Source: Candidatus Ozemibacteraceae bacterium (GTDB taxonomy: Bacteria; Muiribacteriota; Ozemobacteria; Ozemobacterales; Ozemobacteraceae). From it: a DNA stretch of 46,759 nucleotides. The translations under genes were made by a program, and so were the position numbers. The DNA lies in NCBI GenBank assembly GCA_937998695.1, contig CALLCO010000089.1:1-46759 (forward strand). Direction: 5' to 3'. Positions 1 to 46,759 of the stretch are shown piece after piece. The notes beneath the pieces were generated by a model that saw only the letters and a program-made list of their open reading frames with translations, ran no database searches and was not told the origin of the DNA. Numbering within the stretch: the first letter of the stretch is position 1; each line of letters opens with the position of its first letter.

Positions 1-276
1 TGGCCGGGGGGCCTGGGCCCCGGGGGGCACGGGAGCGGGACTGCCGGGCGACCGGGGAGCCTGCGGGATGCCCGTCGGCAGCCCAGGCCGCTGCAGGGGG
101 CGCGGCGCGCCGGGCGGGGTGGGAGGGGCCGCCCCGGGGGCGCCGGGCGGACGTGGGGCGCCGGGCGCGGCGGGGGGCTGCCCCGGGGCGCGCGGCGGCG
201 TCGGCGCCTCGGGTTTCCCTTCTTCAGGGGGGGCGTTCCCGAACAGTTTGCCGAAAAACCCGTCGTTGTCGCTCAT
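1..276 (-). CDS. N-terminus of a proline-rich protein, cut by the window edge
   Basis: The minus strand is open from an ATG at 276 to the window edge, giving 92 residues. It starts MSDNDGFFGKLFG, a short amphipathic N-terminus, and then becomes a Pro/Ala/Gly-rich stretch resembling a disordered linker. The start lies 11 nt after the stop of the GspE-like gene (288-1949), so the two are probably co-transcribed and may serve the same pilus or secretion function. No domain is recognisable because the C-terminal part is outside the window. Low-complexity GC-rich DNA can look open by chance; the tight spacing and sensible N-terminus argue that it is real. Confidence 0.6.
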   Translation of the reverse strand, partial: MSDNDGFFGKLFGNAPPEEGKPEAPTPPRAPGQPPAAPGAPRPPGAPGAAPPTPPGAPRPLQRPGLPTGIPQAPRSPGSPAPVPPGAQAPRP

Positions 277-287
277 CGCTCAATCCA

Positions 288-1949
288 TCAGAACAGGCGG
301 AGGAACTCGTCGAGGCTGGTCTCGCCAGCGGCCACGAGCCCCAGGCAGCGGTCTTCGAGCGTGGGAATGCCCTGTTTGCGGGCGAACTGGAAGAAATCCT
401 GGTAGCTCTGGCGGTTGATCATCATCTGCCGCAAGGCCGGCGAGGTGGGCAGGAACTCGGAGATCAGCGTCCGGCCGATGTACCCGGTTTTCTGGCAACT
501 TTCGCAGCCGACCGCCGCCATTGGTTTGATCTCGGTGGCGAGCCCGGCCAGTCGCTCCTGGATATCGTCGGGCAGGGTGGCGGGGCGCCGGCAGGCGGGG
601 CAGAGGGTGCGGATCAGGCGCTGCGACTGGAAGCCGCACAGCGACGAGGCCACCACGACGGGGTCGGGCGACATCTCGAGCAGGCGCACCACGCTGCTGG
701 GGGCGTCGTAGGCCATGAACGAGGTCAGGATCGTCTTGCCGCCCAGGGCGGCGAAGGCGATCTCGCGGGTGACCTCATGGTCGGCCAGATGATCGAGGTA
801 GATGACGTCAGGGTCGAGCAACAGCGCGAGATCGACCCCTTCCTGGTGGCTGCCGACTCCGGCCTGCCCGATCTGGATCTGGGTCAGGCGGGGAATCGTG
901 CACTGGACGGGGTTCTCGACGGTGACGATCTTGCGGGCCTCGGTGTCAAACCCGTTGAGCAGGAAATACTGGGTCGTGGTCCGGCCCGATTCCCGGGGGC
1001 CGGTGACATAGAGTATGCCGTGGTTTGTGCGCAGGAAGGCGGCCAGTTCCTCGAGGCGGGCCTTGCAGGCCTTGCCGATCTTGTCGTCGATGTTGGTGAA
1101 ATCGCTCAGTTTGAGGATCACCATCTCGCCGTGGATGGTCGGGTAGAAGATGGCCTGGATGTTGATCATCCGGCCGGCGACGTTGACCCGGAAATGGCCG
1201 ACGCTCATGCCGTGCTGCAGGCCCTGGGTGGGCGGGATGGCGGCGAACGTCTTGAGCTTCCCGATGATCTCCTGGTGGACCTTGAGCGGGATCTCGACCT
1301 TGCGTGTGAGCGTCGAGCTGCTGCGGAACCGCACCAGCACCCCTTTCTCGGATGGCTCGAAATGGATGCGGTCGACCTTGCCGATGATGGCCTGCCCGAG
1401 GATGTAGTTGATGACTTTCTCGGGCGATTCCATCCCCTTGGGGATGCGGCGCTCCTCGATGAGCTGCTTGTCGGGCTGGGCGGTGATCTCGCCGCCGACC
1501 TTGTCGTCGCCTTCGAGCGGCCCGTAGATGGCCTTGTAGGTCTGCTCGAAATCGAACTTCGTGCAGATCGAGACCGAGATCTGCATCTGGGTCTTGCTGG
1601 CCAAGTAGTCGATGGGATCGGACTCGAGCGGGTCGACCATGCAGACGCTGAGCTGGTTGCCCGCCTGGTACAGCGGGATGATGCGATGCTCGCGCGCGAA
1701 TTCGGGCGTCAGGATCTTGATCACGTCCCGGCTGACGATGTCGGGATTCAAGTGGATGAACGAGATGTTCAGCTGGTTGCCCAGGGCCCAGATGATGTCG
1801 TCCTCGGTTACGAGGCCGAGTTCGATCAGGGCGGCCCCCAGTTTGAGCCCGCGCTCCTTCTGGAACCCCAGGGCCTGTTTCAGCTGGTCCTGGTTGATCA
1901 GGTTGCAGTCGATGAGGATGTCACCGAGACGTTTCTTCTGGGTACTCAT
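288..1949 (-). CDS. GspE/PilB-family protein with degenerate ATPase site and tandem MshEN motifs
   Basis: 553 aa, counted from ATG 1949 (MSTQKKRLG). Residues 7-30 and 36-59 are two 24-residue MshEN-type motifs (RLGDILID.., KLGAALIE..) separated by exactly five residues, the layout of the c-di-GMP-binding N-domain of MshE. A T2SSE-type core follows (IHFEP at 195-199). In the C-terminal ATPase domain every nucleotide motif is altered: Walker A at 317-325 reads GPRESGRTT with Arg replacing the invariant Lys; the Asp-box region reads ENPVQ in place of EDPVE; Walker B at 379-390 reads DPDVIYLDHLAD, lacking the GE of GEIRD; and the His box reads GKTILTSFMAYDA without its histidines. The tetracysteine zinc motif is kept (C450, C453, C482, C485). 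Family membership is clear; loss of ATPase activity is inferred. It could be a regulatory subunit of a pilus or secretion motor. Confidence 0.85.
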   Translation of the reverse strand: MSTQKKRLGDILIDCNLINQDQLKQALGFQKERGLKLGAALIELGLVTEDDIIWALGNQLNISFIHLNPDIVSRDVIKILTPEFAREHRIIPLYQAGNQLSVCMVDPLESDPIDYLASKTQMQISVSICTKFDFEQTYKAIYGPLEGDDKVGGEITAQPDKQLIEERRIPKGMESPEKVINYILGQAIIGKVDRIHFEPSEKGVLVRFRSSSTLTRKVEIPLKVHQEIIGKLKTFAAIPPTQGLQHGMSVGHFRVNVAGRMINIQAIFYPTIHGEMVILKLSDFTNIDDKIGKACKARLEELAAFLRTNHGILYVTGPRESGRTTTQYFLLNGFDTEARKIVTVENPVQCTIPRLTQIQIGQAGVGSHQEGVDLALLLDPDVIYLDHLADHEVTREIAFAALGGKTILTSFMAYDAPSSVVRLLEMSPDPVVVASSLCGFQSQRLIRTLCPACRRPATLPDDIQERLAGLATEIKPMAAVGCESCQKTGYIGRTLISEFLPTSPALRQMMINRQSYQDFFQFARKQGIPTLEDRCLGLVAAGETSLDEFLRLF

Positions 1950-2020
1950 GGCAAGAGTACATCTTACCCGAACCCTCCTCCTGGGGCAACTCGCCACCGC
2001 ATTCCAGGGGGGGACAAATG

Positions 2021-2046
2021 AAAACCCGACGGCCACAGGGGCCGCC
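2021..2046 (-). terminator. Stem-loop after the HU gene
   Basis: On the minus strand GGCGGCC (2046-2040) pairs with GGCCGTC (2034-2028) across a 5-nt loop and is followed by GGGTTTT. It begins about 20 nt after the HU stop codon and fits a weak intrinsic terminator. Confidence 0.45.
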
Positions 2047-2067
2047 GGGGGGAAAGACGAAACCGGA

Positions 2068-2358
2068 TTAGCGGTTCTTCTTGTTGGTGTTGATGATTTC
2101 CTTCAACTCTTTGCCGGGAACGAACTTGGCGACCTGGGTGGCGGGAATGGTCATCGGGCGCTTGGTTTGGGGGTTGACGCCCGTGCGGCTCCGGCGGGTG
2201 GTCACCTTGAAGGAACCAAAACCGACCAACCGGACTTCCTCGCGCTTCTTCAGCGTGTTCTTGATGATGTTGATGGTGGCTTCGAGAGCCTGGGTGGCCT
2301 GGGTCTGGGTCAGGTTGGCGGTCCGGGAAATTTCCCTCACGAGTTCGATCTTTTTCAC
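2068..2358 (-). CDS. hup: HU-family DNA-binding protein
   Basis: Nucleoid protein that binds and bends DNA as a dimer. The GTG start at 2358 is set by a strong TCCTCCT complement (2368-2374; AGGAGGA on the coding strand) nine bases upstream; the longer ATG reading adds unrelated residues. The 96-aa product has the usual HU length and layout: an N-terminal helical part (MKKIELVREISRTANLT), the GFGSF turn, and the flexible DNA-binding arm with RTGVNPQTKRPMTIP, whose proline is at the expected tip. Its own sigma-70-like promoter (2408-2436) lies upstream. HU versus IHF cannot be settled from sequence alone, but the arm is typical of HU. Confidence 0.93.
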   Translation of the reverse strand: MKKIELVREISRTANLTQTQATQALEATINIIKNTLKKREEVRLVGFGSFKVTTRRSRTGVNPQTKRPMTIPATQVAKFVPGKELKEIINTNKKNR

Positions 2359-2407
2359 TGGGTGGTATCCTCCTGTTGAAAAATTAGATTTGGAGAACGA
2401 TAGAAGG

Positions 2408-2436
2408 ATATTACCCATCCGAAAGCCGCCCGTCAA
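2408..2436 (-). promoter_or_regulatory. Sigma-70-type promoter of HU
   Basis: Coding-strand TTGACG (2436-2431), 17-bp spacer, TAATAT (2413-2408). The -10 box ends 49 nt before the GTG start, leaving a leader with an AT-rich stretch and the strong Shine-Dalgarno. Confidence 0.75.
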
Positions 2437-2443
2437 GGGGGTA

Positions 2444-2463
2444 CAGGAAAAAAATGTTTCCTG
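2444..2463 (-). terminator. CAGGAAA/TTTCCTG stem-loop after fecR-like gene
   Basis: CAGGAAA (2463-2457 on the minus strand) and TTTCCTG (2450-2444) form a 7-bp stem with a T-rich loop, beginning seven bases after the stop of the FecR-domain gene and upstream of the HU promoter. Probably a terminator separating the two genes. Confidence 0.4.
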
Positions 2464-2469
2464 CCGCCC

Positions 2470-3780
2470 TTACCTGAGCCGGTTTCGGAGATCGGACATC
2501 CGGGCGGACAGGTGGCGGTGGTTGTCGCGCAGCACCAGGAGGCGGTTTTGCAGCTCGCCGATCCGCCAGGTGATCTGCTCCAGGGTCATCCCGTCGCCGG
2601 CGGGGGCCCCCCGAACGGTGGTGCGGGGGCGGCCCAGGTCCTCGGCCTTCTTGACCAGGGCGCGCCGTTCGGCGTCGACTGCGGCAAACTCGTTCTGCAC
2701 CTGGACCAGCCGCTCCTCGGTGCGGCGCATCTCCTCGCGCAGCATCCGCTCGTCCTGCACGCCGGTGGGGGCGGGGGCGGCCTGGCCGGTCAGGCGGCCG
2801 TGGCCCTGGCGCGTGACGTCGTGCCAGCCGGGAGGATCTTCGCGTCCGAAGGGCAACCCCGGGTAAGGCGACCGCCAGGCGGGATCGGGCAGGTGCGGGG
2901 CTGGCCGACCCGGCGCGCGCGACAACCGCTCGCGGTCACGTATCCGGTGCTGGCGGAGGTTTTCGAAGAAGTTCAGGCGGGTCCGGATGTCGGGGCTTTC
3001 GTCGATGGTGTCGACGCGCTCGCCGGGGGTGGTGCTGGGGCCGACCCCTTCCGTCAGCGGGACGGGCTGTCCGTCGGGCCCGAGGGTGCGAAGCTGTCCG
3101 GGCAACGTCGGGCGGATGGGCGGCAGGCCCGGCCGCTCGGGGCCGATCTTGGCGGGGCCGGTCGGCGCCTGGGCGTTCCAGGCCTTCTGGAGCTGGTCTT
3201 CCAGGGCGCCGGCGTCGAATTTCTGGGTCTGCTCGCCGGTGAAGCCGCGGTCGCGGACGCTGGTCTGCATACCGCGCTGCAACACGATCTGCCGGCGGCG
3301 CTGGTCGTCACGGGCCCGCACGCCGACGATCCCTTCGAACACCCGCACCTGGGTGCGGCCGAACTTGTCGACCGCGACGTCGAACGTGGTGCCGAGCACC
3401 GTGCAGATGGTGGTCGGGGTGACGACCTGGAAGGGCTTCCCCTGCTGGCGCAGGCTGAACCACGCCTCCCCGACCTGCAGGAGGGCCCCGTCGGGCAGCA
3501 CGGTCAGCAGCGTGTCGGGCTGCAGCCGGAAGCGGCTGCCGTCGGGGAAACGCAGTTCCCCCCGGCTCTCCCCCTCGGTGCGCAGCAGGTCGCGCACCTT
3601 GACGGCGACGGGCTCGGGGCCCAGCGCCAGCCAGGTCGAGCCCCCGGTGCGCGACAACGAGGCGCGCCCCCGCTGCACCTGGAAGGACAGCGCTCCCGGG
3701 GTCTGAGCCTGGACAGAACCGGCGGCGAAACACGCCAAGAGGGCGATCACGAGCAAAAGCGACGCGGTGCGAACGTGCAT
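2470..3780 (-). CDS. Exported FecR-domain protein with C-terminal coiled coil
   Basis: 436 aa. The start ATG 3780 follows a GGGAGA ribosome site. Residues 1-25 are a signal peptide (LLLVIALLACFAAGSVQA). Residues about 30-160 match the FecR domain: the sequence runs from RGRASLSRTGGS through FPDGSRFRLQPDTLL to TTICTVLGTTFDVAV and VRVFEGIVGV. A Pro-rich linker follows (about 200-330), and the last 90 residues are a charged heptad-like helix (EEMRRTEERLVQVQNEFAAV) ending in an Arg-rich tail. In classical systems FecR relays a signal between a TonB receptor and an ECF sigma factor; neither is nearby, so a periplasmic structural or envelope-sensing role is as likely. An extended -10 element (3811-3819) lies upstream. 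Confidence 0.8.
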   Translation of the reverse strand: MHVRTASLLLVIALLACFAAGSVQAQTPGALSFQVQRGRASLSRTGGSTWLALGPEPVAVKVRDLLRTEGESRGELRFPDGSRFRLQPDTLLTVLPDGALLQVGEAWFSLRQQGKPFQVVTPTTICTVLGTTFDVAVDKFGRTQVRVFEGIVGVRARDDQRRRQIVLQRGMQTSVRDRGFTGEQTQKFDAGALEDQLQKAWNAQAPTGPAKIGPERPGLPPIRPTLPGQLRTLGPDGQPVPLTEGVGPSTTPGERVDTIDESPDIRTRLNFFENLRQHRIRDRERLSRAPGRPAPHLPDPAWRSPYPGLPFGREDPPGWHDVTRQGHGRLTGQAAPAPTGVQDERMLREEMRRTEERLVQVQNEFAAVDAERRALVKKAEDLGRPRTTVRGAPAGDGMTLEQITWRIGELQNRLLVLRDNHRHLSARMSDLRNRLR

Positions 3781-3810
3781 GGATGTCTCCCGATTGAGCA
3801 GTGCGCCAAC

Positions 3811-3819
3811 ATTCTATCA
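3811..3819 (-). promoter_or_regulatory. Extended -10 element of the fecR-like gene
   Basis: Coding-strand TGATAGAAT ends 30 nt before ATG 3780. It has the TGnTAnAAT form seen elsewhere in the window (24753, 35493). No convincing -35 box is visible. Confidence 0.45.
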
Positions 3820-3988
3820 CGACCCCGCCCAGCCGTCCGGAGCGGTCGATCGGCCTGTCCGGGGAACTTCCCTTCAGGAAATGGGTTCTCGGGAGTGCCT
3901 CGGGGCGTCCTGGACAATGGCAGGGGAAAAACGGTATCTTGGGGCCGATCGCCGATCTCATCCTCAATCCGGAGGGAGGTGAAGCCGA

Positions 3989-4135
3989 ATGCCGATCGAT
4001 CAGGAACCCCAGATCCTGGAATGCGACTGTGGCAACGTGTTCGAGCCGGAGGTCATCGAAGTCGACCGCACGGGCGAGCGCTGGACCAAATGCCCCAAAT
4101 GCCTCCGGAAGCTTCTGATTCCCGTCGAGACCTGA
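3989..4135 (+). CDS. 48-aa zinc-ribbon-like small protein
   Basis: ATG 3989 is preceded by a strong GGAGGGAGG ribosome site (3971-3979). The product starts MPIDQEPQILECDCGN and ends CPKCLRKLLIPVET. The CxC near the N-terminus (C12, C14) and the CxxC at 35-38 make a plausible four-cysteine zinc site spanning a short beta ribbon. It is transcribed divergently from the fecR-like gene. Function unknown; such mini zinc ribbons often act as small nucleic-acid or protein adaptors, but nothing here proves that. Confidence 0.65.
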   Translation: MPIDQEPQILECDCGNVFEPEVIEVDRTGERWTKCPKCLRKLLIPVET

Positions 4136-4910
4136 TCTGCCAGGCCGCCGGCCCGGGCGCCTTCCGCGCCGCCGGCGGCCGTCGTTCACAGCATCCGCCG
4201 CGGTCAGTGCCGCTGGCGGGTTTTTTCTGCCTCTCTCCCCGCTGAGGTGGTATCCCCGACGGGAGCGAATGAGGGAAATGCCCAGCAGCCCGGCCGGGAC
4301 CAGCCAGGTCCACCCGGGCAGGCCAGGGGTGGCGAAGCGGCCTCCGACCGGGTCTTGGGCGGGGAACCAGGCGACCACCAGGACCACGTGGGGAAGGACG
4401 AACGCGAGATCCCACAGGAGCGGGTGGCCAAGAAGGCTCTTCCCGGAGGGGTCCGCGGAGGAGCGCCCTCTGTGGCGCCCGCGGCCCACTTCCCCTCTCC
4501 TGGGGTTCGGGCCCTGCCCATGTGCCGTGTCCGGTGGGTGGGATGCCCCTCCCTGGAGGATGGCCGTCGGGCTTGTAACGCCGGCCCGCGCGGCCAGTTC
4601 CCCAGGATCGGGGTGTCGGCGGAGATGGGCCAGCCACCAGCCCATCAACCAGGCGGTGAGCCATCCCGCCGTGTCCCCGCCCAACCCCGTAAGGCAATCG
4701 ACTTATCATCCTACCCGGAGAGATGACTCTTGACCCGCTGGCGTTTCCTCCGGGGGGGGGATGCGGGTTGCAAAAAGAGAGCGGTGATGGGAGAGGGCGT
4801 ACCGTCTGGCCCGATAAGACTTCCGGAGACATCCGGTGGAGATGGAGTGGCCTGACCTACTCCGTCCTCGCTTGCCAGAGTCCGCGCGGCTGTGGTAAAC
4901 TGGACCTGTT
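4136..4910. other. Stretch of about 775 bp without a convincing gene
   Basis: It opens with a perfect 10-bp inverted repeat (GGCCGCCGGC 4143-4152, GCCGGCGGCC 4171-4180) that may end transcription of the small zinc-ribbon gene, though no T run follows. On the minus strand at about 4240-4680 one frame encodes two hydrophobic patches (DLAFVLPHVVLVVAWF and WLVPAGLLGISLI) but has no clean start and runs without a stop into the antisense of the fecR-like gene. It may be a decayed membrane-protein gene or chance. The tRNA promoter occupies the last 40 bp. Confidence 0.4.
4872..4901 (+). promoter_or_regulatory. Promoter of tRNA-Leu
   Basis: TTGCCA (4872-4877), 18-bp spacer, TAAACT (4896-4901), with the -10 box ending nine bases before the first base of the mature tRNA. 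The spacer ends in TGG, giving an extended -10 form. Confidence 0.65.
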
Positions 4911-4994
4911 GCCGGAATGGCGGAATTGGCAGACGCACGGGACTCAAAATCCCGCGCCCGCAAGGGCATGACGGTTCGACCCCGTCTTCCGGCA
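4911..4994 (+). tRNA. tRNA-Leu (anticodon CAA)
   Basis: An 84-nt cloverleaf. The acceptor arm GCCGGAA (4911-4917) pairs with TTCCGGC (4987-4993), with discriminator A at 4994. The D-loop contains AATTGGCAGACGCA, the anticodon loop CTCAAAA gives anticodon CAA, the long class II variable arm (GCGCCCGCAAGGGC region) is typical of leucine, and the T arm is GACGG-TTCGACC-CCGTC. CCA is not encoded. A T run directly after the gene acts as a terminator. Decodes UUG codons. Confidence 0.97.
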
Positions 4995-5089
4995 TTTTTC
5001 GTTTTAAGGGCGCGGACCACCACGTGCCGCGCGGCTGGGCTCCGCCGGCCGGACCGGCACGGCGAGACGAACGAGAGGGAGGCGACACC

Positions 5090-5557
5090 GTGAAGATCTT
5101 CGACCACAAGGGCATGATGATCATTCCCAACCCCGACCAGGAGATCGCTTCCACCAAGGAAGTCATCGTGGTCAAGGAACTCTTCTGTCCGGCCGGGCAC
5201 ACCCTGATCAACGCCCGGGCCTCGTTCAACGGGCATCCCGGCATCCTGGTCAAGGTGCAGGCACCGGCCGGCCGCGGCCTGGTCGCCCTCAGCCCGATCT
5301 ACGGCGAGAAGGTCCGGGTGGCTCTCGATGTCGACGTGCGGCCGGGGGAGATCGTCGCGCTGCGCTGCCCGACCTGCGACCTCGAACTGCCGGTGCATTC
5401 CCCCTGTTCGTGCGGGGGGCAGATCATCGCCATGTTTCTGACGCCCCAGGCCAACTTCGGCGACTCGATCGGAGTCTGTAACCGCATCGACTGCGCCAAC
5501 GCCACGCTCATGGAGGCGGGCCACCTGTTGTCGATCGCCGGCGAGGAGCTCGGCTAG
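5090..5557 (+). CDS. Uncharacterised 155-aa Cys-rich, probably zinc-binding protein
   Basis: GTG 5090 follows GAGAGGGAGG and begins MKIFDHKGMMIIPNPDQEIA. Cysteine motifs suggest at least one metal site: FCPAGH near residue 45, CPTC near 105, CSCGG near 120, and a final NRIDC pair near 140. The middle section (PIYGEKVRVALDVDVRPGEIV) looks like beta strands and there is no signal peptide or membrane segment, so a cytoplasmic fold is likely. It lies alone downstream of tRNA-Leu. I do not recognise the family. Confidence 0.7.
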   Translation: MKIFDHKGMMIIPNPDQEIASTKEVIVVKELFCPAGHTLINARASFNGHPGILVKVQAPAGRGLVALSPIYGEKVRVALDVDVRPGEIVALRCPTCDLELPVHSPCSCGGQIIAMFLTPQANFGDSIGVCNRIDCANATLMEAGHLLSIAGEELG

Positions 5558-5621
5558 ACCGAGACCGTTTGCTCGCTCGGCCCTCCAAGGGCGCCGACCC
5601 CCTGGTGGGAGGGCCTCCTAG

Positions 5622-5645
5622 GCCGGCCAGAAGCCGGCCAGAAGC
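5622..5645. repeat. Short tandem repeat in the gap before ackA
   Basis: GCCGGCCAGAA occurs twice in tandem in the intergenic stretch 5558-5852. Nothing else coding is seen in that gap apart from the duplicated ackA end listed separately. Confidence 0.5.
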
Positions 5646-5773
5646 AAAGCAAAGCCGCGAATTTCGCCCTTCCTTCGCCCCCCATGACCAGGAGGAGCCG
5701 ACCTCGGTGCTCGGTGCCAGGCGGGGAAAGCCTTCCCCAGGTCCAGGGTCAGGGGAGGAGGCGGAAGGAGGGG

Positions 5774-5865
5774 GGGGCGTTCCTCGCGCATCAGAGCTGG
5801 ACGGCCGCGGGTCGCGAGATAGCCTGGCTTGTCGAGGGGCGTTCCTCGCGCATCAGAGCTGGACG
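5774..5865. repeat. 30-bp direct repeat duplicating the 3' end of ackA
   Basis: Bases 5774-5803 and 5836-5865 are identical and start 62 bp apart. The second copy contains the last codons and stop of ackA; the first lies just downstream of the gene. This looks like a local segmental duplication. Confidence 0.8.
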
Positions 5866-7112
5866 TCGTCCTTGCGGCGCCGGAATTCGAGGGTCTCCCC
5901 GAACAACAGCCCGTAGACGTCGATGGCGATCTGCAGCTCCTCGTTGGTCGGGACCACCATGATGGTGACGGGGGAATGGGGCTCGGAAACGACCCCTTCC
6001 TGGGAGCCGACCGTCTTGTTGAGCTGGTAGTCCATGAAGATGCCGATGTTCTCGAGACGGTGGCAGATCCGCTCGCGCATCTTCACCCCGTACTGGCCGA
6101 TGCCGCCCGTGAAGACCAGGATGTCGACCTTGATCAGGTTGGCGGCGTACGCCCCGATGTAGCGCCGGATGCGATAAGCGTAGGTGTCGAGCGTCTCCTG
6201 GGCATTGGTGTTGCCCTGCTCGGCAGCGGCCTCGAGGTCGCGCAAGTCGTTGGAAATGCCTGACAGGCCGAGCAGACCACTTTTCTTGTTCAAAATGGTA
6301 TTCAGGTCTTTCGCCGAATAGCCGCGTTCCATCAGGTACAGAAGGATGGCGGGATCGAGGTCGCCGCAGCGGGTGCCCATCATGACCCCTTCGAGCGGGG
6401 TGAACCCCATCGAGGTGTCGATCGACTGCCCGTGGGCGATGGCCGTCACCGACGCGCCGTTGCCGAGGTGACAGGAAATGACGTTGGTATTCTCGGGAGA
6501 GCGCTTCAGCAGCGCCATGGCCTTGGAACTGACATAGCGGTGGCTGGTGCCGTGGAACCCGTAGCGCCGGATCTTGTGCTTCTCGTAGAACTCGCGAGGC
6601 AACGCATACAGGTAGGCGGCCGGCGGCATCGTCTGATGGAACGCGGTGTCGAAGACCGCGACCTGCTTGACGCCGGGAAACAGCTCAGTGGCCGCCCGGA
6701 TGCCGGTCAGGTTGGGCGGGTTGTGCAAGGGGGCAAGCTCGGCGAACTTCTCGACGGCGGCGATGACATCGTCGTCGATGACCACCGATTGGGCATACTT
6801 GTCACCACCGTGGACGACCCGATGTCCGATGCCGCCGATCTCGTCGAGCGATTGCAGGATGCCGCTGTCGGGGTTGGTCAGAGCCCGCGTGACCAGGTTC
6901 ATCCCTTCTTTGTGGGTGGGAATGACCGTCTCGACCTGGAAGCGGCCGCGGTCCGAGGTCTGGGTCAGTTTGCCAATCTTCTCGCCGATCCGCTCCACCA
7001 GGCCCTTGCCGAGGCTCTGCCGGTGGGGCATCCGGATCACGTCATACTTGATCGACGAACTGCCGCAGTTCAGGATCAGGATCGTCTTGCCAGGGGCGCC
7101 TTCCGCTTCCAT
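5853..7112 (-). CDS. ackA: Acetate kinase
   Basis: 419 aa from ATG 7112, which follows a CGGAGGA ribosome site; the longer reading is not supported. The enzyme interconverts acetate plus ATP with acetyl phosphate plus ADP in the cytoplasm. Family signatures are complete: ILNCGSSSIKYDV at the N-terminus, GHRVVHGG, FDTAFH, the RYGFHGTSHRYV block, CHLGNGASVTAI, DTSMGFTPLEGVMMGTRCGDLDP, and FTGGIGQYG near the C-terminus. The phosphotransacetylase partner is not in the window. A sigma-70-type promoter (7143-7171) lies directly upstream, so the gene is probably monocistronic. Its 3' end is partly duplicated (5774-5865). Confidence 0.97.
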   Translation of the reverse strand: MEAEGAPGKTILILNCGSSSIKYDVIRMPHRQSLGKGLVERIGEKIGKLTQTSDRGRFQVETVIPTHKEGMNLVTRALTNPDSGILQSLDEIGGIGHRVVHGGDKYAQSVVIDDDVIAAVEKFAELAPLHNPPNLTGIRAATELFPGVKQVAVFDTAFHQTMPPAAYLYALPREFYEKHKIRRYGFHGTSHRYVSSKAMALLKRSPENTNVISCHLGNGASVTAIAHGQSIDTSMGFTPLEGVMMGTRCGDLDPAILLYLMERGYSAKDLNTILNKKSGLLGLSGISNDLRDLEAAAEQGNTNAQETLDTYAYRIRRYIGAYAANLIKVDILVFTGGIGQYGVKMRERICHRLENIGIFMDYQLNKTVGSQEGVVSEPHSPVTIMVVPTNEELQIAIDVYGLLFGETLEFRRRKDDVQL

Positions 7113-7142
7113 ACCAGTCCTCCGGGGAAATTGTCTGCCGTC

Positions 7143-7171
7143 AGCATAGGGCCCCCCCGACCCGGAGTCAA
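7143..7171 (-). promoter_or_regulatory. Promoter of ackA
   Basis: Coding-strand TTGACT (7171-7166), 17-bp GC-rich spacer, TATGCT (7148-7143), 30 nt before the ATG. Confidence 0.75.
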
Positions 7172-7327
7172 GCAAAAAATTGTGCGACGCAAAAGACCGC
7201 CGGAAGTTAGATGGTCATGGCCGCCGTGTTGATCTGTTGGGTTCCAGGCCATCGCTCGCTTCCCTGCGGTTCAATAGGAAAGCAAACGTGGGAAGAGGGA
7301 CAGAGAAGGGGGGCACCGGGAAGTCGC

Positions 7328-8080
7328 TCAGCCGTCGCTGGGGACCGGGGATCCCACCCACCGTCGGATCTGCTTGAGGGCTACCTCGAAATCGCGGGGC
7401 AGGGGGGCGGTCACCTCAATGGGTTCCTCGGTTTCAGGGGCCAGGAAACGGATGCGGGCGGCGTGCAGGGTCAACCGCTCGATCAGGGGCCGCTCGCCGC
7501 TGCCCGAAGCGCGCTTGTACCCGGGCTTGAACTCCGATAGGAAAAGGCCGGTGTGGCCGCCGTAGTCAGGGTCGACCGCCAGGGGAAGGCCCATGCCAGC
7601 CAGATGGACCCGGATCTGATGCTGGCGGCCGGTCAGCGGCTGCACCTCGAACAGCGTGAACGGGCCCAGCCGTTCGAGCACCTGCCAGCGGGTGCGGGCG
7701 GGCTGGCCGTGCCGCAGATCGACTCGCATCAGGCCAGGTCGGCGGGCCCATTCGCCGAGCGGGGCGTCGATCTCCCCTGCCGAGGTGGTCGGCATGCCCC
7801 GGGTCAGCGCCAGGTAGGTCTTCTCGACGGTGTGGGCTTCGAATTGCCGCCCCAGGTACCGGTTGGCTTCCGCGGTACGGGCGAACAGGATCACCCCGCT
7901 CGTCTCGCGATCGAGCCGATGGACGGGATGGACTTTGCCGTACCGCTCGGTGAGCAGATCGTGCAGGTTGGGCTTGTCGCGGTCGAACCGGTCGGGGGTG
8001 CTCAGCAACCCGGCCGGCTTGTCAATGGCCAGCCAGCCGGGCTCTTCACGCAGGATCGACCAACGCGCGATAGGAGCCAT
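7328..8080 (-). CDS. RluA-family pseudouridine synthase
   Basis: 250 aa. It isomerises uridine to pseudouridine in rRNA or tRNA. The catalytic motif HRLDRETSG is at residues 54-62, with D57 as the nucleophile. LAIDKPAGLLSTPD (17-30) and the later PLTGRQHQIRVHLAGMGLP block are the other standard RluA signatures. No S4 domain precedes the catalytic domain, so it resembles the RluA/RluC/TruC short forms; the target base cannot be deduced. It starts seven bases after the stop of 8087-8545, so the two are one transcription unit. Confidence 0.92.
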   Translation of the reverse strand: MAPIARWSILREEPGWLAIDKPAGLLSTPDRFDRDKPNLHDLLTERYGKVHPVHRLDRETSGVILFARTAEANRYLGRQFEAHTVEKTYLALTRGMPTTSAGEIDAPLGEWARRPGLMRVDLRHGQPARTRWQVLERLGPFTLFEVQPLTGRQHQIRVHLAGMGLPLAVDPDYGGHTGLFLSEFKPGYKRASGSGERPLIERLTLHAARIRFLAPETEEPIEVTAPLPRDFEVALKQIRRWVGSPVPSDG

Positions 8081-8086
8081 ACGCCG

Positions 8087-8545
8087 TCACCCGTCGACCG
8101 TGTGGCCCCATGACGTCCAACCCTTCATCTGGAAGGTGAACTGGTGGTCGTCGTAGGTGGGTTGCACCGAGATGCTCCACTCGGCCTCCTCGATGGGAAA
8201 CGGCTGTCGGGGAATGGACAAGCCCGCCAGGTGGTGGTAACTGCTCAGATCGCCCGGTGGCTCCTCGCCGTCGTCTTCCGACCAATTGCTCCAGAGGTCC
8301 CGCAAGATCGGCTGCAGTTCTGGATGGCCGCGGCGGTACCAGGCCAGCACCTCCTGGTAGAAACGCACGTGCTCGTCGGTCGGGCCCTCCGGGCCGGCTT
8401 CGATGGTCAATGACAGGGCTCCGCTGAAGCCTTCCTCGTGCCGCTCCACCTCCCACCACTCGACGCTGCGCAGATACCGGATCTGCCCGAAGAATGGGTG
8501 ATCCTGGGTGATGGGGGTCACCAGGTCTTTGAGGAATTCCAGCAC
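8087..8545 (-). CDS. Uncharacterised 152-aa protein
   Basis: GTG 8545 (MLEFLKDLVTPITQDHP) follows a GGCAGGAG ribosome site. The protein is rich in Trp, His and acidic residues (VEWWEVERHEE, FYQEVLAWYRRGHPELQ, EWSISVQPTYDDHQFTF) with no signal peptide, membrane segment or cysteine motif. The pattern recalls small single-domain proteins of the DUF6985/immunity-like group, but I cannot place it with confidence. It is the first gene of a pair with the pseudouridine synthase. Confidence 0.65.
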   Translation of the reverse strand: MLEFLKDLVTPITQDHPFFGQIRYLRSVEWWEVERHEEGFSGALSLTIEAGPEGPTDEHVRFYQEVLAWYRRGHPELQPILRDLWSNWSEDDGEEPPGDLSSYHHLAGLSIPRQPFPIEEAEWSISVQPTYDDHQFTFQMKGWTSWGHTVDG

Positions 8546-8966
8546 TCTCGACTCCTGCCGGGCGCATGTCGCCGTCCCGTGATCTCTTCCGCCGAGGGTA
8601 GCACGTTCCCGCGGCGGGTTCAAAGGGGGGCGGTCGGGATCCAGGGGCAGTTGATGCTCGGCATGGCGCTGGCCTGAGGAAAAAGTGGCCAGTGAAACCT
8701 GTGCCTAGTATGACTACCGTGTTGGAAACGTCTACCCTGGGGCCGGATTCGCCGGAAGACACACATGGAGCAGGCCGGATCGGTCCGAGGGAGAGGCCGA
8801 ATCGACACCTGCGAGGCCAAGAAGGCCCGGGCCGCGGGCGGCTTGCCCCTCGCAGGTTGTCATGAATGGCGGGCGTTCCCCAGGCCTTCTGCGGGGTTCG
8901 GGCGTGGATTTGAGGTGAACCTGAGGGATGGTTGGGAGTGGGGAGAGGGAATCTGGAGGAGGGCGA
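8546..8966. other. 420-bp gap without a gene
   Basis: Between the mutY stop and the 152-aa gene, both on the minus strand. The only structure seen is a solo copy (8712-8757) of the repeat that forms a hairpin at 31873-31969. Open frames here lack starts and ribosome sites. Confidence 0.5.
8712..8757. repeat. Dispersed repeat R1, solo arm
   Basis: 46 bp beginning GACTACCGT and containing ACCCTGGGGCCGGA. It matches 31873-31918 with about seven or eight substitutions. No opposing arm is visible here. Confidence 0.65.
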
Positions 8967-9941
8967 TCAGTCGAGATGTTTCAGCGGCGTCTTCTTCTTC
9001 TTTTTTCGCGGGGCGCCCAACCTTGATCCGGGAGGTCGTGGCGGGGGAGTGGCGGGCAGGTGCAGACGGCCACGGGTCCGGCGGAGCAGGCCGTCGGCGA
9101 TGAGGCGGGCGAGCATGGCGTCGAGCCAGGCAGCGTCGCGGTCAGGCCGGAAGCCCGGATCGATGCGGGCGCCGAGGCCGGCGACCGGCACCGACCCCTC
9201 GGTGGTGACGAGGCGCAGGATCCGGCCGCGGTAGATGCGGTCGGGGTGCGGTTTGTCAGCGTGATGGCGTTCGGTCGCCCGCCGCACCGACCGGCGCGGG
9301 ATGGTCACCCGTCCCGCGCGGAAGAGGGGTTCGGCCCGACAGGCAGCCCGCACCGGGCAGTCCGGGCAGCGGGGGGTCTTGGCGCAGACCAGGCTGGCCA
9401 GGTCGAACAAGGCCTGCACCAAGTCGGCCGGCCGGCGGGTCGCCCGCAGCCAGGGCTCGAGGAAGAGGCGGATGGCGGGGTCGTCGGCCGGGGCGGGGAA
9501 GGGCTTCCCCAGCCCCAGGCGCCCTCCCACCCGCCGCAGATTGGTATCGATGGGAACGGTGCGCCGCCCGGTCGAAAAGAGGGTGACCGCGGCCGCCGTG
9601 TAGGCCCCGAGGCCCTTCAGGGTCCGCCAGCCGTCCTCGGTCGTCGGCACCCCGTCGCGCGCCACGGTGCGGGCCGCCTCCTGCAACATCAGGGCCCGGC
9701 GGTTGTACCCCAGACCGGACCAGAGGCGCAGCACCTCGGCGGTGGGGGCCGCCGCCAGGGCAGCCCAGTCGGGGAACCGCTCCAGCCACGTCCGGAAATA
9801 CGGCACCACCCGGCTCACCTGGGTCTGCTGCAACATGATCTCGCTGACCAGGATGGCGTAGGGGTCGCGGGTCTCCCGCCAGGGCAGGCGCCGTCCCCGG
9901 CGGTCGAACCAGTCGAGGAGGTGGCGAACGGAATTCTTCAT
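8967..9941 (-). CDS. mutY: A/G-specific adenine glycosylase (MutY), short form
   Basis: 324 aa from ATG 9941; a GTG four codons upstream is also possible. Base-excision repair enzyme that removes adenine opposite 8-oxoguanine. The HhH-GPD core is complete: LPWRETRDPYAILVSEIMLQ with the catalytic Glu at 34, LWSGLGYNRRA, LKGLGAYTAAAV, and IDTNLRRV with the catalytic Asp at 132. A [4Fe-4S] site follows (C186, C192, C195, C201; spacing 6-2-5). The usual C-terminal NUDIX-like 8-oxoG recognition domain is absent; instead about 70 residues (DRIYRGRILRLVTT.. to RRTRGRLHLP) look like a winged helix, as in some actinobacterial MutY. It ends in a Lys-rich tail. Divergent from the SH3 gene. Confidence 0.9.
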   Translation of the reverse strand: MKNSVRHLLDWFDRRGRRLPWRETRDPYAILVSEIMLQQTQVSRVVPYFRTWLERFPDWAALAAAPTAEVLRLWSGLGYNRRALMLQEAARTVARDGVPTTEDGWRTLKGLGAYTAAAVTLFSTGRRTVPIDTNLRRVGGRLGLGKPFPAPADDPAIRLFLEPWLRATRRPADLVQALFDLASLVCAKTPRCPDCPVRAACRAEPLFRAGRVTIPRRSVRRATERHHADKPHPDRIYRGRILRLVTTEGSVPVAGLGARIDPGFRPDRDAAWLDAMLARLIADGLLRRTRGRLHLPATPPPRPPGSRLGAPRKKKKKTPLKHLD

Positions 9942-10153
9942 CGGCTTCGACACCCTACTTCAAGGATGACCTTGTCCGCCACCCCTGCGATGGGTGTTCT
10001 CTTGTGACCGGGGCTTTCTCCTCGGCCTCGCACGCCGGAATCAGGGAAAGAATAGGGCAGCCGGCCATCGGCGGGACACCGTGAGGGTCCTTCCCACAGG
10101 CATTGCCAAGCGGCGGATTTTCGGGCATTGTGGAGTCTGGAAAGGAGTCCGTC

Positions 10154-11194
10154 ATGGCCGCGTCACGTCCCGGTGGTTGGTGGTTGTTCCTCATGCTGGT
10201 CGTGTCAACGGTGGGAAGCGCCATCGCCGCCCCGCGCCCGGCCCGCCGCGCCACGGCTCCGGCCCCCGCCCACGGGGCGATCGAGGCGCCCAGCGGCCTG
10301 TTCCTGCGGGCGAAGCCGGCCCGCACCGCCAAACCGATCACCCGCATCCCGAACGGGGAAACCGTCGAGATCCTCGACCGGCAGGGGCCGGCGGAAACCA
10401 TCGAAGGGAAAGCCGACCGGTGGTTCAACGTGCGCTGGGGCAAGGCCACCGGCTGGGTGTTCGGCGGGTTCGTTCGTCCGCCTGGTTCCGCGGGGAACGT
10501 CCCACCCGCGAAGCCGGTGGCACCTGTGACCGCGACCGCCTCCACCTCTGGTTCGGGCACCGTGGGAACCGCCGGGGTCGGGGCGGCGACCAAGCCTGCC
10601 ACCCCCGCCGTGGTACCCGTCGACGGCCCCGCCAGCCTCGGTCCGAAAGACGAGCAACTGGTCGAGGAAGAGGCCGCCTTCCTGAAAACCTGCGCTCCCA
10701 CCGTGACCCGCCAGGGAAAATCCTTGCAGATCAAGCTGAAGAACGGCAAGGCCGTGTCCTTCACCGACGACCCCAGCGCCGAGGAGAGCGCCGCACTGTA
10801 CTACTTCCGCGGCTACGTGCGCGAGGTCGGGTTCTTCCTGCTGTATCGCGTCAGCTGGGAATTCGCCAACTACCTGCTGATCGACGAGCAGGCCGGCACC
10901 CGCGTGACCATCGACGAGAACCCCGTCTTCTCCCCGTCCTGCGAGCGGTTCGTCACGGCCTGCCTCGATCTCGAGGCCGGGTTCGTGCCCAACGGTCTCA
11001 AGATCTACCGGGTCGCCAAGGGCAAGGTGAACCTCGAATGGTCGGTCTCCCCGACCGATTGGGGTCCCTCCGAACCCCGCTGGAAGGGCGAGCAGGTCGT
11101 CGAGTTCCAGAAGACGATGCGCGGTGGCCAGATCACGAAGCCCGGCCGGGTCGTCTTCAACCCCAAGACGAAGCATTGGAGCCTGGCCCAGTGA
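10154..11194 (+). CDS. Exported SH3-like domain protein
   Basis: 346 aa from ATG 10154; AAAGGAG (10141-10147) is the ribosome site. A signal peptide (WWLFLMLVVSTVGSAIAA) ends near residue 26. Residues 41-109 form a bacterial SH3 domain: APSGLFLRAKPARTAKPI, IPNGETVEIL and WFNVRWGKATGWVFGGFV. After a Pro/Ala/Thr/Gly linker (110-160) comes an uncharacterised module of about 180 residues with ALYYFRGYVREVGFFLLYRV and HWSL-like strands. SH3b domains commonly bind peptidoglycan, so a periplasmic, wall-associated role is likely; no catalytic motif is seen. Confidence 0.8.
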   Translation: MAASRPGGWWLFLMLVVSTVGSAIAAPRPARRATAPAPAHGAIEAPSGLFLRAKPARTAKPITRIPNGETVEILDRQGPAETIEGKADRWFNVRWGKATGWVFGGFVRPPGSAGNVPPAKPVAPVTATASTSGSGTVGTAGVGAATKPATPAVVPVDGPASLGPKDEQLVEEEAAFLKTCAPTVTRQGKSLQIKLKNGKAVSFTDDPSAEESAALYYFRGYVREVGFFLLYRVSWEFANYLLIDEQAGTRVTIDENPVFSPSCERFVTACLDLEAGFVPNGLKIYRVAKGKVNLEWSVSPTDWGPSEPRWKGEQVVEFQKTMRGGQITKPGRVVFNPKTKHWSLAQ

Positions 11195-11221
11195 CGCCGG
11201 TTCCGGGCCTGGCCGGTCGGG

Positions 11222-11247
11222 GTCTTCCCTCCGCGCACAGGGAAGAC
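11222..11247 (+). terminator. Stem-loop after the SH3 gene
   Basis: GTCTTCCCT (11222-11230) pairs perfectly with AGGGAAGAC (11239-11247) over an 8-nt loop. A second, similar CTTCCC/GGGAAG stem follows at about 11285-11306. No T run, so this may be a tandem hairpin repeat as much as a terminator. Confidence 0.45.
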
Positions 11248-11324
11248 GGCGTCGTCAGCGCCTTCATCCGTCACCCCCACCGATCTTCCCCCTGCGCGCA
11301 GGGAAGGCGGGGCTCCTGCTGATC

Positions 11325-11420
11325 GTGCTGTTCATCATCGTCAGTTGTCCGATCGCCTGGATGTCCTGGCAGGACATGCGGATCCGCGAAGCCAAGGTCT
11401 CTCATCCTTTCGCTCCCTGA
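11325..11420 (+). CDS. Possible 31-aa single-pass membrane peptide
   Basis: The frame ending at TGA 11418-11420 encodes a hydrophobic segment (LLLIVLFIIVSCPIAW) followed by a charged tail (QDMRIREAKVSHPFAP). The GTG at 11325 is the best available start, but the ribosome site is poor and the membrane segment extends upstream of it. It may be a real small membrane protein or the remnant of one. Confidence 0.2.
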   Translation: MLFIIVSCPIAWMSWQDMRIREAKVSHPFAP

Positions 11421-11506
11421 AGGAGACTTGCGGTTGCCTCCCCCCACTGGCCGTTTCGGCAAGCCGGGTGGCGGGGCATCGGGGTCCGGGCTCTTCCCTT
11501 AAGCCA

Positions 11507-11540
11507 CCGGGCGGTCCCCCCTTGCAGGAGGACCGCCCGG
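11507..11540. terminator. Bidirectional hairpin between convergent genes
   Basis: CCGGGCGGTCC (11507-11517) and GGACCGCCCGG (11530-11540) form a perfect 11-bp stem with a 12-nt loop. It sits in the 374-bp gap between the SH3 gene (plus) and the transglutaminase gene (minus), where a two-way terminator is expected. Confidence 0.6.
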
Positions 11541-11569
11541 CGTGTATCAGGTCGGAAGCCGACGCACCG

Positions 11570-12616
11570 TCAGCGGAAGTAGGCGTCCGGGTCGATGCCC
11601 GCCTCGAGCAGCGAGGCTTCGGGGGTGGTGGCGGTGGAGGTCATCGCCAGGTTCAGGTGGGTGGTCTCGCCGCGGGTGATGGCGTAGACGAAGCTGGGGG
11701 TCAGCTTGGGGTTCTCGCCGCCCTGGGCCGGGGAATCGGCGATGGGGATCCAGACGAAGTCGGGGTGGTCCCAGAGGGAGCGGGGGTCCCAGGTGCCGCC
11801 GATGATCTCGCCGCGGCCGTTGACCTGCAGGATGTAGTGGTAGGTCTTGGTGAAGGTCTTGGTGCCCAGGAACTCGGGCTTCACGCCGTCATCGGCGAAG
11901 TAGACGGTGGTGGTGACATGGACCATGCCGGGCAGCCACCAGCGGCGCTTCCACTGGGTCTCGTAGCCGTAGATGGGGTAGTTCCAGACCGAGCGGCTGA
12001 AGCTGGTGTCGGCGATGATGGCCCGCTTCTTCTGCTTGATGTTCTCGACGAGCAGCCGGTGGAAGACGTTGGGGTAGATGTCGAGCGAGAAGGGAACCGC
12101 ACTGTCCTTGCGGCGGCCGTAGAACAGGGTGCGGCAGTCCATCCACATCTCGCTCAGCAGGGCTTTCTGGTCGGCGGTGGTGAAGGTGATGCCGTCGAGG
12201 GTGCGGGGCTCGCGCGGTTCGGGTTCCATGACGGCGGCCGCCGCCCAGCCGTTGCAATGGCCGGCCCAGGAGGGGCCGTTGGGGTCGTAGTGGCCATTGG
12301 CGGGGTCGGCTTCCCAGGCATGGGCGCCGGGGTTGCGGCCGGTGCGGGCCTGCACGAAGCGGTCGTACTTCCTGAAAGGGGGCTCGTTGCCCGCCCAACC
12401 TTTGACCAACTTCCCTTCCTTGCGGGACCACCAATAGCCCGACCAGGGCTTGGTGGGCAGGAAGGCTTTGTCGGAGCCCTCGCCGGTCATGCGCAGCGGG
12501 TCACCGCGGGCCTCGAGTACCGGGGCGGCCAGGGCGAGCAGGGTCAGGGCGAAGACGAAGGGGAAGATCCGGCCGAAGAACCGGCGGGCGAAGAAGACGG
12601 GAAACAGGCGGATCAT
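11570..12616 (-). CDS. Exported transglutaminase-elicitor-family protein
   Basis: 348 aa from ATG 12616, preceded by GAGGAGG. A long signal peptide (residues about 13-36) exports it. The conserved pattern matches the transglutaminase elicitor family (TGase_elicitor, best known from the Phytophthora GP42 protein): SWAGHCNGWAAAAVMEPEP with candidate catalytic C121, ITFTTADQKALL, then DIYPNVFHRLLVENI, VWNYPIYGYE, a core YHYILQVNGRGEIIGG, and WDHPDFVWIP. The family has a papain-like Cys-His-Asp triad and cross-links glutamine to lysine. It follows 12628-13317 by 11 nt and shares its sigma-54 promoter. Substrate is unknown; cross-linking of envelope or surface proteins is an inference. Confidence 0.72.
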   Translation of the reverse strand: MIRLFPVFFARRFFGRIFPFVFALTLLALAAPVLEARGDPLRMTGEGSDKAFLPTKPWSGYWWSRKEGKLVKGWAGNEPPFRKYDRFVQARTGRNPGAHAWEADPANGHYDPNGPSWAGHCNGWAAAAVMEPEPREPRTLDGITFTTADQKALLSEMWMDCRTLFYGRRKDSAVPFSLDIYPNVFHRLLVENIKQKKRAIIADTSFSRSVWNYPIYGYETQWKRRWWLPGMVHVTTTVYFADDGVKPEFLGTKTFTKTYHYILQVNGRGEIIGGTWDPRSLWDHPDFVWIPIADSPAQGGENPKLTPSFVYAITRGETTHLNLAMTSTATTPEASLLEAGIDPDAYFR

Positions 12617-12627
12617 GGTCGGCCTCC

Positions 12628-13317
12628 TCACTGTCCGTCGACCAGCGTGCAGCGCACCGCGTCGCTGGTCATGCGCGTAGCCCAGGGCCGGCCCGGTTCC
12701 CAGGTCTGGCGGATCGTGCCCAGGGGGCCGCTGGTCTCGAGGGTCACCTCGAACCCTTCCCCGCTCGGCTGCCAGCTCTGGTGGACGCCCTCGACGAAGG
12801 TCAGGCCGTCGGCCCGGTGGGCCGCCTCGCCGGTGACGCCGGCGCCGGTCGCCTCACCCTCGCGGGTCTCGGCCGCCAGGGGGAAGAGGGGAAGGTCGTA
12901 GGGAATGGCGCTCTCCCCGCTCAGCAGCGGGGTCAGCCGCTCGCCGTCGAACCGGCGGGTGGTGGCGGTGGCGCGGCCGTCGGCGGCGGGGGCCACGTCG
13001 ATCACCTGCACGGGGCGCAGGTCGCCGGCGGCCAAGCACAGGATGGCCTGGGTCTTCGACTCGGGCCGGTCGACGGGGGTGACGTGGATGACGTAACAAT
13101 CGACGCCGTCGATCTCTTTGCGGTTCTTGACCTCATACAACCAGCGCTGGGGGGGGGTCCAGGCGTTGCTGCCGTCGGCCAGGCGCTTGAATGAGGCCTC
13201 GACCGTCCAGGTCTGCCCGACCTGCCAAGCCGGTTGGAACCCTTCGGAACATTCGGCCATGCCGGCCATGAACAGCACCATCGCCAGCACGATCATCCAG
13301 GTCCATCCTCGATCCAT
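12628..13317 (-). CDS. Exported 229-aa protein, first gene of the transglutaminase operon
   Basis: ATG 13317 follows AAGGAGC. A signal peptide with a hydrophobic core (MIVLAMVLFMAGMAECSEG) is followed by a single domain rich in beta strands (WQVGQTWTVEASFKR, RWLYEVKNRKEIDGVDCYVIHVTP, QAILCLAAGDLRPVQVIDV). The 'DLRPVQV' strand and WE/TW repeats recall periplasmic DUF3108-like barrels, but the family is not certain. The Cys at the end of the hydrophobic core is not in a clean lipobox. It probably works with the transglutaminase 11 nt downstream. Confidence 0.72.
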   Translation of the reverse strand: MDRGWTWMIVLAMVLFMAGMAECSEGFQPAWQVGQTWTVEASFKRLADGSNAWTPPQRWLYEVKNRKEIDGVDCYVIHVTPVDRPESKTQAILCLAAGDLRPVQVIDVAPAADGRATATTRRFDGERLTPLLSGESAIPYDLPLFPLAAETREGEATGAGVTGEAAHRADGLTFVEGVHQSWQPSGEGFEVTLETSGPLGTIRQTWEPGRPWATRMTSDAVRCTLVDGQ

Positions 13318-13355
13318 CGTCTTGCTCCTTGTTCGCCTGAAAGTTCGTGATTTAT

Positions 13356-13372
13356 AGCAAACTCCGTGCCAG
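13356..13372 (-). promoter_or_regulatory. Sigma-54 (-24/-12) promoter of the transglutaminase operon
   Basis: The coding strand reads CTGGCACG-GAGT-TTGCT, a perfect match to the RpoN consensus YTGGCACG-N4-TTGCW. The -12 element is about 40 nt before ATG 13317, leaving room for a leader with AAGGAGC. The operon should therefore depend on RpoN and an enhancer-binding protein. Confidence 0.75.
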
Positions 13373-13381
13373 AATGCTTAG

Positions 13382-13570
13382 GGGAAGAATCCAGGGCAAT
13401 CGCATTAAATATTTCGCGCTGGAAGCCCGTTTCCCAGTCTCCCTCTCTGTACGCTTGAAAAATTGATGCGGGTTTCCAACGAGGGCGAGGTACGGCAGTG
13501 TGCGCGCGGTTTTTGAGCAGCCCCACTTCCAGAGATGTACGGTTTAGTGCGATTGCCCTGGGGAAGAATC
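13382..13570. mobile_element. MITE-like element, copy 1, with 10-bp target duplications
   Basis: The element is 13392-13560 (169 bp). Its ends are inverted repeats of 18 bp with one mismatch: CAGGGCAATCGCATTAAA on the left and CAGGGCAATCGCACTAAA on the inverted right. GGGAAGAATC flanks it directly on both sides (13382-13391 and 13561-13570), a perfect 10-bp target duplication. It differs from copy 2 (24313-24481) at two bases. There is no transposase; an approximately 54-codon open frame inside has no start of its own. The 10-bp duplication suggests mobilisation by an IS4-superfamily-like transposase encoded elsewhere. Confidence 0.9.
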
Positions 13571-13650
13571 TAGATGGCCGAGCTTTCCCCCGGGTTTGGG
13601 GGCTTCCTCCCATGTGCCTTGAGTCAGTCCGGATTCGTTGGTGGGTCCTA

Positions 13651-13840
13651 GGGTCTGTCGGAAGAATCGGGTTTCGCTCCCCCCCCGGTGCGTAGCGCCC
13701 CTGATCTGGTCGAAATCTCCGAATGGACGGTGCATCAAGGAAGCTGTGAGCCTATTGCATGAATCGGTTTTTCGGTTTTTGCTTGTCGCGTACATAACAC
13801 CACTGATTCGATCGGCATCTCCGAATGGACGGCAGATGAA
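13651..13840. repeat. Dispersed repeat R2, two divergent tandem copies
   Basis: A 38-bp block at 13701-13738 recurs at 13803-13840 (29 of 38 identical, core ATCTCCGAATGGACGG). Next to each, read on the minus strand, is a further stretch (13651-13709 and about 13745-13815) that matches 29986-30042 on the plus strand: CCAGATNAGGGGCGCTA followed by a CGAAAAAC-GATTCA region. It looks like a mobile or hairpin-type intergenic repeat that has decayed. Confidence 0.55.
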
Positions 13841-14198
13841 AATGGGATGTTTTGGGCGTTCGTGCAACGGGCTCTCGTCCGACTTGGCGCGGGTTTGCTA
13901 TGTGTGGTACGTCCGAGTGGCGGTTTTTCGTGCGCCGGCAACAGGAGCGCCGGTGACGCGGGCAGCGTGGCCCGGTCGATTGGCTGCCTGCCCTTGGCTG
14001 ACAACGCCCCCCCTTCTCCGGCCAACGTTGCGAGGTGCCAGGGCCTTCGGCCACCCATCCCCACGGGCAGATACCATCGTCGCCATGGGGAAGGTGCCCG
14101 ATTTTCTGCTTTGGTTCGCCAGCTTTCTGGCAGGATTGGCCACGCCTCCTGAGGATGTTTCCCTCCTCCAGGCCCTTTTATCTTTTCCACTTTGTTCA

Positions 14199-14214
14199 TG
14201 TTTCACGTGGAACA
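14199..14214. promoter_or_regulatory. parS: parS site (ParB-binding centromere)
   Basis: TGTTTCACGTGGAACA is exactly the reverse complement of the Bacillus subtilis-type parS consensus TGTTCCACGTGAAACA. ParB loads here, spreads as a CTP-dependent clamp and recruits ParA and SMC. The site is intergenic. Chromosomal parS sites cluster around oriC in most bacteria, so this region is probably origin-proximal. Confidence 0.85.
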
Positions 14215-14398
14215 CTGCCGGCAACGCGTCCGTGATACGAAGAGAAACGTGTCCCGAATGGGGGACAAGGTGGCGGTGGGCGGTCAGGCCGAGGACGGGG
14301 TCTGGGGAACTGCCAGCTCGTGCCCCTTGCCGCCCTGGCCAAGAAGGAATCGGCTCGCCGGAGATCTGGACCTTGCCGCGGCGTGGCGAGGGCAAACG

Positions 14399-15217
14399 CT
14401 ACTCGAACACCATCACCGGCTGGACATACTTTCGGACGATGGCCTGGCCGTCTTTCGACAAGACGAACTCGATGAATTTCGACAGATCGGGGTTGGGGTG
14501 GTCGTCGCGATAGACCAGCACGAAGGGCCGGCCCAAGGGATACTGACCGAGGCTGAGAGTCTGCTGGGTGGGCAGGACGCCCTCGATCGCCAGGTACCGG
14601 GTCAGGCCCTTGTCGCCGACCATGGCGGCGAAGGTGATGGCGGCGGGGTTGACGGCGACGTATTCGAGATTTTCCTGATGCGTGGGGAAGGCGAAGGCCG
14701 GCGAGGCCAACGGCTGGCCGCCCATCACCACCTCGCGGAACTGTCCGACCACCCCGCCCTCCTCGCCCTGGCGATGCAGGGTGACGATCGGCAGGTCTGG
14801 GCCCCCGACTTGTTGCCAGTTGGTGATCCGGCCGGCGAAGATCTCGGCGACCTGGGCCAGAGTGAGGCTGGCGACCGGGTTGTCGGGGTGTACCGCGACC
14901 ACCAGGGCGTCGTAGCCGATGACCCGGTTGGCCAGCCCCGACTCGAGCTCGATCTGGGTCAGCAGGCGCGACAGGCCGCCGAGGGCCGCCTTGCCGTCCT
15001 TGACGGCGGCGAACCCCTGGTTGGAGCTGGTGGCCCGGATCTCGCCAAAGGCGATGCCCGTGCTTACCGTAAAGGCTTTGGCCAGTTCGGGCAGCAGGGC
15101 CTGGCCGATCGAACTCGACCCTTCATACGACAATTCGGCGCTGACCGCGCCGGTCAGGCCCGCCACCTGTAGAAGCCCCACCAGGATGAGATAGACCCAC
15201 GCACGGTTTCGGATCAC
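14399..15217 (-). CDS. PstS-like periplasmic substrate-binding protein
   Basis: 272 aa from GTG 15217, which follows AAGGAGG and overlaps the upstream stop by four bases (GTGA). Signal peptide: VYLILVGLLQVAGLTGAVSA. The mature protein matches the phosphate-binding PBP-like family: LSYEGSSSIGQALLPEL, ATSSNQGFAAVKDGKAALGGLSR, GYDALVVAVHPDNPVASL, and QVAEIFAGRITNWQQVGG, all PstS hallmarks. It is shorter than classical PstS and no pstCAB transporter genes are adjacent, so it may bind phosphate for sensing or act as an orphan binding protein. Co-translated with the STAS-like gene. Confidence 0.85.
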   Translation of the reverse strand: MIRNRAWVYLILVGLLQVAGLTGAVSAELSYEGSSSIGQALLPELAKAFTVSTGIAFGEIRATSSNQGFAAVKDGKAALGGLSRLLTQIELESGLANRVIGYDALVVAVHPDNPVASLTLAQVAEIFAGRITNWQQVGGPDLPIVTLHRQGEEGGVVGQFREVVMGGQPLASPAFAFPTHQENLEYVAVNPAAITFAAMVGDKGLTRYLAIEGVLPTQQTLSLGQYPLGRPFVLVYRDDHPNPDLSKFIEFVLSKDGQAIVRKYVQPVMVFE

Positions 15218-15615
15218 GATCGGACCTCCTTCCATTCCGGCGTTTCCGGGCCGGTCAGCCACCCGATCGCGGCTTCGGGCTCGTAGAAGACGAAGAAGCG
15301 CACTTTGTAGCGATCGGATTGCGGGGCCAGAACCCGCGAATACTTACCCGGGGCGGGGTTCTTCTCGGAGATCAGCAACGCGAATCGCCGCCCCAGAACG
15401 TGACGGTGGGCTCCGAAAAACGCGGCCAGGCTGGCCAGTTCGCTGGGGGTGCGCCGGCCGGGGGTTTCCCGGGCGTCGATCAACACCGGCAACCCCGGCC
15501 GGAACGTCGGATCATGGAAGGCCGCTTCAAAGCCTTCCCGGGTCTCATCCACGCTCTGGTGGCCGGACATCCGGTACCAGATGAAGCCCTGTTCGAACGT
15601 ATAGGTGATGGTCAT
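15214..15615 (-). CDS. SpoIIAA/STAS-like 133-aa protein
   Basis: Starts MTITYTFEQGFIWYRMSG. The layout (N-terminal strand, then SVDETREGFEAAFHDPTF, a LPVLIDARETPG strand-turn, and a helix with an AFFGAHRHVLGRRFALLIS segment) is that of the SpoIIAA-like/STAS superfamily, in which 'VLIDAR' is the diagnostic strand. There is no obvious phosphorylatable Ser in the antisigma-factor position, so a structural or regulatory role is as likely as partner switching. Its stop overlaps the start of the PstS-like gene, which implies translational coupling. Confidence 0.65.
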   Translation of the reverse strand: MTITYTFEQGFIWYRMSGHQSVDETREGFEAAFHDPTFRPGLPVLIDARETPGRRTPSELASLAAFFGAHRHVLGRRFALLISEKNPAPGKYSRVLAPQSDRYKVRFFVFYEPEAAIGWLTGPETPEWKEVRS

Positions 15616-15704
15616 CTCTCACCTCCAGGCGGGTGGTCGCGCGGGCGAACCCTGCCTGTCAGGAACTCCCTCCCCGCCGTTTAGGGATGATAGCACGGCG
15701 AGGG

Positions 15705-15896
15705 TCACTCGTGCAGGCGCCCCTTGGCATACGGTCCGACGTAGAGGGCTTGCGGTCGCGACATGTTCAGACCGCCCAGTCCCGCGTCGCAGTCGAAGAT
15801 ATCGACGATTCTTCCATACCCCCCGCTTGCTTCCCCTGGTACCTGAGTTTCAATCGTCGGGCAGTCACTGAACGTTGGCCGGAGAGTGCTGGCCAT
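15705..15896 (-). CDS. Possible 63-aa small protein
   Basis: ATG 15896 begins MASTLRPTFSDCPTIETQVPG and the frame ends at TGA 15705. The composition is balanced (Asp, Ile, Tyr, Phe, Gly; IVDIFDCDAGLGGLNM), unlike the Arg/Pro/Ala-rich shadow frames around it. It lies 89 bp upstream of the STAS-like gene on the same strand. The ribosome site (AGGGAG) abuts the ATG too closely, so the start is uncertain. No known family recognised. Confidence 0.35.
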   Translation of the reverse strand: MASTLRPTFSDCPTIETQVPGEASGGYGRIVDIFDCDAGLGGLNMSRPQALYVGPYAKGRLHE

Positions 15897-15948
15897 CTCC
15901 CTGTCTCTGGTTCTGATATAGTGATAGGAAATCTTACAGGGGACTTGT

Positions 15949-18852
15949 ATGGTAGAGGAAACTCCTTCGACTCCCCCGCCGGCGACCGTTTCGGCACCGC
16001 CCGGCACGCTCGATCTGAACGCCTGGCTGGCCTTCAGCCTCGCCTCGCCCGAAGAGGCCGAGCGCCGGCTTGCCCTCGACGAGATCGGCTTCCAGGGGCT
16101 GGCCGATGCCTTCGCCGACGACCTGCGCCGGCTGGCGGCCACCGATCCGGCCGAAGCCTGCCGCACCTTCGCCGCGCGTCTGCTCGAGCGGGCCCGCCAG
16201 CCGGCCGCGGTCCGGCCGGTCGAGAAGATCGAGTTGACGCCCGAACGCACCCGCGCCCTCCTCGAGGTCGGCGAGGATACCCTGCAGCAGGTCGTCCTGC
16301 GCTCGCTGCGCAAGGCCCCGGCCCAGGAGATCCTCGACACCTGGCGGGCCCATCTGCCCGGCGAAGAGAACCCCGAGGTCATCGGGGTCGGCCTGACCCT
16401 GCTGGCCCGCCACGGCAAACCCGAGGATGCCGATTTGGCCATGCTGTTCTCGTCCCATCCGTCGGTTCCCGTCGTCAAGGCGGCCATCGATCTGTTCCAC
16501 GGCCAGAACCCCGGCCAGTTCAAGGAGGGCATCGTCCGGTTCCTGGTCTCAGACGACCTCGAGATCCGGTTGCACACCATCCGGAAGCTGCGCACCTTCG
16601 ACCCGCGCGAGGCGCAGACCTACCTGCGGTCGCTGCTGGCCGCCCGCAACCCCTTCATCCGGCAGCGGGCACTGCGCGAACTGCTGCTCGTGCCGTTCGC
16701 CGAGAGCGAAGCCCTCTATCTCGCCTACCTGGCCGCCGAGCCCCTTCCCCTGTTGCTGGTGCTGGCCGGCTCGGCGGTCGCCATGAACCCCGCCCCCGAC
16801 CTGCCCCAGAAACTCTACGACGTCTTCTTCTCGGCGCGCGATCTGCGGGCCCGCATCCTGCAACTGGTCATCAACCAGCTCCTGGCCAGCATCAAAGCCT
16901 CCGGCATCCTCGACGTGCCGATCGAGACCTACCTCGAAACCCTGAAGGCGACCCTCCAGAAGCGCAAACTCTGGATCACCGCCCGCATGGCGCTCGCCGA
17001 CCTCGACCATGCCGACCCGGAGGTGCGTATTGCCGCCATCGGGAAGCTGAGCCAGGCCCGGCAATTTCCCAAGGTGCAGGACGCCTTGGAACAGCGCGAC
17101 GCCGTCGAGACGGTCGAGGAGGTGCGGGAAGCCCTCGCCCAGGCCCTCGGCCGCGAGAAGGAATCCTTCACCATCGCCGGTTTCCGGGCCAAGATCAAGG
17201 ATGGCAGTTTCTACGGGCTCGACCCCAAGGTGCAGAAGAAGTTCGTCGGTACCATCACCGATGAAGATACCTTCCGGGATGCCCGCGACATCATCGGCAT
17301 CGCCGTGGTGGCTGACCTCGACCGCGGGGTCTTGCTGCAACTGCTCGACCGCATCGCGGCCCACGGCCGGCAATGGGACCCCAAATGCCTGTTCCGCTTC
17401 CTGAAAAGCGAAGATCCGGGCATTCTGGCCGGTGCCTTGCGGGCCATTGGCCGTCTCGATCTCGACTCCATCGCCTACGAGATCCCCAACCTGCTGCGCC
17501 ACGACGATTTCCGGGTCAAGATGGCCGCCCTCGAATTGTATCTGGTGTCCGACAAAACCAGCGCGTTGCAGTATCTGATCGGCATGCTGAAAGCCCCGTC
17601 GGTCAAGATCCGCAAGAATGGATTGTCGCTGCTGGCGACGGTCGATTACCCCTCGGCCGAACGGATCCTGCTCGACTACTTCCCCGTCGAGAAGAACCTC
17701 GAGGCCAAACTGCAGGCCGGATTCATCCTGGCGGCCAACCCCACCCTCGAAGGCATCCAGGTCTTGTATGCTGGGTGCCATGACGACCAGGGGGTGGTCC
17801 ATCCCGCCTTCCAGGATCTGTGGGAAGGCGCCCTCGAGGCGGCGGTCCCTCTCCTCGCTCCCGATGCCGCCACCCTGCTGGCTGGTTGTCAGACCCGCCG
17901 CACCGCCGAACAGACGGCGGCCGCGGCCGAACAGCCGACCTACGCGTTCAAGAAGGTCACCGCCTCCACCAACAAGAACCTGTTCGCCGAACAGGATTCC
18001 CAGCCCGCCGAAGGCCTGGGCGCCGAGCTGCGGGTTCCCGAACCCCAGGAGGCCTTCGACAAGGCCGCCGGGGTGGTCGAGCGCTACCGCATGCCTCTCG
18101 CCGCCGCGGCCGTGGCCTTGCTGGCCGGCGGGTTATGGTGGCTGGCCGGCGATCGCCTCCTCGGTCCCGGCAGCGGTAGCGGGTCGGCCGTTGTCCATGA
18201 ATCGAGGGCCAACCGCATGGAAGAAGGCAGCCGCGATGTCCCTGCCATGGTGGCCGGTCGGCGCGGGGGTCCCACCTCCTATGTCAGCGGGCGCGGCTAT
18301 GCCCAGGTCATGAAGGCGATGGATACCGAGCGGCAGTCGATATCCGAGGAGTTCCACCGCAAGAACAAGCAGGCCCTGCGCGAGGTCCTGATGCAGATGC
18401 TCGACGACCCCAACTATAAGGGGTACGGCGAGTTCTATCTCAACGAGAACTGTGCCAAGGGCATGGAAGCCCTCGATCAGGGCGACCTGCCCGAAGCCCG
18501 GACCTCCCTGCGCAAAGCCCTCGAAGACCCCTCCATCTCGGAGGAAGCCCGCGTCATCGTCTGCCAGGGTCTGATGCAGATCGGCTTCGAACTGGGCGAC
18601 AAGGAGTCCCTCCAAAAGGCTCTCGAAACCTTCCTGGCCACCATCCCAGAGGGGGAACTCCCCAAGGGATATGATAAGATGAGTGTGAAGGAGGCTTTTG
18701 CGGGCCTCGACCGGCTGCACGAGGTGACCCCCGAGCAGTACAAGGTAATCCTGCAGACCCTGGCCCAGAAGCATCCCGGCAAGGTTCCCCCGGCCATGCA
18801 GGAACAGATGCTCGAAGGGTTCAAACAGATGCAGAACCGTTTCAAGAAATGA
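15949..18852 (+). CDS. HEAT-repeat protein with a C-terminal membrane anchor and TPR-like tail
   Basis: 967 aa. ATG 15949 follows AGGGGA. Residues about 20-640 are consecutive HEAT-type helical pairs (for example VRIAAIGKLSQARQF, IRLHTIRKLRTFDPREAQTY, VKMAALELYLVSDKTSA, VKIRKNGLSLLATVD). A single membrane segment lies near 715-735 (MPLAAAAVALLAGGLWWLAG), preceded by a linker, so the HEAT scaffold faces the cytoplasm if inserted N-in. The final 200 residues are helical with TPR-like pairs (GMEALDQGDLPEARTSLRKA). It is the first of four tightly spaced genes with three pilin-type genes, suggesting a scaffold or inner-membrane assembly factor for that machine. No catalytic motif seen. Confidence 0.8.
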   Translation: MVEETPSTPPPATVSAPPGTLDLNAWLAFSLASPEEAERRLALDEIGFQGLADAFADDLRRLAATDPAEACRTFAARLLERARQPAAVRPVEKIELTPERTRALLEVGEDTLQQVVLRSLRKAPAQEILDTWRAHLPGEENPEVIGVGLTLLARHGKPEDADLAMLFSSHPSVPVVKAAIDLFHGQNPGQFKEGIVRFLVSDDLEIRLHTIRKLRTFDPREAQTYLRSLLAARNPFIRQRALRELLLVPFAESEALYLAYLAAEPLPLLLVLAGSAVAMNPAPDLPQKLYDVFFSARDLRARILQLVINQLLASIKASGILDVPIETYLETLKATLQKRKLWITARMALADLDHADPEVRIAAIGKLSQARQFPKVQDALEQRDAVETVEEVREALAQALGREKESFTIAGFRAKIKDGSFYGLDPKVQKKFVGTITDEDTFRDARDIIGIAVVADLDRGVLLQLLDRIAAHGRQWDPKCLFRFLKSEDPGILAGALRAIGRLDLDSIAYEIPNLLRHDDFRVKMAALELYLVSDKTSALQYLIGMLKAPSVKIRKNGLSLLATVDYPSAERILLDYFPVEKNLEAKLQAGFILAANPTLEGIQVLYAGCHDDQGVVHPAFQDLWEGALEAAVPLLAPDAATLLAGCQTRRTAEQTAAAAEQPTYAFKKVTASTNKNLFAEQDSQPAEGLGAELRVPEPQEAFDKAAGVVERYRMPLAAAAVALLAGGLWWLAGDRLLGPGSGSGSAVVHESRANRMEEGSRDVPAMVAGRRGGPTSYVSGRGYAQVMKAMDTERQSISEEFHRKNKQALREVLMQMLDDPNYKGYGEFYLNENCAKGMEALDQGDLPEARTSLRKALEDPSISEEARVIVCQGLMQIGFELGDKESLQKALETFLATIPEGELPKGYDKMSVKEAFAGLDRLHEVTPEQYKVILQTLAQKHPGKVPPAMQEQMLEGFKQMQNRFKK

Positions 18853-18895
18853 AGCGTCTCCTAGACAGGGCCGGCCCCCACGGGAGGTACACGTG

Positions 18896-21619
18896 ATGGA
18901 ATGGCAACGGCGAACCCGACCCCGCTGGCGGCGGGGCACCGCCTTTCTGATCGTCCTGGCCGTGGCGGCCGTCCTCATCGTCATCGCCCAGGCCCTGACC
19001 GAGACCGGCACCGCCACCCGCCGGCAGACCATCCGGTCGGCCAACGACCAGAAGGCGATGGACTGCGCCGAAGCCGCCACCAACCTGGTCTACCGGCTCA
19101 TCGCGGAAGACATGAACGACCCCCAGATGATCTACGACGCCATCCGCCTGCGCGGCCTGAATACCGACAGCTGGTACTGGAAGTTCCGGATACCGCAACT
19201 GATGGGCGGGGCCAACGTCGATCCCGTCTCGTTCAAGAACAGCAGCATCTCGCACGCCGACACCTCGGGCAACGGGTTGGGCCTCGAGATCAGCGTCGGT
19301 CCCCAGATGCTGGCCAAGCTGCGCAAGGAGTACAAGAACCAGGATTTCGCCGATCTCGAGGAACTCTACCGTGACATGGGCGGCGAGGTCACGATCAAGA
19401 GCGAGGCCAGCATCAAGAAGATGTTCGGCATTCTCCCCAAGAGTAACCAATACGAGATTCCGGGCATCACCTTCGACCTCACCGAGATCAACAACCTGAC
19501 CGACCTCAACGTGGGCAACTTCCTCAACTCGATCATGAGCGACAAGGAGTTCAAGATCGACATCACCGAGCAGTTGCTCGGCTACATGCCCGACATCAAC
19601 TTCGGCGACGTCGTCTACAGCGTCATCAAGAATATCAACATCAACCTCGCCCTCTATCCCGTGGCTGTCCCCATCCCCATCGGGCGGCTGGTCGGGGCCC
19701 TGCTCAAGGGCATGATCAGCAAGCTGGGCTCGGGGGCGACCCTGAAGGGGTTCCTGCGCGAAACCCTGCTGAAAGACCTCAAGCTCGAGATCAACCTCAC
19801 CGATTTCAAGAACTCGATCCGCAGCAAGATCCTGGGTATCCTACCCGACGAGATCCGTACGCTGGCTGGGCAAGTCAACTGGGGGGTGACCGTCGAGAAG
19901 GTTGGCATCTTCGAGGTCAAGACCACCGTCGAATACCAGCCGCAAGGCCCTCGGGGGCCCATGATCAGAAAGGTGCTGTTCTCGCAGCGCGATTTCCGGG
20001 TAGCCGATGTGCAGCCGATCGCGCCCGACCACACCTTCTTCGTGGCCAACACCGCTCTGTTGTTCGAAGACGAGGCGGTCGAAAATGCCGGCGGTTTCAA
20101 GGGCGACTCCCAGATCAACTGGGCCGACGGCATGGGTTCGCTGGTCTGCCACAACATCACCTTCTTCGACACCGAGCTGTTCAAGAACCTGAAGAACTTC
20201 TTCGGCGCCATCGGCAGCGGCGACGTCGAGAAGCTGGCCAACAGCTACTTCCTGCCTGGGCGGGTGCGGGTCAACGGCACCAAGCCCATGGAGGTGCGGC
20301 TCAACTTCGGCCTGCTCGACTTCCTGGGCAGCCAGTACACGTTCACCGATGCACTGCGCGGCTGCGAGGTGGCGGCCCTGCTCATCAACAACAAGGACAA
20401 GAACAAGCATCGCGAGGTCGAAGAGAACGCGGTCGACAAGCCTGCCAAGTTGAAGACGCCCGATCCGGCCGACCACGCCTTCATGCCCACCATGGGCGAG
20501 AGCCTCTATGGCACCCCGGTCGAGAGCCCGCCACCCCTGGGCGGGTGGGTGGCGCTGTTCAATATCCTCGAGGGATATCTCGAGCGGTTCGGGGCCGGGA
20601 AGGAGATCGGCATCAGCGCGGGCGACTTCATGAGCGTGCCGATCAATGCCCTGAAGCTGCCGCACTTCGACTGGCCGTGGCTGACCGACGGGTTCATCTG
20701 GATCCCGGTGCCGAAGTTCTACAACAAGACCTACTTCTTCGGCGATTTCCATTGCGAGTTCCCGCTCTCGCTGCGGGTCGAGGGCAATCTCTGGAAGCGG
20801 TTCTCGCGGGTGCGCCTACCAATGATCCGGATCTTCATTCCCCTCAACTGGCTGTTCGGTTGCCCCAACGTCGACATCACCCTGCCGCCGCTGCCCTTCC
20901 AGACCAACGTCGTCGAGCCGTACGGCTTCTGCTCGCACCCGCCGCTCGAAAAGAGCACCGGCGAAGTCGATGCCGAGCAGATGAAAAAGGAGTGGGACCC
21001 GAAGGACAAGAAGAACCTGCCCGCCAATATCTACTCGCCGATGCAGTATTTGAAGAAGGCGAGCTACTACTACGCCACCACCGCCGATTTCTCGAAGGAT
21101 ATCGAGAACCGCAGCACCGAAATGGATGTCCCGGGCGTTGGCAAGAAGATGGTCTTCAACTGCGACGGGGTCACCTTCGTCGAAGGCACCGACGGGCAGG
21201 GTCTGTTCCTGCGCAATGATCTGTGGGTGTGCGGGCGGGGCATGATCGTGGCGGCCGGCAACATCCACCTCAAGAGCATCCGGCGGGTCGACCCGCCGGG
21301 CGGGCCGCCGACCATGCTGTCGATCGTGGCCCGCAACGGGGCCCTCATCAACAACGGCAAGAACGTCGTCGAGGCTTGTCTCTACGGCGACCGCGGCCTG
21401 ATGAACCCCTTCTACGGCAGTCTGAAGATCTACGGCAACCTCGTGGTCAACCAGTTCGTGCGCAGCGAATGTCAGGGCAAGATCGACATCCACTTCCAGG
21501 CCAACCGGACCCACAGTTCCCTGCTCTCGTATTTCAAGGACATCGCGAAATACGACCCGACCCGCTACCAGGCAACCTTCAGCAAGAAGTGGCGGGCCTA
21601 CGAATTCCTGAAGAACTGA
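18896..21619 (+). CDS. Very large PilX-like pilus/secretion protein
   Basis: 907 aa from ATG 18896; GTG 18893 is an alternative, with GGGAGG at 18882-18887. The N-terminus (RRGTAFLIVLAVAAVLIVIA) followed by QTIRSANDQKAMDCAEAATN is the PilX/GspK-like pattern: a hydrophobic helix and then a helix with an AEAA motif. PilX and GspK proteins are normally about 150-350 residues; here about 840 further residues form an otherwise unrecognised ectodomain with many aromatic and Asn-rich beta segments and a C-terminal part (GMIVAAGNIHLKSIRR, LSIVARNGALINNGKN) resembling a right-handed beta-helix. Probably a minor pilin or tip-associated protein. 40 bp after the HEAT gene. Confidence 0.72.
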   Translation: MEWQRRTRPRWRRGTAFLIVLAVAAVLIVIAQALTETGTATRRQTIRSANDQKAMDCAEAATNLVYRLIAEDMNDPQMIYDAIRLRGLNTDSWYWKFRIPQLMGGANVDPVSFKNSSISHADTSGNGLGLEISVGPQMLAKLRKEYKNQDFADLEELYRDMGGEVTIKSEASIKKMFGILPKSNQYEIPGITFDLTEINNLTDLNVGNFLNSIMSDKEFKIDITEQLLGYMPDINFGDVVYSVIKNININLALYPVAVPIPIGRLVGALLKGMISKLGSGATLKGFLRETLLKDLKLEINLTDFKNSIRSKILGILPDEIRTLAGQVNWGVTVEKVGIFEVKTTVEYQPQGPRGPMIRKVLFSQRDFRVADVQPIAPDHTFFVANTALLFEDEAVENAGGFKGDSQINWADGMGSLVCHNITFFDTELFKNLKNFFGAIGSGDVEKLANSYFLPGRVRVNGTKPMEVRLNFGLLDFLGSQYTFTDALRGCEVAALLINNKDKNKHREVEENAVDKPAKLKTPDPADHAFMPTMGESLYGTPVESPPPLGGWVALFNILEGYLERFGAGKEIGISAGDFMSVPINALKLPHFDWPWLTDGFIWIPVPKFYNKTYFFGDFHCEFPLSLRVEGNLWKRFSRVRLPMIRIFIPLNWLFGCPNVDITLPPLPFQTNVVEPYGFCSHPPLEKSTGEVDAEQMKKEWDPKDKKNLPANIYSPMQYLKKASYYYATTADFSKDIENRSTEMDVPGVGKKMVFNCDGVTFVEGTDGQGLFLRNDLWVCGRGMIVAAGNIHLKSIRRVDPPGGPPTMLSIVARNGALINNGKNVVEACLYGDRGLMNPFYGSLKIYGNLVVNQFVRSECQGKIDIHFQANRTHSSLLSYFKDIAKYDPTRYQATFSKKWRAYEFLKN

Positions 21620-21631
21620 GGCGGGAACGGC

Positions 21632-22099
21632 ATGCGGAGCGAGCGTGGCATCACCCTGATCGAGGTCATTCTGGCCCTGTTCATCCTGGCGCTGGTGTTG
21701 GGGCCCTTCCTGCGCGGGCTGGTCGGCCAGGCCCAGGTCGGCGAAGATACCGAGAAACTGCAGATGGCCACCAAGATCCTGCAGTCGATGAAGGAAGAGG
21801 TCTGCACCGTGCGGTTCCGTGATTTCTGGGCCTTCGCCAGCAAGAACAAGCCCGACCAGGAAGGATGGTATGTGCTCGACGACATGTTCTGGCCTCATTC
21901 GAAGGACGAGGTGATGTCCTATCAGAAAAAATACCGCGATTTCGAGGCATCCGGCACCTTCAAGTTCGTCAAGCGGCAGGGCCGGCCGGCCGAGGATCGC
22001 AGCATCGTCTTTTTCCGGGTCTTCGTGGCCTGGTTCCAGCCCAATCAGGGCAGGCAGGTGCGCTCGACCAGCATGATCGTGGTCGAGCCGAAATCCTGA
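21632..22099 (+). CDS. Type IV prepilin-like protein (GspI/PilV type)
   Basis: 155 aa. The leader MRSERG is cut before I7, giving ITLIEVILALFILALVLGPF with Glu at mature position 5, the class III prepilin signature; Ile instead of Phe at +1 is seen in minor pseudopilins. A short globular domain follows (KEEVCTVRFRDFWAFASKN, ending STSMIVVEPKS). It starts 12 bp after the PilX-like gene, matching the order of minor pseudopilin operons. Confidence 0.85.
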   Translation: MRSERGITLIEVILALFILALVLGPFLRGLVGQAQVGEDTEKLQMATKILQSMKEEVCTVRFRDFWAFASKNKPDQEGWYVLDDMFWPHSKDEVMSYQKKYRDFEASGTFKFVKRQGRPAEDRSIVFFRVFVAWFQPNQGRQVRSTSMIVVEPKS

Positions 22100-22130
22100 G
22101 ACATCGCACCGAACAGGGGGAGAGAAACCC

Positions 22131-23270
22131 ATGACGAAAACGACGACCACGAGCGGGTTCACGCTGACCGAGGTCATGGTGGCGGTCCTGGTCTTCGCCC
22201 TGGCCGCCGGCGGGATGTATGCCTTTCTGCAGCACGGCAACCGCCAGAGCATGAAGGCCTACACCCGGCAGGCGATGGTCACCCAGGCCAACACCGTGCT
22301 GAAGGCCATGCAGGACGACTTCCGGATGGCGGCCAGTTCCAGCCTGAAGTTCAACGAGCAGAACGGGGAGGTCACCCTCCAGCAGAACCACGGCGGCGAC
22401 AAGGTCGCCAACATCACCTACAAATGGGAGAAACCCCGCCTGACCCGCAAGGTGGTCTTCAACGGGTCAACTTCGTTGCGCACGCTCAGCACCGCGATGA
22501 ACGGGTTCGCCATCGAGACCAAGCCGCGGCCGTCGGTCAGCGAGGACGACGACGACAACACCCCCGAACAGGTGGTCATCAAGCTGAGCCTCGCCGCCAC
22601 GGTGCCGGGCGAGCGCGAACCCCTGGTGCACGACCAGCACGCCATGGCGACCATGCGTGAGGTCAGCTCGTTCAAGTATGACCCGCACTGGCGCGACGTC
22701 GGCAATCTGAAGGGGGCCTTCAGCACCTACGGCAACCTGCTCAACAGCATCGCCCAAGACGCCAAACTCCTGGTCGAGGATATCGGCAAGACGCTCGAAC
22801 AGACCGTCAAGGACGCCGAAAAGGCCGCCCAGGACGCCCTCAACAAGCCGAAGGCCAACCTCGAGGAGACCAAGCGGCAACTGCGCAACGCCCTCAGCGA
22901 TATCAAGAACGCCGACCTTGACCTGTCGGCCGCCATCAAGGAGTGCGAGCAAAGCATGAAAGATCTGCCCGAGGAGATCTTCGAACGTGAGTTCGGCCGC
23001 ATGGGCACGTGGTTCGCCGACAAGGGCGAAGCTCGTGACCGGGTCGCCGCCGAGTTCCAAAAGATGAAGACGCTCGAGCAGATGGACTACGGGAAGCTCG
23101 AGCGCGCTGCCGGAAGTTTCCGCCTGAAAGACACCTTCAAGTCGATCTTCGACAACAAGAAGGAGTCGCTGCAGCAGCAGATCAGGCTGGCCAGCAATAA
23201 GAAGAAGCTCGAAGACTTGCTCTCCCAGGTCGAGGCCAAGGGGATTGAAGGCGGCGGCGACGGCGGCTGA
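22131..23270 (+). CDS. Prepilin-like protein (GspJ/PilW type) with long coiled-coil extension
   Basis: 379 aa. The leader MTKTTTTSG precedes FTLTEVMVAVLVFALAAGGM with Glu at mature position 5. Residues about 30-190 fit a GspJ/PilW pseudopilin (MVTQANTVLKAMQDDFRMAA, then KANITYKWE-like strands). From about 195 to 375 the protein is a charged, Leu/Ala/Glu/Lys-rich helical tail (LLVEDIGKTLEQTVKDAEKA, ETKRQLRNALSDIKNADLDL), a probable coiled coil absent from ordinary minor pseudopilins. Start 31 bp after the GspI-like gene with a GGGGGAGAG ribosome site. Last gene of the cluster. Confidence 0.8.
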   Translation: MTKTTTTSGFTLTEVMVAVLVFALAAGGMYAFLQHGNRQSMKAYTRQAMVTQANTVLKAMQDDFRMAASSSLKFNEQNGEVTLQQNHGGDKVANITYKWEKPRLTRKVVFNGSTSLRTLSTAMNGFAIETKPRPSVSEDDDDNTPEQVVIKLSLAATVPGEREPLVHDQHAMATMREVSSFKYDPHWRDVGNLKGAFSTYGNLLNSIAQDAKLLVEDIGKTLEQTVKDAEKAAQDALNKPKANLEETKRQLRNALSDIKNADLDLSAAIKECEQSMKDLPEEIFEREFGRMGTWFADKGEARDRVAAEFQKMKTLEQMDYGKLERAAGSFRLKDTFKSIFDNKKESLQQQIRLASNKKKLEDLLSQVEAKGIEGGGDGG

Positions 23271-23344
23271 GGCCCTGCCCACCACCCACGTCCCCTCTCC
23301 TGGAGGGAGGCATCAGGGGCCTTCCAGGTCGAGGGCGCGTTCCC

Positions 23345-23776
23345 TCAGGGCTGCAGGAACAAGGTCTCCGGGACCGAGAACCGTCTGGCCAGGAGATCGG
23401 CGTGGCGCTTGTTCAGCCGGCGTTTCCCGCTGAGGATCTCGGAAACGACTCCCTGGCTGCCGATTTCGGGAAAATCCCCCTGGCGGAGGCCGTGCTCCTG
23501 CATGAGAGCTCGCCAGACTTCCACTCCGGAGACCGGGGGGAGCTGGTGGTGAAGACGGTCGTAGTCCTCTATCAGGACTTCCAGGATCTCCAGCAAGCCG
23601 ACCAGGGGATGGTCGGGGTCATCGTTCACCGCGTCCGCCAGGAACTCCATGACCTTGACCACCAGTCGATACTGGTGTTTCGAGCGGATGCGGGAAAGCG
23701 GAATCTTCTGGGTCAGGGTGGTCCAGGCGGACAGGATGCCTTCCCCGAATGGGATGGCTTTGGTCATACTACTCAT
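23345..23776 (-). CDS. higA: HigA-type antitoxin
   Basis: 143 aa from ATG 23776, which overlaps the end of higB by eight bases; GGGAG lies nine bases upstream. The N-terminal 90 residues are helical with FLADAVNDDPDHPLVGLLEI, as in long HigA antitoxins, and the C-terminal helix-turn-helix is clear: MQEHGLRQGDFPEIGSQGVV, SEILSGKRRLNKRHADLLAR. It should neutralise HigB and repress the operon. The toxin-first order is typical of higBA. Confidence 0.85.
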   Translation of the reverse strand: MSSMTKAIPFGEGILSAWTTLTQKIPLSRIRSKHQYRLVVKVMEFLADAVNDDPDHPLVGLLEILEVLIEDYDRLHHQLPPVSGVEVWRALMQEHGLRQGDFPEIGSQGVVSEILSGKRRLNKRHADLLARRFSVPETLFLQP

Positions 23777-24074
23777 GTTTCCAATCTCCCTTGTCATACT
23801 CGGCGTGGGTCAGGACGAAGCGGATGTAGACCCTGGCCCGGTTGAAATGGATGGAGCAGACCACCCGGTATTTGTTGCCCCCGACGTTGAAGATGAAGCG
23901 TTCCTGGCCGGACGGCAACCTGACCCTGTCGACCGCGGGAAAGACCGAGCGCAGGTCGGCGAACCCCTGGAAGGGGCGGGCGGCCACCAGGTCGAACCAT
24001 GCCCGCATCGGTGCCTGGCTTTCCGGGTGTTTGCCGACGAAGGCCCGGATCGCCCCCCAGGAAATGATGTGCAT
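23769..24074 (-). CDS. higB: HigB-type mRNA interferase toxin
   Basis: 101 aa from ATG 24074, which follows AAAGGAC. It matches HigB_toxin of the RelE superfamily: MHIISWGAIRAFVGKHPES, WFDLVAARPFQGFADLRSVF, then FIFNVGGNKYRVVCSIHFNR and VYIRFVLTHAEYDK near the end. Cuts mRNA on the ribosome in known members. Immediately followed by higA with an 8-nt overlap. Confidence 0.9.
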   Translation of the reverse strand: MHIISWGAIRAFVGKHPESQAPMRAWFDLVAARPFQGFADLRSVFPAVDRVRLPSGQERFIFNVGGNKYRVVCSIHFNRARVYIRFVLTHAEYDKGDWKHE

Positions 24075-24097
24075 GGGTTTGTCCTTTCTCTCAAAGT

Positions 24098-24113
24098 ATC
24101 TCAAAAATGAGAT
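24098..24113 (-). promoter_or_regulatory. Candidate HigA operator
   Basis: ATCTCA-AAAA-TGAGAT is a perfect inverted repeat with 6-bp arms, 24 bp upstream of higB, in the only AT-rich patch of the region. This is where an autoregulating antitoxin would bind. Confidence 0.5.
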
Positions 24114-24128
24114 TTTCGCAAGAGCGCC

Positions 24129-24199
24129 GGGAATCCGGTGTCGGGAATCCGGAATCCGGGGACGAATCCGCGGCGGAACCCGGGGGGAATCCGGGGACG
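24129..24199. repeat. Clustered GGGAATCCGG repeats
   Basis: GGGAATCCGG occurs at 24129-24138, 24143-24152 and 24185-24194, and GGAATCCGGGGACG at 24151-24164 and 24186-24199. The gap 24075-24765 holds these repeats, the operator and the second MITE, but no gene I can support. Confidence 0.55.
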
Positions 24200-24302
24200 T
24201 GATACGAAATCAGGAGAGGTGAAGACTCCGCGGGCCTTGTTTGCAGGGTTCGCTGGGGGCGCACGATGCGGAGAGGGGAGGCGCGCCCGCCGGGCCGGCT
24301 TG

Positions 24303-24491
24303 TCTGGAAACCCAGGGCAATCGCATTAAATATTTCGCGCTGGAAGCCCGTTTCCCAGTCTCCCTCTCTGTACGATTGAAAAATTGATGCGGGTTTCCAG
24401 CGAGGGCGAGGTACGGCAGTGTGCGCGCGGTTTTTGAGCAGCCCCACTTCCAGAGATGTACGGTTTAGTGCGATTGCCCTGTCTGGAAACC
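24303..24491. mobile_element. MITE-like element, copy 2, with 10-bp target duplications
   Basis: The element is 24313-24481 (169 bp), identical to copy 1 except for two bases, with the same 18-bp terminal inverted repeats. It is flanked by TCTGGAAACC at 24303-24312 and 24482-24491, a different 10-bp target duplication from that of copy 1. This proves independent insertion. The near identity implies recent movement. Confidence 0.9.
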
Positions 24492-24752
24492 TTCGTGGGA
24501 TCAAAGGGTGGGCGGGCGGGTTGCCTCCCCTCTGCCCGTGGGGTATAGTTCTCCCCGCCAGATGGGACTGTACTGGCGTTGGCGTTCCACTAGGAGGAGG
24601 CCCTGACCGGTGATCGCCGGCCCCGTGAGAGGCAGACCGACGACCGATTTCCTTCCCGACCGAGGAGAACCTGTGAGTATCGGCTTCGTCGATGGAGCCA
24701 TTGGCCGGTTGCGTGAACTCGATTCTGGATGGCGGGTCGGAGTCGGGGGGCA

Positions 24753-24761
24753 TGGTAGAAT
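24753..24761 (+). promoter_or_regulatory. Extended -10 element, possible leaderless start
   Basis: TGGTAGAAT ends four bases before ATG 24766. A transcript starting at the usual distance would begin on ATG 24766 or 24769, so the mRNA may be leaderless. No Shine-Dalgarno is visible before these ATGs. No clear -35 box. Confidence 0.4.
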
Positions 24762-24765
24762 ACTG

Positions 24766-25038
24766 ATGATGACGCGCCACCCATCACCCCTGCCGGGCGT
24801 TTCCCTTCCCATCGACCTCGAGGAACTGGTCGGCGGCGAGTGGGCGGAGTGGTATTCCCTGACGCCCCAGCAACGGTGGGAGAGGTCGCTCGCGTTGTGG
24901 GACACGTTCATCCTCCTGGGAGGATCCCTTGACCCCGAACCCGATTCGCAAAGTCCTTTCCACGATCCGGAAGCACCAGGTCCAGGCCCTGTTGATGGGC
25001 GGCCAGGCCTGCGTGTTCTACGGCGCAGCCGAATTTAG
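24766..25038 (+). CDS. Small partner protein of the nucleotidyltransferase
   Basis: 90 aa. The core EWYSLTPQQRWERSLALWDT followed by FILLGGSLDPEPDSQSPF is a pattern I recognise from short proteins encoded immediately upstream of AbiEii-like nucleotidyltransferases in many bacteria. Start is ATG 24766 or 24769. The C-terminal 36 residues overlap the start of the next gene by 110 nt in another frame, which is unusually long. The function is not established; it may be the antitoxin-like or adaptor partner. Confidence 0.65.
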   Translation: MMTRHPSPLPGVSLPIDLEELVGGEWAEWYSLTPQQRWERSLALWDTFILLGGSLDPEPDSQSPFHDPEAPGPGPVDGRPGLRVLRRSRI

Positions 25039-25693
25039 TCGCGACATCGATCTCGCCGTCCTGTGCCGGCCCGAGAATCTCGCTCTTCTGCGGAAGGCCC
25101 TGACCGAGCTCGAAGCGGAAGTCATCGCGGTGCCCCCCTTCCAGCCTGAGTTCCTCGAGAAAGGACACGCCGTCCATTTCCGGTGTCGTCATGCTGAAGC
25201 TGCCGGTCTGCGCATTGACGTCATGTCGACCATGCGTGGGGTCGGCCCCTTCCCCGATTTGTGGGAACGGAGAACGACCATCGCAACCGCAGATGGGGAC
25301 ATCATCGATCTGATGAGCCTGCCTGACTTGGTGCAGGCGAAAAAGACCCAGCGCGACAAGGATTGGCCGGTGATCCGGCGTCTGCTGGAGGCTCACTATG
25401 CCCGGTTCCGATCGGAACCGACCGACGAGCGCCTCCGGTTCTGGCTGCAGGAGCTGCGAACGCCCCTCCTGCTCCTCGAGGTCATCTCCGAAAGGGAGCC
25501 AACGCGCCTGCCTGCTATTCCGTCACGCCCCTGGTTGGTCGGCCACCCCTTCCCTGCCTTGCCGGAGATCGAGGCGCGGCTCCAAGCGGAAGAGCAAGCC
25601 GAACGGGAAACCGACCGGGCTTACTGGGCTTCTCTGCGGAAAGAGCTGGAGTCACTGCGACACGCCAGTCGTCGGCCCGTGATGAACCCTTGA
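24929..25693 (+). CDS. AbiEii-like nucleotidyltransferase
   Basis: 254 aa from TTG 24929, preceded by GGGAGGATCCC. Polymerase-beta-type NTase fold: LLMGGQACVFYGAAEFSRDI with GG at 24-25 and catalytic S37, D39, D41 (SRDIDLAVL). After RIDVMSTMRG (third Asp) comes LPDLVQAKKTQRDKDWPVI, a typical AbiEii-like C-terminal helix. These enzymes transfer nucleotides, in toxin members to tRNA or protein. A later ATG would remove the helix before the GG motif, so the overlap with the upstream gene is probably real. Confidence 0.75.
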   Translation: MTPNPIRKVLSTIRKHQVQALLMGGQACVFYGAAEFSRDIDLAVLCRPENLALLRKALTELEAEVIAVPPFQPEFLEKGHAVHFRCRHAEAAGLRIDVMSTMRGVGPFPDLWERRTTIATADGDIIDLMSLPDLVQAKKTQRDKDWPVIRRLLEAHYARFRSEPTDERLRFWLQELRTPLLLLEVISEREPTRLPAIPSRPWLVGHPFPALPEIEARLQAEEQAERETDRAYWASLRKELESLRHASRRPVMNP

Positions 25694-25835
25694 CCTGCTT
25701 CGGTTGTGTCTTGTCCAGCCTCTCTCGATGATGAGGGATGGCCGGAGGAATGAATGGAAGGCGGGCTCTCGGGGGAGGTAGAGGTCCGAGACACGTTTGT
25801 GAGGAACTTTCCGCGGCCCGGCCGATAGGTTAAGT

Positions 25836-27260
25836 ATGAAACGTTCCCGATGGCGGCGGGCGAAGGTTTGGTTTTTTGTCCTGATAGGGGTGGCCGGAAT
25901 CGCTGCAACGGTGGGGGCGGGGGCGCCCTCCCCGGATCTGCCGGCGATCGTGGCGGTGCTGCAGGCCGACCCGAACAACGTCAGCGCGCTCAATGCCTAC
26001 GGGATCGAGCAGGCGCGCACCGGCGACCTGATCGGGGCGATCCGCACCTGGCGGCATGCCATCGACCTGGCGCCGCGGTACGTGCATCTCTACAACAACA
26101 TCGGCAGCGCGTTGCGCCGGCTCGGCCATCTGAAAGATGCTCGGGAGTGGTACCAGGCCAGCTTGCAGCTGCAGCCTACCTACTGGACCTGGTATAACCT
26201 CGGTCTCCTGCAGGAGGAAATGGGGCGGGCGCCCGAGGCGATGCAGGCCTACTGGGAGGCGGTGCGGCTCTTCCCCGCTTTCATGGCGGCCCGCGAACGG
26301 TATCTGCGCCTGGAGCGGCTGGCGCGGGAAGCCCCCGCCCGATCGCCTTCTCCTGCGGCCCCGGCGCCGGTGGCCAAGCCGCCCGTGCCAATCCTGGCCG
26401 AGCCCGAACCGGGGGCCAGGCATCAGACCGCCGGGGCGGCCGGGGCGCGTTCACCGACCCCCACCCCAGGGGCAGGCAAGCCGGCCACGTCTCTTGCGAA
26501 CGGAGCGGTTCCAAAGCCTGGGTCGGGAGGCGCGTGGACGCCAGAGATGGGTGGCAAGGAGGGAGTGCCGCGGCCAACCCGCCCTGGCCGCGAGGAGACC
26601 CTGACCGAAGAGACGCCCGCCCGCGAGTATGAGATGGTCCGGTTGCCCGGAGACACTGGCGGGCAGGTCTTCCTGACCTTCGACGGCGGAGCCGACGCCG
26701 ACGGCACGGAGCCGATCCTGGCCGCCCTGGCGGCGCGCGGGGTGCGGTCGACCTTCTTCCTGACCGGGCAGTGGGTGAAGCGCTACCCCGACCTGGCCCG
26801 CCGCATCCTGGCCGCCGGCCACGAGATCGCCAACCACAGCATGAGCCACAAGAACATGGCCAGCTGGAGCAAGGAAGCCATCGCGGAAGAACTCGAGAAG
26901 GCCGAGCAGGTCTTCGTGTCGGTGCTGGGGCGGCGCGGGGCGCCGTTCTTCCGCTTCCCCTTCGGGGCCCAGAACCGGCGGGTTGAACAGTTCACCGAAG
27001 AGCTCGGCTACCGCCCCGTCTACTGGAACATCGACACCCTCGATTGGAAGGAACCCGCCGTCGGCTCGATCGTCGACAAGGTGGCCACCCGCATCCGGCG
27101 TGGCGCGGTCGTGCTCATGCACGTCGGCAGCCGTAACGGGGCCAAGGCCCTGCCGACCATCCTCGACCAGTTGCTGGTGCGCGGGTACCGCCCCGACCGG
27201 CTGTCGGCGCTCGACCCCGCCCAGATCGCCGCCCTGCCCACCATCGGCCGCAGCCGTTGA
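25836..27260 (+). CDS. TPR-polysaccharide deacetylase fusion
   Basis: 474 aa. N-terminal membrane anchor or signal (VWFFVLIGVAGIAATVGAGA), three TPR units at about 45-160 (NNVSALNAYGIEQARTGDLI, LYNNIGSALRRLGHLKDA, WYNLGLLQEEMGRAPEAM), a Pro/Ala-rich linker (165-260), and a NodB-type deacetylase at 275-460. Motifs: TFDGGADADG with D283; H334 and H338 in NHSMSHKN; R373 in RFPFGAQN; NIDTLDW; and H429 in LMHVG. TFDGGAD rather than TFDDG recalls the PdaA-like branch acting on peptidoglycan. It acts outside the membrane; the TPR part probably recruits it to a complex. Confidence 0.88.
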   Translation: MKRSRWRRAKVWFFVLIGVAGIAATVGAGAPSPDLPAIVAVLQADPNNVSALNAYGIEQARTGDLIGAIRTWRHAIDLAPRYVHLYNNIGSALRRLGHLKDAREWYQASLQLQPTYWTWYNLGLLQEEMGRAPEAMQAYWEAVRLFPAFMAARERYLRLERLAREAPARSPSPAAPAPVAKPPVPILAEPEPGARHQTAGAAGARSPTPTPGAGKPATSLANGAVPKPGSGGAWTPEMGGKEGVPRPTRPGREETLTEETPAREYEMVRLPGDTGGQVFLTFDGGADADGTEPILAALAARGVRSTFFLTGQWVKRYPDLARRILAAGHEIANHSMSHKNMASWSKEAIAEELEKAEQVFVSVLGRRGAPFFRFPFGAQNRRVEQFTEELGYRPVYWNIDTLDWKEPAVGSIVDKVATRIRRGAVVLMHVGSRNGAKALPTILDQLLVRGYRPDRLSALDPAQIAALPTIGRSR

Positions 27261-27289
27261 TTGGGTGAGCACCTGGACCATCAGTTCGT

Positions 27290-27523
27290 GCCAAGGGGAA
27301 CGAGCGGATTCGTTGATGACGACCGATTTGCAGAAGAGGTGGCATCTGGCTGTTCCTTGTTCTAGCCAGCAGCTACCAGAAGAAGGCGATCCTTCCCCCT
27401 CGCTTTCGCAACGATCTGCTCCATATTGCCCTGGCGGCCTGCGCCCATAGTCGATGTGCTGGTCAGTTGGAATTTCCGGCACATCGTCGCCTGGACAAGA
27501 TCAATCTGTTCAATGCTTTCTGA
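27290..27523 (+). pseudogene. Frameshifted PIN-domain toxin remnant
   Basis: The last third of a PIN-domain protein can be read across frames. One frame gives YQKKAILPPRFRNDLLHIAL (27374 on). After a +1 shift near 27435-27450 another gives VDVLVSWNFRHIV (from 27450), and a second shift near 27486 restores the first frame for LDKINLFNAF and a stop at 27521-27523. Together these match the conserved end of VapC-like PIN proteins (PPRF.DALHIALAT..DVLVSWNFRHIV..DKI..FNAVN). The N-terminal catalytic part is not recognisable. Flanking gap 27261-27580 holds no other gene. Confidence 0.65.
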
Positions 27524-27580
27524 GGAACACAAGTCATGGGAGAAAGCTGGGGCCAAAAGCCCCCCCCTGGGCCCAAGGGG

Positions 27581-28141
27581 TCAGCCGCCGGCCAGCAGGC
27601 GGAGGGCGTCGTCGGGGGTGGCGGCGGTCACGAGCAGGTCGAGGTGCTCGGCCTTGATGGTGTGGCGGTCGACGGCATGCCGCAGGAAAGCGAGCAGGGG
27701 CTGCCAGTAGCCGTCGGTATCGAGCAGGACGATCGGCTTGTGGTGCTTGCCGAGCTGCTTGAGGGCGAGGGTGTCGAACAGCTCGTCGAGGGTGCCGATG
27801 CCGCCCGGCAACACCAGGAAGGCGCCCGACCGTTCGATCATCGTCGCCTTGCGGGTGCGCATGTCGGGCACGGCGACCACCTCGTCGAGATCGGGATGGG
27901 CGATGCCCTGGTCGACCATGAACCCGGGCACGATGCCGATGATCCGGCCCCCCGCCGCCTGGTGGGCGTCGGCGGTGATCTTCATCAGGCCGCAGGTCGT
28001 CCCACCGTAGACGAGGGCGAGGCCGGCCTCGGCGAGCAGGCGTCCGGCCCGGGCCCCCGCTTCTTTGATGGCAGGGGAGACGTCGGCGCTCGAGGCGCAA
28101 TAGACACAGACGGCGGCAGGTTGCAGGCGATGGCGTTGCAT
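27581..28141 (-). CDS. LOG-family protein (nucleoside 5'-monophosphate phosphoribohydrolase)
   Basis: 186 aa from ATG 28141. The family signature PGGIGTLDE is at 112-120, with the upstream conserved motifs VCVYCASSAD, GLALVYGGTTCGLMKITADA and DMRTRKATMIERSGAFLVLP. Members hydrolyse cytokinin riboside monophosphates or AMP-like nucleotides to release the base; bacterial ones also act in purine turnover. Cytoplasmic; no neighbour suggests a specific pathway. An ATG seven codons upstream is an alternative start. Confidence 0.9.
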   Translation of the reverse strand: MQRHRLQPAAVCVYCASSADVSPAIKEAGARAGRLLAEAGLALVYGGTTCGLMKITADAHQAAGGRIIGIVPGFMVDQGIAHPDLDEVVAVPDMRTRKATMIERSGAFLVLPGGIGTLDELFDTLALKQLGKHHKPIVLLDTDGYWQPLLAFLRHAVDRHTIKAEHLDLLVTAATPDDALRLLAGG

Positions 28142-28336
28142 AGGAACAGCATACCTCATTTTCTTGGCGATGTGGCTTGTGCTGCCCTCTGTTCCGATCC
28201 GACCACTTTTGTTCGCCAACCCCGTCCCGAGCACATGACGAATACGGCTCCGTTTCACCGTACAGCATGGCACGGAACGAACAGGGTACAGTGGGGCCGC
28301 CCCCCCCGAAGGCCGCCCCGCCGTTGGGTCAGTCGC

Positions 28337-29641
28337 TCAGCGTTGGCCTGCGTCGATGAACTCCCGCAGGCGGTCCTTGAAATAGTCCGTCTCGTACAGG
28401 CAGGACAGATGCCCATTCCGACTGTCGTAGCAGAACAGCTCCCCACGTGGCAGATACCGAAGGGCCTCCTCGGCCTGGGCGCGGGTGAACATCAGATCGG
28501 ATTCGTCGATGATCATCAGGGAGGGCGGCGTGATGTGACTTAGAGCCTGGGCGAACGTCTCATCCCCTTCCCGCAGGTCGAACAGGGTGTTGGCCTTGGC
28601 GATGTAGAGGTAGTGATTGGGGTCGAAGAACTTCATGCGGCCTCGAACGATGTTCTCGACCTCGGAATCGACCAGGAAGCGGCCCTCATGTGACCGGAAG
28701 GGATCAGGGGTGCCCGACGCCAGGCGGCGGCCGAACGAACGTTCCGCCCAGGCATCGGTGCGGGTCACCATCAGCAACACCTTGAAGGCTTGCAGCAAAC
28801 CTTCCAGCGGTGGTTCCCCGCCGTAATACTCGCCGCCGCGCCACTTCGGATCGAGCCTGATGGCGTCGATGCCGAGCTGGTTGGGCATCATCAGGCACCA
28901 GGGGCGCATCATCGGCGTGGCGAAGACGGCGACCAGCCGGTCGACCATGTCGGGGTAGTGGCGGCCCCACATCCAGGCCTGTAAGCCGCCCATCGAGGGA
29001 CCGATGACCAGGCGCAAGCGCTTGATACCGAGATGATCGAGCAGGAGCTTCTGGGTGCGGATCACGTCTTCGAGGGTGAAGATGGGAAAATCCATGGCGT
29101 AGGGCCGTCCGGTGGCCGGATCGATGGTGGCGGGGCCGGTGGTATGCACCCGGGGGTTGTGGACATTCAGGTTGGCCAGGCAGTCCACCGAAATGACGAA
29201 GAACCGGTCGGTGTCAATAGTTTTGCCTGGGCCGATCAGGGAATCCCACCAACCGGGTTGCGGATCGTCGGCGGCATAGCGGCCTGCCGCATGGCTCTGG
29301 CCGGTGAAGTAGTGGCAGACGAGTACGACATTGTCGCGCGTCGGGGCCAGGGTGCCGTAGGTCTCGTAGCCGACTTCGACGGGAAGGCGGCGGCGGGCAT
29401 GCCGGAACAGGAAGTCGGGAATCCGGAACACCTGCTTTTCGACCAGCGGCAGGGTGCGGGTGGCCACCGTGTCTGAGGAAGAAGGCGGGGCAGCCCACAG
29501 GGGGATGCCCCAACCGGCGGGAAACACCAGGGCGAACAGGAACACCAGGCCCAGGCGGACCAGACAGGCGGGAATCGGGCCCGCGCGAAGGGGCGGTGGG
29601 GCGATGGGGTGATGAGGCGCAAAACCGAGGCGATTCGTCAT
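28337..29641 (-). CDS. Exported MetX-like alpha/beta hydrolase
   Basis: 434 aa from ATG 29641, with CAGGAGG upstream. The core matches homoserine O-acetyltransferase (MetX): VEVGYETYGTLAPTRDNVVL, CHYFTGQSHAAG, PGWWDSLIGPGKTIDTDRFF, then TLEDVIRTQKLLLDHLGIKR and the nucleophile S216 in VIGPSMGG. The Asp is in DESDLMF and the His in RNGHLSC. Unlike MetX it begins with about 50 extra residues containing a signal-like segment (LVRLGLVFLFALVFPAGWG), so it is probably exported; MetX has GGSMGG, here GPSMGG. Homoserine acetylation outside the membrane makes little sense, so it is more likely an exported esterase or acyltransferase. Confidence 0.8.
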   Translation of the reverse strand: MTNRLGFAPHHPIAPPPLRAGPIPACLVRLGLVFLFALVFPAGWGIPLWAAPPSSSDTVATRTLPLVEKQVFRIPDFLFRHARRRLPVEVGYETYGTLAPTRDNVVLVCHYFTGQSHAAGRYAADDPQPGWWDSLIGPGKTIDTDRFFVISVDCLANLNVHNPRVHTTGPATIDPATGRPYAMDFPIFTLEDVIRTQKLLLDHLGIKRLRLVIGPSMGGLQAWMWGRHYPDMVDRLVAVFATPMMRPWCLMMPNQLGIDAIRLDPKWRGGEYYGGEPPLEGLLQAFKVLLMVTRTDAWAERSFGRRLASGTPDPFRSHEGRFLVDSEVENIVRGRMKFFDPNHYLYIAKANTLFDLREGDETFAQALSHITPPSLMIIDESDLMFTRAQAEEALRYLPRGELFCYDSRNGHLSCLYETDYFKDRLREFIDAGQR

Positions 29642-30366
29642 GGTGGTTCCTCCTGGGCAGGTATGAGCTCGCTCCGGGCGGGAAATGCCTCGCCAGAACC
29701 GGACACCCCACTGACCAGGCGGGCCCGCCAAATGTGACATTGGCCACGCGATTCTCGCAGACTTGTTTTCAGGGGGGATCCAGACCTGCTGCCTCCCCCA
29801 CTCATTCGCCGCTCGTCGGTCGGGGCGACCCTGTGCAGGGACCGCAAGGCATGCCGGGCTGGGACCGGGGCCGGCCTCGATCCTGACCAGGAATCCCGGT
29901 GTCGTTCCAAGCCCGCGTGAGAGGCTGTGGCATGAATGCCCAAAACGGCCATTTCTCTTGAACAATCCAACAGGAAACACGCTCCAGATAAGGGGCGCTA
30001 TGTTTCGAACGCTCGAAAAACAGATTCAGGCAACAGGCCCATGAGCGAAGGTCGGCTATCCGGGCAAGCAAGGGTGGCAGGCAGAACGAGCTTCGGACGG
30101 AGAGGCTTCCCTGTGGGGAGACATGGCGGATCGGGTGGGCTGTCACCATTTCCCGCCTTTGGTTGTCGTAATGGGCAGAGTGGCATGCCACCGTCGATTT
30201 CGCCCCTGAGGAAGGAAGTGGGGAGGGGAGGCCTGTCAGTTCTTCCCGACGACCTTGACCGACTGGCTCGATCTTGGCGGTGGCATCAGGGCGATCGCTT
30301 CGGGGCGAGATTGAAGTCTGGCCGAGCGACCATTCATGCGAACCAAGGACAGGATGAGGAAGACCC
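29642..30366. other. 725-bp intergenic region between divergent exported hydrolases
   Basis: It separates the MetX-like gene (minus) from the lipase-like gene (plus) and must carry both promoters, which I cannot place. An R2 repeat copy lies at 29986-30042. Open frames here lack ribosome sites and coding character. Confidence 0.5.
29986..30042 (+). repeat. Dispersed repeat R2, third copy
   Basis: CCAGATAAGGGGCGCTATG and the following CGAAAAACAGATTCAGGCAA match, with substitutions, the reverse complement of 13651-13709 and of about 13745-13815. Confidence 0.5.
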
Positions 30367-31776
30367 ATGAAGAAACAGGTGGTTGAGGGAGCGAGCGTGC
30401 GGTGCTGGGGGCCCGCTTTCGGGAAAGGGCTGCTGGTGGCGGTCCTGGTGGGGGTTCTCTGGGTTGTTCCGGGGTGGGCCTCCGATCGGTTCGAGCCGGA
30501 ACCGGTTCAGGCTTTCACCGGCGCGGCGGCCGCGCCCTGGGATCGGGTGGAACGGCTGGTCGATCCTCATCCGGCCTTCGGGACCGATCGGTTCCCGCCC
30601 GGGGCCCGGCAGCGTGACGAACGGATCGTCGGCTGGTTCGGTTCGGCGACGCCCCCAGCCTCGCAGGTACTCTTGCACTGCGCTCCCGGATGGCAGGGGA
30701 AGACCCTGCCCCGTCCCGTGCTGTTGGTGCATGGGGCGGGTGACGACGCCAATCGGGCCTGGGTCTTCCCCTTCCGACCGCCCCGGCGGGCCGACGAATT
30801 GCCGCCGCCGTCGGAACGGGGGTTCGCCACCTGGCTCAGCAGCATGGGCTATGCCGTCTTTGCGGTTACGTTTGCGCACAACCAGGGGTGCAACATCCGG
30901 CAGGCCGAACAGATCGCCAACGCGATCCGCCGGATCCGGCGGCTGCTGGGGCGGGAGAACGATCCTACGTTCCAGGTCGATCTCATCGCCCATTCCAAGG
31001 GGAACGCGGCGGCCCGGCTGTATTGCTCCGACGCGCGGGCGGTCTTTCCGAACCGACCATGGCTCAGCCACTTCCGGGGCGATGTGCGGACCTATGTCAA
31101 TATCGCGGGGCCGTTGCAGGGCATCGACATCCCGTTCCGCTACTACGGATATAATCTGGCCAGAGTGCTGCAACCCGAGGTCGAGGCCAACTCCCCGATG
31201 GGAGCCGATCGCATGGTGGTCTACGGCTTGTGGCGGTCGTTCGCCGCGGAGGCGTTCACCGGTCGCGGGAACGAACTCTGGCCGGGCCAGGCGCAGGTCC
31301 TGTTCAATCTAGTTCGGGACGGGGGGATTCCGCTGGGCGTCGACAGTTACACCGCCGCCGACGCCAACCTGTCCATGATGGCTCTCTACCATGGCGGAAC
31401 CTCATGCTATCTGCATTCGCCGGGTATCGATGCTGCCATCGAGCGCGGCGAACGGTTCATGTACCGGCTGGAGGCGCAAGGTCTCGACCCGCGGGTCCGT
31501 CTCGCCATCTTGGCGGGGGATGAGCCGCAGATCGACAGCGACTCCTGGGACCTAGCCAAAAAGGTCCAATTCTTCTACACCGGGTTGTTCCAGAAGGCAT
31601 TTTCTCAGCCTTCCGACGGGGTGGTCTTCACGGCGGCCATGACCGATACCCGCGGTATTCTCCGGCGGGGCGCCACCCTGGTTGGCCGGACGGTCGTGCC
31701 CTGCAACCACCTCGATCTGGCCCGGAACAAAAACCTGATCAAGATCATCGATGCCTGGCTGTTGACCGACAGATAA
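30367..31776 (+). CDS. Exported lipase-like alpha/beta hydrolase
   Basis: 469 aa. Signal peptide at about 20-39 (LLVAVLVGVLWVVPGWAS). Oxyanion-region motif VLLVHGAGDDANRAW (118-132), nucleophile S210 in LIAHSKGN (GHSKG-type lipase box), and a likely catalytic His at 448 in VVPCNHLDLA. The region around 265-310 forms a lid or cap. The overall pattern fits secreted triacylglycerol lipases and PHA depolymerase-like esterases; substrate unknown. The start follows AGGACAGGATGAGGA, giving a usable ribosome site. Confidence 0.82.
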   Translation: MKKQVVEGASVRCWGPAFGKGLLVAVLVGVLWVVPGWASDRFEPEPVQAFTGAAAAPWDRVERLVDPHPAFGTDRFPPGARQRDERIVGWFGSATPPASQVLLHCAPGWQGKTLPRPVLLVHGAGDDANRAWVFPFRPPRRADELPPPSERGFATWLSSMGYAVFAVTFAHNQGCNIRQAEQIANAIRRIRRLLGRENDPTFQVDLIAHSKGNAAARLYCSDARAVFPNRPWLSHFRGDVRTYVNIAGPLQGIDIPFRYYGYNLARVLQPEVEANSPMGADRMVVYGLWRSFAAEAFTGRGNELWPGQAQVLFNLVRDGGIPLGVDSYTAADANLSMMALYHGGTSCYLHSPGIDAAIERGERFMYRLEAQGLDPRVRLAILAGDEPQIDSDSWDLAKKVQFFYTGLFQKAFSQPSDGVVFTAAMTDTRGILRRGATLVGRTVVPCNHLDLARNKNLIKIIDAWLLTDR

Positions 31777-31872
31777 GAGGTGGCCCACCGAGCATGCCGG
31801 GGTTTGGCCGGCCCCGGCGAGGTATCTGCCGGCGCGCGAATTCGGGACGACCCAGGGCGGGCTGGCTCGTAA

Positions 31873-31969
31873 GACTACCGTAGTTGAGACATCCACCCTG
31901 GGGCCGGACTCGCCGGAATGGTGTCTGGAGGCGAACCAGGCCCCAGGGTCTGGGAAACTGCGGTAGTCA
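31873..31969. repeat. Dispersed repeat R1 as a long imperfect hairpin
   Basis: The left arm starts GACTACCGTAGTT (31873) and contains ACCCTGGGGCCGG; the right arm ends in AACTGCGGTAGTC (to 31969), preceded by CCAGGCCCCAGGGT. The two arms are inverted copies of about 34 bp. The left arm is also present alone at 8712-8757. Confidence 0.65.
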
Positions 31970-32031
31970 TATGAGAGCACTCAACAGCCCCAGACGGCTG
32001 AGTGAGAATTGCTGGCGGGCCAGAATCGGGC

Positions 32032-32060
32032 TTGCTGCGGCGGTGGGGAACCCGTATAAT
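32032..32060 (+). promoter_or_regulatory. Promoter of glyS
   Basis: TTGCTG (32032-32037), 17-bp spacer, consensus TATAAT (32055-32060); 58 bp before the ATG. Confidence 0.8.
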
Positions 32061-32118
32061 GGGCGCACCTCGTCCAGCCCGCCTCCGTACGAAGAGGCGA
32101 CAATCCAGGAGCAATCGC

Positions 32119-33525
32119 ATGTCGGTCGTCGATCTCGACAAGATCATCTCCCTCTGCAAACGTCGCGGATTCCTGTTCCAGGGCAGCGATCAATACGGTG
32201 GTCTGCAGGGAACCTGGGACTACGGCCCCCTCGGCGTCGAGCTGAAGAACAACGTCAAGCGGGCCTGGTGGAAGCGCATGGTCTACGAGCGCGACGACAT
32301 GGAAGGTCTCGACTGCGCCATCCTGATGAATCGGCTGGTGCTCAAATACAGCGGGCATGAAGATACCTTCAGCGATCCGATGGTCGATTGCCGCAAGTGC
32401 AAGAAGCGGTATCGGGCCGATCACGTCGATCCCAACGAGAAGTGCAGCGAGGGCGGCACCCACGACCTGACGCCGCCGCGCCCGTTCAACCTGATGTTCA
32501 AGACCACGGTGGGGCCGGTGGCCGACGACGATCACATCGCCTACCTGCGGCCCGAGACGGCGCAGGGTATCTTCGTCAATTTCAAGAACGTCCTCGATTC
32601 GACCAACCGCAAGGTGCCGTTCGGCATCGCCCAGATCGGCAAGGCCTACCGCAACGAGATCACCCCGAAGAACTTCATCTTCCGAGCGCGCGAGTTCGAG
32701 CAGATGGAGATCGAGTTTTTCGTCAAGCCCGGCACCGACGAAGAGTGGTATCGCCGCTGGGTCGAGGACCGGTTCAACTGGTACGTGCAGCTCGGCATCC
32801 GGCCAGAGAATTTGCGCAAATACGAGCAGAAGGCCGAAGAGCTGGCCCACTACTCGAAGGCGACCACCGACCTGCTCTACCGCTTCTTTCCCGACCGGCC
32901 CGACGAAAACAAGCAGTTCGACGAGGTCGAGGGCATCGCCAACCGCTCCGATTTCGATCTGACCTGCCACAGCAAGGGCGGCAAGCTGGTGCTGAAAGAC
33001 GGCACGGTGATTCCCAACCAGCACGCCGTCAACAAACTGACCTGGTTCGACCACGAGACCAACCAGCACATCGTTCCTTACGTCATCGAGCCGTCGGCCG
33101 GCGTCGACCGCGCCACCCTGGCCTTTTTGATCGACTCGTATCACGAAGAGCAGGTCAAGGAGGAAGTGCGGGTGGTACTGCGGCTGCATCCCGAGCTGGC
33201 CCCCATCAAGGTGGCGGTGCTGCCCCTCAAGAAGAATCACGACGGCATCGTCGGCATCGCCAAGGAGATCAAGCAGACCCTGCAGAAGAAGTGCGGCTGG
33301 CGCACCGTCTACGACGACACCGCGGGCATCGGCAAACTCTACCGCCGTCAGGACGAGGTCGGTACGCCCTTCTGCATCACGGTCGATTTCGACACCCTCG
33401 GCGAAGGGAAGGATCCGGCCCTGGCCCGCACCGTCACCGTGCGTGACCGGGACACCATGGCCCAGGAGCGGGTCGCCATCGACCAGCTTCCCACCTATCT
33501 CGCGGGGCGGCTTGGGAGCGCCTGA
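32119..33525 (+). CDS. glyS: Glycyl-tRNA synthetase, dimeric (alpha2) type
   Basis: 468 aa from ATG 32119, with AGGAG upstream. Charges tRNA-Gly with glycine using ATP. Class II motifs are clear: [20 protein letters not shown] at the start, motif 2 in [20 protein letters not shown] with EMEIEFF, and motif 3 in [12 protein letters not shown]. An insertion with C91, C94 and C109 (CRKC..C) may bind zinc. The C-terminal anticodon-binding domain is present ([16 protein letters not shown]). This is the single-chain type of Gram-positives, Thermus and eukaryotes, not the alpha2-beta2 GlyQ/GlyS type of proteobacteria. Confidence 0.97.
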
Positions 33526-33652
33526 GAAAGGCGAAGAGGCGATCCGCCGATGGCACAGACGTTGTCAAGGGACTGTCTGCAGATTCCGATAGCCCGTGCC
33601 GCAGGCCCGCTGCCGGAGGAACGCCAGACGTTTCCCAGGTCAGACCCAGGGT

Positions 33653-33696
33653 CCAGGGCCTTCGGCCCTGGTGGGGTGCAGGGGCAAAGCCCCTGC
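33653..33696. terminator. Tandem GC-rich hairpins after glyS
   Basis: CCAGGGCC-TTC-GGCCCTGG (33653-33671) and GCAGGGGC-AAA-GCCCCTGC (33678-33696) are two perfect 8-bp stems with 3-nt loops. They probably stop transcription or stabilise the 3' end; no T run follows. Confidence 0.5.
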
Positions 33697-33748
33697 GGCC
33701 GACTTGGAAGCGGATCAGTGATCTCTTCAGGGCAAGAAAAGGAAACCT

Positions 33749-34213
33749 ATGGATGACCTGCACCGGCTGATCGAGAAGATCAGGAAGATCCAGGCCCTGC
33801 ACGACGGGGCGGCGACGAGCGGGGAACGGGCGGCCGCCCTGGCCGCCCTGCATCGGTTGCAGGAAGGGCTCGGCCCGGCCGGGAAGCGGTTCACCGCGCC
33901 GCCGCCGCCCCCGCCGCGGCCCGCCTGGCCCCCGCCCGAGGCCGAAAAAGACTACCGGTTCACCCTCGACAACCCCTGGTCGCGGAAACTGTTGCGGGCG
34001 CTGCTCGAGAAATCGGGTATCAGACCCTATCGACGCCATGGCCAGCACCGGACGACGATCAGGGCGCGGCTGAAGCCCTCGTTCTGCGAAGAGGTGCTCT
34101 GGCCGGAGTTTCAGAAGATCAATTCCCTCCTCACCGAGTATCTGGAACAAACCGCCGACCGGGTCATCACCGAGGCGATCGGGCGGTTCTCCCCTGAAGA
34201 CGCGGAGGAATGA
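33749..34213 (+). CDS. DUF2786-like protein
   Basis: 154 aa. The N-terminus RLIEKIRKIQALHDGAATSG, ERAAALAALHRLQ resembles the DUF2786 helical domain found in small regulatory or stress proteins. A Pro-rich linker (PPPPPPRPAWPPP) separates it from a second domain (RFTLDNPWSRKLLRALLEKS, RPYRRHGQHRTTIRARL) that looks nucleic-acid-binding by its basic residues. ATG 33749 has AAGGAAA upstream. No pathway context. Confidence 0.6.
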   Translation: MDDLHRLIEKIRKIQALHDGAATSGERAAALAALHRLQEGLGPAGKRFTAPPPPPPRPAWPPPEAEKDYRFTLDNPWSRKLLRALLEKSGIRPYRRHGQHRTTIRARLKPSFCEEVLWPEFQKINSLLTEYLEQTADRVITEAIGRFSPEDAEE

Positions 34214-34476
34214 CCCATGGGGCGGCCAGCCGGCGCCGGTGAGGCCCTCGCCAGGTCGCAGGTTCGGGTGACGGGTGGGGGAAGGAAGGCCCTGGGCGGG
34301 CCTGGCCGGGGGCGGTCGGTCACCCGGACCCGGCCGCGCGTTTGATGGGTGGGCTCGCTGGTCGCCGCCCGGCCGCTGTGTCGAGCCCTGCAGACGAGAC
34401 CACCCGGGGGAGCGGCTCCCGCCGCCCAGCGCCAACGCGAACGACCAAAACAGGCAACGCGACAGGGCGGGTCTTG

Positions 34477-35490
34477 ATGCCGCACGCTCCGGCGGAGCCC
34501 GGGCGGGCGGCCGAGAACCTTCCCCCCTGGCTGGTCGGTCCGTGCCTCGAAACGGCGGCGCGGCTGCCGCACGGGGTGGCGAGGCTGGTCTACCTCGACC
34601 CGCCCTTCCTGACGGGGCGGCGGCAGGTGGGAACGCCGCGCCGGGCGGCGGCTGCGGGGGCTGACCTGGGGCCAGCGGCAGGGGGGGCGGCGAGTGCGCC
34701 ACCGCCCTGCTCGAGAGATGGTGCGACTGGCCCGCCTCCTGAGGGAAGGCCAGAGGCGGGGCTGGCCGCGGGGGGCCTTGAGAACGGCGGGCTGGGTACG
34801 GCGCCCGGTGCAAGGCCAGGAACGGCCACCCTGTATGCGTTCGACGACCGGTGGCCGGGGCGGTTGGCCACGTATCTGCCCTGGCTCGAGGCCAATCTGC
34901 GGGCGTTGCTTCCCCTGCTGATGCCGGGGGGCAGCCTGGTGCTGCATCTCGATGCCCGCGCCGTCCATTACGCGAAGGTGCTGCTCGACCGACTGATGGG
35001 GGAAGAGGCCTTCGTCAACGAGATCATCTGGCATTACACGGGCGGCGGCCGCTCGAAGAGCCGGTTTTCCAACAAACACGACACCCTGCTCTGGTATGCG
35101 ACCGGGCGGCGGCCGCTCTTCCATGCCGATGCGGTGCGGGTGCCCTACAAACCGACCTCGGGCTATGCCCGGGGGGGCATCGTCTCGGCGGCCGGCAAAC
35201 GCTACCTGCCCCACCCCGCCGGCACCCCCGTCGACGACGTCTGGGATATCCCCATCGTCAACCCGATGTCGGCCGAGCGGGTCGGGTATCCGACCCAGAA
35301 GCCGCTGGCCCTGCTCGAGCGGCTGATCGCGGCGCTGACCGACCCCGGCGACCTGGTGGTCGACCTGTTCTGCGGCAGCGGCACCACCCTGGTGGCGGCC
35401 GCCCGTCTCGGCCGCCGCTGGATCGGCGGCGACCGCTCGCCGGCCGCCGTCGCCTGCGCCCGTCGCCGGATGGAGACCTCGGGGACGTGA
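34477..35490 (+). CDS. Orphan DNA methyltransferase (N6-adenine or N4-cytosine, beta class)
   Basis: 337 aa from ATG 34477; ATGs farther upstream remain possible because no strong ribosome site is present. Motif IV VYLDPPF (early) precedes motif I VDLFCGSGTTLVAAARLGRR (late), the beta-class order. In between, FDDRWPGRLATYLPWLEANL and EIIWHYTGGGRSKSRFSNKH are family-typical, as is GYPTQKPLALLERLI. Unusual is an insert of about 60 residues rich in Ala, Gly and Pro just after motif IV. No restriction enzyme lies nearby, so it is probably a regulatory or leftover methylase. Confidence 0.85.
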   Translation: MPHAPAEPGRAAENLPPWLVGPCLETAARLPHGVARLVYLDPPFLTGRRQVGTPRRAAAAGADLGPAAGGAASAPPPCSRDGATGPPPEGRPEAGLAAGGLENGGLGTAPGARPGTATLYAFDDRWPGRLATYLPWLEANLRALLPLLMPGGSLVLHLDARAVHYAKVLLDRLMGEEAFVNEIIWHYTGGGRSKSRFSNKHDTLLWYATGRRPLFHADAVRVPYKPTSGYARGGIVSAAGKRYLPHPAGTPVDDVWDIPIVNPMSAERVGYPTQKPLALLERLIAALTDPGDLVVDLFCGSGTTLVAAARLGRRWIGGDRSPAAVACARRRMETSGT

Positions 35491-35492
35491 CG

Positions 35493-35501
35493 TGGTAGAA
35501 T
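35493..35501 (+). promoter_or_regulatory. Extended -10 element upstream of the DUF4097 gene
   Basis: TGGTAGAAT lies 42 bp before ATG 35544. It overlaps a GGTAGA/TCTACC inverted repeat (35494-35499 and 35510-35515) that could be an operator. Confidence 0.45.
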
Positions 35502-35543
35502 GGGTCCACTCTACCCGCACGACTGACTGAGGAGGGGAATGCC

Positions 35544-36638
35544 ATGTCGGAAGCCCGGAAGAAGATCCTGGAGATGCTGGCCCAAGGGAAGATCACGGTC
35601 GAGCAGTCGGAAGAACTGCTGGCCGCCCTCGAAAAAGACCGCAAGGAATCCGACCGCAAGCGCAGCTTCACCGAGGAACTCGGCGCCTTCGCCGAGAACT
35701 TCCAAAAGCAGGTGCGCGAGGCCGTCAAGAAGGCCGAGCCGCCCGGCCGCGAGTTCAAATCGCGGATCAAGGAGTTCGGCGGTTGGGTGCAGAACATGAT
35801 GGGCAGCATGGTCGCCGAGTTCAGCCACATCCGCGGCGAGCCGGTCGACGGCGTCACCGTCGAGTTCTCGGTGCCCGAACCGGACGGCTTCTCTCGGGTC
35901 CGGATCGCCCAGATCGAGAACCTCTTCGGTTCGGTCACGGTGCGGGAAGGCCAGGCCTTTTCGCTCCGCGTGATGGGCCGCATCAGCCAGTCGGCCCTGG
36001 CCGGCCAGCCGCCCAACCTGTGGTTCGGGCAGCATGCCATCCGGGTCGAGGGCGAAACCCTGCAGATCGGGTTCGATCGCGCCGCGCCCACCCGGGCGGT
36101 GCTCGACCTCGAGCTGACCCTGCCGGTGGCGACCGTGTTGCGCTGCCGGTCGGTCTCGGCCACTCTGAACATCAAGGGCGCCTTCCCCGTCGAGCAGTTG
36201 AAGACGGTCAGCGGCGATATCCATGTGATCGGGGCGCACCTGCGCCAGGCGCAACTCGAGACGGTCAGCGGCGACTTCTTCATCGAGGGTGGCACCCTGG
36301 CCGCCGAAGGCGTCTCGACCTCGGGCGACTTCCGGTGCAAGGGGGCGCGCATCGAGCGGCTGCAGATCCAGTCGATCTCCGGCGACGTCGAATTGGCCCG
36401 CCCCGAAGTCGACGAGAGCTGCCAGATCCGGCTCAATTCGACCTCCGGCGACATCTTCGTGGGGCAGGTCCAGGGGCCGTGGTCGTCGGTCGAGATCACC
36501 AGCCGCACCGGCACCGCCAAGATCGCCTGGGAAGGCACCGCCCATCCCGGGCTGCGGCATGGCACCAAACTCGAGTCCGGCCATGCCGGTGCCACCTTCG
36601 TCGCCGAGACGGTCAGCGGCGACATCGAGTTCGTCTGA
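35544..36638 (+). CDS. DUF4097 (putative adhesin-like) protein with YvlB-type N-terminal domain
   Basis: 364 aa; GAGGAGGGG ribosome site. Residues 1-35 (ARKKILEMLAQGKITVEQSE) are the short SHOCT-like/YvlB N-domain, followed by a charged helix. From about 170 to the end is a right-handed beta-helix with repeating SGD turns (TVSGDIHV, TVSGDFFI, STSGDFRC, SISGDVEL, STSGDIFV, TVSGDIEF), the hallmark of DUF4097. There is no signal peptide. In Firmicutes such proteins (YvlB/LiaX) belong to envelope-stress systems; a similar sensing role is possible. Usually annotated as adhesin-like, but export is not evident. Confidence 0.85.
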   Translation: MSEARKKILEMLAQGKITVEQSEELLAALEKDRKESDRKRSFTEELGAFAENFQKQVREAVKKAEPPGREFKSRIKEFGGWVQNMMGSMVAEFSHIRGEPVDGVTVEFSVPEPDGFSRVRIAQIENLFGSVTVREGQAFSLRVMGRISQSALAGQPPNLWFGQHAIRVEGETLQIGFDRAAPTRAVLDLELTLPVATVLRCRSVSATLNIKGAFPVEQLKTVSGDIHVIGAHLRQAQLETVSGDFFIEGGTLAAEGVSTSGDFRCKGARIERLQIQSISGDVELARPEVDESCQIRLNSTSGDIFVGQVQGPWSSVEITSRTGTAKIAWEGTAHPGLRHGTKLESGHAGATFVAETVSGDIEFV

Positions 36639-36671
36639 GTTCTCAAAGCAGCTACCGCAAAGGGAAGGAAC

Positions 36672-37868
36672 ATGAGCACACCCACCATCTTCACCTCCGG
36701 CCTGGAAGGCAAGTCCGACCTGATCGTGACCTACGATCCCGCCGCCCCCTTCGAGGTGGTCGTCGAGTCGAGCGTCAAGAAGCTGTTCGGTCGCCACATC
36801 CATGAGCGGGCCGAGAAGACCCTGCAGGAGTTCAACGTCAGCAAGGGCCGCCTGGCCATCAAGGACGATGGTGCCCTCGACTTCATCATCGCCGCCCGCA
36901 TCGAGGCGGTGCTGCGCAAGGCCGGGGTGGCCAAGCCCCTGCCGTTCTCCCCGGTCAATCGCACTCCCACCGAGAAAGACCGCCTGCGGCGCAGCCGGCT
37001 CTACCTGCCGGGCAATCAGCCCGATCTGATGCTGAACGCGGGGCTGTTCGGGGCCGACAGTTTGATTTTCGACCTCGAGGATTCAGTCGCCCCCGACCAG
37101 AAGGTCGATGCGCGCATCCTGGTGCGGCGCATCCTGGGCGAGGCCCACCGGCTGTTCCCCGGTTCCGAGCTGATCGTGCGGGTCAACCCGCTCACCGGGC
37201 CGTTCGGCTACGAAGACCTGCACGAGATCGTGCCCGCCCTGCCCCACTTGCTGCTGCTGCCCAAGTGCGATGGCGAGCACGACGTCAAGGAGGCCGACCG
37301 CGAGGTGACGGCCATCGAGCGCGAGTTCGGCCTGCAGGGGCGGGTCATGTTCATGCCCCTGATCGAGACGGTGAAGGGAACGGTCAACGCCCAGGCCATC
37401 GCCCAGGCGACCGGCCGCAACGTCGCCCTCTGCTTCGGGGCCGAGGATTTCACCCGCGACCTCGGGGTGCCGCGCACCCGCGAGGGGAAGGAGACCCTGG
37501 CGGCGCGCAGCCAGATCGTCTATGCCGCCAAGGTGGCCGGCATCCAGGCCATCGACACCGTCTTCTCCGACGTGGGCGATGACCAGGGGTTGCTGCAGAG
37601 CTCGCTCGAGGCCAAGAGTCTGGGCTTCGTCGGCAAGGGGGTCATCCACCCGCGCCAGATCGCCCTCGTGCACCAGGCGTTCGCGCCCACCGCCGCCGAG
37701 ATCGAAGAGGCCCGCAAGATCGTCGAAGCCATGCAGAAGGCCGTCGAGACGGGGGCTGGTGTGGTCGCCCTGGGGTCGAAAATGGTCGATGCCCCGGTGG
37801 CCGAGCGAGCCCGCCAGGTGATCGCCCTGGCGAAACAGCTCGGTCTACCTGGCGTGGAGGGCCTCTGA
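36672..37868 (+). CDS. citE: Citrate lyase CitD-CitE fusion
   Basis: 398 aa. Residues 1-90 match the acyl carrier subunit CitD: LEGKSDLIVTYDP, VVVESSVKKLFGRHI, and KDDGALDFIIAARIEAVLRK. The site that carries the phosphoribosyl-dephospho-CoA group is normally the Ser of LES(G/S)D; here the region reads LEGKSD, so the Ser (S15) is shifted. Residues about 105-395 are CitE (citryl-CoA lyase, releasing oxaloacetate): RSRLYLPGNQPDLM, GADSLIFDLEDSVAPDQK, LIVRVNPL, and CFGAEDFTRDLG. CitD and CitE are usually separate chains. Followed after one base by citF. Confidence 0.9.
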   Translation: MSTPTIFTSGLEGKSDLIVTYDPAAPFEVVVESSVKKLFGRHIHERAEKTLQEFNVSKGRLAIKDDGALDFIIAARIEAVLRKAGVAKPLPFSPVNRTPTEKDRLRRSRLYLPGNQPDLMLNAGLFGADSLIFDLEDSVAPDQKVDARILVRRILGEAHRLFPGSELIVRVNPLTGPFGYEDLHEIVPALPHLLLLPKCDGEHDVKEADREVTAIEREFGLQGRVMFMPLIETVKGTVNAQAIAQATGRNVALCFGAEDFTRDLGVPRTREGKETLAARSQIVYAAKVAGIQAIDTVFSDVGDDQGLLQSSLEAKSLGFVGKGVIHPRQIALVHQAFAPTAAEIEEARKIVEAMQKAVETGAGVVALGSKMVDAPVAERARQVIALAKQLGLPGVEGL

Positions 37869-37869
37869 C

Positions 37870-39420
37870 ATGCACTGGGTCGAGAATGCCCTCGGCCGCA
37901 AGATCCCGGCCGAGATCGACGGGCGGCCGCTGAAGCCGTTTCGGGGTGCCTTCCAGGATCAGGGCGGGGGGCGGCAGGCGGCGCCACGGGTGCCGCTGAC
38001 GACCGTCCCCGGCCGGGTCGACAAGGTGGTCGGCAGTTGGGACGAGTTGTGGCGCCGCCTGCCCCTGCGCGATGGCATGACGGTGTCCTTCCACCATCAT
38101 CTGCGCAATGGCGATTTCATCGTCAACGAGGCGATGCGCCGGCTGGCCGAGCGGGGCCTGAAAGATCTGGTGGTGGCCCCGTCGGCGCTCTTCCCCGTGC
38201 ATGACGGCCTGGTCGAGCTGATCAGGAGCGGCGTCATCTCGCACGTCGAGGGGTCGATGAACGGCCAGGTCGGCGTCGCCTGCTCGAAGGGCCTGATGAA
38301 GAAGACGGCGGTGCTGCGTTCGCACGGCGGCCGGTACCGGGCCATCCAGGATGGTGACCTGAAGATCGACCTCGCCATCATCGCGGCGCCAGCCGCCGAT
38401 GTCTTCGGCAACGCCAACGGCGTGCTGGGGCGGTCGGCCTTCGGGCCGATCGGCATCGCCAAGGCCGACTCGCTCTACGCCGACCGGGTGGTGGTGGTGA
38501 CCGACAACCTGGTCCCCTTCCCCTGCGTGCCGATGTCGATCTCGGGATTGCATGTCGATCACGTGTTGACCGTCGATACCATCGGCGACCCCACCAAGAT
38601 CGTCTCGGGCACCACCAAGATCACCCGCTCGCCCACGCAGTTGCAGATTGCCGAGCTGGCCGCCCGCTTCGTCGAGGCGGCTGGCATCATGCGCGACGGG
38701 TTCTCCTTCCAGGCGGGCGCCGGCGGCATGTCGCTGGCGTTCACCAAGTTTCTCGGCGAGCGGATGGCCGAAAAGAAGATCAAGGCCTCGTTCGTCATCG
38801 GCGGCACTACGCAGTTCCTGGTCGACCTGTTGAACCGCGGCCTGATCGACGTGGTGACCGACGGGCAGAGTTTCGACCTGACGGCGGTGCAATCGTTGCG
38901 CGACAATCCGCGGCACGTCGAGATCGACCCCTTCGTCTCCTACTGCCAGCACGCCCGCGGCTGCTTCGCGCACATGCTCGACGTGGCGGTGCTGGGCGCC
39001 ACCGAGATCGACCTCGATTTCAACGTCAACGTCAACACCCATAGCGACGGTCTGCTCCTGCACGGCATCGGCGGGTTCGCCGATGCGGCGGCGGGGGCCG
39101 GCTGCACGATCATCACCGCGCCGTCATTCCGCAAGCGGATCCCGGTGCTGCGCGAGCGGGTAACCACGGTTACGGCGCCGGGCGAGGTCATCGACGTGGT
39201 GGTGACCGAGCGCGGGCTCGCCATCAACCCCCGCCGCCAGGACCTGCTGGAGAAGGTGCAGGGGAAGGGGCTGCCGCTGATCACCCTGCCCCAACTGATG
39301 GACCAGGTCCACGCCCTGACCGGCATCCCCGAATCGCCCCGGCTCGGTGAACGGCCCGTCGCCGTCATCGAGTGGCGGGACGGCTCGATCATCGACGTCG
39401 TCCGCCAGGTGCTCGATTGA
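37870..39420 (+). CDS. citF: Citrate lyase alpha subunit (citrate:acetyl-ACP transferase)
   Basis: 516 aa, starting one base after the citDE stop. It transfers the acyl-carrier group from acetate to citrate, enabling cleavage of citrate to acetate and oxaloacetate. Conserved CitF stretches: VSFHHHLRNGDFIVNEAM, SGVISHVEGSMNGQVG, APAADVFGNANGVLG, MRDGFSFQAGAGGMSLAF, and EIDLDFNVNVNTHSDG. Length is typical. The complex needs the ligase CitC and the prosthetic-group enzymes CitG and CitX, none of which are in the window. Anaerobic citrate fermentation is the known role. Confidence 0.95.
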   Translation: MHWVENALGRKIPAEIDGRPLKPFRGAFQDQGGGRQAAPRVPLTTVPGRVDKVVGSWDELWRRLPLRDGMTVSFHHHLRNGDFIVNEAMRRLAERGLKDLVVAPSALFPVHDGLVELIRSGVISHVEGSMNGQVGVACSKGLMKKTAVLRSHGGRYRAIQDGDLKIDLAIIAAPAADVFGNANGVLGRSAFGPIGIAKADSLYADRVVVVTDNLVPFPCVPMSISGLHVDHVLTVDTIGDPTKIVSGTTKITRSPTQLQIAELAARFVEAAGIMRDGFSFQAGAGGMSLAFTKFLGERMAEKKIKASFVIGGTTQFLVDLLNRGLIDVVTDGQSFDLTAVQSLRDNPRHVEIDPFVSYCQHARGCFAHMLDVAVLGATEIDLDFNVNVNTHSDGLLLHGIGGFADAAAGAGCTIITAPSFRKRIPVLRERVTTVTAPGEVIDVVVTERGLAINPRRQDLLEKVQGKGLPLITLPQLMDQVHALTGIPESPRLGERPVAVIEWRDGSIIDVVRQVLD

Positions 39421-39748
39421 GCGTCGCGAACCCTCTGACGACTGTCCTGCCGGGCATGCCCCATTGGGGTCATGCCTGGCCCTTGCCGCGATGGGAAGCA
39501 GCGAGGGCACGAACGCAACGGTCGCGGGTGTCGGCTGGTGCACGCCAATGCCTGCCTTCGGTCTTGACGCGGGGGTTTGCTCCCCCTGGGCGGAAACCCC
39601 ATCCTCGCTTCGGCCTTGGGCCGGCGTGGACGTTCCCCACCCATTCCCGCGCTCGTCGCCCTCGACGAGTCCGTCGTTTTTGTGAAATGACCTTTCCCTC
39701 CCGGGCCATGCGGCCCGTATTCACCCCATTCCCGAGGAGAACACACCT
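39421..39748. other. 328-bp gap with terminator-like hairpins
   Basis: GGCATGCCCC (39453-39462) pairs with GGGG-T-CATGCC (39466-39476), a stem with one bulged base, shortly after the citF stop. A second stem, CTCGTCG with CGACGAG followed by TCCGTCGTTTTT at about 39652-39680, is a good intrinsic terminator. No gene seen. Confidence 0.5.
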
Positions 39749-40804
39749 GTGAAACGCACCCTGATCGCCCTTCTGCTTCTCGCCCTGCCTCTCGCCATCG
39801 GATGCGGGGGCGGGATCGGCGGTTCGCCCGACAAGGGCTTCGACCCGACCGCCTACGCCTTCAAGGCCTTCACCCCGGCCAACACCCCGACGCTCGGCAA
39901 CGCCGACGTGCGGGCGGTGCTGCAGTATGAGAACGGGGCCACCCGCCGGCTGTACCTCGGCACGGCGAACGGCGTGTTCTTCGCCGATGCGACGCAGGCC
40001 ACCTATGCGTTCACCAAACTCGAGGCGGCTGGCTTTCCTACCACTGCGGCGGCCCAGGCGGTCAACGCCCTGCTGCAGACCCGCGGCGGCGCCATCTGGA
40101 TCGGCACCGACGCTGGCCTGTTCTCGCTCGATCCGGTGACCGGCACGGTCACGGCGGTGGCGAAGCTGAATGGCGAGAAGGTCACCGCCTTCGCCGAGCC
40201 CAAGGCCGGCACTTTCTGGGTCGGTCTCGCCTCCGACAAGGCGGCGATGAAGTCGATCGCCCGCACCACCAACGGGACCGACTTCGAGTTCTTCGGCCCG
40301 GCCGAGGGCATGACCGCCAGCACCGTGGTGATGATCCACGCCAACGAAGACCCCTTCCTGGTCGTGGCCTGCGGTCTGGGAACGGCGGGCAAGGCCGGGT
40401 TGTTCCGCTACAGTCCCACCCTGAACACCTTCAGTGTGCTGGAGGCCCCCTTCCCCAACGGGGCGACCCTGTTCAAGAAGCAGGGTGATGCCTACTACGC
40501 CGGCGGACCAGGGGCCGGGCTGCGCTTCCAGGCCAATCGCGACGCCGAGTGGAAGGTGGTCATCGCCGACATCACTCCCCGGTGGTTGGATATCGTCACC
40601 TACGGGGCGGGTTTTCGCGCCTGGCTGGCGGCCGATGACGGGTTGCGTCTGACCTTCGACCTGGCCACCTTCAAACTGTTCACCAAGGCCAACGGCCTGG
40701 CTTCCACCTCGTGCGCGGTGGTCACCCAGGGCGCCTTCGGCACCTTCGTCGGCCATGCCGGCGCCGACGGCGGGTTCTCCCGGGCCGACCTGGTCGGCGA
40801 GTAG
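39749..40804 (+). CDS. Lipoprotein with beta-propeller-like repeats
   Basis: 351 aa from GTG 39749, with GAGGAGA upstream. A lipobox (LPLAIGC, Cys19) directs lipidation. The mature part has propeller-type repeats with Trp/Gly turns (YLGTANGVFFADA, IWIGTDAGLFSLDP, FWVGLASDKAAM, AWLAADDGLRLTFD), similar to the sensor propellers of two-component regulators and to WD-like lipoproteins. Function unknown; probably on the outer or inner membrane surface. GGGCGCCC repeats at 40819-40826 and 40844-40851 form a stem after the stop. Confidence 0.8.
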   Translation: MKRTLIALLLLALPLAIGCGGGIGGSPDKGFDPTAYAFKAFTPANTPTLGNADVRAVLQYENGATRRLYLGTANGVFFADATQATYAFTKLEAAGFPTTAAAQAVNALLQTRGGAIWIGTDAGLFSLDPVTGTVTAVAKLNGEKVTAFAEPKAGTFWVGLASDKAAMKSIARTTNGTDFEFFGPAEGMTASTVVMIHANEDPFLVVACGLGTAGKAGLFRYSPTLNTFSVLEAPFPNGATLFKKQGDAYYAGGPGAGLRFQANRDAEWKVVIADITPRWLDIVTYGAGFRAWLAADDGLRLTFDLATFKLFTKANGLASTSCAVVTQGAFGTFVGHAGADGGFSRADLVGE

Positions 40805-40888
40805 CACGGCCCACGGATGGGCGCCCGCCGCCGCTCGCGGGCAGGGCGCCCGTCCTTCCCCGGCTGAGATTGTCCGCCCGGACCGGGT

Positions 40889-40914
40889 GGACGGCGGACG
40901 CGGACGGCGGACGC
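40889..40914. repeat. Tandem 13-bp repeat
   Basis: GGACGGCGGACGC occurs twice in tandem between the lipoprotein gene and the coiled-coil gene. Confidence 0.7.
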
Positions 40915-41016
40915 GGATGGCCGCGGGGTAACCCCCTGACGGTCTTGCCCCCGGGGACCGCATGGGGCCCTGCCCCCATGCCGGTCGGCCGACCGGGCGG
41001 CGAGGAGACCCTGACT

Positions 41017-41631
41017 ATGGAACAGATCCTGCTCATCATCGTTCTCACCGTGCTGTTCGCGATCGGTGCCAAGATCGCGCTGTATTTCAAGAACCGCGAG
41101 ATCGCCATGATTCGCGAGCAGTACGAACGCGAACTCTTGCACGCCCGTTCGGAAAGTGAGAAGGTGCGCGCCACCCTGTCGGACGATCTCTACCGCCAGA
41201 ACAAACGAACGGAAGAGGTCTACCAGAACAAGCTGCACGAGAAGGACGAGCAGATCCGGACCCTGGTTGGCGAGATCGAGTCGCTGAAGGCCTGGAAGGA
41301 CGAGATCGGGCTGAAGATGGCCGAGTTCAAGGGTGCCGCCCAGGGCAACCCGCAGATGCTGATCTTCAAGCTGCTCGAGCACAACCAGAAACTCAACCGG
41401 GCCCTCGTGCAGAAATGGGAGACGATCGAGAAGAGCCTGAGCGCCGAACTGACCGCCACGCTCGACAAGCTGCGATCGCTGTTCCGCGAGACCGAGGCCC
41501 TGCACCGCGACGGTCTCGAGATCATCAGCATCTACGAGTCGCGCCTGCCCGACGATGTCAAACGCAAGGTGCGCGAGGAGATGGTGAAGCTGCCGTCTGG
41601 GTCGGGAGTGCCCGAACTGCCCGAACGCTGA
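41017..41631 (+). CDS. Membrane-anchored coiled-coil protein
   Basis: 204 aa; GGCGAGGAGA upstream of ATG 41017. A single N-terminal membrane helix (ILLIIVLTVLFAIGAKIALYF) precedes a long, charged helix (REIAMIREQYERELLHARSE, through RTLVGEIESLKAWKDEIGLK) of coiled-coil character. No conserved catalytic residue. RmuC-like or envelope-tethering roles are possible, but no family signature is seen. Confidence 0.7.
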   Translation: MEQILLIIVLTVLFAIGAKIALYFKNREIAMIREQYERELLHARSESEKVRATLSDDLYRQNKRTEEVYQNKLHEKDEQIRTLVGEIESLKAWKDEIGLKMAEFKGAAQGNPQMLIFKLLEHNQKLNRALVQKWETIEKSLSAELTATLDKLRSLFRETEALHRDGLEIISIYESRLPDDVKRKVREEMVKLPSGSGVPELPER

Positions 41632-41640
41632 CCAGCGTCC

Positions 41641-42252
41641 TCAGCGGTCCAGAGGGAAGAGCTTCCCCTGCTGGGGTCGCCGGGAAGGGGATGGCGGCCA
41701 GTCTGGCGGGGCCCCATCAGGAGCGGGTCGAATGGCCCGCTCCAGAACCTGACGGACGAGTCGGGGCAGGTGGGGGGCTTCGCTGGCCCGGGGTCCCGCC
41801 ACGTTGAGAACCGCCGGCGCGGTGGCCTGCAGCCACTCGATGACCGTGCCGGCCACCGCGGCGATGTCGAGTGCATCGAGGTCGACCACGAGATGGGGGC
41901 GGCGCAGGCGGCGGGCGAACTCGACGGTGAGGGCGGTGCCGCCACCGGGGTTGCCCGCCGTGAAGATCAGGGTCGCGTCGGCATCGCGGACGTTCTGCCG
42001 GGTGCGCTGCGGATAGGCCGGCGACGAGGCTTCCCGTAGCGGGAACCGGGCCGGGATCGTTCCGTCCTCGCTGCGTCGCCCGGCCGGGCACCACCCCGCA
42101 GAGGGGATGCCGGCGTCGAGGGCGAACTCGAGGGCCACCCGGTCGACCCCGGTCTGCCCGCCCGAGATGATCATGCGCACGGGCACGGGGCCAGGGGGTT
42201 GGCGATCCGAGGGCAGGGGGGGCCTCGTCGGCTCGGGGCGGGGCGAGGTCAT
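41641..42252 (-). CDS. Putative molybdenum-carrier-like protein
   Basis: 203 aa. The core matches the MoCo-carrier-like family: RMIISGGQTGVDRVALEFAL, GWCPAGRRSEDGTIPARFPL, YPQRTRQNVRDADATLIFTA, and GGTALTVEFA. The fold is related to the LOG/lysine decarboxylase-like group and binds molybdenum cofactor in the characterised homologue. The first 25 residues are Pro/Arg-rich and may not be translated; MIISGG is an alternative start. Six bases separate it from the truncated DUF362 gene upstream, one transcription unit. Confidence 0.82.
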   Translation of the reverse strand: MTSPRPEPTRPPLPSDRQPPGPVPVRMIISGGQTGVDRVALEFALDAGIPSAGWCPAGRRSEDGTIPARFPLREASSPAYPQRTRQNVRDADATLIFTAGNPGGGTALTVEFARRLRRPHLVVDLDALDIAAVAGTVIEWLQATAPAVLNVAGPRASEAPHLPRLVRQVLERAIRPAPDGAPPDWPPSPSRRPQQGKLFPLDR

Positions 42253-42258
42253 TCGCTC

Positions 42259-42708
42259 TTAGTGGCTGACGATGATCATCTGGGGCAGGCCGACGAAGCC
42301 GCGAGCGATCTTGCAGGTCTTGAAGTGCTTCTGGTCGATGACCACCTCGACGAACTCCTCGCCGCGTTCCCCGTCGGCGATCACCACCGGCAGGGCGGTG
42401 AACCCGTGGTCGGAGGCCAGGGCGCGGTGGTCGGCGGCCCGCATTCGCGACCCGCTGTAGACCGCGCCCGTTTCGATGAAGCAGCTGTCGATGCCCTTAC
42501 CGCGCAACCACCCGATGAGGCCGTCGAAGTTGGCGGGGGCGATGAACGTCTGGTTGCCGCGTTCCCCGAAATGGACCTTCAGCGGGATACGGGGGGCCAG
42601 GGCAATGGCTTCATCGGCCACGAGCCGGTCGAGCAGGGCGGGCACCGCCTCCGAGATCTCGCTCGTCCGTTGATAGCTGTCGATCTTGCGGTAATACACC
42701 TTCGCCAT
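42259..42708 (-). CDS. Truncated DUF362-family protein
   Basis: 149 aa from ATG 42708, with GGAGG upstream. It corresponds to only the N-terminal portion of DUF362 proteins, which are usually about 370 residues with C-terminal ferredoxin-type clusters: MAKVYYRKIDSYQRTSEISE, RIPLKVHFGERGNQTFIAPA, CFIETGAVYSGSRMR, and QMIIVSH at the stop, just where homologues continue SH(F/L)KGH. A TAA stop directly follows. It may be a decayed gene or a stand-alone domain. An extended -10 (TGGTATGAT, 42767-42775) and a CCCCCAC-TCG-GTGGGGG leader hairpin precede it. Confidence 0.75.
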   Translation of the reverse strand: MAKVYYRKIDSYQRTSEISEAVPALLDRLVADEAIALAPRIPLKVHFGERGNQTFIAPANFDGLIGWLRGKGIDSCFIETGAVYSGSRMRAADHRALASDHGFTALPVVIADGERGEEFVEVVIDQKHFKTCKIARGFVGLPQMIIVSH

Positions 42709-42766
42709 GCCATGACCTCCGGGGCCGGGATGGGTTCGCCCCCACCGAGTGGGGGGGCGTGCGGGT

Positions 42767-42775
42767 ATCATACCA
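42767..42775 (-). promoter_or_regulatory. Extended -10 promoter of the DUF362/Mo-carrier operon
   Basis: Coding-strand TGGTATGAT, about 60 bp before ATG 42708, with a stable hairpin in the leader at about 42741-42757. Confidence 0.5.
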
Positions 42776-42942
42776 TGGCTCTGGTGGCCGAAGATTCGCA
42801 GACCAGGCCTGAGATCGCGTGCTTCAACTTCCGCCTCATGTGTCTCTGGAGAAGTTTGGGAACGGTGACCACTGCCAGACCGGCGGGGAATGACCGCCTG
42901 CGACTGGGGCAGGTTCGTTGTTGTGATCAACCCTGTGGCCCG

Positions 42943-43650
42943 TCAGAGATGCGCGAGTTCCCCCCAGGGCGATGCGGAGAGGCTGGCCGGCGCGGGGCGC
43001 CGCCCGGGTGCAGGAAAGAGCACCAGCGGCCGGCCTTCGGCGGCGGCGCGGTAGGCCGCGAGGGGCCGGGGCCACTGGCCGGGTTCGAGCGGGGGCAGGA
43101 CCTCCCGCTCGTACAGCTCGTTCAGCAGATGGAGGGAATGAGGGTGGCAGGCGGTGAGGCGTTCCCAGAGGTCGACCCGCACCTCGGCCGGGGCGCATCG
43201 GAACAACTCGCAGAGCTTCTCCTCGTGCCGGGTGGCGACCAGGGTGTCAAGGGTGTGGTGGACCGAGGCGAGGGCGAACTCGTCCTGCTCGGCGATGGTG
43301 GCGAGGACGTAGGCGTCCTGGCGGCAGAAGTCGAGGGCCCGCCGATGAGGGCAGTCGGCGCAGAACAGCTCGCCAGAATGGTCGGTGAGGTCGGGGAAAT
43401 GGCGAGGGCATGCGCTCGCCCGCGCGCCGGACGCGCCATCGGCGCGGCGGAGGTCGCGGCCAAGGGGGGCGACCGGTTCCAGGGGGGGGCGACCCTCCCG
43501 GTGGAGGGGGGAGGCCCCTCCGGAAGCGACCCGGGGACATCGGGGGGACGGGCAAAGACAGGCTTCGCGGGTGGGCTCCTGGCCCCGGTCGGGGACCGTG
43601 GCGAGGCCATAGGTGGAGCGGTTCAACGGGCAGGTGGCACAGCACATCAT
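42943..43650 (-). CDS. Cys-rich uncharacterised protein
   Basis: 235 aa from ATG 43650, with AAAGGAG upstream. Cysteines cluster at the start (MMCCATCPLNRSTYG), at EACLCPSPRC, and in GELFCADCPHRRALDFCRQD, followed by helices (AYVLATIAEQDEFALASVHH, EEKLCELFRCAPAEVRVDLW). A metal or Fe-S site is likely. C-terminal Pro/Ala-rich tail. I do not recognise the family. The gap 42709-42942 carries the promoter listed above and nothing else seen. Confidence 0.65.
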   Translation of the reverse strand: MMCCATCPLNRSTYGLATVPDRGQEPTREACLCPSPRCPRVASGGASPLHREGRPPLEPVAPLGRDLRRADGASGARASACPRHFPDLTDHSGELFCADCPHRRALDFCRQDAYVLATIAEQDEFALASVHHTLDTLVATRHEEKLCELFRCAPAEVRVDLWERLTACHPHSLHLLNELYEREVLPPLEPGQWPRPLAAYRAAAEGRPLVLFPAPGRRPAPASLSASPWGELAHL

Positions 43651-43859
43651 AATTGGCGACTCCTTTGCAGCGGTTTGCCCAGGAGTCACCGCGGCCCCCC
43701 CGCCCGGGAAAAAAAATTTTGTGTGAATCGCTCGCCGGTCGGAGCGGGACACAAAGACCTTCGGGAAGCCGCTTCACAGGCGGAAGAAAAAATCAGGTTT
43801 GTGGAACGGAGGGAGTTCGTGCTAGTAGAAGGGGAATCTACCCGCATCGGAGGCTGAAC

Positions 43860-45674
43860 GTGCAATCCGGAACCACCTGGGATCTCACCCCTTTCTTCCC
43901 GTCGTTCGACGGGCCCGAGATGAAATCCTTCCGCGAGAAGGTCGTCAAGGATCTCGACGACCTGTCCCGGATGGCGGGTGGACTCGACCCGCTCCACAAC
44001 CGCAACCAGATCGCCTGGGAGGAGGTCTTCGTCCGGAGCGAGGATCTGGCGACCCGGCTGATCCATTACGGCGTGTTCGTCTCGTGCCTGGCGTCGGCCG
44101 ATGCCCGCAACGAGGCCTACCAGCGCGAGAACGCGGCGATGGCCACCCTCGAGGCCGGCTTCGCCAAGCTCGAGGTCGAGTTGAAGCGGGCCCTCAAAAC
44201 CGCCAAAGACAAGGATTTCGAGAAGTTCTGCGCCCGCAAGGAGCTCGAACCGATCACCTATTTCCTGCGGCGCACCCGCGAGGAAGCCCAGAAAACGATG
44301 GATCCCGCCCTCGAGGCGCTGGCGGCCGATCTCGGCGTCGACGGCATCTCCGCCTGGGGTCGCCTGTACAGCACCCTCGCCGGCAAGCTCGAGTTCGAGA
44401 TGGTCTGGCCCGACGGCCGCCGCGAGCGGAAACCCATGGCGCAACGTCGCTCCCTGATGGAAGACGCCGACCGCCGCGTGCGGGAAGCCGCCTTCACCGG
44501 CGGGAACGCCGCCTGGACCCAGATGGAAGACGTCACCGGCGCCGCCCTCAACCACATCGCCGGCACCCGCCTCGAGTTGAACAAGCGGCGCGGCATCGAC
44601 CATTTCCTCGATGTGGCCCTCTTCCAGGCGCGCATCAGCCGGCCCACCCTCGACGCGTTGTTCGCGGCCATCGAATCTTGCAAGCCGCTGATCCAGCGCA
44701 TCGGCAAGGCCAAGGCCAAGGCCCTCGGGTTGCCCGCCCTCGCCTGGTATGACATCGACGCGCCCCTGCCCCTTCCCGACGCTCGCCGTTACTCCTGGGA
44801 AGAAGGCGTGCGCCTCGTGGAAGACGCCTTCCAGCGCCGATTCCCCGAGCTCGCCGACTACTTCCGCCAGGCCCAGACCCATCGCTGGATCGAATCGGAG
44901 CCGCGGCCGGGCAAGCGCCCTGGCGCCTACTGCACCGGTTCGAACCTGATCGAGCAGTCGCGCGTCTTCATGACCTTCAGCGGCAGCCTGGGCGATGTGC
45001 AGACCCTGGCCCATGAGATCGGCCACGCCTATCACAGCCATGTGATGAAGGGGCAGCGCCTTTTCGCCCGCGGCTACCCGATGACCCTGGCCGAATCGGC
45101 CTCGACCTTCGCCGAGACGATCCTGGCCGACGGCCTGCTGGCCGACCCCGCCATTCCCGATGCCCAGAAGGCCAACGTGTTGAGCGGCATGGTCAGCCAT
45201 GCCCTGGCCTTCCTGTGTGACATCCCGGTGCGGTTCACCTTCGAGAAGAACTTCCACGAGGAACGCCAGAAAGGCGAGGTCAGCGTCACTCGCCTGAAAG
45301 AGTTGATGGCCGGCGCCCAGCGCCAGATCTTCGGTGACCTGCTGGCCCCCGGCGGCGAAGACCCGATGTTCTGGGCCTCGAAGATGCACTTTTACATCAC
45401 CGAGGTCACCTTCTACAACTTCCCCTACACGTTCGGCTACCTGCTCAGTCGGGGGTTGTACCAGATGTTCCTCGACCAGGGCGGCGCCTTCCTGGAAAAG
45501 TACAAGAACTTCCTGCGCTTTTCGGGGAACGCTTCGGCCGAAGAGGTGGCGCGCGCCGCGCTCGGCGTCGATCTGACCCAGCCCGCTTTCTGGGAGAACT
45601 CGATCCGGGGCTTGGAACCGGTCCTGCGCCAGTTCGAGGAGATCCTGCCCCGCGTCCTGCCGGGGAAGTCCTGA
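43860..45674 (+). CDS. pepF: M3-family oligoendopeptidase (PepF-like)
   Basis: 604 aa from GTG 43860, set by CGGAGG; the longer ATG frame adds an Arg-rich tail out of family. Zinc metallopeptidase that cleaves short peptides in the cytoplasm. HEIGHAYH at 385-392 supplies the HExxH zinc ligands H385 and H389 and catalytic E386; the third ligand Glu is in MTLAESASTFAETIL. Other family features: RLELNKRRGIDHFLDVALFQ, GAYCTGSNLIEQSRVFMTFS, and the C-terminal FYITEVTFYNFPYTFGYLLS. Length is typical of oligoendopeptidase F. Confidence 0.95.
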   Translation: MQSGTTWDLTPFFPSFDGPEMKSFREKVVKDLDDLSRMAGGLDPLHNRNQIAWEEVFVRSEDLATRLIHYGVFVSCLASADARNEAYQRENAAMATLEAGFAKLEVELKRALKTAKDKDFEKFCARKELEPITYFLRRTREEAQKTMDPALEALAADLGVDGISAWGRLYSTLAGKLEFEMVWPDGRRERKPMAQRRSLMEDADRRVREAAFTGGNAAWTQMEDVTGAALNHIAGTRLELNKRRGIDHFLDVALFQARISRPTLDALFAAIESCKPLIQRIGKAKAKALGLPALAWYDIDAPLPLPDARRYSWEEGVRLVEDAFQRRFPELADYFRQAQTHRWIESEPRPGKRPGAYCTGSNLIEQSRVFMTFSGSLGDVQTLAHEIGHAYHSHVMKGQRLFARGYPMTLAESASTFAETILADGLLADPAIPDAQKANVLSGMVSHALAFLCDIPVRFTFEKNFHEERQKGEVSVTRLKELMAGAQRQIFGDLLAPGGEDPMFWASKMHFYITEVTFYNFPYTFGYLLSRGLYQMFLDQGGAFLEKYKNFLRFSGNASAEEVARAALGVDLTQPAFWENSIRGLEPVLRQFEEILPRVLPGKS

Positions 45675-45882
45675 GCCTGGCGGTGATCCGGCCGACGGCG
45701 GATTCGGGAGCCCGGGCGGGCGAACCCGTTGGCGTCTTTCCGGCGGGCCGTTCTTGCCTCACGCGGGGGTCCCTGACCGGTGTCCCTGGCCGGGAAGCAA
45801 CCGACCACCCGCCACCGTCTAGGCTTTCCGGAGCGGGGGACAGGTCGCCCCTGGCCGGGTCGAGAATGACCCGAGGCGAGCC

Positions 45883-46759
45883 ATGGCAGCTCCCCGGCTG
45901 ATTTCACCCGAAGCCCGGGCGGCGCTCGAGGCCTTCGTGGCGGCTCCCGGCCGCCGCACCGTCGAGCCGTTGCTGCGGGCCTGCCGGGAATTCGTCCTGG
46001 TGCAGGCCCGGGGTTGGCGTGAGGCCGCCTTGTCGCTGCAGGACCGCTGCCGCGAGATTCTCTCCGAATTCTTCCTCATTTTGATGGAGGATCTGCAGAC
46101 CAGCCGGCTGCCGGAACCCGACTCGCTGCTGGGCTACGTCGCCCTGCGCCTGCGGCGGCTGACCCGGCCGCACCGCCCGTGGGCGATGGCCTTTGGGCTC
46201 GGCGACGACCTGCCTGACGCCGGCCGATGCGGGTTCACCCCGTTCCGGCTCGACCTGATGCGCGAAATCGTGGGAGAGGTGCGCTCGACCCTCGTCAGTG
46301 AGCCGCGGGAAGAGACGCGCCGGCTCGAGTTCCTGTTCATCCACGTCCAGCCCGACCTGGCCTGGGCCTCGCGTCTGCTGGCCTCCGCCGCCGCGTCTCC
46401 CGCCGAGGCCCGCTACGAGGTCGACAAGAAGCGCCATCAGGGGTTTCATCGGGAGATCCGGGCGCGGTTCGACGGCCTGCGCTCCGGTGACTGGCGGGAT
46501 ATCGCGGCCTGGTCGTCCGGGGAACGCCGCCACCTGGCCTGGCGCATCATCGACCTGGCGGCCGCCGAAGTTGAGCGGATGGGAGCTGCCCGCTACGAAG
46601 CCCTGGGCCGCTGGCGCGAGGATCCCGCCCTCGCCGCCACCGACCCGCGCCTGCTCGGCGAGGTGCTGCCCCATGGCTTGCGGGCCCTGGCCGAAATCCA
46701 CCGGGGCCGGCCCCGTGCCGAGGGGCTCACCGCGGGGGAGCCCGTCGTGGCCCTGGCCG
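45883..46759 (+). CDS. Uncharacterised helical protein, cut by the right edge
   Basis: The frame is open from ATG 45883 (MAAPRLISPEARAALEAFVA) for 292 codons to the window edge. It is Arg/Ala/Leu-rich and helical; REILSEFFLILMEDLQTSRL and SLLGYVALRLRRLTRPHRPW faintly recall sigma-70 region 2, but no -10-binding motif is certain. Ribosome site CGAGGCGAG is moderate. The downstream end is missing, so the family cannot be named. Confidence 0.7.
   Translation, partial: MAAPRLISPEARAALEAFVAAPGRRTVEPLLRACREFVLVQARGWREAALSLQDRCREILSEFFLILMEDLQTSRLPEPDSLLGYVALRLRRLTRPHRPWAMAFGLGDDLPDAGRCGFTPFRLDLMREIVGEVRSTLVSEPREETRRLEFLFIHVQPDLAWASRLLASAAASPAEARYEVDKKRHQGFHREIRARFDGLRSGDWRDIAAWSSGERRHLAWRIIDLAAAEVERMGAARYEALGRWREDPALAATDPRLLGEVLPHGLRALAEIHRGRPRAEGLTAGEPVVALA

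Follow-up and report, generated by a model that had tools for sequence, protein, structure and literature searches.

The window analysed here is a 46,759-nt stretch of contig CALLCO010000089.1 (assembly GCA_937998695.1), from a Riflebacteria genome that belongs to the Candidatus Ozemibacteraceae, a family of uncultured bacteria, and groups with Candidatus Ozemobacter. At its start, all on the minus strand, lie the beginning of a pilT gene, a gene for a degenerate relative of the PilB/GspE motor ATPases (hereafter pseudo-PilB), and two upstream neighbours:

1..276, minus strand: 5' part of pilT, the partner gene, coding for residues 1-92 (MSDNDGFFGKLFGNAPPEEGKP... and a Pro-rich tether); the contig end cuts the gene, which is complete in relatives
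288..1949, minus strand: gene for pseudo-PilB (553 aa, then stop); the 21 orthologues retain the start Met and are full-length
495..602, minus strand: zinc tetracysteine of pseudo-PilB (C450, C453, C482, C485), present in 21/21 orthologues
2068..2436, minus strand: HU-family DNA-binding protein (Pfam PF00216), upstream neighbour, order conserved
2470..3780, minus strand: FecR-domain protein (Pfam PF04773), upstream neighbour, order conserved

Gene and domain architecture

The pseudo-PilB reading frame is open throughout, and its product is laid out as an MshEN domain (residues 1-145), a linker, an N2 domain (~175-299) and a C-terminal domain of ATPase fold (300-553). Pfam recognised T2SSE (1.7e-55) and MshEN (7e-14). 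With T2SSE, MshEN/N1 and N2 domains and a zinc tetracysteine that is intact, as the initial annotation of this DNA had stated, the protein belongs to the PilB/GspE sequence family; PilB, PilF and GspE are its nearest solved structures. Its scores fell far below the NCBIfam equivalog cut-offs for GspE (258 vs. 630 bits) and PilB (245 vs. 676 bits) and above the cut-off for the MshE-type c-di-GMP motif (59.5 vs. 38). The source genome holds 28 T2SSE matches (fragments included), among which pseudo-PilB is one of the weaker full-length ones. The HU and FecR genes also lie upstream of pseudo-PilB in most orthologue loci.

A second odd paralogue was noted elsewhere in the same genome (L009:1474-2982, minus strand, contig C36): a 502-aa protein that joins the first PilC-type T2SSF repeat (12-99) to a GspE/PilB-type T2SSE domain (122-494) in which the Asp box reads ESTIG and Walker B reads GDIPD, both altered. 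Further along the window, on the plus strand, we found a 967-aa ORF with HEAT repeats (15949-18852), a 379-aa ORF with a prepilin-type N-methylation signal, thus another pilin-like protein on the same contig (22131-23270), and citrate lyase genes (36672-39420). Among the latter, a 398-aa protein matches both the acyl-carrier (gamma) and HpcH/HpaI (beta) lyase families, an apparent fusion, and is followed by the alpha subunit CitF.

Loss of catalytic residues

Residues conserved across the motor family, named in Geobacter PilB as E395, E357, R271, R286, H413 and H420 (McCallum et al. 2017, PMC5424180), were mapped onto pseudo-PilB through a PDB alignment. We assumed that the chain numbering equals the native numbering plus 20, an offset that places a Glu, Arg or His at each named position. 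The window protein retains none of the family's seven catalytic residues (the Walker A Lys, the Asp-box Glu, the catalytic Glu, two arginine fingers and two His-box His), each being replaced:

978..1001, minus strand: degenerate Walker A GPRESGRT, residues 317-324, with K to R at 323; Arg in 20/21 orthologues
903..917, minus strand: remnant of the Asp box, ENPVQ (residues 345-349), lacking the second Glu (E357, here Q349), as do 20/21
780..794, minus strand: remnant of Walker B, DHLAD (residues 386-390), lacking the catalytic Glu (E395, here H387), as do 21/21
714..743, minus strand: former His box GGKTILTSFM, residues 403-412; K405 and M412 replace both His (H413 and H420) in 21/21
1155..1157, minus strand: Q265 in place of arginine finger R271; Arg in 0/21
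1110..1112, minus strand: K280 in place of arginine finger R286; Arg in 0/21

The initial annotation had listed four altered nucleotide motifs, all of which stand (GPRESGRT, ENPVQ, DHLAD and a His box without His); the loss of both arginine fingers goes beyond them. Its description of the Asp box as changed from EDPVE to ENPVQ is right for the second Glu, but the exchange of D for N is not general, with D kept in 12 of 21 orthologues. No orthologue retains the catalytic Glu, either of the arginine fingers or either His, which makes five of the seven catalytic residues; the Walker A Lys and second Asp-box Glu are each missing from all but one. The Walker A Lys is retained in the most divergent orthologue (G011, 44% identity), which suggests that the catalytic residues may have been lost stepwise. 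With seven positions replaced and the degeneration conserved in 21 orthologues, the earlier proposal of a pseudo-ATPase is strongly supported, and the window protein almost certainly is one. G317, P318, S321, G322 and T324 of the P-loop are invariant among the orthologues, as is the new GGKT, so that nucleotide binding without hydrolysis is conceivable.

Orthologues and selection

A protein search over 57 genomes, 23 of them from other members of the family, recovered a full-length pseudo-PilB orthologue in 20 of these 23 Ozemobacteraceae genomes (one clear copy each, 44-93% identity); the three genomes without one are 64%, 70% and 82% complete. The gene is carried by Candidatus Ozemobacter sibiricus BY5 (93% identity), as well as by a Riflebacteria MAG (85%), a MAG filed as bacterium (74%) and an Ozemobacteraceae MAG (69%). 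Beyond the family, the top matches in the 57-genome search were ordinary PilBs with at most 33% identity, and in the tree a long branch divides the 21 pseudo-PilB orthologues from active PilBs (SH-aLRT 93).

Pairwise dN/dS among the orthologues ranged from ~0.04 to 0.29. Because these values are well below 1, we consider pseudo-PilB a maintained protein. Purifying selection persists in its C-terminal domain, where 48 positions besides the zinc cysteines are invariant. A decayed pseudogene is ruled out by the 20 full-length orthologues and the low dN/dS, and a sequencing error or chance ORF by the family-wide conservation together with the same ratios. The survey of homologues, which the initial annotation had proposed as a check, upholds its view of a degenerate GspE/PilB paralogue: the degeneration is common to all 21 orthologues and the substitutions recur across them, with the Asp-box D to N as the exception.

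The MshEN domain as a putative c-di-GMP sensor

Three features of the N-terminal region bear on ligand binding:

1860..1931, minus strand: MshEN motif I, residues 7-30 (RLGDILIDCNLINQDQLKQALGFQ), fits the extended consensus except for Asn at position 10
1773..1844, minus strand: MshEN motif II, residues 36-59 (KLGAALIELGLVTEDDIIWALGNQ), begins 5 residues past motif I and fits the extended consensus except for Ile at position 17
1632..1634, minus strand: D106, equivalent of MshE D108 in the 5htl alignment, invariant in 21

The extended consensus comprises two 24-residue motifs, (R/K/L)LGxx(LVI)(LVI)xxG(LVI)(LVI)xxxxLxxxxLxxQ, joined by a 5-residue spacer (PMC11731258). In pseudo-PilB the spacer is exact and each motif matches 10 of 11 key positions. 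Both motifs had been called intact in the initial annotation; this holds for the spacer but not for motif I position 10, where Asn replaces Gly, nor for motif II position 17, where Ile replaces Leu. The Lys that opens motif II in place of Arg (Lys36) had also been pointed out and is present, but lies within the extended consensus. Position 10 of motif I is N or S in every orthologue, and Asn occurs there too in some active Riflebacteria PilBs. Position 7 of motif II, normally hydrophobic, is Ser, Ala or Thr in several orthologues.

Reported contacts with c-di-GMP are made by position 1, L2, G3 and the last Gln of each motif, and by MshE D108, a residue able to contact the guanine amino group. 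The alignment with 5htl places window residues 4-109 on chain residues 6-111 (sequence match 2.9e-15). The predicted c-di-GMP contacts (R7/L8/G9/Q30, K or R36/L37/G38/Q59 and D106) are all kept, and across 21/21 orthologues each of these positions, the two terminal Gln and D106 among them, shows either no change or a conservative exchange. With all direct contact residues kept, it is plausible that the window protein senses c-di-GMP, and we infer that pseudo-PilB would bind it. The source organism probably makes c-di-GMP, given 17 GGDEF matches in its genome.

Within pseudo-PilB, conservation peaks in the MshEN bundle, a pattern that active PilBs from these genomes do not share. Specifically, mean pairwise identity among the 21 orthologues was 78% in the first 66 residues (the region of the four-helix bundle) vs. 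57% in the ATPase domain; the corresponding figures for two orthologue sets of active PilBs were 92/90 and 77/81. Constraint has thus moved from the motor to the putative sensor.

Structure prediction was another of the checks proposed at the outset. An AlphaFold2 model of residues 1-150 (pLDDT 74) has the four-helix bundle and the C-terminal subdomain, and its best PDB match was MshE with c-di-GMP (5htl; E 1e-8, probability 1.00, TM-score 0.42); the modest TM-score probably reflects uncertain placement of the two subdomains relative to each other. The full-length model (five sequences) reached a pLDDT of 46, too poor for judging the ATPase fold.

Association with PilT

PilT is the next same-strand gene after pseudo-PilB in 21/21 loci. 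In 18 of these loci PilT starts -1 to +13 nt from the pseudo-PilB stop, and the remaining three have gaps of 24-140 nt. All 18 complete partner PilTs show PilT homology, with Walker A, Walker B and His box intact and both Glu present in the Asp box; in one of them the Asp of that box is His. They carry a Pro-rich N-terminal extension that opens with M(S/A)DNFFGKLFG or similar. That pseudo-PilB partners PilT is well supported by this context. The earlier suggestion that the protein regulates a pilus or secretion motor also gains support from it, with the PilT of the next gene as the likeliest motor. A second, ordinary PilB-PilT pair is encoded elsewhere in the source genome (C259), and the ordinary active pair of the same genomes has the same pilB-pilT gene order, so adjacency alone could be inherited.

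The flexible tether of the partner PilTs (window 1-276, minus strand; L086:1303-2736; L131:1438-3300) ends in a short aromatic/basic motif, which is N-terminal in Ozemobacteraceae (FFGKLFG) and C-terminal in another phylum (DWMKVFGKRK, SWMQVYGRKK). We considered these short motifs (FFGKLFG near the N-terminus; EEDWMK(V/I)FGK at the C-terminus) as docking sites for the MshEN partner and set the idea aside, since a similar tail persists where MshEN and PilT are fused.

MshEN partners of PilT in other lineages

A genome of another Riflebacteria family (G028) encodes a 197-aa protein, made of an MshEN domain and a short tail, whose gene overlaps that of such a PilT by 1 nt; its MshEN is nearest to those of pseudo-PilB. 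In six genomes of another phylum (G051, G068, G080, G085, G086, G088), an MshEN protein directly precedes a PilT, which is followed by a second PilT. The ~300-aa body of this MshEN protein matches no ATPase model. It might conceivably be a still more degenerate PilB, although the collinear match seen on comparing profiles was weak (E 0.18, probability 0.3%). A similar MshEN protein occurs in G075 with no adjoining PilT. In G087, MshEN and PilT are combined in one protein (Pfam MshEN 81-164, T2SSE 226-502). To our knowledge, known PilTs lack an MshEN domain, and this fusion has one attached. No MshEN-PilT fusion was found among 13 genomes of two further small phyla.

In the tree, the MshEN-partnered PilTs form one clade, separate from ordinary PilTs (SH-aLRT 86). 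This clade includes HEAT-PilT fusions that lack MshEN (G029, G034, G037), 917-aa ORFs with a long N-terminal HEAT-repeat-like region before PilT (L207, L208, L209), which are apparently another regulatory fusion to PilT. What these lineages share is an MshEN domain that adjoins a particular PilT or is joined to it in one protein, while the partner's ATPase portion is dead, replaced or absent. Motif I of the other phylum ends in Ala or Ser instead of Gln, which makes c-di-GMP binding there doubtful, and the sensor role may not be general. For comparison, exchange of a motif-ending Gln in Thermus PilF (Q190E) reduced affinity to about the level of MshE and did not abolish binding.

Interpretation

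The simplest account of these observations is a regulatory subunit of the retraction motor that, at least in Riflebacteria, carries a putative c-di-GMP sensor. The account draws on the catalytic loss, the purifying selection, the linkage to PilT, and the ATPase-less and fused relatives. More fully, pseudo-PilB would be a PilB that lost catalysis and was retained in a regulatory role. It would be co-produced with the product of the adjacent gene, an intact PilT retraction ATPase specific to it, and through MshEN it most likely binds c-di-GMP, which would relay the signal to this PilT and alter pilus retraction. We give this reading roughly an even chance (about 0.5). Engagement might occur by way of the PilB-like body that the protein still has, which could dock on the PilC platform or on the motor ring, or by way of MshEN itself. 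We infer physical contact between pseudo-PilB and PilT, and c-di-GMP could turn retraction up or down. More tentatively, and with somewhat less than even odds, the relatives may together represent a new regulatory module of type IV pili, a PilT subfamily whose retraction activity c-di-GMP controls directly by way of its own MshEN partner, which takes the form of pseudo-PilB, a stand-alone MshEN, an MshEN with another body, or a PilT fusion.

The main rival holds that the pseudo-subunit joins active PilB rings or competes for the PilC platform, giving c-di-GMP-responsive control of extension, and that the PilT link is merely inherited pilB-pilT gene order. This would fit the similar order of the ordinary pair, the many active PilB-type ATPases and several PilC-type platform proteins in the genome, and the selection on the C-terminal domain, whose zinc cysteines and invariant positions are expected if a PilB-like shape docks. 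However, with both trans-acting arginine fingers gone, pseudo-PilB cannot complete a neighbour's active site; moreover, G028 retains the MshEN part only, G087 fuses MshEN to PilT rather than PilB, and the partner PilT belongs to a distinct clade. We therefore regard extension control as unlikely, if worth serious attention.

Rather improbable, in our view, is a passive scaffold or platform cap that neither catalyses nor senses c-di-GMP and instead localises or stabilises the partner PilT, possibly by way of a protein-protein surface on MshEN. MshEN can be a protein-binding site, as the N-terminal domain of Xanthomonas PilB binds PilZ (PMC8389850; 7lkm-7lko). The most conserved stretch of pseudo-PilB, DIIWALGNQLN, contains an invariant Trp that is absent from active PilBs of these genomes, and motif I position 10 and motif II position 7 are off consensus in many members. 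The preservation of the reported c-di-GMP contacts in every orthologue argues against a purely passive role. Very improbable is a protein that still acts as an ATPase via a rearranged active site, using the Walker A Arg or the GGKT: the invariant P-loop residues and the Lys of G011 make nucleotide binding imaginable, but the five residues lost from every orthologue are fully or highly conserved across the motor family (PMC5424180). The retraction-regulator reading has a wider meaning. Known MshEN-type c-di-GMP control of type IV pili targets the extension motor, and a conserved dead PilB with ATPase-less relatives, tied to PilT, suggests a second control point on the retraction motor. The full pseudo-PilB, MshEN alone and the MshEN-PilT fusion form a natural pseudoenzyme series in which the idea is testable with purified proteins.

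Comparison with known systems

Earlier work has described MshEN domains, their fusion with other enzymes, and degenerate c-di-GMP receptors that act on PilB (PMC5013675, PMC8389850). Our search of the open-access literature, with most hits judged by title and abstract, found no description of pseudo-PilB or of an MshEN-PilT pair or fusion, no paper combining PilB, PilT and pseudo-ATPase, and none on a catalytically inactive PilB paralogue; the paper that first presented the MshEN structure does not mention 'PilT' in its main text.

Pseudo-PilB shares with the extension ATPases MshE, PilB and PilF the domain order (MshEN, N2, zinc-tetracysteine ATPase fold) and the c-di-GMP contact residues. 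Unlike them, it has the seven catalytic residues replaced, conservation shifted to MshEN, and an obligate PilT neighbour. With regard to PilT/PilU, the partner is a canonical PilT, and PilU offers a precedent for a second ATPase-family protein that aids PilT in retraction (PMC11656802); the window protein differs in being PilB-derived, MshEN-bearing and, by prediction, catalytically dead. FimX, in the FimX-PilZ-PilB system, is likewise a catalytically degenerate c-di-GMP sensor acting on a type IV pilus motor (PMC8389850), with sensing being predicted in our case; in contrast to pseudo-PilB, its fold and ligand domain are GGDEF-EAL and its target is the extension motor PilB. Finally, the NfrB-type MshEN glycosyltransferases show that MshEN is a portable c-di-GMP module outside extension ATPases (PMC5013675). 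There the target is a glycosyltransferase, whereas that of the window protein is most likely PilT, reached in trans, or by fusion as in G087.

Follow-up and report, generated by a model that had tools for sequence, protein, structure and literature searches.

A newly seen ISAs1-type MITE family in the genome of a Candidatus Ozemibacteraceae bacterium

The DNA analysed here (the window, 46,759 bp) is the entire contig C89 of the genome G000, and it carries two almost identical 169-bp repeats. The question raised by this locus is whether these repeats arrived by transposition, which type of transposase moved them, and whether the host makes use of them.

The window copies and their family

Copy 1 (13392–13560) and copy 2 (24313–24481) are both on the plus strand. 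They differ at two positions, each a private departure from the family consensus, from which either copy is one change away. Both begin with the left terminal inverted repeat CAGGGCAATCGCATTAAA (13392–13409 and 24313–24330, plus strand) and end with the right one, CAGGGCAATCGCACTAAA (13543–13560 and 24464–24481, minus strand). Reading of the sequence placed copy 1 between two copies of the 10-bp target duplication GGGAAGAATC (13382–13391 and 13561–13570), and copy 2 between two copies of TCTGGAAACC (24303–24312 and 24482–24491). The 169-bp element has no room for a transposase gene. The sequence-only reading was exact to the base in its coordinates, in the 2/169 differences and in the two different perfect 10-bp duplications. 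The 18-bp length that it gave for the terminal inverted repeats was also right, and the two ends match as inverted repeats at 17 of 18 positions. It further held that the duplications proved transposition; two perfect duplications were strong support, and "proves" became fair only after further sites were added. A HigB-type toxin gene of a toxin–antitoxin pair (PF09907) was observed at 23769–24104 of the window on the minus strand, and the MITE of site 2 lies ~200 bp upstream of it.

Across the genome that contains the window (324 contigs, 4.53 Mb), 17 further matches to the 169-bp repeat were found, most with 94–99% identity. With up to three mismatches allowed, the end motif was found 42 times in the genome vs. 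once for a reversed-pattern control. These two results excluded a chance origin. The group was named family A, and it comprised ~15 insertion sites after halves at contig ends were merged. The halves on contigs C324 and C175, which have the common flank GAGCCTGTT, and those on C204 and C275, which have the common flank GCCCGCACTC, most likely represent one insertion per pair, split by the assembler; no partner half was identified for the contig ends at C91 and C129. In total, family A accounts for six contig ends of the G000 assembly, all of which fall within its sequence.

Both flanks could be read at 13 insertions, and 9 of these had exact duplications of 9–10 bp. Seven sites (C89 twice, C309, C294, C74, C59, and C204/C275) had exact 10-bp duplications, all different; the C91 site and the insertion across C324/C175 had exact 9-bp duplications. 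The copy in C23 showed a 10-bp duplication plus one extra base, and the flanks of the copy in C153 agreed at 8 of 10 duplication positions. No flanking duplication was found at the young copies in C164 (G000:C164:19626-19794) and C186 (C186:17182-17348), where it may have been removed by later deletion or by recombination between copies; a check by eye saw no reciprocal flank swapping among the copies without duplications. Among eight duplications, the only hint of a target motif was a weak preference for C at the last position (6/8), which is too few to claim.

The fragmented assembly, with six contig ends inside the repeat, could suggest that segmental duplication or faulty assembly, and not transposition, produced the copies. 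Against this, the similarity breaks off precisely at the inverted ends, the flanks are unrelated and carry site-specific 9–10 bp duplications at nine sites, and nesting with a different repeat family is seen. We regard an artefact or segmental duplication as scarcely conceivable. The family copies, the end motif and the site-specific duplications agree with the earlier description of a MITE with recent and independent transposition. The mean pairwise identity among 13 young copies was 96.7%; most had 0–2 changes from the consensus, and four had 5–9. This spread indicated that activity extended over time, with a recent peak.

A second and commoner MITE-like family of ~116–128 bp, with the ends GAGCCTGTTGC, was also observed, at 13748–13875 of the window, at G000:C59:6048-6163 and in ~40 other places. 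It gave 43 BLAST matches, and its end motif (up to three mismatches) was found 278 times vs. 11 in the control. Several of its copies seemed to have duplications of ~4–5 bp. One copy is nested in the 169-bp MITE at C59, and at C324/C175 the 169-bp MITE lies at the edge of another. A third short repeat (L009:1388-1490, G000:C74) occurs as pieces of ~35–100 bp in ~15 other places of the genome, with 75–96% identity.

An ISAs1 element with the same ends

The sequence-only reading had predicted a parent element elsewhere in the genome, and the search that it proposed for the ends and for a full-length IS, carried out by end-motif pairing, found one of 1231 bp at G000:C306:3942-5172. This IS has CAGGGCAATCGCACTAAA at both ends and is bounded by its own 10-bp duplication, GTGAACTTCG. 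The right end of the MITE is identical to both IS ends at 18 of 18 positions, and the left end at 17 of 18. The transposase contains the Pfam domains PF13808 and PF01609 and matched the NCBIfam model for ISAs1 (NF033564) with 258.9 and 128.5 bits in two frames (cut-off 70). It reached only 23.1 bits with the IS4 model (cut-off 115), and IS4 proper was rejected; the suggestion of a possible IS4-superfamily parent was close and is refined here to ISAs1. The solved structures searched contained no match for this transposase. The ends start with CAGGG, and the inverted repeat and the ~10-bp duplication are within the published ISAs1 ranges. The C306 IS seems to disrupt a gene (L041:1164-1559) whose product starts MTMNLRGKNILVVGGTSGIG and is probably a short-chain dehydrogenase.

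No single intact frame of the C306 copy covers the D-D-E triad. The transposase coding sequence breaks into two frames at a stretch of seven C; one of them holds the conserved D motifs and the other the HWxxEN motif. The copy may be dead, or the split may be a sequencing or assembly error. It was the sole full-length ISAs1 copy found in the incomplete G000 assembly. Homologous elements in related genomes, with transposases 48–65% identical and some with open frames, had CAGGGC-type ends, which in four of them lay within exact 10-bp duplications. This tied such ends to the ISAs1 transposase family.

We consider it highly probable that the repeats belong to the type I MITEs, non-autonomous and mobilised by an IS, here one of the ISAs1 family. 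The split frame of the only full-length copy, the lack of detectable similarity to it beyond the ends, the missing duplications at C164 and C186, and the 8/10 agreement at C153 count against ISAs1 mobilisation. A different transposase, perhaps of IS4 type, with similar end recognition and 10-bp duplications could be proposed as the mobiliser, since the duplication length is not specific alone and the C306 transposase looks broken. However, three results make this very unlikely: the MITE shares an end at 18/18 positions with the genome's own ISAs1 element, other ISAs1 elements carry related ends and duplications of 10 bp, and the C306 transposase scores far under the IS4 cut-off.

In the mechanism proposed for the ISAs1-type MITE, its 18-bp ends would serve as recognition ends for a DDE transposase of ISAs1 type. 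A full-length ISAs1 element, either the C306 copy before its damage or a relative that was lost or is unassembled, would provide the enzyme in trans; after cutting at the ends, the enzyme would join the MITE to target strands offset by ~10 bp, which would produce the 9–10 bp duplications. The data show the ends that the MITE and the IS have in common, the duplications, the number of copies, their two age layers and the absence in relatives; mobilisation in trans and the source IS copy are inferred.

Interior, older layer, and host context

No similarity of the MITE interior to the C306 IS was detectable beyond the ends. A plain internal deletion of this IS was rejected as the origin of the MITE, with local-alignment scores within the shuffled range. 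We infer that the MITE either is an old derivative with an interior altered past recognition, descends from some other ISAs1 element, or consists of foreign DNA that two ISAs1 ends enclosed.

An older layer, family B, consists of six decayed copies (C277, C220, C293, C204, C295, and C123) of 169–172 bp that are ~77% alike. One of them was already matched by the family A BLAST (E 5.6e-8). The old copies in C293 and C295 retain the 10-bp duplications CCACCCAGGG and CCGGCCGCAG, respectively. The interior of family B is homologous to that of family A, with ~60% identity and local-alignment scores of 20–37 vs. a top shuffled score of 14. An 18-bp block, GGATTTCTGCTCTGGCAG, was invariant in all six old copies (L057-L062); a run as long was seen in 0 of 20,000 column shuffles, which ignore the common ancestry of the copies. 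Repeated activity in this species would have left the old layer B and the young layer A, with survivors mainly between genes. The two layers can be dated only relatively, not absolutely, because no close relative carries the element. It is possible, though doubtful, that the MITE lineage outlives its helpers: a ~170-bp ancestor would have been amplified in two waves within a single species, and the interior, with the subterminal 18-bp block, would have been kept for transposition (as an enhancer or second transposase-binding site) or for the host.

Nearly all insertions were intergenic, and no young one clearly breaks a gene, as judged from uncurated gene calls by G+C per codon position. The young copy in C294 lies ~20 bp inside a predicted reading-frame start, and the old copy in C220 overlaps a weak gene prediction. 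This position between genes, together with single strands whose folding is stronger than that of shuffled sequences (z −4.0 and −3.4) and the block invariant in old copies, would suit a repeat that was spread by transposition and kept by selection chiefly because it is useful to the host, as a regulatory RNA, terminator or binding site. However, the inverted ends themselves form the long stem of the fold, and an intergenic bias is expected simply because harmful insertions are purged. A conserved RNA was rejected, as the interior showed hardly any covariation and nothing in Rfam matched; a consensus scan of copy 2 revealed no promoter- or terminator-like site, and the element is absent from congeners. 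We saw no evidence for a host function, and selection for host use is, in our judgement, more improbable still than mobilisation by another transposase.

Distribution and comparison with known systems

Family A had no match in 95 other genomes, and the two-ended pattern was not found in 39 other genomes of the phylum. Neither the family-B BLAST nor the profile model gave a match in 23 other genomes of the bacterial family, and none was obtained in the viral contigs or plasmids searched. Within the genomes searched, the MITE family is thus found in one species only. Window site 1 and the C74 site were compared with the congener G001, in which the neighbouring genes are 81–88% conserved. The orthologous gaps are shorter and without the MITE, and they are too diverged for a base-exact empty site. 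Fixation of the element in related genomes, which the sequence-only reading had named as evidence against it, was not observed at these two sites. The same ends also enclosed unrelated interiors in two MAGs, one of a Longilinea (150 bp, exact duplication GCGTTATATG) and one of the Mariprofundaceae (161 bp, 10-bp duplication, one mismatch). These two cases suggest that MITEs arise repeatedly around ISAs1 ends.

No description of an ISAs1-mobilised MITE was found in the literature searched, ISfinder being outside its scope. The ISAs1-type MITE family described here is newly seen but ordinary as an element; what is new is the host. It offers dated copies in two age layers and a candidate parent, from a phylum represented by 40 species in the collection searched.

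The ISAs1 family has been described with inverted repeats of 14–22 bp starting CAGGG and 10-bp direct repeats (PMC11946415), and ISArsp11 has CAGGGCTGATGCAAAGTCG and a 10-bp direct repeat (PMC6305408). The MITE agrees with this family in its CAGGG ends, 18-bp inverted repeats, 10-bp duplications and a parent above the cut-off in the same genome; it differs in being a 169-bp element without transposase, whose interior is unrelated to the IS. MITEPye1 of Paracoccus yeei is a type I bacterial MITE attributed to IS1182, with 1–3 chromosomal copies (PMC11578231). Like the present family, it is short and mainly intergenic, has inverted ends of a known IS type and direct duplications, and can fold into a long hairpin. 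However, the probable mobiliser here is ISAs1, and ~15 copies plus an older layer are present instead of 1–3. For Anabaena sp. 90, whose genome also has an ISAs1 element, the MITEs were assigned to type II, with no matching IS (PMC3542288). They are likewise many short, mostly intergenic inverted-repeat elements alongside ISAs1, whereas in the genome studied here the matching IS is present.
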